IMG/VR virus record: IMGVR_UViG_3300033148_005531 | Location: 1-39,746 of that record | DNA from: a virus | DNA length: 39,746 nucleotides | Reading direction: 5' to 3' (one strand) | Shown here: in pieces, positions 1 to 39,746 of the stretch | Layout of the letters: each line of letters begins with the position of its first letter | Numbering within the stretch: the stretch's first letter is position 1 | The notes under the pieces: generated by a model | Told to the model about the DNA's origin: nothing | The model's database searches: none | Seen by the model: the letters and a program-made list of their open reading frames with translations, nothing else | Position numbers and translations under genes: made by a program

Positions 1-34
1 AAAAGAGGGAATTGGCGTAATTGCCAACTCCCTC
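1..34 (-). terminator. Rho-independent terminator of the interrupted host tRNA-Pro gene
   Basis: Read on the minus strand, a 12-bp stem with one mismatch (arms 23-34 and 5-16, loop 17-22) is followed by a T-run from the four A residues at 1-4. It lies just beyond the displaced tRNA 3' end at 63-114. Before integration it would have sat immediately downstream of the tRNA-Pro gene now found at 39633-39710. This is host DNA, outside the prophage. Confidence 0.75.
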
Positions 35-62
35 TAATCATAAAATAAAGTAATTTGTATTA

Positions 63-114
63 TGGTCGGGACGGCGCGATTTGAACGCGCGACCCCAGCG
101 TCCCGAACGCTGTG
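63..114 (-). repeat. attL core: 52-bp copy of the tRNA-Pro 3' end
   Basis: These 52 bases are identical to 39633-39684 and cover the tRNA-Pro 3' part: anticodon arm, T-arm, acceptor 3' strand and CCA. Identity stops at 114/39684, inside the 5' half of the tRNA, so this copy lacks the D-arm and 5' acceptor strand and cannot be a working tRNA. With an integrase gene nearby this is a standard tRNA-targeted attachment site. The strand-exchange point must lie within these 52 bp but cannot be fixed further. Confidence 0.95.
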
Positions 115-196
115 ACTCTCTGTCAGCCCTCTTTATTCGTGACTTTAAAGGGCTATGTAATTTAGTTCATGTCTTACCAATTACCAGTGGTCTATT

Positions 197-394
197 CTAT
201 GGAAATTGAAACATTAAATTTACTGCTTTTGCGGTCAAAGTGGAACGCCTTGTTAGCCCTACTATCATATTATCTATTTGTGTAAGAACTCCCATTAAAT
301 CATCACAAGGCTCCCACTCTGGTGCATCGGTTTTGTAATGTGTTTTCCATAAATAGGTAGCTAAATCTTTTGCATATTCGTATTCGTTTTTCAT
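197..394 (-). CDS. Small hypothetical protein next to attL (65 aa)
   Basis: A 65-residue acidic to neutral protein with no recognisable domain. It is rich in aromatic residues in its first third (YEYAKDLATYLWKTHY). The ATG at 394 is preceded by a GAGG ribosome-binding motif five bases upstream, which supports translation. It lies between the attachment core and the integrase, on the integrase strand, the usual place for small accessory or recombination-directionality genes. Nothing in the sequence shows an excisionase-type winged helix, so no function is assigned. It may be transcribed by read-through from the integrase operon. Confidence 0.5.
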   Translation of the reverse strand: MKNEYEYAKDLATYLWKTHYKTDAPEWEPCDDLMGVLTQIDNMIVGLTRRSTLTAKAVNLMFQFP

Positions 395-521
395 TTTTAC
401 CTCAAAGGGCTAACACGGTCTTTATATGTTTTTCCTACCATAATTATCCCAAAAAAGAAAACTAACGTTGTTTATATAACAGTAAAAAGAACTCGCGTCC
501 AGCTTTTTTGGGGGGATATCA

Positions 522-1643
522 TCAATCCGGTAGTTTTAGTTCCGGGAGTTTGTTTATGGTTTTGCGGTGCAGTTTTAAGTTTGTGTGCTGGTAGTGTTTC
601 ATGGTTGTGTCCGGTCTTGAGTGGCCCAGGATCTCGGACGTTGATTTGAGATCAGCTTCCTGGCCCAGGACGGTAGTAGCGAAACTGTGACGGAAATCAT
701 ATATTCGCAGCCGGCGGTTTATGCCGGCTCTTTTTTTTGCGGCGTAGAAGGCTTTTTTTATTCTCTGCACGGGCTGGCCCCGGTAAGTTATTATTTCCGG
801 GGCTTTTTTGTCTTTATCCTCTATCTTCCATTTTTTCAAGGATTTTAAAAGTGTCGGATGGATCGGCACCAGCCGGGATCGCGGTCCGCCCTTGCGGCCG
901 GATGTGATCAGGATGGTTTTGGCGACCAGGTCCACGGATTTCCATTGTAATGAGAGCAGCTCCTTTTGGCCGGGTCTAAGGCCGGTGTAAAAGGATATGA
1001 GCAGGCACCGGCGGACGTGGTCTGAAGAATGTTTGAGCAGGGCCTGGATCTCCGCGATGGTGGGCGGCTCGATGATCTTGTCGTCTCGTTTTGGCTTTTC
1101 GTAATTGGCCAGGGGATTGGTTTTGATATATTTCCGTTTGACTGCCCAATTCATGACGGCCATGATGTCACTCACTTCCCGGTGGACCGTTGACCGGGTG
1201 ATTTTTCGGGGCTTACCGTTTTCATCTATGACGGGTTTTCGTTTTTTGTTGTCGACCGGACCGGTCCAGACGGTTACGTTTTGCTGCAGCCGCCTGGAAA
1301 CATATTGATCCAGTCTCCTGGGGGATAGCCTGGCAGCCTGTATATGTCCTAATTGCGGCAAGATGACGCCGTTCAGTTTGTACAACAGGGCTTTTAACGA
1401 GGTTTTTTCCATAGTTCCGGATTTAGCGAGCATGTAATTATCCACCAAATCCTCGAATGTGGGAGATTGTTCCGGTTGTGTGCGAGGGGTGTATGATCCC
1501 AGGTCCAGCTCGTCGTTTCGAGCCCGGGCTTTTTTTTCGGCTTCCAGCCCTCTGCCGAAATATTCACGGGTGTAGCCGCTTTTTTTGGATTTATCCCGAT
1601 ACTGGACAACCCAGCGCCCGTCTTTGAGCTGGTGAACTGACAT
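522..1643 (-). CDS. int: Tyrosine-recombinase integrase
   Basis: This 373-aa site-specific recombinase would insert and excise the prophage at the tRNA-Pro attachment site. The N-terminal part (about 1-55) is an arm-type DNA-binding segment (VHQLKDGRWVVQYRD), followed by a SAM-like core-binding domain (about 60-180) and a catalytic domain. Catalytic residues visible are R223 (TGLRPGQ), K251 in the beta-hairpin, R318 in the YDFRHSFATT box (Tyr at the position usually His), H341 (LGH) and nucleophile Y351 (HYQH). Length is normal for the family. The ATG at 1643 has only a weak ribosome-binding site. It starts three bases after the upstream 63-aa gene, so translation is probably coupled. It is the last gene but one of the leftward lysogeny operon and points toward attL. 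Confidence 0.96.
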   Translation of the reverse strand: MSVHQLKDGRWVVQYRDKSKKSGYTREYFGRGLEAEKKARARNDELDLGSYTPRTQPEQSPTFEDLVDNYMLAKSGTMEKTSLKALLYKLNGVILPQLGHIQAARLSPRRLDQYVSRRLQQNVTVWTGPVDNKKRKPVIDENGKPRKITRSTVHREVSDIMAVMNWAVKRKYIKTNPLANYEKPKRDDKIIEPPTIAEIQALLKHSSDHVRRCLLISFYTGLRPGQKELLSLQWKSVDLVAKTILITSGRKGGPRSRLVPIHPTLLKSLKKWKIEDKDKKAPEIITYRGQPVQRIKKAFYAAKKRAGINRRLRIYDFRHSFATTVLGQEADLKSTSEILGHSRPDTTMKHYQHTNLKLHRKTINKLPELKLPD

Positions 1644-1646
1644 TAT

Positions 1647-1838
1647 TTATTTCTGTATATTTGTATAGGATTTTAAAATTGTTGCTTTGGCGTCCTTTTT
1701 TATTACACAGCGCTTTGCTCGATGCTGTTTTGACTTTTGAAATAGCTTCCACCTGCTTTGTTTTTGGGATTCAACTCTAATAGAGTGCCCTTCAATACAA
1801 TCACCTACATTTCTGTAACATTCTTTCTTTTTTTTCAT
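1647..1838 (-). CDS. Small basic protein coupled to the integrase (63 aa)
   Basis: A very lysine/arginine-rich 63-residue protein with no recognised domain. Its ATG overlaps the stop of the upstream gene (ATGA at 1835-1838), it has an AAGGG-type ribosome-binding motif, and it ends three bases before the integrase start. That tight packing argues that it is translated. A small basic protein beside an integrase could be an excisionase or DNA-bending factor, but no winged-helix or HTH pattern is visible, so this is only a positional guess. The alternative is that it merely carries ribosomes to the weak integrase start. Confidence 0.5.
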   Translation of the reverse strand: MKKKKECYRNVGDCIEGHSIRVESQKQSRWKLFQKSKQHRAKRCVIKKDAKATILKSYTNIQK

Positions 1839-2296
1839 ACGCCCTTTATTTTTCCTTCTGCCTCTAATTCTTCGCAGATTGTAAAGGCCATATCAAACTC
1901 TATACCAAGATTTTCCTCAATATCTCCCGGGTCTATATTCTCTCCGTCATGTTCCTTGAAATATTTGGCAATTTCTTCTTTGGCCTGATCATAAGAAATA
2001 TCCCTGATTTCAATATAATCATTTTCAATATTTTCCATTTTTTTAGTAAGCCGACCGACCACTTTTTCTACCTTCTTGAGTTTTTGTTTCAGATTTTTTA
2101 TTTCTTTTTTATAAAAGTCAACAAGGACACGATCAGAAAATACATCAGGTGTTTTTGATTGTAATGGCGCTACTAATTTCTTGAAATTAATTTTATTATA
2201 GCCTGTCTTCGAATCCTGCGCAACCATCCAGCAGATTTCGTCAGGATCTTTATTGGCGTCTTCATATTTATCCCAACCCAAAAATTTTGCATTCAT
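1835..2296 (-). CDS. Coiled-coil protein with C-terminal winged-helix-like domain
   Basis: The 153-aa protein has three parts. Residues 1-55 are unassigned. A lysine/glutamate heptad-like coiled coil covers about 56-95. Residues about 101-153 match a winged-helix pattern (SYDQAKEEIAKYFKEH, then DIEENLGIEFDMAFTICEELEAEGKI). Such an arrangement suggests an oligomeric DNA-binding regulator, but no named family was recognised. It is preceded by an AAGGAAGG ribosome-binding site and sits between two other genes of the leftward operon, four bases after the previous stop. It would be expressed in the lysogen with the repressor. Confidence 0.75.
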   Translation of the reverse strand: MNAKFLGWDKYEDANKDPDEICWMVAQDSKTGYNKINFKKLVAPLQSKTPDVFSDRVLVDFYKKEIKNLKQKLKKVEKVVGRLTKKMENIENDYIEIRDISYDQAKEEIAKYFKEHDGENIDPGDIEENLGIEFDMAFTICEELEAEGKIKGV

Positions 2297-2300
2297 GGCA

Positions 2301-2651
2301 TTAACCTTCCTTTTTGCCTTCTTCTGGTTTTTCCAAGGCCTCTATCATATTGCTTAGCCAGTCCCGAATTGCAATAGCCGTGTTTAAATCAAACACCACA
2401 GAAGATTGTATAAGTCGAACCACATCTCCACCCATAACGACCTCCTTGGACTTGCCTAATGTTCCATTCTTTTTAACATTATGTGTAATTTCTAAAGGTA
2501 TGGGGTGTCTTTCAGAATAAAGATGCATATGTATTTCCCTTCGAGGCGTGACTCCTCCCCAAGCGCCGTTTACATAACAGTCCTGAAGATGATCTGGAAT
2601 TACATATTTGAACTTAAATTTTTTAACCTGTTTCTTTTTATTATCGGACAT
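2301..2651 (-). CDS. Conserved prophage protein, beta-rich (116 aa)
   Basis: A 116-aa soluble protein with a lysine-rich start, a central block YVNGAWGGVTP...LYSERHPIP that looks like a conserved beta-structured core, and a C-terminal helix (LNTAIAIRDWLSNMIEALE). The plan of a small beta domain followed by a helix recalls DUF3467-like proteins, but the match is by eye and weak. It has an AAGGGG ribosome-binding site and lies between the repressor gene and the winged-helix gene in the leftward operon, so it is probably expressed in lysogeny. Function unknown. Immunity or superinfection exclusion would be a guess from position only. Confidence 0.7.
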   Translation of the reverse strand: MSDNKKKQVKKFKFKYVIPDHLQDCYVNGAWGGVTPRREIHMHLYSERHPIPLEITHNVKKNGTLGKSKEVVMGGDVVRLIQSSVVFDLNTAIAIRDWLSNMIEALEKPEEGKKEG

Positions 2652-2687
2652 AACACCCCTTCTTTAGTTGGTGGGCTGAGATTGTTT

Positions 2688-3299
2688 TCAGGCCGACTTA
2701 AAAAGTTTCGCATATTCCAGGCGACAGCTGCGCCTTTCCTCTATGCCCTCCGGAGGCTGACAGTCATTTAATATCGTATTAAAATTGGCAATCAAATCTT
2801 TCAGTTTTTTGTTTTCAACTTCCACGGCGGTCAATTTTTTCAGCATTCCATGCATTTCATCGATTTTTTGCATCATGTCGACCATGGATTTAGCCACAGC
2901 CATTTGATCAGGATCGTCATCTGTTTTTTGCACATACTCAGGCATGGATCTTTCAGAGATCGTCGATTCTGGAGCACCCTGGGATGCAGATTCCTTATTT
3001 TTAGTGACTAGGTTATGTTTTTCTTCGAAATGTTTTACAAGTCGCTCTAGTTGCTCCAATGTAATCGGCTTAATATCTGAAAGGGTTTTATGTTTGTCGC
3101 CCTCGCCAGTTTTTAGCCATTTTTCTTTTACCACAAAATTTGAACAAATTGTTTTTATAAGCCTATCACTCGGAAATTTCCTGTTTTTTTCTATTTGTGA
3201 AATATAAGATGGATTGACCCCAATAACATCTGCAAACTCTTTTTGAGACATATTATTATCTTGTCGAACTTCTTTAATTCTATCCGATAAAGAATTCAT
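2688..3299 (-). CDS. CI-like phage repressor (HTH_XRE)
   Basis: A 203-aa regulator with an N-terminal helix-turn-helix of the XRE/Cro-CI class (residues about 5-60: IKEVRQDNNMSQKEFADVIG, then NPSYISQIEKNRKFPSD). A disordered middle is followed by a coiled coil at about 140-175 that would give dimers or higher oligomers. There is no S24/LexA-type protease domain, so induction by RecA-stimulated self-cleavage is not expected; another antirepression route is likely. It is transcribed leftward from the control region 3300-3548, divergent from the Cro-like gene. The ribosome-binding site is poor, consistent with limited repressor synthesis. Confidence 0.88.
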   Translation of the reverse strand: MNSLSDRIKEVRQDNNMSQKEFADVIGVNPSYISQIEKNRKFPSDRLIKTICSNFVVKEKWLKTGEGDKHKTLSDIKPITLEQLERLVKHFEEKHNLVTKNKESASQGAPESTISERSMPEYVQKTDDDPDQMAVAKSMVDMMQKIDEMHGMLKKLTAVEVENKKLKDLIANFNTILNDCQPPEGIEERRSCRLEYAKLFKSA

Positions 3300-3548
3300 A
3301 AAAAAATTACCAAGTCATTTTGTTTCTTGACAACATAACTTAGTTATGTAACACAAGCCCTAAACGCAATATCAGCCAGTTACTTTTACAACCAAAAAAA
3401 AGTGTTTTTCATGACTAAAAAAGAGTTCCAGGCGTTTGTAAATAAGGAATACGCCGCCTATGAAAGCCAGATTTTTTTCTTGGTCATGATTAAATTCTCA
3501 ATCAAAATTTATAATTCAAACGTGTAACATAAGGAACAAGTAAACGCA
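3300..3548. promoter_or_regulatory. Divergent lysis/lysogeny control region with palindromic operator
   Basis: This is the intergenic region between the divergent repressor and Cro-like genes. A TTGACA (3327-3332) is followed directly by the perfect palindrome ACATAACTTAGTTATGT (3333-3349) and a weak -10 TAACAC (3349-3354), so a repressor bound to the palindrome would sit between the two promoter boxes. A second, rightward -10 box TATAAT lies at 3510-3515. Just after it, GTGTAACATAA (3522-3532) is, with one mismatch, the reverse complement of TTATGTAACAC (3344-3354). The ten-mer TAAACGCAAT occurs at 3361-3370 and 3541-3550. Operator identity is inferred from position. Confidence 0.7.
3411..3527 (+). 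CDS. Possible 38-aa leader peptide in the control region
   Basis: A short open frame starts MTKKEFQAFVNKEYAAYESQ and then becomes hydrophobic. It lies inside the divergent control region, downstream of the TTGACA/palindrome promoter, and its stop overlaps the second operator-like site. The first 20 residues are protein-like, but there is no clear ribosome-binding site. It could be a leader peptide, the remnant of a longer gene, or chance. Confidence 0.25.
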   Translation: MTKKEFQAFVNKEYAAYESQIFFLVMIKFSIKIYNSNV

Positions 3549-3914
3549 ATGAAAAAAAGTCGTAATCATTTAGCCGTTATCCAACTAAAACTATTAGGCT
3601 TTCCGATACTGAACATCAGGAAAGCCCTGTCTAAACTAACAGGAATCGAGCACAAAGACGCAGCCAGAATTGTCGGAACAACCCGGTCCAACGTGACCCA
3701 GCACATTGGCGGAGTACGCACAACTCCCGAGACTATGGCCAGTCTGGCCATGATCTACGAAGTGCCTGTTGACGAACTGTTTTCCGACCGCCCCTCAATT
3801 GATCGGATTGAGATGGCCACCGGAGTATTCGACAGCGCAATTCAAAATTTGCAGGACAAACGCGAAGAATTGTTTCATGTCTCCGAGAAAACTCAAAAAA
3901 ATCACGCCTCTTGA
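3549..3914 (+). CDS. Cro-like HTH regulator
   Basis: This 121-aa protein has a helix-turn-helix near residues 25-75 (ALSKLTGIEHKDAARIVG, TTRSNVTQHIGG, ETMASLAMIYEVPVDELF), the pattern of a small XRE/Cro regulator. A short C-terminal helix (VFDSAIQNLQDKREELF) follows. As the first gene of the rightward early operon, divergent from the repressor, it is the natural candidate for the antirepressor or Cro role that turns down leftward transcription. The ATG at 3549 follows AAGGA at a rather long distance. The next gene starts inside its 3' end. Confidence 0.8.
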   Translation: MKKSRNHLAVIQLKLLGFPILNIRKALSKLTGIEHKDAARIVGTTRSNVTQHIGGVRTTPETMASLAMIYEVPVDELFSDRPSIDRIEMATGVFDSAIQNLQDKREELFHVSEKTQKNHAS

Positions 3915-4119
3915 GAAGGCCATATATACGATTGATGACGCGATCAAGGATTTGAAGCTCCAGCGCCAGGAGCTCGCGGCCCTTCTTCCCCGGAAGCCCC
4001 GGCGCCCGGTCAGGGGATATATCACAGACCCATTGACCGGCGAAAAGCGCTGGTGGAACAAAAAGCTGGAGCGCGAATACAAGATGAAAAAAAAGGGTCT
4101 CAAAAAAGTCAAGGGGTAA
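3877..4119 (+). CDS. Small basic early protein (80 aa)
   Basis: The product begins MSPRKLKKITPLEKAIYTID and continues with a helix (AIKDLKLQRQELAALLP) and a basic C-terminus containing ITDPLTGEKRWWNKKLE. The ATG at 3877 was chosen because upstream codons in this frame lie under the Cro-like gene and are not protein-like. This gives a 38-base overlap with that gene. No family was recognised. Its charge and position in the early operon would suit a nucleic-acid-binding accessory protein, but that is inference. It ends six bases before the next ATG, so the two are probably coupled. Confidence 0.6.
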   Translation: MSPRKLKKITPLEKAIYTIDDAIKDLKLQRQELAALLPRKPRRPVRGYITDPLTGEKRWWNKKLEREYKMKKKGLKKVKG

Positions 4120-4125
4120 ATCATC

Positions 4126-4377
4126 ATGTCGCAGCTGAAACTCGATTTTACCAAAAAACAGATCACATCCGGCAAGCGTGAACATCGCATAACCATCACC
4201 TGTAATGATTCCCTCAAATCCATCCTGGATCAAATTATCCAGATCCAGGATACCGACATGTCAAAACTTGGATATCGATATTTAATAGAAGGCATCCAGC
4301 GGGATATCGGCGATATCTTCATGGCCGCTCCGCATTTAAAAAATTCACTGGAGGATATCGTAAAGAAATTTTTTTAA
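4126..4377 (+). CDS. Small early protein, ribbon-helix-helix-like (83 aa)
   Basis: The 83-aa protein has a possible beta strand (HRITITCN) followed by two helices (DSLKSILDQIIQIQ, DMSKLGYRYLIEGIQRD), which is the order expected of a ribbon-helix-helix DNA-binding fold. The match is by secondary-structure pattern only. It is followed immediately by the decamer array 4411-4470. An RHH protein next to such an array would often be its ligand, so the pair is a testable regulator/operator unit. It could equally be an unrelated hypothetical early protein. Confidence 0.65.
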   Translation: MSQLKLDFTKKQITSGKREHRITITCNDSLKSILDQIIQIQDTDMSKLGYRYLIEGIQRDIGDIFMAAPHLKNSLEDIVKKFF

Positions 4378-4410
4378 CCTGTCCAGTATACAAAAGTAAA
4401 TAATGGTGTA

Positions 4411-4470
4411 CCAAAGTAAACCAAAATATACGAAAATATACGAAAATATACGAAAATATACGAAAGTATA
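4411..4470. repeat. Six tandem decamers, A-tract phased array
   Basis: Six 10-bp units run head to tail: CCAAAGTAAA, CCAAAATATA, three of CGAAAATATA, and CGAAAGTATA. Related motifs (GTATACAAAAGTAAA at 4386-4400) extend it on the left. The period equals about one helical turn, so the A-tracts are in phase and the DNA should be intrinsically bent. It occupies the gap between the RHH-like gene and the next ribosome-binding site, and is likely a protein-binding or bending site in the early operon. Confidence 0.8.
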
Positions 4471-4505
4471 CCATATAAAAAACAAACAGTTAAGGAGGCA
4501 TGGTC

Positions 4506-4664
4506 ATGGTAACCGAGCAAATCGTCAATTTGATAATCGTGTATAATCACGGCCTGATTGACGGGGAAACGTTCACCAAAAATTTAAGGAAATTACAAAA
4601 TCAATTTCTCGGCGTTCAGAGGAAACCGGGTCGCCGAAAGGAGAGAACAAAGAATGAATTTTGA
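4506..4664 (+). CDS. Small hypothetical early protein (52 aa)
   Basis: A 52-codon frame starting MVTEQIVNLIIVYNHGLIDG has a strong AGGAGG ribosome-binding site (4493-4498) seven bases before the ATG at 4506. Another in-frame ATG at 4500 is too close to that site. The N-terminal half is helix-like and mildly hydrophobic, and the C-terminus is basic (RKPGRRKERTK). It overlaps the next gene by 11 bases, typical of translational coupling. No family was recognised. Confidence 0.6.
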   Translation: MVTEQIVNLIIVYNHGLIDGETFTKNLRKLQNQFLGVQRKPGRRKERTKNEF

Positions 4665-4839
4665 TGACTGGTTTAAAAAGATGTTTCCGCAAATGGAATT
4701 AGAAGAATGGCAGGAAAAAGGCATCCGGGAATTTTTATTTGCGGTTTATCCATACCGCGAAAACGAATTCGAAATGTCATTTGCAGCGGAAGTGCTTAGG
4801 AAATTTGTAGCTACTCAGGGACAAAAATTCGAGATATAA
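4654..4839 (+). CDS. Small hypothetical early protein (61 aa)
   Basis: A 61-aa acidic protein (MNFDDWFKKMFPQMELEEWQ) rich in aromatic residues and predicted helical throughout. It has a GGAG ribosome-binding site inside the end of the upstream gene and a two-base gap to the next start. It looks like a compact one-domain early phage protein, with no motif that reveals a function. Phage early operons often use such small acidic proteins to inhibit host enzymes, but nothing here specifies a target. Confidence 0.65.
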   Translation: MNFDDWFKKMFPQMELEEWQEKGIREFLFAVYPYRENEFEMSFAAEVLRKFVATQGQKFEI

Positions 4840-4840
4840 A

Positions 4841-5038
4841 ATGAAATCTAAAATCACAAACTGGATCATGGGGATACTTTTCACCTCCGGCATCCTGATC
4901 GCCGGATCGGACGGGGCCTGGTTCCCCTGGGTAAATTTTGTCGGCATCGGGCTGCTGGCCATAATGATGGGTTTTGAGAAGATTTTATCGAGTCGCGCCC
5001 GCCATCGAGGCGCTAGTATCGAGGACCTCCTTTCATGA
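4841..5038 (+). CDS. Small two-helix membrane protein (65 aa)
   Basis: The 65-aa product has two hydrophobic segments, about residues 6-23 (TNWIMGILFTSGILIAG) and 26-46 (AWFPWVNFVGIGLLAIMMGF), and a basic tail containing SSRARHRGASIE. It should sit in the inner membrane as a hairpin. The GAWFPWVNFVG block looks conserved-type, but I cannot name a family. It lies in the early operon rather than with lysis genes, so superinfection exclusion or membrane anchoring of replication is as plausible as a holin-like role. Confidence 0.65.
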   Translation: MKSKITNWIMGILFTSGILIAGSDGAWFPWVNFVGIGLLAIMMGFEKILSSRARHRGASIEDLLS

Positions 5039-5112
5039 CCCGGCCACCCCGGACGGGAAAAGTAGCGGCTCCTATCAGCTGGGAGCTTGTGAACCGGGGC
5101 ACTTCTTTTTGA
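5035..5112 (+). CDS. Doubtful 25-aa frame overlapping the previous stop
   Basis: A 25-codon frame (MTRPPRTGKVAAPISWELVN...) begins at an ATGA overlap with the stop of the small membrane protein and has a potential GAGG upstream. It is too short to judge by content and could be chance. Confidence 0.2.
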   Translation: MTRPPRTGKVAAPISWELVNRGTSF

Positions 5113-5131
5113 TTGATGACTGTCGATTGAT

Positions 5132-5216
5132 AATTGAAAATTTGAAAAAAAAAAAAGAGTAAACATACAAGCTATTGAACACGACGGAACCGGAAGAATG
5201 CCTGAAATTTTCAATT
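5132..5216. repeat. 12-bp perfect inverted repeat in an intergenic gap
   Basis: AATTGAAAATTT (5132-5143) and its exact reverse complement (5205-5216) bracket 61 bases that include a long A-run. The right arm ends just before the ribosome-binding site of the 5238 gene, so a transcript could fold to affect its translation. The upstream bases 5113-5130 (TTGATGACTGTCGATTGA) resemble 20129-20146, another intergenic gap in this window. Confidence 0.5.
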
Positions 5217-5237
5217 AGCTAAAAAGGATAAAATACA

Positions 5238-5483
5238 ATGAACTATTTGGCATTTGGTTGCGGCTGTTTTGTAGGCACATTTTTTGGGGTTTTTATCATG
5301 TGTCTTTTTTTTATGGCCAAAGATCAAGAGTCGTATCCCGATACCAGCGGATGGCGATGCCGGGTGTGCGGATGTACGGATTATGATCCGTGTATTACCG
5401 ATGAAGGGCCGTGTTCCTGGGTTGAAAAAGATCTGTGTTCGGCCTGCTGTACTTATGAGGATTTTATAAAAAGGAAAATATGA
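5238..5483 (+). CDS. Membrane-anchored Cys-rich (zinc-ribbon-like) protein
   Basis: The 81-aa protein has an N-terminal hydrophobic segment (about 3-27, itself with three cysteines) and a C-terminal module containing CRVCGCTDYDPC, then CSWVEKDLCSACC. That spacing of Cys pairs, with the PCSWVEKDLCS block, is typical of a small phage zinc-binding domain seen in many early regions; its role is not known to me. An AAAGGA motif precedes the ATG. The stop overlaps the next start by four bases (ATGA), so the two genes are coupled. Disulfides are an alternative to metal binding if the domain is exported. Confidence 0.75.
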   Translation: MNYLAFGCGCFVGTFFGVFIMCLFFMAKDQESYPDTSGWRCRVCGCTDYDPCITDEGPCSWVEKDLCSACCTYEDFIKRKI

Positions 5484-6316
5484 GAGCCAGCCCATGCAAT
5501 GACTGTGAGCACAAAGACAGAGATAAGAATCATTATGACTGTGTAGCGTGCAAAAAACGGATTGAGTATAACAACAGCCTGGGCTGCCATTCGGAATCAG
5601 TGCCCATAGAGGTAAATTTATTGGAAGAGATAAAGTTATTGAAAAATAAAATAAAAACCGGAGCGCCGGTCCAGACAAAGGCCGTGCAATCCGAAAAAGA
5701 CCAACTCATAGAGGCCTGTATTTTGGAAGAGATAAAGTTATTGGAAAATAAAAAAAAACCCCGGCCGCCGGTCCAGACAAAAGACGTGCAATCCGAAAAA
5801 GACCAACTCATAGAGGCCTGTATTGCCGATTGTTGCAAAGACGCCGGCATAACCCTTAATAAACTCCGCGGCGGCTTTATAGGTAAATCAAGACCTGAAG
5901 AACTACAATCTTTTCATAAAGTCCGGGACCGAATCATAAAGAAACTGGCCTCTGGAGATTTTGGGATATTGACTCAGGCGGAGATCGGAAAATACCTTGG
6001 AGTAACCAATCATGTGATTTCCACCCGAATGAATATTATAGGTGTTTCACCCATGCACCCGTCTAGTCCACAAAAAAAGCCGAGAAAGTCGCCCAAAAAG
6101 AAAAAACACAAGCCTCCGGTTACGGCAAAAGCGTTGCATGTCAAAACAGCGGAAAGCACACCTGAAAAACCAGGGTTTAATTTAATAACAATCGATTTTA
6201 GCTCCCATCAAGAAATCTTAGGTAAGATCTGCGAAATTGCGCAAAGCGAATTGCGCACTCCGGAAAACCAGGTGCTTTACTGGCTCATCAACTGCGATTT
6301 TGAGAAAATAGAATGA
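5480..6316 (+). CDS. DnaA-domain-IV-like HTH protein with internal duplication
   Basis: This 278-aa protein probably helps replication initiation or early regulation. A Cys-rich N-terminus (CNDCEHKDRDKNHYDCVACK, residues about 6-25) may bind zinc. Residues about 48-115 are two copies of a 34-residue unit (LLEEIKLLKNK...SEKDQLIEACI). Residues about 115-185 resemble the C-terminal DNA-binding domain of DnaA (DAGITLNKLRGGFIGKSR ... LTQAEIGKYLGVTNHVIST). A lysine/proline linker and a short C-terminal domain (FSSHQEILGKICEIAQSELR, TPENQVLYWL) follow. It overlaps its neighbours by four bases on each side and directly precedes the primase gene, which fits a replication role. Binding to the iterons at 9050-9375 is inferred, not shown. 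Confidence 0.7.
   Translation: MRASPCNDCEHKDRDKNHYDCVACKKRIEYNNSLGCHSESVPIEVNLLEEIKLLKNKIKTGAPVQTKAVQSEKDQLIEACILEEIKLLENKKKPRPPVQTKDVQSEKDQLIEACIADCCKDAGITLNKLRGGFIGKSRPEELQSFHKVRDRIIKKLASGDFGILTQAEIGKYLGVTNHVISTRMNIIGVSPMHPSSPQKKPRKSPKKKKHKPPVTAKALHVKTAESTPEKPGFNLITIDFSSHQEILGKICEIAQSELRTPENQVLYWLINCDFEKIE
5621..5824 (+). repeat. 102-bp tandem duplication inside a coding region
   Basis: Two adjacent 102-bp units (5621-5722 and 5723-5824) encode near-identical 34-residue segments and keep the frame. The ends of the units are almost identical in DNA, while the middle (KTGAP versus KPRPP coding) has diverged. The duplication therefore looks fairly recent but not brand new. Confidence 0.9.
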
Positions 6317-7068
6317 AAAACTTTAAAGACGTATATGATATATTTTTTAACGCCGGCGAAGTGACCGAGATCCGGGCCTTTGGATTATCGCGAACAAATA
6401 AAGCCTGGGAAGGCTGGGCCGGCGGTACCGGAATTGTTTACGGGTATTTTGACAACCCGGATGATTTTGCCAGGGCAGCAGCAGCTCTTGAGCGACTCAA
6501 GGCGCCCGGAATATATTTTACAATAAATCCTGTGATCCCGGATCTTTTGGCCAGGTCCGCCAATCGGCTAAAAGCCGCCGGCGCGAAACCGCTTCAAACA
6601 TCGGACAAAAATATTCTCTGTATCCGGTGGCTTCCCATCGATCTGGATCCGGTCCGGCCATCGGGGATATCCTCCACAAACACGGAACTAAAATATTCAT
6701 TAAAAGTACAGCTAAGAATTAAGGAATACATCGAGCATAAATTTACACAATCAAAACCTCCTATACTGGCCGTATCCGGAAACGGTGCCCACCTGCTCTA
6801 CCGGCTGGAAGATCTGCCCAATACCGAAAAGATTACGGATTTGATCCGCCGGGCGCTGGCCGGAATCGGAAAAGAATTTTCCAATAAAAAAATAAACGTG
6901 GATCAAAAAGTCTTCAATCCCGCCCGGATATGGAAGTTGTACGGCACAACAGGCAGAAAAGGAGATCATACAAAAACGCGCCCGCACCGCAAAAGCTATA
7001 TTATATACAAACCAACGGCCAGTACAGGAACTCACCCAAAAAACAAAAAGAAGACGACTAAAGTCTAA
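6313..7068 (+). CDS. AEP/PrimPol-type primase
   Basis: The 251-aa product looks like an archaeo-eukaryotic primase domain that would make primers for phage DNA replication. Visible motifs are the metal-binding DxD (LPIDLDPVRP, D110 and D112), the nucleotide-binding block SGNGAHLLYRL with H160, and a third block VDQKVFNPARIWKLYGTTGRKG with D197 and R205. These match the order and spacing in PrimPol-type proteins of plasmids and phages. The C-terminus is a lysine-rich tail. It overlaps the previous gene by four bases and the helicase start by one base (TAATG), so primase and helicase are made together; in many related elements they are fused in one chain. Confidence 0.88.
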   Translation: MKNFKDVYDIFFNAGEVTEIRAFGLSRTNKAWEGWAGGTGIVYGYFDNPDDFARAAAALERLKAPGIYFTINPVIPDLLARSANRLKAAGAKPLQTSDKNILCIRWLPIDLDPVRPSGISSTNTELKYSLKVQLRIKEYIEHKFTQSKPPILAVSGNGAHLLYRLEDLPNTEKITDLIRRALAGIGKEFSNKKINVDQKVFNPARIWKLYGTTGRKGDHTKTRPHRKSYIIYKPTASTGTHPKNKKKTTKV

Positions 7069-8843
7069 TGGAGAATTGTCTCATTAAGCCAAATCCGATT
7101 TCGGTCTTGGAAGGTATGGCTGCGCTGGCCCCTTCTGATGAGAAAAAAACCGCAACTAAAGATATGGGGAAGGATAAAAAGTCTTCACCTCGTGGCTCTC
7201 AGAGCGCCGATTTGGGGCCGCTTGACGTTGAAAAGTACTTATCCCACTATGGGGTTGAATTTCAGCGAAAAGACAAGGGAAACAAAACCCTGTATATCCT
7301 GAATCAATGCCTGTTCGATCCCAATCACAAAGGAAAAGAGGCCTCCATTATCCAGGACCCCACCGGGCTGCTTACCTATCAATGCTTTCACGACTCGTGC
7401 AATCACACCTGGCACGACGCCCGGGCCATGATCTCCGGACAGGATAAAATCGTGCAATTCTGTGAAGGGTACGATCCGAACTTTGCGCCGGCAAAAAAAA
7501 CGTCTCCCATGGATACGGGCAAGGATCACCCAGACCCGCCGCCCCGCGTTCCCTCTCCTGAAAGTGTTGACCCCTCGATTTTTTTTGACGGTAAAAAACT
7601 CAGATCTCAATATCTGGCCAAATATCTGCAGGGATATCTCAATCCAATACTATGGGACGGTGCAGAATTTTACCGGTATAATAATAGCGGAGTATGGAAA
7701 ACCACACATCCGGATCTTATCGGAAAAATCGCCGAGCGCGCCCTGGACAAATACGCGACCAATAGTATGATTGAAGCGTCCATAAAATTGATGGGCAAAC
7801 GCATCATGATCGATCCGGAGCGGTTCCGGCACAATGTGGAATACTTAAATCTCAAAAACGGGATGTTGGAAATTTCCACGGGTAAACTATTTCCCCACAA
7901 TTCGGATTATCAAAGCCGCATCCAGTTGCCGGTGGAATATGATGAAAATGCCGAATGTCCCCGGTGGCAGCAGTTTTTGGGGGAAGTGTTTTCCGATGAC
8001 ATTTCAAAAGCGGCGGCGCTGCAGGCGTATTATGGATATTGCTTGTTGCCGGACTGCCGATTTCAGCGGTGTCTGTTCATGATCGGCGCAGGCGCCAACG
8101 GTAAATCCGTAGCAGCGGACATCCTGATCAGTATCCTGGGCGAGCATAATGTGTGCTCATTACCTCTGCAGTTGATGGGCCAGCGCTTTCTTATCGGGCA
8201 GCTCAAAGACAAACTGGTCAACGTGGCCACCGAGATCGCAACAAACCAGCCTATTGACACGGCAAACTTTAAGGACGCCGTGGCCGGTGGTCTTTTGATG
8301 GCGGACCAGAAACACGGCAAACCCTTTTTCTTTTATCCCATCGCAAAACATATTTTCAACATGAATGAAGTCCCGAAGATTACCGATAAGTCACACGGAT
8401 TTCAGCGCCGGCCGATCGTGTTGACATTCAATCAACGTTTTGAACCGCCGGACAATGATCCCATGCTTTTGGAAAAGCTGAAAAAAGAAATGAACGGCAT
8501 ATTCATGTGGATGCTCGAAGGACTGCAGGTAGTCCTGGAGACCGGGTATTTGCATGTTCCCGAAGGCGTGGAAGAGGATACACGGGCGTTTATTCAGAGC
8601 ACGAACCCGGTATTACAATTTATTGAAGAATGTTGCATTCTGGGTTCGGATTTTAAAGCCAGTCCACCCGATATGTTCGCGGAATACAAAAAATGGTGCA
8701 GCGACGGAGGAAACCGCCCTCTGGCCAGGAATCGATTTTATTCTCAAATCATGGTTCACTGCCCAAGCGTTGTTAAACGCCCGGATGGAGACAACAGACG
8801 ACGTATGTTTATTGGTATAGGCCTGAAAGACACCTGGTCGTAA
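7068..8843 (+). CDS. D5/P4-type SF3 replicative helicase with N-terminal zinc motif
   Basis: The 591-aa protein would unwind DNA at the phage fork. Residues about 75-115 hold a CHC2-like zinc motif (CLFDPNH at 81-87, then CFHDSC at 106-111), normally part of primases. Residues about 190-300 are a D5_N-like region. The superfamily-3 ATPase has Walker A GAGANGKS (340-347), Walker B around KLVNVATE (E389) and motif C-like IFNMNEVPKITD. A C-terminal winged-helix-like segment follows (FAEYKKWCSDGGNRPLARNR). The zinc module on the helicase chain and the catalytic AEP on the preceding gene look like a split primase-helicase. It is the last gene before the hairpins and iterons at 8856-9375. Confidence 0.93.
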   Translation: MENCLIKPNPISVLEGMAALAPSDEKKTATKDMGKDKKSSPRGSQSADLGPLDVEKYLSHYGVEFQRKDKGNKTLYILNQCLFDPNHKGKEASIIQDPTGLLTYQCFHDSCNHTWHDARAMISGQDKIVQFCEGYDPNFAPAKKTSPMDTGKDHPDPPPRVPSPESVDPSIFFDGKKLRSQYLAKYLQGYLNPILWDGAEFYRYNNSGVWKTTHPDLIGKIAERALDKYATNSMIEASIKLMGKRIMIDPERFRHNVEYLNLKNGMLEISTGKLFPHNSDYQSRIQLPVEYDENAECPRWQQFLGEVFSDDISKAAALQAYYGYCLLPDCRFQRCLFMIGAGANGKSVAADILISILGEHNVCSLPLQLMGQRFLIGQLKDKLVNVATEIATNQPIDTANFKDAVAGGLLMADQKHGKPFFFYPIAKHIFNMNEVPKITDKSHGFQRRPIVLTFNQRFEPPDNDPMLLEKLKKEMNGIFMWMLEGLQVVLETGYLHVPEGVEEDTRAFIQSTNPVLQFIEECCILGSDFKASPPDMFAEYKKWCSDGGNRPLARNRFYSQIMVHCPSVVKRPDGDNRRRMFIGIGLKDTWS

Positions 8844-8855
8844 GATATAAAATAG

Positions 8856-8950
8856 CCAGGAGCGACAGCTCCTGGAACCTTGTTGAAATTGAGACCCGGA
8901 GGGGCTCATCGCATACTGTTAAAATTAACAGTATATATTTTTTTTGTTTT
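8856..8950 (+). terminator. Stacked hairpins and probable early-operon terminator
   Basis: Three potential hairpins follow the helicase stop. CCAGGAGC/GCTCCTGG (8856-8875, loop GACA) is perfect. GAGACCC/GGGGCTC (near 8891-8907) contains one mismatch. ATACTGTTAA/TTAACAGTAT (8913-8934) is perfect and is followed by a T-rich tract to about 8950. The last is the likely rho-independent terminator. The first two give the transcript end a compact fold that might also be a small RNA. Confidence 0.6.
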
Positions 8951-9049
8951 TTTCGCGCCTCTCCCTTCTCTCCCTTTTCAAAATTTATCGCTCACTTTAT
9001 ATTCTTTTATGGCTATATACTTAAATTTTTATAATTGACAAAAAATGTC

Positions 9050-9375
9050 AAAAAGTGTCTCAAGTGAACACTTTTTGAGACATGTGAACATTTTCCGAAC
9101 ACTTTTTGAACACTTTTTGATTTTTGGATATATAGAAAATACAAGCAGTTAGAAGATTTTGAACAATTAGAACACTTTTTTTTACTTTATTTTACCGTAA
9201 AAAAAAAAGAAAAAAGAAAATAGAATGTATAAAGTAAACTTCAAAAAAACGGTTCTTTTTGTTCGGATCGTTGTAAAGCTTTGATTGCTGGGGCTTTAGC
9301 CCGAACACTTTGTCAAAAAAAAGTGTTCAAAAAGTGTTCGGATGTCTCAAAAAGTGTTCACTTGAGACACTTTTT
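9050..9375. other. Candidate replication origin: inverted arms of GAACACTTTTTGA iterons
   Basis: The 13-mer GAACACTTTTTGA occurs exactly at 9066-9078, 9097-9109 and 9108-9120 on the plus strand, and as its complement at 9327-9339 and 9347-9359. Degenerate copies lie near 9086, 9170, 9303 and 9313. A 34-bp block (9050-9083) is repeated exactly in inverted orientation at 9342-9375, and a second 24-bp block (9095-9118) is inverted at 9318-9341. The right arm is continuous; the left arm has an 11-bp insert. The roughly 200 bp between the arms is very AT-rich (9121-9260), like a DNA-unwinding element. Its place right after the primase/helicase operon supports an origin. A strong operator or recombination site is the alternative. 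Confidence 0.7.
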
Positions 9376-10132
9376 AAGAACAATACTGAATTATAGCGGG
9401 TAAAAGACGGACGGCGGCCGAGGCCAGCCAGGATTTAATTCACATGGAAGCAGCGATCAGAACACCGATGAGCGGTAAAATTTTTAAAAACAGGGAAGGG
9501 AAGGGCGCTGCGAGATCGGGAGTTTACCGGGTGATTATGGGGTTTTCTTGGATTATCTCGCTAAATCGTTGATATTCGTGGATCTGGGGTATTGGTAAAA
9601 TGGTAAAATACGAGTTACCGGCGGTTAAGGGAGAATATTGCCGGTTATGGCCAAATAACGAATTTATTATCAAGCGTGATTTTTGCCATCTTTCCGGTTT
9701 CGGATCAGCGGATCGCTGGCCGGTTTACGGTTTTTCGGGTGTCTCAGGTTGCGGACACGTCCGATAATAAATCAATATGTAAACTTTTTGGGCTGTTTCC
9801 GGGTTGGGATTTCCGGGATTATCGGCGATTATATGGGATTAAAAAATGACCTATATCCTACGTTTTGATGGATACCACCATGCCCCTTCCGGGTTATTTC
9901 CGTGCGTTGGGGGCGTGATGATCTGTATATCCCCCGAGCCCGGACCGGAAAAATCGCCCAGGTCACCGGGTCAATTTGAAAAAGACCGAAACCCCCATGG
10001 GTCCCATTGGGACTCCTGAAATATTGTAACTCACAGACGGATGGCTTTTTTGTTTTTTTTATAAAATAACTTTTAAATTTTTTCTGTAATTTTTTTTTAA
10101 AAAAATTATTCATTAAAAAACAATAAGGTTAT
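9376..10132. other. 757-base stretch without a convincing gene
   Basis: No frame here has a good ribosome-binding site and protein-like composition. A 57-aa frame at 9846-10019 (MTYILRFDGYHHAPSG...) has a weak GGGA upstream and is the least unlikely. A 61-aa frame (9683-9868) and a minus-strand 94-aa frame (9829-10113) look like chance. The left part is G-rich with short CCGGTTT/CCGGCGG/CCGGGAT words, the middle is mixed, and the end (10040-10120) is strongly AT-rich. It could hold the rest of the origin, a structured RNA, or a decayed gene. Confidence 0.5.
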
Positions 10133-10861
10133 ATGCCGACAAAAATCGAATGGTGTGAGGAAACATGGAATCCGGTAACCGGGTGTAGTGCTATAAGCGC
10201 CGGCTGTAAAAATTGTTATGCCCGGCGCATGGCCAACCGTTTGCGAGGCCGTTATGGATATCCTAAAGACAATCCTTTTCAAATTACATACCACCCGGAA
10301 AGATTTGATAAGCCTCGTAAATGGAAAAAACCTCGAATGATATTTATATGTTCTATGGGTGATCTATTTCACCATAATGTTCCTATAGATTGGATTTGGA
10401 ACGTTTATAATGAAATATATGATAATCCAAAACATATATTTTTAGTCCTCACCAAACGCATAGATCGCCTTGTAGAATTCCATCATATGTCGGATTTTTT
10501 AATGGATGATCCTATAAAAAATCTTTGGCTGGGTGTTACGGTTGAAAATCCGAAATATCTTTGGCGTATTGATGAGCTTCTTAAAATTCCGGCGATGGTT
10601 CGATTTGTCAGTATCGAGCCCATACTAGCCGCAATGGATATTAGAAAATATTTATATTATCCGCCATGTAAAGATGGGGTACCGCGATCGCTGATCAACT
10701 GGGTAATATGCGGTCCTGAAACCGGACCTGGTAGACGGGAATGCAAGCCGGATTGGATAAGGAATTTATATGATCAAACACGTTTTTCCTGCACGCCGTT
10801 TTTTGACAAAACAAAAAAAAATTGGATAGCAAGGGAGTATCCAAATGAAAAAAGACAGTAA
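10133..10861 (+). CDS. Phage Gp37/Gp68 family (DUF5131) protein
   Basis: The 242-aa protein matches the DUF5131 (phage Gp37/Gp68) family: the start IEWCEETWNPVTGCSAISAG, then CKNCYA, gives Cys at 8, 18, 25 and 28, suggesting an iron-sulfur or zinc site. IFICSMGDLFH, FLVLTKR, NLWLGVTVEN, FVSIEPIL and WVICGPETGPGRR are family-typical blocks resembling a radical-SAM-like barrel. The biochemical function is unknown to me. A family sometimes found beside it (three-Cys-motif partner) is not seen here. Its base composition is clearly more AT-rich than the flanking late genes, and it stands between two non-coding regions, which suggests a later acquisition (moron). Confidence 0.9.
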   Translation: MPTKIEWCEETWNPVTGCSAISAGCKNCYARRMANRLRGRYGYPKDNPFQITYHPERFDKPRKWKKPRMIFICSMGDLFHHNVPIDWIWNVYNEIYDNPKHIFLVLTKRIDRLVEFHHMSDFLMDDPIKNLWLGVTVENPKYLWRIDELLKIPAMVRFVSIEPILAAMDIRKYLYYPPCKDGVPRSLINWVICGPETGPGRRECKPDWIRNLYDQTRFSCTPFFDKTKKNWIAREYPNEKRQ

Positions 10862-11030
10862 AGCGCTGACGTGTATGAAGGATATTTGCAGGTTTCTGGA
10901 TATCACCAAGTACACGTTTTATAAGTTCGTTCAACTTGGTCTTCCTGTGAGAAAGGAGGGCCGGGATTGGGTCGGTCATAAAGACGAAATTAATGACTGG
11001 TTCAGGATTCAAAAATATTTTGAAAAATAG
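10845..11030 (+). CDS. Small HTH DNA-binding protein (61 aa)
   Basis: A 61-aa protein with a MerR/excisionase-like or Nu1-like helix-turn-helix (TCMKDICRFLDITKYTFYKF, then PVRKEGRDWVGHKDEINDWF), the pattern of small winged HTH proteins that read a single site. A GGGAG ribosome-binding site precedes the ATG, which overlaps the DUF5131 gene by 17 bases. It lies directly upstream of the terminase genes, so it may be a late-gene activator acting on the decamers at 11073-11102, a packaging recognition protein, or an excisionase. The sequence does not decide among these. Confidence 0.75.
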   Translation: MKKDSKALTCMKDICRFLDITKYTFYKFVQLGLPVRKEGRDWVGHKDEINDWFRIQKYFEK

Positions 11031-11054
11031 TTTTAAAACCCACCTAAAAAACCC

Positions 11055-11193
11055 TTGTCAAGTTTTTTTTGTGTCTGATTCAGTCTGATTCGGTTTGATA
11101 CAGGTATAAAAGCGTTTGAAAAAGACCCACCTTAAAATTTACCTCAAAACCCGTGTTATAAGAATAATGTGAATTATACGGGTTAAATTTATC
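11055..11193 (+). promoter_or_regulatory. Probable late-operon promoter region with three tandem decamers
   Basis: Three 10-bp units stand in a row: GTCTGATTCA (11073-11082), GTCTGATTCG (11083-11092) and GTTTGATACA (11093-11102). They are followed by a -10-like TATAAA at 11105-11110. No good -35 is at the right distance, as expected for an activator-dependent promoter. Nearer the terminase start, AACCCGT and ACGGGTT can pair (with flanking ATAA/TTAT) to form a leader hairpin just upstream of the ATG at 11194. Transcription from here would cover the late operon. Confidence 0.55.
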
Positions 11194-11727
11194 ATGGCCG
11201 GTCAAAATAAAATCGAACAATACAACCTTCAAAACCGTGTTTTAGAATTGAAAGGTGAGGGTTGCCCTCAAGATGAGATCGCCCAAATCGTATCGCGGGA
11301 ACTTAGGGAAGAACGCGGAATTGATGACGGTATTAGTCAATCTACGGTTCAACGTTTTTTGGCCAGGGTTAGAGCTCAGCGCAGCGAAGAAGCCGGCGCT
11401 CTAATTCAGGATTGGACAAAAATAACCGTCCCCGGCGATCTGAAAATCATTGAAGAAATCCAGGAATTTTTAATCAATATAAAACGGGATGTTAAAAAAG
11501 ATCCAAAAACCGGTGAGTTTATACCCGCCGGAATTGAATTGCGGAACCGGGTTTATGCAGCGGTAAGTCTGGCCAGGGTTACGTTTGATAAGTTAAAAAA
11601 TTTAGGCGCTTTGGAGCCTCCAAAAAAACCACCTGTAAAAGATGGCAAACCTGATATCACAAAATCCACTGTACCGGGCAGATCCAAAATACGATCAATT
11701 GCTGATCGATTTGGAATCGCTAAATGA
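11194..11727 (+). CDS. Probable terminase small subunit
   Basis: The 177-aa protein starts with an HTH-like region (residues about 8-65: NRVLELKGEGCPQDEIAQIV, SQSTVQRFLARVRAQRSEEA), continues with long helices that could oligomerise (DLKIIEEIQEFLINIKRDV; ELRNRVYAAVSLARVTFDKL) and ends in a basic, proline-rich tail (PKKPPVKDGKPDITKSTVPG). This layout and its place directly before the large subunit support a small terminase that recognises phage DNA for packaging. Sequence families of TerS are very diverse, so identity rests mainly on context. Its last 86 bases overlap the assigned terL start. Confidence 0.7.
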   Translation: MAGQNKIEQYNLQNRVLELKGEGCPQDEIAQIVSRELREERGIDDGISQSTVQRFLARVRAQRSEEAGALIQDWTKITVPGDLKIIEEIQEFLINIKRDVKKDPKTGEFIPAGIELRNRVYAAVSLARVTFDKLKNLGALEPPKKPPVKDGKPDITKSTVPGRSKIRSIADRFGIAK

Positions 11728-13189
11728 GCCGGATCAGCGGGACATACTGCGAGAAGTTGTTAAGAGCGATCTGTATTTTCTTGCAAAATATATACTCGGC
11801 CACTGGTGGTTGTGCTGGGTGCCTCATAAAGAGTTTTGTGAGGAGATTGAAAAAGATATTAACCAGACCCTTTATTTACTCCCCCGAGGGCACTGTAAAA
11901 CCCAGATATATAACACATCCGATACTATCCGCCATTATCTTATCACTCCTAACGAGCCTATCGGTATTTTTTGCGATCAGTCTAAAAAGGCAAAATGGAA
12001 GCTCCGCCCGATCCGGTACCAGCTCGAACAGAACCAAACACTTAAATGGCTCTTTCCTGAGCTATTATATCAAAATCCGAAACGGCAATCCGATAAGTGG
12101 ACCGATGAAGAGCTTATTCTTCCCGGGCTCGATACCCAGGGCCAGGAACCGTCCATCGGCGCATACGGCATCGATAATATGCCTACAGGCCTGCACTTTC
12201 CCAGGATTAAAGGAGACGACCTGGTTACTCCTGAAACCGTTACCACGGCGGATCAAATCAATAAAACCAGAAATAACTACGGCACGGTCCGATCGTCCAT
12301 ATTACAGTCCGGAGGAAATATCCAGGTGTGCGGAACTATTTACGATGACGGGGATCTGCACCGGGAACTGGAAGACTCCAAAGAGTACCGGGTTTATAAG
12401 CGGCCGGCGGAATGGACCGAAATCGGTGATGATAAAATTAAATACCGCCGAACCCTGTGGCCGGTTCAATTCGGTCCCAGGGTTCTTGATGAAATCAAGC
12501 GCGATCCGACCGTGGGGCTTTATATTTACTCATGCCAATATCTTTTGGATCCGGTACCGGAAGATGAAAGCGCGTTTTTTCAGCTCAAATGGTTTCCCCG
12601 GTATAAGACGCTGCCCAAAGGGCTTAATATGTTTGCGGCGGCGGATCTTGCCATATCCGAAAAAAAAGCCGCTGCAGAAACCGCAATTGTTGTGGGCGGC
12701 GTGAATTATTATTACGATTTATTTATCATCGATGTCCTTCACGGGCATTGGGGCTCTTTGGAAATCATCGACGAAATGATCGAGGTTCAGCGGCGGTATA
12801 AACCCGGGATATTTACCATTGAGGCTGAGAATATCCAGAGAACCATCATGCCGTTTTTAAGAATCAAGATGCGAGAGACCGGTTATTTTTTAAACACGGA
12901 TCCCCGGATGCCCAAGGGCGATAAAATCGCAAAAGCCAGGCCGTTTCAAGGCCGGGCAAAAGAAGGCGCGGTATATTTGCCGCAGAAGGGACCGGATCAG
13001 CCCGAATGGCTGGCTCAAACGGAACTGCAAATTAGGCGGTTTCCTAAAGGTAAGGATAAGGATATTGTGGATTCGATCGCGCTTCTTTGTCATCAGCTGG
13101 CCGAACAATGGCGTCCGGCCACGCCCGAAGAGGTCGAAGATCGGCAAAAAGATAAGTATGTGCCGCTGGATGCGGCGGTGGGAATGTGA
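11642..13189 (+). CDS. terL: Terminase large subunit
   Basis: The 515-aa ATP-driven packaging motor and nuclease binds at the portal and fills the head. The ATPase has a variant Walker A LPRGHCKT (80-87) and Walker B-like IKGDDLV (D192, D193). The RNase-H-like nuclease shows AAADLA (D325), FTIEAEN (E384) and DIVDSIA (D467), the expected acidic triad. Length is normal. The start is uncertain: the ATG at 11642 lacks a clear ribosome-binding site and implies an 86-base overlap with the upstream gene. A later TTG or CTG near the upstream stop would give a start closer to normal spacing. A frameshift product is not needed to explain it. Confidence 0.95.
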   Translation: MANLISQNPLYRADPKYDQLLIDLESLNEPDQRDILREVVKSDLYFLAKYILGHWWLCWVPHKEFCEEIEKDINQTLYLLPRGHCKTQIYNTSDTIRHYLITPNEPIGIFCDQSKKAKWKLRPIRYQLEQNQTLKWLFPELLYQNPKRQSDKWTDEELILPGLDTQGQEPSIGAYGIDNMPTGLHFPRIKGDDLVTPETVTTADQINKTRNNYGTVRSSILQSGGNIQVCGTIYDDGDLHRELEDSKEYRVYKRPAEWTEIGDDKIKYRRTLWPVQFGPRVLDEIKRDPTVGLYIYSCQYLLDPVPEDESAFFQLKWFPRYKTLPKGLNMFAAADLAISEKKAAAETAIVVGGVNYYYDLFIIDVLHGHWGSLEIIDEMIEVQRRYKPGIFTIEAENIQRTIMPFLRIKMRETGYFLNTDPRMPKGDKIAKARPFQGRAKEGAVYLPQKGPDQPEWLAQTELQIRRFPKGKDKDIVDSIALLCHQLAEQWRPATPEEVEDRQKDKYVPLDAAVGM

Positions 13190-13255
13190 TTTAAAAAAAA
13201 CATTACCCCCTGATCACCTCCGCCGGATCAAACGTCGAATGAAAGGGAATTAAAT

Positions 13256-13588
13256 ATGAAACTATTTAGCATGAAGTTGCCGAAAATGACCAAGAAAAAA
13301 TTAAAAGAAAAACCAATTAATCCGCCGATGGATCGGGAAGAATATCCTTGGGGACTGCGCTTGAACTTCGGTAAAAAAGAGACCGAGAAAATTCCGGCGT
13401 TAAAAAACATAGCTGCCGGGGCCAAAGTTAAAATACAGGGCATTGGCAAGGTGATTGAAGTTAGAACCACGGACACGGATGCCGAGAAAGGCCCCGCTCG
13501 GCACAATGTGGAAATCCAGATTCAAAAGATCGGGATTGAGGATCAATCCAAAACCAAAGAGCAAATATTTAACGAGGCGATAAAATGA
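13256..13588 (+). CDS. Small phage structural-type protein (110 aa)
   Basis: The 110-aa protein has a lysine-rich start, a block YPWGLRLNFGKKETEKIPAL and a beta-rich end (AKVKIQGIGKVIEVRTT; HNVEIQIQKIGIE). Proteins with a YPxGL-L start and a beta tail ending in LQI-type strands are common beside head genes of short-tailed phages, where some act as capsid-stabilising or staple proteins. The match here is by pattern only. An AAGGGAATT ribosome-binding site precedes the start, and the stop overlaps the next gene by four bases (ATGA). Confidence 0.6.
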   Translation: MKLFSMKLPKMTKKKLKEKPINPPMDREEYPWGLRLNFGKKETEKIPALKNIAAGAKVKIQGIGKVIEVRTTDTDAEKGPARHNVEIQIQKIGIEDQSKTKEQIFNEAIK

Positions 13589-13833
13589 TACCCACTGTTC
13601 CCATGGAAGCAGCTTTAAATGTAATAGCCCTTGATCCCTATGTGATCGGGTTTGTCAAAAACAACTTAGTAACCATCGGTCTATTTCTTGGATTTTTAAA
13701 AGGAGTCGCGAAAATCACACCTTCGACAACCGATGATAAAATCGTCACTCTTTTGAACAATCTTTTTATATCCCTAAAACCCCATGGCCGAAATCGCAAA
13801 ACCGACAATTCGGTCGCAAAACAAGGAGGATAA
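13585..13833 (+). CDS. Small membrane protein (82 aa)
   Basis: The 82-aa product has one clear membrane segment (about 20-42: VIGFVKNNLVTIGLFLGFLK) followed by AKITPSTTDDKIVTLLNNLF, a block with the look of a conserved phage family, and a basic tail. It overlaps the previous gene by four bases. It may be a holin-class or membrane-associated packaging protein. Its position between terminase and portal rather than by a lysin makes a holin role uncertain. Confidence 0.6.
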   Translation: MIPTVPMEAALNVIALDPYVIGFVKNNLVTIGLFLGFLKGVAKITPSTTDDKIVTLLNNLFISLKPHGRNRKTDNSVAKQGG

Positions 13834-13835
13834 TT

Positions 13836-14102
13836 ATGGACTGGTTGTTTGCATTAAGATTTATTAAGTTATTGATCAGTTTAATCAAAACTGCCGAAAA
13901 ACTTTTAGGTGCGGGGACAGGTGTCAAAAAGAAAGAGTTTGTTAAAGACGGCATCACCCAGGTTATTAAGTCCATGCCGGGCTTAAGTGCCGGAGGACAG
14001 AAAGAGACCTGGCAGCGGATCAACGAGTTCTTAGTTCCTATATCCGACCTAATTGACGCAATCGCCGAGTTGCTTTTCCCGAGCACCAAAACAGTATCAT
14101 AA
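13836..14102 (+). CDS. Small amphipathic protein (88 aa)
   Basis: The 88-aa protein starts with a hydrophobic/amphipathic helix (MDWLFALRFIKLLISLIKTA), followed by a soluble region (KKKEFVKDGITQVIKSMPGL) and a C-terminal amphipathic helix (LVPISDLIDAIAELLFP). An AGGAGG ribosome-binding site lies right before it, overlapping the end of the upstream membrane-protein gene. The two small genes look like a functional pair acting at the membrane. No family was recognised, and pore formation is only a possibility. Confidence 0.6.
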   Translation: MDWLFALRFIKLLISLIKTAEKLLGAGTGVKKKEFVKDGITQVIKSMPGLSAGGQKETWQRINEFLVPISDLIDAIAELLFPSTKTVS

Positions 14103-14115
14103 TTCGAGGTGATTT

Positions 14116-14367
14116 ATGAAAAAGGGTAATTGTAAATATTGTCGGCATTGGGGTGACACCGATGAACAGATTTATGATGCACAGGGCGAACTTGTTCGGT
14201 TCCGAAGGTGTATGCATCAAGCTGTGGGCGGTTTACGTCAAAACACGGATTATAGAAATGTCCGGGTAATCGTAACGCCCGATACCATATATCCTCACCA
14301 TGCGAAAAATATATGGAAGATGCTCACTCATCCCAAGTATCGATGCTGTCTGTTTGAAAGTAAATAG
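14116..14367 (+). CDS. Small Cys-containing protein (83 aa)
   Basis: The 83-aa protein begins MKKGNCKYCRHWGDTDE and contains Cys at CKYC, RRCMH and CC near the end (KYRCCLFE). The CxxC start with later Cys/His residues suggests a zinc-binding domain of the kind often seen in small phage genes. It has a GAGGTG ribosome-binding site and is co-directional with the head genes. Function unknown. Confidence 0.65.
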   Translation: MKKGNCKYCRHWGDTDEQIYDAQGELVRFRRCMHQAVGGLRQNTDYRNVRVIVTPDTIYPHHAKNIWKMLTHPKYRCCLFESK

Positions 14368-14381
14368 AAGGAGTAATTATT

Positions 14382-14783
14382 ATGGCAGGTTCATTAGTTA
14401 CCCAGGAACGAAAAGAGCGCGAAAGGATTGTTGATATTACGCTCATCTGGAGGGCGGATGATACGGACGGCAGTGTCCCGGATACACAAATCGATTGGCC
14501 TATTGGTGGGCTGCTGTCCAGTGTGACCACTAATCCCGGTACCCCGGCGCCCACAGCTTTATACGACATCACCCTGGAAGACAAAGACGGCGTGGATGTC
14601 ATGGGCGGCGCGTTGAGCAACCGAGCCGACGCGGCCAGCGAGGTGGCGTATCCCAAAGAGCCCGCCGGAGCTGTCAATTTGAACGGCGTTGCCGTGTGCG
14701 GCGCGTTGACATTCAAACTGACCAATAATTCCGTGAACAGCGCCGTTGGCACGGTGCGCCTCACTATGATTAAGCTGGCTTAA
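14382..14783 (+). CDS. Beta-rich structural protein, possible head decoration (133 aa)
   Basis: The 133-aa protein is rich in Thr, Val, Gly and Asp, with repeated short beta strands (VDITLIWRADDTDGSVPDTQ; ALYDITLEDKDGVDVMGG; VRLTMIKLA). This is typical of small virion beta-sandwich proteins. A GAAGGAG ribosome-binding site precedes the ATG, and strong expression would suit a structural product. It is placed between terminase and portal. It could decorate the head or form part of the tail; no family was recognised. Confidence 0.65.
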   Translation: MAGSLVTQERKERERIVDITLIWRADDTDGSVPDTQIDWPIGGLLSSVTTNPGTPAPTALYDITLEDKDGVDVMGGALSNRADAASEVAYPKEPAGAVNLNGVAVCGALTFKLTNNSVNSAVGTVRLTMIKLA

Positions 14784-14807
14784 TTATGCTTTTAGATAAG
14801 GAATATT

Positions 14808-15152
14808 GTGCCGTTGCCTGATTACAAATCGAACTTCTTGGATAACGCTTTCCGCGTGGCAGGACGCAACCAGTTATTGCATGACATGGCGGTGGAACAT
14901 CGAAAGATGATCCACGGCGCGTTTTATAATGCCATCCGGGAAATTACCGGGAGAAAGCCTGACATCGAGGATATGCGAAAACACGCCGGGATCGAGACGT
15001 TTGATCATATGGGGTATGCGGATTACATCTATAAAAAGCAGACCATATTAAGGGTGTTTGCGCCGGAATTTGTACATCGTAACGGTGAAACAATCGTGAA
15101 CCAGAAAGTCTTGGAGGTTTGGAAGAAGAATGCCAGACACCGAAGAAAGTAA
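14808..15152 (+). CDS. Hypothetical protein preceding the portal (114 aa), GTG start
   Basis: The 114-aa helical protein (MPLPDYKSNFLDNAFRVAGR...) starts at a GTG (14808-14810) with an AAGGA ribosome-binding site six bases upstream. It overlaps the portal gene by 23 bases. Its composition is that of an ordinary soluble protein, with a basic C-terminal end (KKNARHRRK). The steady association with portal genes in many short-tailed phages suggests a role in head assembly or packaging, but that is contextual inference. Confidence 0.65.
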   Translation: MPLPDYKSNFLDNAFRVAGRNQLLHDMAVEHRKMIHGAFYNAIREITGRKPDIEDMRKHAGIETFDHMGYADYIYKKQTILRVFAPEFVHRNGETIVNQKVLEVWKKNARHRRK

Positions 15153-16977
15153 ACTTGCAAAATATATCGTAGATGATCTGTTTCAATGGTTCAAGGATGA
15201 ACGCAGCGCCCAACTTGAACCACAGTGGCGGCGAAATTACGATGCTTTCCGGGGCAGATATAATTCGGCGGCATTGAGGAAATGGAAAGCCACTGAAGGT
15301 CACGGTTGGCGAAGCAGGGTGTTTGTTCGGCTGACCAAGCAAAAGGTTGTTACGGGATTTAATCAGGTCATGTCGGTGATGCTGCAAGAGGGTAAGATAC
15401 CCTGGGATATCAAGCCGTCACCCATACCGACGAATCCGGCCGGCATTTTTTTAAATCCTGATATCGCAAAAGAGCGCTGCGATATGATGCGCCTGCAAAT
15501 TAAAGACGATTTTGCAAAGGCCAAAGCGGATCGGGTTTTTATGAGCAGCGGTTTGGAAAGGGCGCTTTACGGGCTATCGTGGTTAAGAGGCCCGGTTGTC
15601 CGACCGTTCAACGGTATGTCCGTTTCTTTTGGCGTCCCGGGCCTGGACCAGAATCAACTCTATCTGTCGCCCGAAGTTTTACAGCAGTATGGCCGGCACA
15701 CTGTTACACCGCAGACCATTCAGCGCCCGGTGGTTGAAAATCCCGGGGTATGGAATGTGTTTTGGGATCTGGAAAACCCCGATCACAATAAAGGCCATGG
15801 GATCGTTGTCAGGGATATGATGTCAAAGGGTCGCTTTTTAGCTCTCGCCGGCGCAAACGGTTACGATAGCGCCGCCATAAAAAGAATTGCCGATCAGTTT
15901 AGAAGCGACGATGATTCGGGCGATGATGATGATTCTTTCGGCCCGGACCGCGAAAAATTCAATAAGCGAAAACGCGTTATTCCGGTTTATACGTTTTACG
16001 GCCGGGTGCCCAGGAAATATTTGTTGGAATATGAAGAAAAAGACCAAAGCAAAATCAGAGGATTGTCTAAAAAACAGGATCGTGAAGTAGAAATTTTTTG
16101 CGTCGTGGCCAAAGCAAAGAATTGCCAGGTGATCCGAAAGCCGGTGATTAACCAATTGTCATACAGAAACATATATCTGGCCAAATGGGAAGATTTGCCA
16201 TTGGAAGCCGGCGGTGTTGGGATCCCGGAGAACATAGAAGATTCACAGATGATCATTAACGGGCTCACCAGGTCCATGCTGGATAATAAAGCGCTTTCTT
16301 CCAACTTATTATTATACTGGAACCCCAGACGGCTGGCCCCGGGGCAAAACAAGACCCTGTATCCGGGTAAAACATTCGAGGTTGAAGAAGGCACCGAGGA
16401 TGTTCGCCAGGCTATGCAGTTCTACGCCCCTCCGGACAATACCCGGGGCACCCCGGATATGATCAACCTGTTTCGTGAATTGTCCGACCATGAATCCGGC
16501 ATATCCAGAAACATGGAAGGCCAGTTTGATTCCAAAGATCGCCGTACGGCTTTTGAAATGTCCAAAATAGCCGATGCTGGAAATAAAATGATCGGCGGCA
16601 CCATTCGCAATACCGACGAAGGGCATATCGCCCCGTTGGTAACCGGATTTTATCATTATCATATGATCACAAATCCGAATGAAGAACTCAAAGGCGATTT
16701 TACGCCGGTGGCCACCGGGTATCAGACATTTATAGACCGGGCAAAAAGAGCCCAGGATGTCTTGTCTTTAATGCAAGTGTCGTTGAGTACGCAATTTACG
16801 GCGCAGTTTACGAAAGTGTTGCCGTTTTTACGAGAGCTGGCCAGAACCAGGGATCTGGATCCGGATACGTTTTATCCGACAGACAAGGAATTGACAGACC
16901 AGGCTAATGAAATTGCAAAATTTCTTCCGCAACCCTGGATGCAGGACCCCTCAGCGGCAATGACCGGGCAGGGATAA
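15130..16977 (+). CDS. Portal protein (podovirus type)
   Basis: The 615-aa protein is the expected dodecameric portal at the head vertex through which DNA is packaged and ejected. Supporting marks are its length and position after terminase. The N-terminus has WRRNYDAFRGRYNSAALRKW and WRSRVFVRLTKQKV blocks, the middle has the RDMMSKGRFLALA region and an acidic insert (DDDSGDDDDSFGPDREKFN), and a wing/clip-like region SGISRNMEGQFDSKDRRTAF resembles other short-tailed phage portals. A GAAGAAG ribosome-binding site lies in the overlap with the upstream gene. Identity comes from overall pattern and context. Confidence 0.85.
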   Translation: MPDTEESKLAKYIVDDLFQWFKDERSAQLEPQWRRNYDAFRGRYNSAALRKWKATEGHGWRSRVFVRLTKQKVVTGFNQVMSVMLQEGKIPWDIKPSPIPTNPAGIFLNPDIAKERCDMMRLQIKDDFAKAKADRVFMSSGLERALYGLSWLRGPVVRPFNGMSVSFGVPGLDQNQLYLSPEVLQQYGRHTVTPQTIQRPVVENPGVWNVFWDLENPDHNKGHGIVVRDMMSKGRFLALAGANGYDSAAIKRIADQFRSDDDSGDDDDSFGPDREKFNKRKRVIPVYTFYGRVPRKYLLEYEEKDQSKIRGLSKKQDREVEIFCVVAKAKNCQVIRKPVINQLSYRNIYLAKWEDLPLEAGGVGIPENIEDSQMIINGLTRSMLDNKALSSNLLLYWNPRRLAPGQNKTLYPGKTFEVEEGTEDVRQAMQFYAPPDNTRGTPDMINLFRELSDHESGISRNMEGQFDSKDRRTAFEMSKIADAGNKMIGGTIRNTDEGHIAPLVTGFYHYHMITNPNEELKGDFTPVATGYQTFIDRAKRAQDVLSLMQVSLSTQFTAQFTKVLPFLRELARTRDLDPDTFYPTDKELTDQANEIAKFLPQPWMQDPSAAMTGQG

Positions 16978-16979
16978 GT

Positions 16980-17252
16980 ATGGATAATGTAAAAACAGGA
17001 CCGGCTATTAACGTAGAAGAAGCCGAACGCCTGGCGGATTTAATGCGGGATCCGGGATGGCCGTATTTTGAGACGTACCTGACCAGGATCCAGGAGGCGG
17101 CATTTAAAAAACACATGCGGTTGGACACGGGCCCGGAAACCAGCGGATATTACAAAGGGGTGTGGAATCTGGCCAATGATTTAATAAATTTGCCTGAAGA
17201 AATAGGAAAACAAATATTTACTAAAGACGATGAAGAAGGAGAAAAATTATGA
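16980..17252 (+). CDS. Small hypothetical protein following the portal (90 aa)
   Basis: A 90-aa acidic helical protein (INVEEAERLADLMRDPGWPY...) with the pattern of small proteins often found after the portal gene in short-tailed phages. It begins three bases after the portal stop and overlaps the next start by four bases (ATGA at 17249). No catalytic or binding motif is visible. It may be a head assembly accessory. Confidence 0.65.
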   Translation: MDNVKTGPAINVEEAERLADLMRDPGWPYFETYLTRIQEAAFKKHMRLDTGPETSGYYKGVWNLANDLINLPEEIGKQIFTKDDEEGEKL

Positions 17253-18121
17253 AAAAAAAAGGTTATAAAACCGTTGGACTCACCGCAGCATTACTGCTGC
17301 TGATTGCCGCAATCGCATTTGCGCTCAGCACCCGACAGGAAAATGTATGGACCGCCAAACAGACGTTTGAAAAAGGCATTAATGTGACCGGCGGCGCCTG
17401 CGTTTTGCCGGAGGATCAGGTCAAACAGTCTTATTTAAACCGCCGGTTTACCCTGGAGGAATTCGAGATCAACCCGGTTACGGCGGGCATCGCCGGCGGT
17501 GCGGCCACGGGTACCACGGGCGATGAAAACGTGATGGCGTTCGAGGATAATATTTTTGAATACCACATTCTCGGAACTCAGACGATTCTGGCACCCAGCC
17601 TGGCTGCATCCGGGCTGGACATTTCCATGGACTTGACGGCTGATGACGGCGTGGAGGTCAGCCAGGGCATTACGGCCCGGTCCAGATCCGCCTTCGTGAT
17701 CGGTACGGATGCGTTTTATTTCAAAGCGACGTTCACTATCACCGATGTTTCCGGCACGGATGATTGTGCGGCGGGATTTCGCACTGCCGAAGCATATCAG
17801 GCCAATATCGACGATTACAACAATATGGCGGCGCTGAATGTCATTTCCGGGGATATTAAAATCGAGACCATCGACGACAACGCGGCCACAACAACCACAG
17901 ACACCACAGACAATTGGGCGGATACGGAAAGTCACGAGCTGGCAGTATATGTGGATGTCAACGGCGTGGTGACATACCAGATCGATGATGCAGCCCCCAC
18001 AGCCACGGCTGCGTTTACCTGGGATGATGGTGATACAGTGGTGCCGTTTTTCTATTTTTTACATGATACCGATGTGGCAGAGACCACATACCTGCAGGCC
18101 TGGGAATGCGGACTGCAGTAA
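17249..18121 (+). CDS. Sec-signal-bearing beta-sandwich protein in the head cluster
   Basis: The 290-aa protein opens with a classical signal sequence: basic MKKKGYK, hydrophobic GLTAALLLLIAAIAF, and a probable cleavage after AFA near residue 25. The rest is beta-rich, with blocks like FVIGTDAFYFKATFTITDVS and HELAVYVDVNGVVTYQID that resemble a concanavalin-like lectin sandwich. It has a GAAGGAG ribosome-binding site and is tightly packed between the portal-side genes and the scaffold. An exported protein here is unusual: it might be a lectin-like surface factor, or the hydrophobic start may anchor it in the virion or membrane. No family was identified. Confidence 0.75.
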   Translation: MKKKGYKTVGLTAALLLLIAAIAFALSTRQENVWTAKQTFEKGINVTGGACVLPEDQVKQSYLNRRFTLEEFEINPVTAGIAGGAATGTTGDENVMAFEDNIFEYHILGTQTILAPSLAASGLDISMDLTADDGVEVSQGITARSRSAFVIGTDAFYFKATFTITDVSGTDDCAAGFRTAEAYQANIDDYNNMAALNVISGDIKIETIDDNAATTTTDTTDNWADTESHELAVYVDVNGVVTYQIDDAAPTATAAFTWDDGDTVVPFFYFLHDTDVAETTYLQAWECGLQ

Positions 18122-18133
18122 AGGAGCTATCTT

Positions 18134-19090
18134 ATGGATAAAGATAAAGCCGACGCTGCGCAAGCAGCTGTCGAAACACCGGAAGCCGAAAGCACCGAAG
18201 AATTTACCGAAGCGGATGCTGAAGCGGCTTTTGCCGAAGGTCTTGGAGAATCGGCCTCTGAAGCATCGGACGGGACTACCGACAAAAAAACGGCCCCTGA
18301 AGATTCAGAGATTACCGACGATACCGACCAGCCGGGCGCGGCTGAATCTGCCACACAACCGGCGGACAAAACGGGAACGTCCGGGACGGATACTGAGGAT
18401 GGTGATGGACCCTCAAAAAAGCCCACCTATGAAGATCTTGAAAAACAACTCAACGATACAAAACAGTGGGCGCACGGTTTGTCTGAGACCGTTGCGGAAT
18501 TGAAAAAGAAAATCGATTCAACGGAGCCGCCAAGGACCCCATCCGGAAAAACAGATCAAGACGATGATATTCCCGAAGACATCGAGTCGTATTTTGAGGA
18601 TTATCCGGAGGCCAAAAAAGCGTTTGAATTTTTGGCAAAAAAACATCTGGGCGGAATGAATGCCGATGAAATTAAAACTACGGTTGCAACCATGCAAGGC
18701 CAAATTAATCAGGCCAATTTTGAAAAAGCAGTGGTAACCGGGTTTATGGCAGAGGACGGCCAATGGATTGACGGGCATCCGGACGCCTATAAAGTCATGG
18801 CAACCCCGGCCTACCAAGAATGGTTTTCGGCTGAACTCAAACGTGATCCAACATTGGGAAGCATATCGGATCCCAGTTCGGCCATTGGCGTGTTAACCCG
18901 GTTTAAGACGCAATCCGCCAGGTCCGCAGCGGCTGCGCATGATGCCGATGCCGGCGGCGGCATGGCTCAGGATGTCAAAGATATCGCCGCCGGAGCGGTC
19001 CAAACCGGAACTTCAACCGGAACCGATGGTGAGACAAAACCAGATGAGGATAAATCACCGGAAGAAATATTTGAAGAATATGCGAAATAA
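18134..19090 (+). CDS. Capsid scaffolding protein
   Basis: The 318-aa protein is strongly acidic and low-complexity at first (about 1-100, rich in Glu/Ala/Thr). It then has a coiled-coil stretch (DLEKQLNDTKQWAHGLSETV, residues about 97-128), a helical middle (YFEDYPEAKKAFEFLAKKHL) and a short charged C-terminal helix (KSPEEIFEEYAK). This composition and the position directly before the major capsid gene are typical of scaffolds that guide procapsid assembly. The C-terminal helix is the usual coat-binding part. A GGAG motif precedes the ATG. Confidence 0.85.
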   Translation: MDKDKADAAQAAVETPEAESTEEFTEADAEAAFAEGLGESASEASDGTTDKKTAPEDSEITDDTDQPGAAESATQPADKTGTSGTDTEDGDGPSKKPTYEDLEKQLNDTKQWAHGLSETVAELKKKIDSTEPPRTPSGKTDQDDDIPEDIESYFEDYPEAKKAFEFLAKKHLGGMNADEIKTTVATMQGQINQANFEKAVVTGFMAEDGQWIDGHPDAYKVMATPAYQEWFSAELKRDPTLGSISDPSSAIGVLTRFKTQSARSAAAAHDADAGGGMAQDVKDIAAGAVQTGTSTGTDGETKPDEDKSPEEIFEEYAK

Positions 19091-19129
19091 TCCGCCAGGC
19101 GAACGGCGGATATAAAAAAGGAGTTTACC

Positions 19130-20128
19130 ATGTCCGAATATACACATTTTGGTGATATTCAGCCCAGAACCAATTTTGCGGCCTGGGGCAAACTGCTCAA
19201 ACGCACTGTTCCGGGCATTGTAACTGAAAAGAGCGCACAAACAAAACCCATGCCAAAAGGCAAAGGCCGGGTGATGATATTTCGGCGTTATCTTGCGCTT
19301 GCCCGTGCCACTGCACCGTTGTTTGAAGGAGTAACGCCGCCGGGAACAAAACCGACCTATGTTGACGTAATGTGCACTTTAGAGCAATACGGCGACTGGA
19401 TCGGCATTACCGACGTTATCCAGGATACTCACGAAGATCCGGTCCTTGCGGAATTTCGGAGTTTGCAGGCCCGGCAAATGCGGGAAACCAGAGAGGAACT
19501 TAATATTGGCATCCTGAAGGGCGGCACCAGCGTGATATACACAAACGGAACCGCCAGAACTGACGTTAACACGGTGGTTGATCGCGGCGATCTCCGCCTG
19601 GCCGTTCGAAATCTTCGAGGATCCGATGCGGAATATTATATGGAAGTTCTCAGCGGATCCCCCAAATATGGAACCGAACCGATCGGAGCGGCTTTTTTGG
19701 GATACTGCCATACGAATCTGGAATCCGATCTGTATAACATTTCCGGATTTACCAAGGTTCAGAATTATCCGGATCCATCCAAGGCCATGCCGTATGAAGT
19801 CGGTTCAGGGGAAAATGTACGGTTTCTTCTAACCACCATGTTCGAGCCCTGGGCGGATGCGGGCGGAGCAAAAGGGGCCATGCTGTCCACGTCCGGAACA
19901 AAAGCCGATGTCTATCCGGTGATCATTGTCGCGCCGGATGCCTGGTGTACGGTTCCGCTCAGGGGCGTTAATTCCGGCAATATTGCGGTTGTTAATCCCA
20001 AACCCCGGGGCGGAGACGCTTTAGGCCAGCGAGGAACGCTGGGCTGGAAGTACTGGCATACCGGATGCATCCTGAACGATGACCTGGTAGAAAGGATCGA
20101 AACGGCGGTAACCGCAATGCCCACTTAA
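19130..20128 (+). CDS. Major capsid protein, N4-gp56 family
   Basis: The 332-aa protein matches the N4-gp56 family of major capsid proteins (HK97 fold). Marks are AKPMPKGKG-like early positive segment (TKPMPKGKGRVMIFRRY), LFEGVTPPGTKPTYVDV, CTLEQYGDWIGITDVIQDTH, ELNIGILKGGTSVIY and GYCHTNLESDLYNI. A strong AAGGAG site precedes the ATG, fitting the most abundant virion protein. It follows the scaffold gene directly. It is shorter than N4's own coat protein, as in most phages with this family. Its presence indicates a podovirus-like head without implying other N4 features. Confidence 0.92.
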   Translation: MSEYTHFGDIQPRTNFAAWGKLLKRTVPGIVTEKSAQTKPMPKGKGRVMIFRRYLALARATAPLFEGVTPPGTKPTYVDVMCTLEQYGDWIGITDVIQDTHEDPVLAEFRSLQARQMRETREELNIGILKGGTSVIYTNGTARTDVNTVVDRGDLRLAVRNLRGSDAEYYMEVLSGSPKYGTEPIGAAFLGYCHTNLESDLYNISGFTKVQNYPDPSKAMPYEVGSGENVRFLLTTMFEPWADAGGAKGAMLSTSGTKADVYPVIIVAPDAWCTVPLRGVNSGNIAVVNPKPRGGDALGQRGTLGWKYWHTGCILNDDLVERIETAVTAMPT

Positions 20129-20169
20129 TTGATGATTGACGATTTAAAAATAAAAAAAGGAGTTCTATT

Positions 20170-20679
20170 ATGGATAAGAACAGTGTAGTCCATGGAACCT
20201 GCGACGGGACCGGCGCTGCAATCAATGTATGCCTGGGTTTCATTCCTAGAAAAGTCAAGGTAATGAATGCAGAAGACGCGGGGTCCCTTATGGCCGAGGT
20301 TGAATGGATCAAAGGGATGAAAGCGATTGCCGCTTTAGACGAAGGGGTGATGCTCGAAGGCGGCGATGATGCGGATCGGCAGTTGCTTGCCACCGGCGGG
20401 ATCAGTGAATATGACGGCGGCGATGAAATCGTGTATGACAGCGCGTCCGGTGATTGGGTGGACAATCTCACGGATCTCAACTCCAAAGAAGAGGTCTATG
20501 TTAACGGCCATTATGAGCGGGACGACGGCTCGGATGCCGCATATCAATGCTACGGCGATTCCGTTGATTCCAATCCAAAACATGGGATGAAAGTGAAAAC
20601 GCCCCCTGGTTTTACCATTGGAACGAACAGCGATCTGAATGTTAACGGCGAGCAATTGATTTGGATTGCCGAACGATAA
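20170..20679 (+). CDS. Head-associated structural protein (169 aa)
   Basis: The 169-aa acidic, beta-rich protein (VVHGTCDGTGAAINVCLGFI...) follows the capsid gene with its own AAGGAG ribosome-binding site. The start (GTCDGTGAAINVCLGFIPRK) and the short strands interrupted by Gly/Asp turns resemble small beta-barrel proteins. Placement and expression signals suggest a decoration or vertex protein of the capsid. No named family was recognised. Confidence 0.7.
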   Translation: MDKNSVVHGTCDGTGAAINVCLGFIPRKVKVMNAEDAGSLMAEVEWIKGMKAIAALDEGVMLEGGDDADRQLLATGGISEYDGGDEIVYDSASGDWVDNLTDLNSKEEVYVNGHYERDDGSDAAYQCYGDSVDSNPKHGMKVKTPPGFTIGTNSDLNVNGEQLIWIAER

Positions 20680-20691
20680 TTTATGACTTTA

Positions 20692-20741
20692 TGCCGATGT
20701 TTCGGCAATAAAAAACGGGCGCTATTAATACAATGGCGCCC
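20692..20741 (+). terminator. Two hairpins after the capsid/decoration genes
   Basis: TGCCGA/TCGGCA (20692-20707) and GGGCGC/GCGCCC (20717-20741) can each form a stem in the 82-base gap. Neither is followed by a convincing T-run on the plus strand, so these may be attenuators or RNA-end stabilisers that set high capsid and lower tail gene expression. Confidence 0.4.
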
Positions 20742-20761
20742 AAATAAAGGGGGTGTTTTAA

Positions 20762-21163
20762 ATGGCTAAAGAAACCCAAGAGACCCAAAAAATCAAGAGA
20801 AATCCGGGCAAGGAATTTGCCGTGATCCGATTGCCCAAAAAAGCCAAAGGATCAAAAGAACCGGAAATCGTCACCGTGCGCGTTAATGGCGAGAGAATCC
20901 AGATCAAGCGCAATGAATTCGTGCCCGTCCGGAAAATGCATATTTTAGCACTCAGGAATGCAGTGGAACCGGTGGTTGAATCCGAAGAAGAGCAACCCGG
21001 CGATGTTCATATGGTCAGGCGGAGGAAGATAGTATCCACTACGCCGAGATTTCCCTTTGAGCTGGTGGGATGGGTTGATGAGAAGGATTTTATAAAGTTC
21101 AAAAAAATAGCTACCCGGCGCAGCATTACTCAAGAAGAAGTGGACAATGTAATATATGACTAA
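20762..21163 (+). CDS. Hypothetical virion-region protein (133 aa)
   Basis: The 133-aa basic protein has a disordered, Lys-rich start (KETQETQKIKRNPGK). A central beta segment (EIVTVRVNGERIQIKRNEFV, then PVRKMHILALRNAV) resembles the short basic domain seen in proteins between capsid and adaptor genes of N4-capsid-type podoviruses. A GGGGGTG ribosome-binding site is present. It overlaps the next gene by eight bases. Role unknown, likely structural. Confidence 0.65.
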   Translation: MAKETQETQKIKRNPGKEFAVIRLPKKAKGSKEPEIVTVRVNGERIQIKRNEFVPVRKMHILALRNAVEPVVESEEEQPGDVHMVRRRKIVSTTPRFPFELVGWVDEKDFIKFKKIATRRSITQEEVDNVIYD

Positions 21164-22040
21164 TCCCTATGCCAGAACCGTTTTACAGATTGCCGACGAC
21201 AGTCTGCGTTTGTGTTCTGATTTCCGGGTGTCGGGGTCAGACGGGCGGCAATGGTCCTGGGATGAAGTCATTACGGCGCTAAAGGATACCGTCCTGGACC
21301 TGATACGCCGGACCGGGATTTTAAAGCAATACCGGACCATTCCCCTGGAGGAAGATACGGCCATATATAATCTTCCCGGAGACTGCATCCGGATTTTGCG
21401 CGTGGGCATTCACGGCCTGTCCGGTGCCGTGGTGTTGCCCAGATCCATGGCCGAATACGATTATTCGGACCACGCGATGGTGGATACGGGATTTCCGTCG
21501 CAGTTTTTCAAGGACAATTTGAATTTTAATCAGATCGGATTTTATCCAACACCCGCCCAGCCCGGATCAACATCTACCCGTGACAGCGATTACGGGTTGC
21601 TCTGCCGGGTCGTGGATGAAGACGGCAACGCGCTTGCCTATGACGCGGACCTTCCCTTGCGGCGCATATCCGGCGTGCCCTTCACCCGGACCGGAGACGG
21701 CGGAATAATCCGGGAGATTATTTCGCCCTATGGAAACATTCATCTCCTGTTTGTTCGCGCTCCGGAAATTCCGGACAATCCGAATCATTATATTGACAAG
21801 GATATCCCGGTATACATCCAAAAAGATTTGAAATACGGGGTTGCGGACCGGCTGATGGCCGGGTCCCGCAAAAAGCTGCATTTAGCCAAGCGCAAAAAAT
21901 TCGGTCCCAAATGGGCGGGCATCGTCAAGGATCTACAGCGGAGATGCGAGCACAAAGGGCCGCTGGACGGCATGGCGATTCCTGGATACAGGGTTTACGG
22001 ACCGGGCACCGGGGAGCTTTTTGACTATCCGGATGAGTAG
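21156..22040 (+). CDS. Head-tail adaptor protein, copy 1
   Basis: The 294-aa protein begins with a helical region (QIADDSLRLCSDFRVSGSDG, then EVITALKDTVLDLIRRTGIL) typical of gp6/gp4-like connectors that seal the portal. It continues with a beta insertion (YNLPGDCIRILRVGIHG) and ends with helices containing KKLHLAKRKKFGPKWAGIVK. The following gene shows the same plan (a TVLD helix followed by QMIKEEI and Y-type strand), so the two look like distant paralogues. Function as a ring between portal and tail is inferred from context. Confidence 0.75.
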   Translation: MTNPYARTVLQIADDSLRLCSDFRVSGSDGRQWSWDEVITALKDTVLDLIRRTGILKQYRTIPLEEDTAIYNLPGDCIRILRVGIHGLSGAVVLPRSMAEYDYSDHAMVDTGFPSQFFKDNLNFNQIGFYPTPAQPGSTSTRDSDYGLLCRVVDEDGNALAYDADLPLRRISGVPFTRTGDGGIIREIISPYGNIHLLFVRAPEIPDNPNHYIDKDIPVYIQKDLKYGVADRLMAGSRKKLHLAKRKKFGPKWAGIVKDLQRRCEHKGPLDGMAIPGYRVYGPGTGELFDYPDE

Positions 22041-22050
22041 GAAATAGAAA

Positions 22051-22752
22051 ATGCTGCTGAGTGAATATAAAAAAAATCGACTGGCTCTGGTGAATCAGGC
22101 GTTGCTGTTGGCCGGGGATCCCGAAGGCGAGCGCTGGAGTAAAACCCGGGCCGCCCGGGCGCTCAATGATACAGTGTTGGATTTTTGCCTGAAAACCCAG
22201 ATGATCAAGGAAGAGATCAACGTGCAGCTCAAAGAAAACGTCCACGAATATGATATTGCGGCGCGGGTTGAAGAAGACGGCACCCTGCGCCTGTACGGAT
22301 ATCCCATTCGTCTGGGATTTAACGGCAGCGACAATCCCGGCATGTGGCCCACCACGTTAATGGTGATCGACCTGTTGGGATATGCGCAAACGTCCGGGCA
22401 AAACCCGTACCAGTGGCATCTGGACAGCGTGAGTCCGGGCAAGGTGGTTTTGTTTGGTCCGCCCACGCAAGACGGCGAGGCGCTGCCGTCCGAAGAAAAT
22501 AACATGCAGGTGACATATATCGCGCTGCCCGAGTACATGACCGGCAATGACAGTGAGCCGGACGCAAACATTCCGGTCACGGCGTATGAGGCGTTTCCGT
22601 ATGGTACGGCGTCGCGCCTGTTGGATGAGGGAGATTATGAGGATCTTGTGATATCCATCCGGCATGAAATCGAATACCGCCGTTTAACTCTTGAGTTAAT
22701 TGCCGAGGATTATCGGCAATTGACCGCATATGACGACGCGAGGCCGGTATGA
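22051..22752 (+). CDS. Head-tail adaptor-like protein, copy 2
   Basis: The 233-aa protein has RLALVNQALLLAGDPEGERW, then RAARALNDTVLDFCLKTQMI at its start, a beta-rich middle (YDIAARVEEDGTLRLYGYPI) and a C-terminal helical end (YGTASRLLDEGDYEDLVISI). It is arranged like the preceding adaptor but shorter. Two consecutive connectors would build the short tail neck. The ribosome-binding site is weak (GGAAATAG). Assignment rests on similarity of plan with its neighbour and on position. Confidence 0.7.
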   Translation: MLLSEYKKNRLALVNQALLLAGDPEGERWSKTRAARALNDTVLDFCLKTQMIKEEINVQLKENVHEYDIAARVEEDGTLRLYGYPIRLGFNGSDNPGMWPTTLMVIDLLGYAQTSGQNPYQWHLDSVSPGKVVLFGPPTQDGEALPSEENNMQVTYIALPEYMTGNDSEPDANIPVTAYEAFPYGTASRLLDEGDYEDLVISIRHEIEYRRLTLELIAEDYRQLTAYDDARPV

Positions 22753-22755
22753 CAT

Positions 22756-23298
22756 ATGTGGCATCAAAAAAGAGTGACTTGCTTCAATTGCGGATATTTT
22801 GAGTATTTTGTGTATAAGCATCCGTCCCGCTGCTCGAACTGTATGGAAAACTTATTAGGATACATACAAAAAATGAGAATAGTCAATCCGACAAAAAAAG
22901 CCGTCCGTGTCGATAAGGGCGGTGATGGTCATTATGGTGCGCCTCGTACAAAAATACGGAACGGTCGAACTTATCATTATAAACATAAAGGCACCGATTT
23001 CTTTTGCGACCCGGGTCAGGATGTGGTTTCGCCGGTATTCGGCAAGATCGTGCGCATAGCCTATCCGTATGCGGACAAAAATTATGGCGGCGTTGTCATC
23101 GATGCGCACTGGATCGTAATCAAACTGTTTTATATGGATCCCATAGAAAATGCCGTGGGCCGGGTTCTCTATCCAAACGAAAAAATCGGAACGGCCCAGG
23201 ACATATCCAAAAAATACAAAAAATACGGAGTTCTGCCCCATATTCATTTAGAGATCGTGCGAGTCACGAAGGATCCGGAGGAATATCTCATTGAGTAG
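22756..23298 (+). CDS. M23-type endopeptidase with N-terminal zinc ribbon
   Basis: The 180-aa product is likely a peptidoglycan endopeptidase. The LytM/M23 signature is visible as HKGTDF (H77, D81) and HIHLEI (H162, H164), with the fold-typical GQDVVSPVFGKIVRIAYPYA between them. A separate N-terminal zinc ribbon uses CFNCG (C9, C12) and CSNC (C26, C29). M23 domains in virion clusters are usually tail lysins that open the wall for DNA entry; since no other lysin is evident here, it could also serve as the lysis enzyme. The ribbon is unusual on a small M23 protein. The stop overlaps the next start by eight bases. Confidence 0.85.
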   Translation: MWHQKRVTCFNCGYFEYFVYKHPSRCSNCMENLLGYIQKMRIVNPTKKAVRVDKGGDGHYGAPRTKIRNGRTYHYKHKGTDFFCDPGQDVVSPVFGKIVRIAYPYADKNYGGVVIDAHWIVIKLFYMDPIENAVGRVLYPNEKIGTAQDISKKYKKYGVLPHIHLEIVRVTKDPEEYLIE

Positions 23299-24841
23299 GC
23301 CAAACACCCTATCGTTTTTCCAGGGCATTGCCCCCCGGTATGATCCCGCCTTAAAAAAGGGATTTGCCCGGATCGCCGAGAATTGCGACTTGTCCTCGGG
23401 AAAGATCAAGGCCCTGGCCGACGCCGAGCTTCAGAAAGCGGATGCCAACCTGTACGACTCTCTTTTTTTTTACCAAAACACCTGGCAGACAGGCAACGAC
23501 AAGCATTACCTGGAATGGAAGATCGGAAGTCATGATCTGTTGATTTATCTCAAATCGGGAGTGCCGTACAAAAAAGTCAACGGCACCGAGGCGATCCTGG
23601 GCCAGACCCGGCCGAGCGCGCCCACGGCGGCCGAAAACGGAGCGGGCATACTGGATGATACGTTTTATTACATCATCACCTTAACTCGCAGTGTGGCCGG
23701 CCATACCGACGAATCAGGGCCGTCCGCTTACGCAAGCATTGCCGTGTCTTCAAAAAAAATTCTGGTCACCCGGCCAACCATTTCCGATTCTTTTGTCACG
23801 CACTGGAATATCTATCGCATGAGCAATGACAGCGGCGAATACCAGTTCGTGGCCCAGGTGGCCGCCGGTACGTCCACCTATGATGACAACACCGAGGACG
23901 CGGATCTGGGTGCGTCTCCCACAACCTGGTATACGTCAGACCAGGGCAACTCCATTATTTTCGACAAGCCCCAGGTGACATTTGACGGATTGATTACCGA
24001 AGAATTTACGGGAATGATCTTTGCGTGGAAAGGACCCACCCTGTACTGGTGCGAGCCCGGCTACCCGGATGCCTGGCCCTCTTTCTATAATATGAACATG
24101 CCGTCGGATATCAAACGGGTCATACCTTTTGCCGGCACGGTGGCAGTATTGTGTGAGACAGGACCGCACCGGGTAGACGGCACGCATCCGGAATTGCTGC
24201 AGCCGTCCAAGGTGCTGGGCGAAGAACCGTGCATTGGCCTGGCGGCCTGCAAAACCTCCCAGGGAGTGGCTTATTTATCGGACTCCGGAATTGTATTGTT
24301 TAACCTGGCCGAAACCCTGGTGATATCCGACGACCGGTTTACCGAGCAATGGTTCAAAGATAATGTGAGCAGCGCCGGAGCGGTAATGATCGAAAATGAC
24401 GGGCAATTGTACCTGTTTCATTCCGCCGGCGTTCTGGTTGTGGATACCCGGCCGAAAACGGCAATCTGGTACACCCTGGATATCATCGCGGTTGCCGCTC
24501 ACAAGCGGCTGGATACCGGAGATCTGTATTACATGGATTCCGCCGGCGTCCAGAAATTGCACGGCGGAACAGGGTCATTGACCTGGACGTGGCAGTCCGG
24601 CGACCTGGTGGGCGCTCATCCGGGGAACAAACCCTTTCAGGGCATCGAGGTCATAGGTTCCGGGACCATTACCGCGACCCTGTACGCAGACGGGGTTGCC
24701 CAGGCGGAAAAAGCCCTGTCGTTTATCATGGAACGTAACAGAACTTTAAATTTTTCGTCTGAAACCGTGGCCCGTGCCATGCAGTTTAAGCTAACCGGTA
24801 CCGGCCGGGTGGATGATGTGATCATGAGGTATTCGCCGTGA
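23291..24841 (+). CDS. Tail hub/nozzle-type protein, TTG start
   Basis: The 516-aa protein starts at TTG (23291), as shown by a GGAGG site about ten bases upstream in the end of the M23 gene. Its beta-rich chain, with SFFQGIAPRYDPALKKGFAR and CDLSSGKIKAL, then repeated blades (LYWCEPGYPDAWP, VAVLCETGPHRVDG, LYYMDSAGVQKLHG), looks like a beta-propeller and resembles P22 gp10-like stabilisation or nozzle proteins. It would close the tail tip or hub. A sandwich-like insert (PSAPTAAENGAG...YRMSNDSGEYQFV) appears near residues 105-215. Assignment by overall pattern. Confidence 0.78.
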   Translation: MSRPNTLSFFQGIAPRYDPALKKGFARIAENCDLSSGKIKALADAELQKADANLYDSLFFYQNTWQTGNDKHYLEWKIGSHDLLIYLKSGVPYKKVNGTEAILGQTRPSAPTAAENGAGILDDTFYYIITLTRSVAGHTDESGPSAYASIAVSSKKILVTRPTISDSFVTHWNIYRMSNDSGEYQFVAQVAAGTSTYDDNTEDADLGASPTTWYTSDQGNSIIFDKPQVTFDGLITEEFTGMIFAWKGPTLYWCEPGYPDAWPSFYNMNMPSDIKRVIPFAGTVAVLCETGPHRVDGTHPELLQPSKVLGEEPCIGLAACKTSQGVAYLSDSGIVLFNLAETLVISDDRFTEQWFKDNVSSAGAVMIENDGQLYLFHSAGVLVVDTRPKTAIWYTLDIIAVAAHKRLDTGDLYYMDSAGVQKLHGGTGSLTWTWQSGDLVGAHPGNKPFQGIEVIGSGTITATLYADGVAQAEKALSFIMERNRTLNFSSETVARAMQFKLTGTGRVDDVIMRYSP

Positions 24842-25497
24842 GCAACCCGACCCCGGCAAGCGCTCCCACAACTCTGAAGGCCCGGCATTATAGAATCGCC
24901 AAGCTGGATCTTAACGAGATCAACCGGGTGTTGCAGGATATCGGATTGCGATTGGACCGGTATGGCGCCATTGCCCAAAACCCGGATTTCAAAGGCCGGC
25001 GAATTATAAATTTACGGGCGGGCACTTTCGGCAGCGACGGGGTTCGAAAGGACCAGGTGGTTACCATATCCGATCTTGAAACTCTTCTGCAGGCCGGAAC
25101 GGCCATAGAGGTATCATATAGCGAAGCCACGAATACCTGGACCGTGACGGTACAGATTAAAGCCGACAACGGCCTGGCTGCGGATGCCAACGGAATTTTT
25201 GTAAAGATAAAAAACGATAACGGACTGGCTGCGGATGCAAGCGGAATTTTTGTCAAGCGAAAAACCGATTACGGCATTGACGTGGATGCTGACGGATTGA
25301 AACTGCTCAAGCAATCCCATATCGCGGATGCGGCGGCTGTTTCGTCTCTGACCTTAAACGCCGGTACGGACCAGGTTGACCGGGCGGCGTTTAACACCGC
25401 CCTGGGCACGCTGGTCACGGAGATCAATGCCATAAAGAATGTGGTGAATTCCATTTTATTAAATCTGGAAAACGCCAAGATCAATGCAACCGTTTAA
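24838..25497 (+). CDS. Tail fibre or needle protein, GTG start
   Basis: The 219-aa protein starts at a GTG overlapping the previous stop (GTGA). Residues about 1-60 look like a coiled attachment (LDLNEINRVLQDIGLRLDRY), 65-105 a short beta part, and 108-158 three 17-residue repeats (DNGLAADANGIFVK type), as in triple-stranded fibre shafts. The end is a helical coil (TLVTEINAIKNVVNSILLNL). It would extend from the hub; such repeats are common in tail needles and fibres. The actual receptor-binding part may be the tailspike at 37331. Confidence 0.78.
   Translation: MSNPTPASAPTTLKARHYRIAKLDLNEINRVLQDIGLRLDRYGAIAQNPDFKGRRIINLRAGTFGSDGVRKDQVVTISDLETLLQAGTAIEVSYSEATNTWTVTVQIKADNGLAADANGIFVKIKNDNGLAADASGIFVKRKTDYGIDVDADGLKLLKQSHIADAAAVSSLTLNAGTDQVDRAAFNTALGTLVTEINAIKNVVNSILLNLENAKINATV
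25159..25311 (+). repeat. Three 51-bp coding repeats in the fibre gene
   Basis: Units at 25159-25209, 25210-25260 and 25261-25311 each encode a 17-residue motif built on DNGLAADA(N/S)GIFVK. The first two are close copies and the third is diverged (DYGIDVDADGLKL). Confidence 0.85.
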
Positions 25498-25516
25498 AAA
25501 CATTCGGAGAGAAAAG

Positions 25517-25855
25517 ATGAAAAAATTAATTTTAACCGTTTTGTTTGCTTTTGTCACATCCCTGGCCTGGGCCGGCACAACCGTAACTCTGAAATGGGAC
25601 GCAAACACGGAGGCCGATCTTGCCGGATACCGGGTATATCAGGACGGCAAAAAGATTGCGGATATCTCTTGTGCGGCTAAGGACCCGAATTGCTGTACCT
25701 GGACCAGCGAGGAATTAACCGAGCCGCATAAATGGTATGTCACGGCCTATGATACGGACGGTTTTGAATCCGGGCCGTCGAACACGGTGGATTCGTATCC
25801 GCCGAATACACCAAAGAATATACAAATAACCATTAATATTACGATGAATCCATAA
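25517..25855 (+). CDS. Secreted fibronectin type III protein (112 aa)
   Basis: The ATG at 25517 was chosen because the peptide from there is a textbook signal sequence (MKKLILTVLFAFVTSLAWA, cleavage before GT), with a GGAGAG ribosome-binding site. An upstream in-frame start lies inside the fibre gene. The mature part (about 93 aa) is one FN3-like domain: TVTLKWDANTEADLAGYRVY ... WYVTAYDTDGFESGPSNTV. Cys pairs CAAKDPNCC may form a disulfide in the periplasm. Exported FN3 proteins in a virion cluster are unusual; it may coat the virion after export or modify the cell surface during infection. Confidence 0.8.
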   Translation: MKKLILTVLFAFVTSLAWAGTTVTLKWDANTEADLAGYRVYQDGKKIADISCAAKDPNCCTWTSEELTEPHKWYVTAYDTDGFESGPSNTVDSYPPNTPKNIQITINITMNP

Positions 25856-25877
25856 GAAGTGCAAAGGGAGATGAGTG

Positions 25878-26615
25878 ATGGGACTTTTTTCCAGTATAGG
25901 CAAAATTATTGGTAAGGTTGCCAGCCCGATTATGGATATTGTTGGGATAGGCAGTGGTATTCTTGGCGGTTATTCAGCATATAAATCCGGAAAAGCTGCC
26001 GAGTCCGCTGCAGAAGCAACAGAGCGATCATCGGAATGGCAGGCGCGCCTGGCCAATGAGCAGTGGCAGCGATACCTGGACACGTTCGCGCCCCTGGAAG
26101 ATCAGATTGTCAAAGAGGCAGGCGCACCCGTTGAAATAGAAAAAGAGCCCGGATTCGCTCGGATGATGGCCGCCATTAACCGAGGCTACTCGGATGTTGC
26201 GGCCAATACCCGGCGCACCATGGCCGGACGGTATCCGTCCGGCTCAGGTCTGGAAACTTTACCCCAGCAGGACATCGAGATGGAGCGCACCCGGACCAAA
26301 GCCGGGGCCATATCCGATTTTGCGACCGATGCCGAAAAGAGACGGTTTTCTCAAATGCTGCAGGCGGCCAATATCGGCCGGTCACTGCCCGCAACATCGG
26401 TGGCCGCTGGGGGCAGCGCCGGATTTCAATCAGCCAATTTAGCTAAAATGTACGGCAACGCGTCCGCGCAGACCTGGGGCGCATTGGGCAATACCGCCGG
26501 AAATCTTATGCAGATGTATTTGATGTCAAAGGCCGGTAAGACGCCGGTATATCCCGGGGCCGGCACCTATGGCGTAACGCCGAGTGCCGACGCCCGATGG
26601 AGTACCTGGCATTAA
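25878..26615 (+). CDS. Internal virion (DNA ejection) protein, small
   Basis: The 245-aa protein starts MGLFSSIGKIIGKVASPIMD with a hydrophobic, glycine-rich segment (IVGIGSGILGGYSAYKSG) followed by helices (AAESAAEATERSSEWQARLA). This is the plan of T7 gp14- and P22 gp7-type ejection proteins that insert in the host envelope ahead of the DNA. A GGGAG site seven bases before the ATG at 25878 fixes the start. The rest is Ala/Gly/Gln-rich. It precedes a second ejection-type gene and the giant gene, as in the usual order of such modules. Confidence 0.78.
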   Translation: MGLFSSIGKIIGKVASPIMDIVGIGSGILGGYSAYKSGKAAESAAEATERSSEWQARLANEQWQRYLDTFAPLEDQIVKEAGAPVEIEKEPGFARMMAAINRGYSDVAANTRRTMAGRYPSGSGLETLPQQDIEMERTRTKAGAISDFATDAEKRRFSQMLQAANIGRSLPATSVAAGGSAGFQSANLAKMYGNASAQTWGALGNTAGNLMQMYLMSKAGKTPVYPGAGTYGVTPSADARWSTWH

Positions 26616-26625
26616 GGAGGGAATT

Positions 26626-27591
26626 ATGTACGGAATTGGGTACGGATTATCCAAAATGATGGAAGGCGCAACCGGCGGCGCGGTCAAAGGAACCATGGCC
26701 AATATGGCCTTGAACCAGCAGGAGAAAGACCGGGAAGCTACCCAGGCGTATCGGGAGAAAACCCTGGAGCAAGGCCAACAGCGGATCGATAATGAACAGG
26801 AGCGGTTTGAAATTAAACGTGATGTGGATGCCTTCAGGATTTCCTATGATATCGCCAAGGACTCACCGGATCCTAACGCCGTGTTTATGTCCATATATAA
26901 AAAATTAAACCCTGAAGGGGATCATCCCGAGGTCTCTTTCGGCGAAAAAGATATGGAAATAAATTTCAAAGGGTTGAATATCATAGGATCACAGGAACAT
27001 ATCCGCCAGGCCCTGGACATTATTTCCCGGCAACCGGAAATCACGCCACAGGTGTTTCAAAAGCTGGCTGAGCTGGGACTGGCGAAAATCACGGTGCCCA
27101 AGGCAGAGGCTAAAAAAGGTTTTGCAGTCATTAGTCCTGGACAAGGGGTTATGAGTAAGGACACAGGTGAAATAAAAATAGAACCCGATGCCGAAAAAAA
27201 AGCCAAGGCAGAAGGCAAGACAGTGAAAGTCAGCGATATTAATACCGCGCTTAACGCTCTATTTAAAAAATATAAAGTTGATGCCGGTTTAGGAATCAAT
27301 GTTACTCCGGACGGCAAATACACCGTGGACATGGCGGCGTTTATGGCCGGCAAGGAAACCGCTTACAACATTATCAAACAACAGGCCGATGCCGGTGATC
27401 CGGAAGCCAAACAGGACCTCGAAAAAATCAATGAGTATTACCGTTTAATGGACGGTCTGATCCGGGGCTCTCAAGGACCCGGACCGTCGCTCAATAAAAT
27501 GATTCCCGCCGGCGCCGGTAATGCAGCATCGGCAAACGGGAAGAAAAAAGCCGTTTATGATCCGTCAACCGGAAGGTTTACCTATAAATGA
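26626..27591 (+). CDS. Internal virion protein, second ejection component (321 aa)
   Basis: The start at 26626 is set by an AAGGAGG site directly upstream; an earlier in-frame ATG lies inside the previous gene. The protein begins with a short Gly-rich segment (MYGIGYGLSKMMEGATGGAV), then a long helical, Gln/Glu-rich coil (QQEKDREATQAYREKTLEQG), a mixed middle and a disordered end (GAGNAASANGKKK). This fits a coiled, ejectable internal virion protein. It overlaps the giant gene by four bases (ATGA at 27588). Confidence 0.72.
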   Translation: MYGIGYGLSKMMEGATGGAVKGTMANMALNQQEKDREATQAYREKTLEQGQQRIDNEQERFEIKRDVDAFRISYDIAKDSPDPNAVFMSIYKKLNPEGDHPEVSFGEKDMEINFKGLNIIGSQEHIRQALDIISRQPEITPQVFQKLAELGLAKITVPKAEAKKGFAVISPGQGVMSKDTGEIKIEPDAEKKAKAEGKTVKVSDINTALNALFKKYKVDAGLGINVTPDGKYTVDMAAFMAGKETAYNIIKQQADAGDPEAKQDLEKINEYYRLMDGLIRGSQGPGPSLNKMIPAGAGNAASANGKKKAVYDPSTGRFTYK

Positions 27592-30500
27592 TCGAGATCG
27601 AACTGCCAGACAAGGGCATAACCGTGGAGTTCCCGGACGGAACTCCTGAGTATGTCATGCGAAATGCCATCCAGGCCGAGTTTTACGGAGCGCTGGCTTT
27701 GCGTCAAGATGTTCCGGAAAAACCGGGCATGTTTCAACACATGATGCCGAGGCAATCCCTTCCTGAACAGACCGCCGAGGCTCAGATCGGTCTGGAAGCC
27801 ATGCAGCGGGGACTGACCCCCGAACAATACAAATCCGAAATATACCCGGAAGGATCGAGGCTAAAACGTCTTGAACAGATGGGCGATAATGTCATTTCCG
27901 GTGCCCTGGGGACCGCCGAAGGATTGATCGGCGGCGTTGAATGGATAACCGGAAGTGAAACCGCTAAAGAATTGGCAAATGTGGCAAAAGCCTGGCGCGA
28001 AGAATTAGCGCCGGAAGATCCTACCTTCGTGGATGAAATTGCCATGGGTGTAGGTTCCATGGCCACGTTCTTTATACCCGGTATCGGTGTTGCCAGAGGC
28101 GCTGAAGCGGCTGCAATCCTGGCCCCCAAATTGGCTGTCTGGGCCGGTGTGGGTGTTTCGTCGGCATTAGAAGCCATGACCGAAGCGGGTCTGGGATATC
28201 GAGAAACACTACAAGATACTAAAGATGTTAAAAAAGCCGAAGATGCCGCCGGTAAAACCTTCTGGATGAACATGGTCTTATTGCCCATAACCAACAAGCT
28301 GGGTGTCTTTGGTGAAAAAGGCGGAAAAGTCCGAAAAGCCATAATATCGGCATTAATGGAAGGTTCCCAGGAAGGCGCACAGGAGATCATCGCGGCTGTA
28401 GCCCAGAATAAGGATGTGGATCCGGAGGCGGTATTGAAATCCGCCGGTGTCGGCGCAATTGTAGGCGGTGGTGTCAGTGTGGTTACTCCGGGACAAAAAG
28501 CTCCGGTAGAAAAAAAGGCTGAAGAAGAAAGGCCGGATCTGACAGATCTTGAAGAAAAATACAAGCCCAGGCCTGAAGATAAGGTTAAGGCTGCGGCTGA
28601 AGCCAGACAGGCTGAGATCGATAAGGCGTTTGAAAAACCGGAAGATAAGATCAAAACCGCAGCTGAAGCGAGACAGGCTGAAATTGATAAAGCATTTCAA
28701 GAGACTGAAGAGGTTGAAAAAGCAAAAAAGCCTGTTGAAGAAGCTCAAAAGATCGTTAAAAAAGAACCTGTTAAAAAAGCCGAAGAGCCAAAACTTCCGA
28801 CCAAGCGAGAAAAAGCGTTACAGGAATACAAAGACTATATCAATCAATTGTCTCCGGAGGAAAAAGAAAAAGCCAGGGATTTGATCATCGATGAACCGGT
28901 TCATGCGCTTTTGACTATGCGCAAGATTCAAAATCGTTTGGCCGAACCTGAAAAAGTCAAGGCTGAAGAACCCGTTAAGAAAGAACTTGCACCTGAGATC
29001 CCTACAAAGATCGAACGTGGACATGGATATGATATACGAATAGTTGAAGAACCTGAAAGACCTGATTTATATAAACAGATTGAAGATCTTAAAAAACAAG
29101 CTGAAAACGCCGGAGAGAAGTTTCCGCGCGGCACTATGCAAGCCATTTCAGCACAGATGCGAAATCTTGAAAAAGGTGCCGGCGATATCGAAGTTGTTAA
29201 AACCATCATCAACGAAGCCAAGGATGAGTTGCAGAAACTTCAGAAGGTTGAAAAACCTTTCGTAATTGTTTCGGACAAGGTCAATGAAAAATTATCTGAA
29301 GAAAAAGGACAATTAACTTCAAAAGAATTATTTTCCTGGTCTGATGAAGCCCATGGCGGCACCCAGGCTGAAGGCAAATATACGCCTAAAGATGCCTATG
29401 ATGCCATGGAATTAGGAATTAATAAATATATATTAAAGGAAAATCCCAAAGGACCTGTCGGCCAGGATGATGTTACACGGGCAAAGGATATTATCGGCTG
29501 GATAAAAAAACGGATCATTCCCAGGATCCCCACTCAAAGCAAACGCACTGCCGAAGCAGATGAGTTCCAGCAGTTTTCGACGCCGCCGCATTTATCCTAT
29601 GCGGCCAATTGGGTAGCCAATATAAATAAGGATGATGTTTATATAGAACCGAGTGCCGGTATAGGGGGCCTGGCCGTATTCGGAAAGTTGGCCGGCGCAA
29701 AAGAGATTGTTGTCAATGAATTATCTAAAAGGCGTTTGAATTTATTAAAAGAATTAGGGTTTACCAAATATTTCAATGAAGATGCCGCACAGCTGAACAA
29801 TATACTCCCAAAAGATGTTAAGCCCACAGTGGTTGTGATGAATCCGCCGTTTTCCGCGACCGCCGGACGTATCCAGGGTAAACGGGCTACAATGGAAGGT
29901 GCCAACCATGTAGAGCAGGCTTTGAAGCGATTATTGACAAATGGCCGCCTGGTTGCTATAGTTGGTAAAGGGATGGCTCATGACCGGTCATCTTTCCGCG
30001 ATTGGTGGAAAAAGATCGAGTCTGAGTATACTGTTCTTGCCGATATAGGTATCAGCGGCAAAGAATATTCAAAATACGGCACTACTTTTGATAATCGAAT
30101 CCTGATTATCGATAAAACAGGACCGACCACAAAGAAAGTCCTGACAGGCGATGTGGAAAAGGTCGAAGATCTTATCCCGTTGCTGGAAGGAGTTAGAAAT
30201 GCCAGAACTCATCCCGGAGAACGACCTGCCTATAAACCGGGCCGCGAAGAACGAACTGAAGAAATCGAAACAAAGCCCGGACCCGAACCTGTTGTATTGC
30301 CTACAGGCGGCGAAGTGGGCGATAGACAGCGGCAAGCTGGAAGTGAAGCAACCCGGCCTACTGGAGAACCTGGACGCATTCCTGTATCAGTGGAATCCGA
30401 AAGAGGCCATGGCGTTCCTACAAAACGAACACAACCTCATGAAAGACCTTCCCAAGAAAAGGAACCTGTTGGACGTGGGCCTGGCGGTGCTGAACCAACT

Positions 30501-33500
30501 GGACAGCCGATTGTCAGCGACACTTCCCGGATATCCGAGGCCGAGAGATCTACCGGCGAACTTCAGATAAAAACCAAGGAAAAAGAAGCCGCCGGTGAAT
30601 TGACCGAAGATCTTTATGAAGGTTACCGTCCCGAACGCCTTGATATTCCCAATGCAAAAAAACACCCTACCCCGTTAGTTCAAAGCGCGGCCATGGCCGC
30701 AGTAACGCCTCCGAGTCCGTTCTACAACCCAAGTTTACCCCCAAAGATTATCAAAGCCGGAAATTTGAGCGAAATACAGCTTGAATCTATTGTCTATGCC
30801 GGTCAATCTCACAGTGAAATATTGCCCGATGAAACCCGGCGCGGCTATTTTATCGGTGATGGAACCGGTGTGGGCAAAGGCCGGGAGATTGCCGGTATAA
30901 TCTGGGATAACTGGACAAAGGGCAGAAAAAAAGCGGTGTGGATATCGGAAAAAGCATCATTGTTTCAGGATGCAAAACGCGATGTTCAGGGCGCTGGATG
31001 GGACCCGGAAAAACTGTTTATTCAAAACAAAGTCAAGGCTACCGCTACGATCCTGGGCGAAGAAGGTGTTCTGTTTACAACTTATGATACGTTGAAATCC
31101 TCTCCCAGACAAGAGGGCGCTATGTCGCGGCTTGAACAGATCGTCGATTGGCTGGGTGAAGATTTTGACGGAGTGATCGCTTTCGATGAATCCCATAACA
31201 TGGGAAATGCTATTGCCGTCAGAGGTGAACGCGGAACAAAGCAACCTTCGGCCAAAGCCCTGGCCGGAGTGGAGCTTCAAAATGCGCTTCCCAATGCCCG
31301 TATTGTATATGTATCTGCCACCGGTGCAACGGAAGTGATAAATCTGGCATATTGCGAACGTTTAGGTTTGTGGGGTGAAGGAACCCCTTTCAGCAGCAAG
31401 CTTGATTTTGTTCAGGAAATATCCAGCGGCGGGATCGCGGCCATGGAACTTGTTGCACGGGATATGAAATCCATGGGAATCTATAATGCCAGATCCCTTT
31501 CTTATGAAGGCGTAAGTTATGACCGGCTTGAACATGAACTCACCCCTTCACAGGTCGCTCAATACAACAAAATGGCGCAAGCCTGGCAGCATGTTTTGTC
31601 TGAAATTCACAAGGCCATGGAAGTCACCGGTGCAAATGAAAACGGCAGGGCAAAAGGCGCGGCTCAAAGCGCGTTTTGGGGCGCTCATCAGCGTTTCTTT
31701 AACCAGGTGATCACGTCAATTCAATTGCCTACGGTTATCAATTCCATTCATCAAGATTTAAAAAATGGTGACAGTGTTGTTGTTCAGCTTGTGAATACGC
31801 TGGAAGCAGCACAGGAAAGGGCATTGGCCAGGTTGACGGAAGAAGACAGCCTGGAAGATCTGGATTTGAGTCCCTTTGATATGCTGATGCAATTGGTAGA
31901 ACACAGCTACCCGGTGGCTCAGTTCGAAAAATACATGGATGATGACGGAAATATAAGGTCCCGGCTCGTTGAGGATTCCCAGGGCAATGTGATTGAAAAT
32001 GCCGATGCCGTTGAAATGCGCGAAAGGTTATTGGACGATCTTGGGGCTTTGCGCCGGGAAGTTGCCGAAAATCCCATCGATCAGATTATCGAGGAATTTG
32101 GGATTGAAAATGTTGCCGAAGTGACCGGACGCCGGCGCAGGGTCGTTTATAAAATAACGGATAAAGGTCGCGAGAGGGTCATAGAAAAAAGATCCCGCGC
32201 CAAGGCAATGGCCGATGCCGATGCTTATATGGACGGAAAAAAGAAAATATTGGTTTTTTCCGAAGCCGGCGGCACCGGAAGAAGCTATCATGCGGATCTT
32301 GACGCCAATAACCAGGATCGCCGCATACATTATCTTCTGCAACCGGGCTGGAGGGCAGATAAGGCCGTCCAGGGCCTTGGGCGTACCCATCGATCAAACC
32401 AGAAACAACCTCCTGTCTATCGATTATGCACGACCAATTTGAAAGGTCAAAAGCGTTTCCTTTCTTCCATTGCCCGCCGACTCGATCAATTGGGCGCTTT
32501 AACCAAAGGATCGAGAAAAACCGGATCACAGGGAATCTTTCAGGCCAGGGACAACCTTGAAAGCGATTATGCCAGGGATGCCCTTCGAATCTTCTTTGAT
32601 GATCTTGTCAGTGGGCGGATCAATACTATTTCGGTAAGCGAGTTTGAAGATCAGACCGGGCTTCGACTGGTGGATGAATACGGTAACATGATGGCCAATT
32701 TGCCGGAAATCAGACAATTTTTAAATCGCATACTTTCAATGAACGTCGAACTTCAAAATGCGGTTTTCGATGAATTCAGCCAGCGGGTAGACAATGTGGT
32801 CGAATCCCATATTAAAGCCGGTACACTGGACCAGGGCCTTGAAACGCTCAAAGCGGAAAAGGTTGAAAAAATCAGCGAAGAAACGGTTCATACTGATGAA
32901 AGGTCCGGTGCCGAAACCAAATACGTGCAACTGAACGTAACTAATAAAGCACCAATATTGGAATATGAGGCCGCAAACACATATGCCAAAGATGGTTTTT
33001 TCAGGAATATAAAAAGCGGCAAAGTCTGGGCGGCTACGGTTAGAACCATTACTAATCGTCAAACCGGTGATCGGGTGGATACCTATGTTTTAAAATCCCA
33101 TACCTACGGAGAGCAGCGTATCAAAAAGGATGAGTTTACCGACGATAAATGGGAAAAGCTCACCGAATCTCAGGCAAAAACTTTGTGGCAGGAAGCCGTT
33201 GACGAAGCGCCTAAAACCATTACCCGCCAGGAACACCTTATCACCGGAACCTTGCTGCCGATATGGAACCGGTTGATCGGCCATCCCCGAATTATGCGAG
33301 TTCAGACCAATGAAGGCGAGCGCATGATCGGCAGGATAATCGGCAGCGCGGATCTTGAAAGGACATTAAAAAACATCGGCGCTAAAGCGTCCAAGGTCAA
33401 AATGGATCCCGGTGAAATACATGCGCGGGTATTGGATCAAAATTACAGCATCGATCTGGCAAATCAATGGCGTATCTTCCGCAGGCGCGTTTCCGGTGAT

Positions 33501-36413
33501 CAGCGTATAGAAATTGCCGGACTCGGTTATTCAGATGCCGAAATGCTAAGAAAGTACGGTCTTTTTTCAGAGCGCATAAATTATCAAACCCGATATTTCA
33601 TACCGACCGGCAAAGAAGGCATTAGCACCATTTCACAGATCGTAAAAAACGCACCGGTTGTGGCTGCAAATCCGCCGGTTACATCGGCCATGGGCGCGAA
33701 AGAAGGCCAAAGCATATTCGATGCCCTGGGCGAAGAGGCGGGTTTTATCAATATTGATATGCTGGTTCCAAAGAGATTGGCCAAAAAATTAAAAGAGATT
33801 GCACTAAATGCCCAGAATTCCCGATTAGAACATTGGTATAACTACATCCGTGGTCGGCAGGATGCCAAAATAAGCGTTATATTGCAGAAAAAGCACACGC
33901 CGCAATTGGGCCACTGGATCCGGAACATGGAAAGCATCCTATCTCAGACCGATGAAGGTCGAAAGATATACGAATCAGGCAGGGAATTTAAGGAAAAAAC
34001 CATACGACGTTTTCGCAAATGGGAGGCTAACTATAATGAAGCGGTAGAAGGGCTGTCCGATCAGGAGAAAAAGACAGTTTTAAAAATATTGGATAGCACA
34101 GAAGAAATTACCGGAGATCATCCGGCGGAAGTTGCAGCTGAAAAGATCCGGACTTTATTACAGGACGTAAGAGAGTACCTTGTAGAGAACGGTCACCAGG
34201 TGGGATACCTGGAAGGATATTTGCCGCATATCTTTCAAGGACGTTTTTGGGTAAGCACTAAAGATGAATTTTCGCATAAGGTCGAAACTATCGGCCAGGC
34301 CCTCCAGATCGCCCAGGAATGGATTGAAAAGGGAAAGACAAGGGTAAAGGTCATGCAAGATACCTTTATTCCTCCTGACGACGCTACGATGCTATCGCAA
34401 CGCGGATACTGGCGTCTGGTCAAAGCCATCCAAAACCAGGCGGGTGAATCCATCGAGATCCTTAATGACCTGGGTACCGACGAAATACACCAAATGCTAT
34501 CTAAAGAAAAGATTGCACGGCCTAAACCCAGAAGGCGATTTTTCGGCAATCTGATGCGTCGCGTGGTGGGCAATCCGAATTATATAAAAAATTTAGATGA
34601 GATCATGCGGCTATATTTTTACGGTGCATCGAGGAAGGTTGGACAGGATATTTTCTGGCGTAAAGTTCAGCGCAACATGGATGCAATGCCGGCGGCGGAT
34701 CAACGATTAAAGCAATTCATTGAAACGGTATATTTACCAGGGACTTTAGCACACCCGACCAATATGGAAGAAGCGGTTGCAAATATATTTCACAAATTAA
34801 AAATTGTACCGGGCTTTAGCAGTCAAGACGTTAGAAAGATTATGCACAATGTCAACCTGGTTCAATATGTATGGGATCTGGGTCTTTCAGGATCCTCGGC
34901 AATCGCAAATGCGTCGCAATTCTTTATTAACGCTTATCCCATAGTAGGCGAAGTGAGCGCTGCCAAAGGATATCGAAAAGGTGCAAAAACATTTTTTAAT
35001 AGAAAACTGTTGGCTGAAGTTGAAAAAATGGGGATTACTCAGGGCGTGAGCGCCATAACCGGTGAAATCCTGGTCACCAAAGATGCATTGAAAGAATTTA
35101 AGAGCAAAATGCTGTTCAAGGCCGGGCCTAAAGGATTCGCGGAAGCAACCCTAATCCCATTTACGACCGTGGAAGTGATGAACCGTTTTTCAACCTATTG
35201 GGCGGGAAAGGATTTTGCGGCGAAACAATTAAAAAAAGGAAAATCCGCTTTAAAGGCAGCGCGACTGGTTGTTCCGGATACGTCCAGCCTGGTTGCCTTG
35301 GGCCGTGAAATAGATAACCGACTGGCCGATAAAACCACTAAGAGAAATGCCTCCTGGAGAAAAAAAACAGTACGGCTCCAAGAAGAGTTTGCGCAAAAAT
35401 TCGGTTACGAACTCAATGATAAGGTTAATTTTCGAGTGGGCCGGGAAAACCTGCCCCAGATCATTCGAGAAGTTCCGGCCCGGCTGTTTTCTCCGTATAA
35501 ATCGTTTTTGCTGAATCAGCTAAAATACACAGTGGATACGTTGAATCCCAAAGGGGTAAAGACCAATCCTAAAAAGGCGCTGCGTTTTACGATCATGACG
35601 CTGGCTTTAGCCGGTGTGGCCGGCAATCCGGTGGTATATGGGATATTCCAAATGCTTCGGTATTTATACAAACAGCTGTTCGGTGTTGACATTGAGAAAG
35701 AATTAAGACGAAAAAATCTAACGCGCGGAATTCCCGGTAAATTGGGGCTGGATATTTCCGGATCCGTGGCCATACAGATGCCCAAACGATTATATGATCT
35801 ATTGGGCCGTTATGGAAAAATAGCAATAGAATTAGGAAACCTGGCTTATGAAAAAGGTACCGGTGCCGGCACGATTCGAACGGAGCGCAAATTAAAACGT
35901 CAAACCATGCCTGCGCAGCTGCAACGGGTAGTGGATGCCATGAAGATCCTGGAGCGCGGAGAATACATTACGCCGATTACCAGGACACCGGTGGCCATTA
36001 GCGAGAAGCCTTGGGTAGCAGCTGTAAAACGAGCGGCTGGAATTCTCCCTGCGGATGTGGCCAAGGCGTTTGACGAAGAACGTGAGATCGAGAAGTTAAA
36101 GAAACGATATAAAAGCTTGTCTTCAGACTTAACAGAACGCTGGGCCGAAGCTGTAAAAAATGGTGATCCGGAGAAAATGGACCGGACAATACGAAAGGTT
36201 GTTCATAGCGTAAATAATGCGCTTGACAGGCTCAATAACGCAAAAGGTCCGGATGATGTTACAAGGGCTATGACGGATCTATTATTCTGGCAAGCCTGGA
36301 TCGAAAAGGACCAAAAATTTAAAAATGCTATTTTAAGAAAACATATTCCCAGACAGATAGAAAAAAAGCGCCGATTGCCAAAATACTTACAGCCGGAAGC
36401 GGTGGCGCCATAG
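27588..36413 (+). CDS. Giant polyvalent ejection protein: MTase + strawberry-notch helicase
   Basis: This single uninterrupted 2,941-aa protein likely enters the cell with phage DNA, as do the polyvalent proteins of P1-like (DarB) and many other phages. In order: an N-terminal VEFPDGT segment; hydrophobic helices (about 147-201) and a glycine-zipper (285-302); a Lys/Glu-rich linker with a 22-residue duplication (329-372); an N6-adenine methyltransferase (EPSAGIGG 687-694, NPPF 752-755); a low-complexity linker (about 865-1000) hiding another gene; a strawberry-notch-type SF2 helicase (Walker A GTGVGKG 1092-1098, DESHN 1200-1204, motif VI QGLGRTHR 1595-1602); a polyvalent-associated C-terminal part; and a membrane-like stretch (about 2667-2698). 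Methylation and helicase action could block restriction of incoming DNA. Confidence 0.9.
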   Translation: MIEIELPDKGITVEFPDGTPEYVMRNAIQAEFYGALALRQDVPEKPGMFQHMMPRQSLPEQTAEAQIGLEAMQRGLTPEQYKSEIYPEGSRLKRLEQMGDNVISGALGTAEGLIGGVEWITGSETAKELANVAKAWREELAPEDPTFVDEIAMGVGSMATFFIPGIGVARGAEAAAILAPKLAVWAGVGVSSALEAMTEAGLGYRETLQDTKDVKKAEDAAGKTFWMNMVLLPITNKLGVFGEKGGKVRKAIISALMEGSQEGAQEIIAAVAQNKDVDPEAVLKSAGVGAIVGGGVSVVTPGQKAPVEKKAEEERPDLTDLEEKYKPRPEDKVKAAAEARQAEIDKAFEKPEDKIKTAAEARQAEIDKAFQETEEVEKAKKPVEEAQKIVKKEPVKKAEEPKLPTKREKALQEYKDYINQLSPEEKEKARDLIIDEPVHALLTMRKIQNRLAEPEKVKAEEPVKKELAPEIPTKIERGHGYDIRIVEEPERPDLYKQIEDLKKQAENAGEKFPRGTMQAISAQMRNLEKGAGDIEVVKTIINEAKDELQKLQKVEKPFVIVSDKVNEKLSEEKGQLTSKELFSWSDEAHGGTQAEGKYTPKDAYDAMELGINKYILKENPKGPVGQDDVTRAKDIIGWIKKRIIPRIPTQSKRTAEADEFQQFSTPPHLSYAANWVANINKDDVYIEPSAGIGGLAVFGKLAGAKEIVVNELSKRRLNLLKELGFTKYFNEDAAQLNNILPKDVKPTVVVMNPPFSATAGRIQGKRATMEGANHVEQALKRLLTNGRLVAIVGKGMAHDRSSFRDWWKKIESEYTVLADIGISGKEYSKYGTTFDNRILIIDKTGPTTKKVLTGDVEKVEDLIPLLEGVRNARTHPGERPAYKPGREERTEEIETKPGPEPVVLPTGGEVGDRQRQAGSEATRPTGEPGRIPVSVESERGHGVPTKRTQPHERPSQEKEPVGRGPGGAEPTGQPIVSDTSRISEAERSTGELQIKTKEKEAAGELTEDLYEGYRPERLDIPNAKKHPTPLVQSAAMAAVTPPSPFYNPSLPPKIIKAGNLSEIQLESIVYAGQSHSEILPDETRRGYFIGDGTGVGKGREIAGIIWDNWTKGRKKAVWISEKASLFQDAKRDVQGAGWDPEKLFIQNKVKATATILGEEGVLFTTYDTLKSSPRQEGAMSRLEQIVDWLGEDFDGVIAFDESHNMGNAIAVRGERGTKQPSAKALAGVELQNALPNARIVYVSATGATEVINLAYCERLGLWGEGTPFSSKLDFVQEISSGGIAAMELVARDMKSMGIYNARSLSYEGVSYDRLEHELTPSQVAQYNKMAQAWQHVLSEIHKAMEVTGANENGRAKGAAQSAFWGAHQRFFNQVITSIQLPTVINSIHQDLKNGDSVVVQLVNTLEAAQERALARLTEEDSLEDLDLSPFDMLMQLVEHSYPVAQFEKYMDDDGNIRSRLVEDSQGNVIENADAVEMRERLLDDLGALRREVAENPIDQIIEEFGIENVAEVTGRRRRVVYKITDKGRERVIEKRSRAKAMADADAYMDGKKKILVFSEAGGTGRSYHADLDANNQDRRIHYLLQPGWRADKAVQGLGRTHRSNQKQPPVYRLCTTNLKGQKRFLSSIARRLDQLGALTKGSRKTGSQGIFQARDNLESDYARDALRIFFDDLVSGRINTISVSEFEDQTGLRLVDEYGNMMANLPEIRQFLNRILSMNVELQNAVFDEFSQRVDNVVESHIKAGTLDQGLETLKAEKVEKISEETVHTDERSGAETKYVQLNVTNKAPILEYEAANTYAKDGFFRNIKSGKVWAATVRTITNRQTGDRVDTYVLKSHTYGEQRIKKDEFTDDKWEKLTESQAKTLWQEAVDEAPKTITRQEHLITGTLLPIWNRLIGHPRIMRVQTNEGERMIGRIIGSADLERTLKNIGAKASKVKMDPGEIHARVLDQNYSIDLANQWRIFRRRVSGDQRIEIAGLGYSDAEMLRKYGLFSERINYQTRYFIPTGKEGISTISQIVKNAPVVAANPPVTSAMGAKEGQSIFDALGEEAGFINIDMLVPKRLAKKLKEIALNAQNSRLEHWYNYIRGRQDAKISVILQKKHTPQLGHWIRNMESILSQTDEGRKIYESGREFKEKTIRRFRKWEANYNEAVEGLSDQEKKTVLKILDSTEEITGDHPAEVAAEKIRTLLQDVREYLVENGHQVGYLEGYLPHIFQGRFWVSTKDEFSHKVETIGQALQIAQEWIEKGKTRVKVMQDTFIPPDDATMLSQRGYWRLVKAIQNQAGESIEILNDLGTDEIHQMLSKEKIARPKPRRRFFGNLMRRVVGNPNYIKNLDEIMRLYFYGASRKVGQDIFWRKVQRNMDAMPAADQRLKQFIETVYLPGTLAHPTNMEEAVANIFHKLKIVPGFSSQDVRKIMHNVNLVQYVWDLGLSGSSAIANASQFFINAYPIVGEVSAAKGYRKGAKTFFNRKLLAEVEKMGITQGVSAITGEILVTKDALKEFKSKMLFKAGPKGFAEATLIPFTTVEVMNRFSTYWAGKDFAAKQLKKGKSALKAARLVVPDTSSLVALGREIDNRLADKTTKRNASWRKKTVRLQEEFAQKFGYELNDKVNFRVGRENLPQIIREVPARLFSPYKSFLLNQLKYTVDTLNPKGVKTNPKKALRFTIMTLALAGVAGNPVVYGIFQMLRYLYKQLFGVDIEKELRRKNLTRGIPGKLGLDISGSVAIQMPKRLYDLLGRYGKIAIELGNLAYEKGTGAGTIRTERKLKRQTMPAQLQRVVDAMKILERGEYITPITRTPVAISEKPWVAAVKRAAGILPADVAKAFDEEREIEKLKKRYKSLSSDLTERWAEAVKNGDPEKMDRTIRKVVHSVNNALDRLNNAKGPDDVTRAMTDLLFWQAWIEKDQKFKNAILRKHIPRQIEKKRRLPKYLQPEAVAP
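28572..28703 (+). repeat. Two 66-bp coding repeats in the giant gene
   Basis: Units 28572-28637 and 28638-28703 each encode a 22-residue charged helix (PEDKVKAAAEARQAEIDKAF type) in the linker before the methyltransferase. They probably form an extended helix or coil. Confidence 0.85.
30199..30570 (+). CDS. Nested overlapping gene inside the giant gene (+1 frame, 123 aa)
   Basis: A 123-codon frame begins at ATG 30199, six bases after a perfect GGAAGGAG (30185-30192), and lies entirely inside the giant gene in its +1 frame. The product has ordinary protein composition and predicted helices (NLLYCLQAAKWAIDSGKLEV, LLENLDAFLYQWNPKEAMAF, KRNLLDVGLAVLNQLDSRLS) with Trp, Tyr, Cys and regular Leu. 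The giant frame over the same bases (about residues 871-995) is low-complexity Pro/Gly/Glu/Arg linker. That contrast and the ribosome-binding site argue that the nested frame is a genuine gene, perhaps born in or inserted through a permissive linker. Family not recognised. A chance open frame remains possible. Confidence 0.65.
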   Translation: MPELIPENDLPINRAAKNELKKSKQSPDPNLLYCLQAAKWAIDSGKLEVKQPGLLENLDAFLYQWNPKEAMAFLQNEHNLMKDLPKKRNLLDVGLAVLNQLDSRLSATLPGYPRPRDLPANFR

Positions 36414-36530
36414 TGGGCGGAAACTAAGAAAATAACTTTGCCGCTGTTTGATCGAAAAACAGGAGCAGGCTCCCCGAGTCGGTCGGCTCCGGCCGGAAAC
36501 GGCGGCAAAATTAATCCCTCGAGGAAAAAA

Positions 36531-36674
36531 ATGGAACGGCGGCAGTTAAGAGATCGCAGATCAGGTCCTCCGGAACGCAGGGCTTTTTATTACACCAAGC
36601 ATATCCCGGAACGTCGGTCTGGAAGTGATCGGCGTATCATCGGGGTAAATCGCAGAAAAACAAATAATGGATAA
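36531..36674 (+). CDS. Small Arg-rich protein with RRSG-type repeats (47 aa)
   Basis: From the ATG at 36531 (GAGG upstream) the 47-aa product is a string of Arg-rich motifs: MERRQLRDRRSGPPERRAF, then IPERRSGSDRRIIGVNRRK. Such DRRSG-type repeats occur in many small bacterial proteins of unknown function. An in-frame TTG at 36438 would add 31 residues but lacks a ribosome-binding site. It overlaps the start of the next small membrane protein by eight bases and may be linked with the lysis genes by coupling only. Nucleic-acid or membrane-phosphate binding is possible. Confidence 0.55.
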   Translation: MERRQLRDRRSGPPERRAFYYTKHIPERRSGSDRRIIGVNRRKTNNG

Positions 36675-36828
36675 ATTCCTGAACATATTGCCGGTCATTA
36701 TCATGGCCGAAAGTTTTGCGGCATCGATCCCGCTGTTGATCTGCGGCCGGTGGGGCAGCGGCCTGTACTGGTTTTCGGCGGGGCTGTTGAATCTTGCGGT
36801 GATATTCCTAATCAAAAAACACGGATAG
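36667..36828 (+). CDS. Small two-helix membrane protein, holin candidate (53 aa)
   Basis: The 53-aa product (MDKFLNILPVIIMAESFAAS...) has two hydrophobic segments, about 4-26 and 33-50 (LYWFSAGLLNLAVIFLI), separated by CGRWGSG, and a short basic end (KKHG). That is a two-span hairpin like class II or III holins. Its ATG lies in the overlap with the Arg-rich gene. It is followed by a membrane-anchored coiled-coil gene, an arrangement that fits a lysis cassette, but no lysin gene is adjacent. Confidence 0.55.
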   Translation: MDKFLNILPVIIMAESFAASIPLLICGRWGSGLYWFSAGLLNLAVIFLIKKHG

Positions 36829-36849
36829 GGGTAAAAAAGAGGGTAAAAA

Positions 36850-37200
36850 ATGAGCGAAATTGATGTGGTGATGATCGCCGGCGGAGCGGTGATCGGCGGA
36901 GGTGTGACCATCGGCGGGCGGATTATATTTGACTGGCTCAAAACCCATGGTGATGTTTCGGCGCCGCCGGCCGCAATAAATAATTCCAACGGCAGATTTT
37001 CCGCGAAAAAATGCGAAAATAAGCACAGGGAAATTTCTCAATGGCAAGGCAAAACCGATCAATGCCTGACCCAGCACAAAGCTATGATCGAATCCCACGA
37101 AAAACGCCTGGATAAAGGCAGTAAGGATTTTGAGGAAATCAAGAAGGATATCGCCGGGCTGAATACCAGCTATGCGGTTTTGGCAACAAAAATAAAATAA
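36850..37200 (+). CDS. Membrane-anchored coiled-coil protein, spanin-like (116 aa)
   Basis: The 116-aa protein has an N-terminal membrane segment (about 4-28: VVMIAGGAVIGGGVTIGGRI) followed by a soluble, charged coiled coil (HKAMIESHEKRLDKGSKDFE, then EIKKDIAGLNTSYAVL). This order, anchor then periplasmic coil, is like inner-membrane spanins (Rz class), though no paired outer-membrane lipoprotein gene is visible. It follows the holin candidate with a 21-base gap and is the last gene of the late operon before the terminator at 37256. Alternative: a generic holin accessory. Confidence 0.6.
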   Translation: MSEIDVVMIAGGAVIGGGVTIGGRIIFDWLKTHGDVSAPPAAINNSNGRFSAKKCENKHREISQWQGKTDQCLTQHKAMIESHEKRLDKGSKDFEEIKKDIAGLNTSYAVLATKIK

Positions 37201-37255
37201 ACAACCACCGAGGCAGTCCGTCCGGGTCGGCCACCCGAGAGACGGACATCGAGAA

Positions 37256-37298
37256 AGGCGCTAGTGCGGGCGCACTCCTGCACTATGCGCCTTTTTTT
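37256..37298 (+). terminator. Strong rho-independent terminator of the late operon
   Basis: AGGCGCTAGTGC (37256-37267) pairs with GCACTA-T-GCGCCT (37280-37292), leaving one bulged T, and is followed by a seven-T run (37292-37298). It ends the long late transcript just before the tailspike gene, which therefore needs its own promoter or read-through. Confidence 0.9.
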
Positions 37299-37307
37299 GT
37301 TTTACCA

Positions 37308-39575
37308 AATGTATTACCAGGAGATAACCCATGAAAAATTTTATTAAAAAACTATTCTTTATCATACCGGCAATGTTAATTGCGCTGTTATTGACGGCGC
37401 TCCAGTTCACGCCCCCGGAAATCATATACAAACTTTTTATCCGGCCGGCACAGGCCACCAACATCACGGACCTGGAAGGCATTACCGGCAAGATCGGCCA
37501 GGAAGATATCAATTTCGGCACGGGCCAGGACACGGATACGTTTACCGTTCCCACCTACGACGGCGGCACCGTCACGCTAACAAAACTGCCTTCATTATTC
37601 GCCAATGCGGCATCCATCATCAAAGGCAAATGGTATGTGGCGGCCATGTCCGGCGATCACGGCAACGCATCCTTGACAGGATCCCTGGCCTGGGTGATCA
37701 ACACCCTGGGCGCGGATCCGGCCACCATCGAGCTGCCCGGTAATCAAACCTATTCGCTGACCACAAACTTGGTCATACCCGAAACCATTGTCCTGGACTT
37801 TCAGCGCGGCGCCGTCCTGGGCGGTACCGCCAACATCTCCGGTGACGGCCTCAAACACATCCAGGCCGGCGCCTGGCAAATATTTTCAACTTCCGGAACC
37901 ATCACCTTCCCGAACGGTTCAGAGGCCTATCCTCAATGGTTCGGCGCCGTCGGGGATGGTACAACTGACGATACAACTGCATTTAACAAAACAATAGCGA
38001 GTTGTGGGTATATAAAAATATTGCCGGCAACCTATATTGTTGGACCGCTAACGCTGAGCACTGCCGATCAAAAATTTATCATGTCTCAAGGGGCTACACT
38101 AAAAGCCAAAACCGATATTGCCGACGCCGTAATAACAATAACAGCAAGCGGAGTTGAAGTAAGAGGCGGAAATATAAACGGTAATCGCGCGAATCAATCA
38201 AGCTCAACGGGTTGTTATGGGATCAATGTTAAAACAGATGGCGCCGACGTTGAAGATGTTAAAATAGCAGATGTCTATATAACTACAACCGCTCATGATG
38301 GGATTCACCTGGCAGGGATTGAAGCCGGGACTTATGAAATAAATGACGCGTCAATTACTGATTGCTATATTGAGGATATGTCCGGTCATGGGATCGAGGC
38401 AATCTATCATGTTAATAGAGCTTATATCGCAAACAACCGGATCCAAAATGGAGCTACCCAAGTTTCTGTTTATGTTGGTAACGGAATATGGATCGGAGAT
38501 AATTCCACTAATCCCCAAGTAGTCAGTAATTATATCTATAATGTTAAACGCATGGGTATAGAAATTTGGGATGATTCCGGCGGATCTATGGAAAATGCTG
38601 TTGTTGATGGAAATCATGTGGTTAAGTGCTCGACGTCCGCCGGATATATGAATATTTCGATTTCCCGGGTCCCATACTGTTCCGTTACCGGAAATGTGGT
38701 TGAGGAAGGCCGGACCGGGATCGAGATCGTGTATAGCGATTATTCCGACATTTCTGGAAACACCATTAATAATATGACAAGCGCCGGGATATCGGTCGGC
38801 TATAACGATCACATAGCCATCGGAGATACTGTTATCGAGGACACGGACGTTTATGCAATAACCACATACAGTGCTGACTATGTAACTATAAGCAACGTCA
38901 ATATGAAAACCGGGGCAGACGGAATATACGTCAATACCGGAACCGGGATAACCGTTACCGGATGCGTTATCAAAGACATGACCGGCGCCGGCTTTAAAAA
39001 AGCGGGCACGTTTACGGATTTTACTTTTACAAACAATACGGTTGAGAACACCGGGGCTCACGCCGTTCAGGCTAATAATGTTGTCCGCGGCGTATTCTCC
39101 GGCAATCGTATATATAACAGACAGGCGACGGCCTCATTAAGGGGGATCACAATATGTTATGCGGATGTCCGGGATGTTACTATCAGCAATAACGTGATTA
39201 AAGGCTATGACAGAGGGATTCAATTTGGCGTTTCTGGTCAGCCCGGAGGTAAGCATTTTGCTATTACCGGAAACGTGATTTCAGATATAGGGACCTATGG
39301 GATAGAAATATATACTGGAGAGTTTGGAACTATAAGCGGGAACATGACCATTTCGGCGACTTCTGGAGTTGGACGAGGAATAGATCTTACCTCAACTTCA
39401 CAGTATGTATCTATTACCGGAAACAATTCCTATGATCTTGATTACGGGATTTATGTGTCCAGTTCGTGCGATTATATAATCACAACCGACAATATGCTCC
39501 AAGGTAATACCACAGGCGTCAGCAATGGCGCGACTAATAAGGTTAATGTTGACAATTTATAACTGGTAATACATT
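37308..39575. repeat. 13-bp inverted repeat flanking the tailspike gene
   Basis: AATGTATTACCAG (37308-37320) occurs as its exact reverse complement at 39563-39575, just before the start and just after the stop of the 37331-39562 gene. The left copy also supplies part of the AGGAG ribosome-binding site. It may mark a mobile or exchangeable cassette, or be coincidental with the transcript ends. Confidence 0.5.
37331..39562 (+). CDS. Sec-signal beta-helix tailspike/surface protein (743 aa)
   Basis: The protein begins with a basic, long hydrophobic segment (MKNFIKKLFFIIPAMLIALL...) ending in IRPAQA near residue 43, a probable signal sequence or anchor. An N-terminal domain (about 45-200) is followed by the tailspike hallmark WFGAVGDGTTDDTTAF (about 203-218) and many right-handed parallel beta-helix repeats (for example GIHLAGIEAGTYEIND, ISGNTINNMTSAGISVGYND). 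Such proteins bind or cleave surface polysaccharide. Base composition changes near 37960, GC-rich before and AT-rich after, as if the helix domain had been swapped. An AGGAG site lies before the ATG. A tailspike does not normally carry a signal peptide, so surface conversion of the lysogen is an alternative. Confidence 0.85.
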   Translation: MKNFIKKLFFIIPAMLIALLLTALQFTPPEIIYKLFIRPAQATNITDLEGITGKIGQEDINFGTGQDTDTFTVPTYDGGTVTLTKLPSLFANAASIIKGKWYVAAMSGDHGNASLTGSLAWVINTLGADPATIELPGNQTYSLTTNLVIPETIVLDFQRGAVLGGTANISGDGLKHIQAGAWQIFSTSGTITFPNGSEAYPQWFGAVGDGTTDDTTAFNKTIASCGYIKILPATYIVGPLTLSTADQKFIMSQGATLKAKTDIADAVITITASGVEVRGGNINGNRANQSSSTGCYGINVKTDGADVEDVKIADVYITTTAHDGIHLAGIEAGTYEINDASITDCYIEDMSGHGIEAIYHVNRAYIANNRIQNGATQVSVYVGNGIWIGDNSTNPQVVSNYIYNVKRMGIEIWDDSGGSMENAVVDGNHVVKCSTSAGYMNISISRVPYCSVTGNVVEEGRTGIEIVYSDYSDISGNTINNMTSAGISVGYNDHIAIGDTVIEDTDVYAITTYSADYVTISNVNMKTGADGIYVNTGTGITVTGCVIKDMTGAGFKKAGTFTDFTFTNNTVENTGAHAVQANNVVRGVFSGNRIYNRQATASLRGITICYADVRDVTISNNVIKGYDRGIQFGVSGQPGGKHFAITGNVISDIGTYGIEIYTGEFGTISGNMTISATSGVGRGIDLTSTSQYVSITGNNSYDLDYGIYVSSSCDYIITTDNMLQGNTTGVSNGATNKVNVDNL

Positions 39576-39590
39576 ACCAAAAAAGCAGAA

Positions 39591-39615
39591 AAGCCGGATT
39601 GTTTAAATCCGGCTT
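39591..39615 (-). terminator. Hairpin terminator at the right end of the prophage
   Basis: A perfect 10-bp stem AAGCCGGATT/AATCCGGCTT with loop GTTTA lies between the tailspike stop and attR. The T-rich stretch is on the minus-strand side (complement of 39579-39590), so it best terminates minus-strand transcripts, including the tRNA-Pro, whose natural terminator was displaced to 1-34. It may also stop the tailspike transcript from the other side. Confidence 0.7.
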
Positions 39616-39632
39616 AACTTATTGAAATCATT

Positions 39633-39684
39633 TGGTCGGGACGGCGCGATTTGAACGCGCGACCCCAGCGTCCCGAACGCTGTG
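39633..39684 (-). repeat. attR core: 52-bp direct repeat within tRNA-Pro
   Basis: Identical to 63-114. It marks the right end of the prophage; bases beyond 39684 are host tRNA 5' sequence. Excision between the two copies would release a circle of about 39.57 kb. Confidence 0.95.
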
Positions 39685-39710
39685 CTCTACCAGACTGAGC
39701 CACGTCCCGA
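39633..39710 (-). tRNA. tRNA-Pro (anticodon CGG)
   Basis: On the minus strand the sequence folds as a complete tRNA: acceptor TCGGGAC paired with GTCCCGA, encoded CCA, D-arm GCTCAGTCTGGTAGAGC, anticodon arm CAGCG-TTCGGGA-CGCTG with anticodon CGG for proline, and T-arm with TTCAAAT. The first 26 bases are host DNA and the last 52 come with attR, so integration rebuilds an intact gene. Confidence 0.95.
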
Positions 39711-39746
39711 CTTGTTTTATCTCTTTATGCTCTTAACTGTTAATTG

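Follow-up and report, generated by a model that had tools for sequence, protein, structure and literature searches.

Background

Nested genes are known as a kind, and most of them are lineage-specific. Rz1 within Rz and E within D of phiX174, for example, are short lysis genes that are fully contained in another gene, in a shifted frame and with their own start. The overprinted genes described from E. coli O157:H7 are, as far as the accessible portions of the two reports go, antisense or recently arisen orphans (PMC9927249, PMC4683798).

The gene that hosts the candidate analyzed here resembles another described group. DarB-like polyvalent proteins (Iyer et al. 2017, PMC5512222), as presented in the part of that paper available to us, carry an adenine methylase fused to a strawberry-notch SWI2/SNF2 ATPase, as our giant protein does, and are found in phages and conjugative plasmids. 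The same portion of the paper characterizes the gamma-class methylases by their TP and NPP(Y/F) motifs, names a Methylomonas example of the methylase-SNF2 dyad, and describes P1 DarB as a virion head component that protects injected DNA against type I restriction. A term search of that portion returned no mention of an overlap or of a second gene in the linker, and a literature search for an earlier description of the nested gene, restricted to open PMC papers, mostly returned unrelated work.

Results

Layout of the locus

The window (the whole stretch of viral DNA that was analyzed, 39,746 bases) carries genes for an integrase, an HTH repressor-like protein, a primase, a terminase, a head-tail adaptor, a major head protein, an internal virion protein and a tail spike, and from this gene content it is read as a temperate podovirus. 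The giant polyvalent gene sits among the head and internal virion genes, an arrangement that is only suggestive as regards carriage in the virion or injection. The giant itself fits the DarB-like description, with a gamma-class adenine methylase bearing the TP and NPP(Y/F) motifs and a C-terminal strawberry-notch SWI2/SNF2 ATPase; the S-T-P and NPPFS motifs of its methylase part are invariant in an alignment of 32 sequences. The features of the locus are the following:

27588..36413, + strand: giant polyvalent gene, 2941 aa, containing the nested gene (ORF, domain matches)
29568..30197, + strand: adenine-methylase part of the giant, ending one base before the nested ATG (alignment of 32 sequences, PHROG methyltransferase match)
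30151..30198, + strand: in-frame extension of the nested gene from an alternative ATG, giving a 139-aa version that is probably unused (the conserved start is 30199)
30185..30192, + strand: Shine-Dalgarno GGAAGGAG of the nested gene, 6 bases 5' of its ATG (sequence)
30198..30659, + strand: linker of the giant frame, of low complexity and overlapped by the nested gene (translation)
30199..30570, + strand: nested +1-frame gene, 123 aa, predicted all-helical protein (ORF, +1 homologues, selection, AlphaFold)
30660..31571, + strand: AAA_34, N-terminal lobe of the strawberry-notch-type SF2/SNF2 ATPase (PF13872, E 5e-119, aa 1025-1328)
32070..32846, + strand: Helicase_C_4, strawberry-notch C-terminal lobe (PF13871, E 1.5e-91, aa 1495-1753)

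The original prediction had placed in this linker a +1-frame ATG with a Shine-Dalgarno six bases upstream and 123 codons downstream, all of which are present exactly as claimed: the ATG occupies 30199-30201, the stop ends at 30570, and the frame is +1 relative to the giant ORF 27588-36413, as (30199-27588) mod 3 = 1. Its placement of the site between methyltransferase and helicase was also correct, with the methylase part on the 5' side and AAA_34 beginning at nt 30660 on the 3' side. The nested ORF thus lies wholly inside the giant gene and in another frame, as an out-of-frame nested gene must, and it meets the two further criteria for such a gene, namely selection beyond that of the host frame and a conserved start and ribosome-binding site. 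Translation bears out the low complexity claimed for the giant frame over the nested gene: it is rich in Pro/Gly/Arg/Glu (20% Gly), with almost no Phe/Trp/Tyr, whereas the nested protein is 43% hydrophobic and contains Trp/Phe/Tyr.

Open frames expected by chance

By its length alone, the nested ORF could be due to chance (P = 0.06-0.14 at the site) and is not compelling. When the giant was synonymously recoded, the +1 frame stayed open in 6% of trials with permutation and in 14% with codon usage, and a run as long as the nested ORF appeared somewhere in the giant in 15% of recoded trials; the antisense frames of the giant even have longer open runs, up to 304 codons. These figures, together with the spurious Arg/Ser-rich +1 ORFs at sphingomonad loci, count in favor of the view that codon bias in a low-complexity linker merely left the +1 frame open, without its being translated. 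The significance of the nested ORF comes only from comparative evidence.

Conservation of the nested protein among relatives of the giant

The tblastn comparison of the nested protein with phage records, which had been proposed as a check, gave no matches, and a pattern scan of viral contigs for the protein found nothing either, because the nested protein diverges fast. Relatives were therefore collected through the methylase of the giant. A first query (giant aa 661-1104) provided 37 viral loci, nearly all of which have the +1 frame open at the same place with a recognisably similar protein, over a giant frame that is of low complexity there. A second query with the methylase part alone added loci from bacterial genomes and viral contigs, for a total of 158 unique loci, nearly all of them picked by the giant frame or its methylase and not by the nested profile.

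This profile, built from 31 nested proteins, matches the +1 frame at the methylase-helicase junction in 101 of the 158 unique relatives, with one match in the +2 frame (a frameshifted copy) and 0 in antisense; iteration of the profile led to 103 +1 loci. Note that the recovery of 66 of 68 unseen nested proteins is partly circular, since these loci were picked by the nested profile, and that 101/158 remains the fair figure. Scans with nested sub-alignments returned only already known nested copies, or none. The main conserved positions of the protein are an L/N-x-x-P-L/I-N stretch close to the N-terminus, a helix with L-x-x-W-A-L-E/D-x-G, a Pro in the middle and a further helix with A-A-x-x-L-L-E-x-L. 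Stops or lack of conservation in the +1 frame of homologous giants, with the linker frame conserved, would have refuted the prediction, and the opposite was found.

Selection on the two frames

The frame-wise comparison across homologous giants, also proposed as a check, came out in favor of the nested frame. Indeed, identity is higher in the nested than in the giant frame for 29 of 30 separate pairs; over these pairs, the substitution rate per opportunity is 0.23 for changes affecting only the nested protein and 0.41 for those affecting only the giant. In gap-free pairs, whose alignment cannot favor a frame, nested identity is higher in 97/97, and the differences fall on nested codon positions 1, 2 and 3 in numbers of 2370, 1589 and 4029, with the peak at position 3, although the 97 pairs have members in common and do not count as independent. 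The wobble in the methylase flank lies at giant position 3, as normal. Judged from these alignments, purifying selection acts more strongly on the hidden frame than on the giant frame that overlaps it.

An untranslated by-product of codon bias, for which the unexceptional length and the antisense runs could be invoked, is thereby practically ruled out, and we grade it as already contradicted: the conserved protein is the +1 product and not the giant linker, the position of the ATG is fixed, the fold is predicted with confidence, and a free-standing copy exists without the giant frame.

Start site and initiation

The nested gene starts with ATG in all 103 nested-positive loci; in 99 of them, this codon occupies a shared base position immediately after the end of the methylase. 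The giant frame of these 99 loci has a codon with AT at its second and third positions, followed by one with G at its first (residues N/D/H, then D/E/A/G/V), and the nested ATG accounts for this constraint. Of the nested-positive loci, 93% have a Shine-Dalgarno-like match of at least 4 nt before the start. The expectation from synonymous recoding is 79%, and the corresponding place in nested-negative loci has such a match in 50%; the excess over the recoding control is thus only moderate. In several loci, the giant residues vary (EG, RS, RE, WE) while the purine-rich Shine-Dalgarno is kept. An Rfam search around the site, made with an RNA-level explanation in mind, gave no match.

The nested region could also be reached by +1 frameshifting from the methylase, producing a methylase-nested fusion without internal initiation, and such a shift is formally possible in the window, where 18 open +1-frame codons precede the ATG. 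Among the 103 loci, however, a +1 stop lies upstream of the nested ATG within 3 codons in 16, within 10 codons in 53 and within 20 codons in 85, so that a frameshift fusion cannot be the general route; the universal ATG, the Shine-Dalgarno upstream of it in most loci and the free-standing copy, which begins at its own ATG, also speak against it. The nested frame thus lacks what marks a programmed-frameshift product, a +1 frame that is open from the shift site and has no start of its own, and we consider this route very improbable. Instead, ribosomes would initiate internally on the mRNA of the giant, using the conserved ATG and Shine-Dalgarno that belong to the nested gene, a reading that is very probably right, with the conservation of the start observed and expression inferred. 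The small helical protein would then presumably be made whenever the giant is translated.

Fold and family of the nested protein

The description of the nested product as helix-rich and protein-like held up, its composition being ordinary and the AlphaFold model of the window's protein being all-helical and confident (pLDDT 85.6, pTM 0.77), with predicted helices at 6-9, 11-22, 33-43, 52-63, 67-75, 80-83 and 90-108. It would thus be a soluble protein of five to seven helices representing a new family. Sequence searches in Pfam, PHROGs, NCBIfam and PDB returned only scattered single weak hits, which does not exclude remote kinship, and Foldseek and VIA-align found no convincing fold for either this model or the planctomycete-type model described below (best Z 3.4 and 3.9). 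The family has a median pI of 4.8 and most members are acidic, which led us to consider a DNA-mimic role; the product of the window is basic (pI 8.7), and this role was rejected. A spanin of the Rz/Rz1 type was likewise rejected, as the protein has no lipoprotein signal or lipobox (N-terminus MPELIPENDLPINRAAKNEL, a single Cys at residue 34) and a soluble helical model. For the 114-aa product of plasmid MEALZ_p (L203) of Methylotuvimicrobium alcaliphilum 20Z, the predicted tryptic peptides include IAYNPATELAALVLIR and NLLDTGEVQEPLLLIAK.

Planctomycetota and related loci have a +1 ORF at the same site, in which the nested frame is again better conserved; its confident model (pLDDT 88.4, pTM 0.82) shows five main helices in the same order and of similar lengths as in the main family. 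A profile-profile comparison of these proteins with the main family gave no link (probability 1%). With no detectable sequence kinship, their relation rests on position and helix order only, and they are probably distant relatives of the main family, by inference from the models.

Carriers and a free-standing copy

The carriers include phages, methanotroph plasmids and Thioflavicoccus plasmids (two of the four plasmids are typed conjugative), and the carrier contigs are assigned to Pseudomonadota, Thermodesulfobacteriota, Bacillota, Bacteroidota and Kiritimatiellota. Given its presence in conjugative plasmids, the nested gene is not phage-specific. The plasmid copies match in the +1 frame (E 1e-26 to 1e-33), and the plasmid gene tables list at this site the giant or nothing, never the nested gene; RefSeq-type records annotate the giant and omit the nested gene. 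Twenty phage records hold one copy each, +1-nested wherever checked, and there is nearly always one copy per element. All copies except one, in phages and plasmids, lie exactly at the methylase-helicase junction.

Among 347 genomes from two families, we found 18 nested copies and 1 free copy. The latter, from Thiocystis violacea (114 aa, locus L233, 3166-2822, minus strand), shares its contig with a nested copy, the two proteins being 67% identical, and has its own GGGAGG and no adjoining methylase. It is intact, while the giant-type frame over it has three stops, and the differences between the two copies number 26, 15 and 40 at codon positions 1, 2 and 3. Its neighbors belong to a conjugative element and encode KorA-type, TrbL and transglycosylase proteins. 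Note that this is a single case from a draft genome.

Discussion

The out-of-frame gene proposed in the linker of the giant is upheld by conservation of the +1 protein and of its start, frame-specific purifying selection, the predicted fold and the free-standing copy. The interval 30199-30570 is therefore almost certainly a real, conserved protein-coding gene, its expression being inferred in the absence of expression data. From the sequence comparisons, the predicted small helical protein of the second frame represents a hidden, unannotated gene family missed by standard annotation.

The history of the overlap is less secure. The linker of the giant has a median of 156.5 codons in nested-positive loci, against about 45 in the nested-negative acidobacterial clade and about 83 in the alphaproteobacterial one. 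In the methylase tree (FastTree), the nested gene is strongly clustered, with apparent losses, for instance in the short-linker acidobacterial clade; since the root of the tree was not inferred, gain and loss are not separable by count alone. In the classical view of overprinting, which is the usual account for viral overlapping genes according to the part of PMC8227390 available to us, a long disordered linker would have come first and the +1 gene would have arisen de novo on it, in agreement with the absence of the nested gene from deep outgroups. However, the nested-negative outgroups have short linkers and not long ones, the giant linker evolves faster, and it is the giant frame that is depauperate while the nested frame is ordinary in composition and fold; we regard this order of events as unlikely, without dismissing it.

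Long linkers occur mainly in giants that carry the gene. Most simply, the linker exists because of the gene, and the long Pro/Gly/Arg/Glu stretch is somewhat more probably than otherwise the passive reading, or by-product, of the nested gene in the other frame. The original prediction of a new gene overprinted on the giant's linker thus stands as regards the gene; the direction was probably the reverse, given also the better conservation of the hidden frame. One may go further and suggest, with reservations, that of the two it is the small gene that is conserved as a partner, the linker being only its shadow: the methylase and the SNF2 ATPase would have joined across, or received, a pre-existing small gene, and phages and conjugative plasmids from several bacterial phyla would have retained the pair, without its being annotated, as part of a DNA-transfer antirestriction machine. 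If true, a single stretch of DNA would be read as a flexible linker by the giant frame and as a folded accessory subunit by the +1 frame.

The function of the nested protein is inferred from location and co-occurrence alone. Since phages and conjugative plasmids both carry it at the methylase-helicase junction, the gene would belong to the methylase-SNF2 module of mobile elements. Its product may be an accessory partner of the giant, for instance a subunit for regulation or assembly, whose production is tied in time and place to that of the giant. This guess is based on almost every copy sitting at the module in both kinds of mobile element; a partnership with the methylase-helicase can be offered only as a working idea, not far from evenly balanced. 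The nested and giant genes share their DNA, so linkage alone could explain their co-occurrence without physical partnership, and the module itself can do without the gene, as short-linker relatives keep the methylase and the helicase in its absence. The product might instead have its own function (e.g., counter-defence or host control) and reside in the giant only by history and shared expression. The free-standing copy beside a KorA-type regulator, the commonness of methylase-SNF2 genes without the nested gene and the acidity of most family members agree with such a function, while the otherwise exclusive position at the junction and the basic product of the window, unsuited to a DNA mimic, do not. 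An independent function that shares only the mRNA is nearly as likely as the partner role.

Altogether, the account formed by a nested gene, internal initiation, a new helical family, an inferred accessory partner and a linker by-product is in our judgment well founded. It provides an unannotated family that occupies one exact position in about 100 genes of phages and plasmids, and for which a free-standing relative serves as natural control. It implies that a low-complexity linker in a giant phage protein can be the mere imprint of a hidden gene; a fixed ATG at a domain boundary, with the wobble shifted to the other frame, offers a way to find more of them. In view of the role of DarB in P1, the nested product also becomes a candidate component of the DarB-like methylase-helicase machinery, whose working is not understood.

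In comparison with known overlaps, the nested gene is, like Rz1 in Rz and E in D of phiX174, fully contained in another gene, in a shifted frame and with its own start site; unlike Rz1 and E, it occupies a linker between domains, is predicted to specify a soluble helical protein and has been conserved in plasmids as well as in phages. The E. coli O157:H7 overprinted genes, as far as the accessible parts of those reports describe them, are also long overlapping ORFs missed by annotation, and the nested gene differs from them in being on the same strand as its host gene and widely conserved.

Other features of the window

Two further features of the window were recorded, the second of which overlaps the Lys/Glu/Ala-rich N-terminal segment of the giant methylase-helicase gene:
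10133-10861, DUF5131 protein in phage (PF07505, E 1.7e-72)
28540-28884, another open stretch in the +1 frame of the giant gene (113 codons, codon index 318)

Junction sequences in giant relatives

The nested ORF has been lost, truncated or replaced at three loci (L163, L138 and L021), whose giants sit in the part of the methylase tree where the +1 frame matches the nested-protein profile, and in L163 and L138 unrelated linker sequence stands in its place. In the linkers of L076, L193 and L198, the +1 ORF is separated from the helicase by an extra insertion that looks helical in the giant frame. A free-standing copy of the nested gene, not within any giant gene, is present in Thiocystis violacea (G010:C18, L233:2822-3166, minus strand), where it adjoins a KorA-type regulator.

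At great distance (27% identity), the giant relative of Bacteroides phage BS-TP4 (L199), annotated only as one hypothetical protein, has in its low-complexity linker a protein-like +1 ORF of ~120 codons from ~3665 (permutation P 0.013). Giants of the Planctomycetota/Nitrospirota type (L075, L078, L080, L083, L084, L087, L088, L092 and L103) also bear a junction +1 ORF, at ~6600-6980, of differing sequence (MGEFAN...WNRL...WAA..LLLATLDRL). Its product shares both helix order and junction position with the nested protein, and this ORF is either a distant relative of the nested gene or an independent case.
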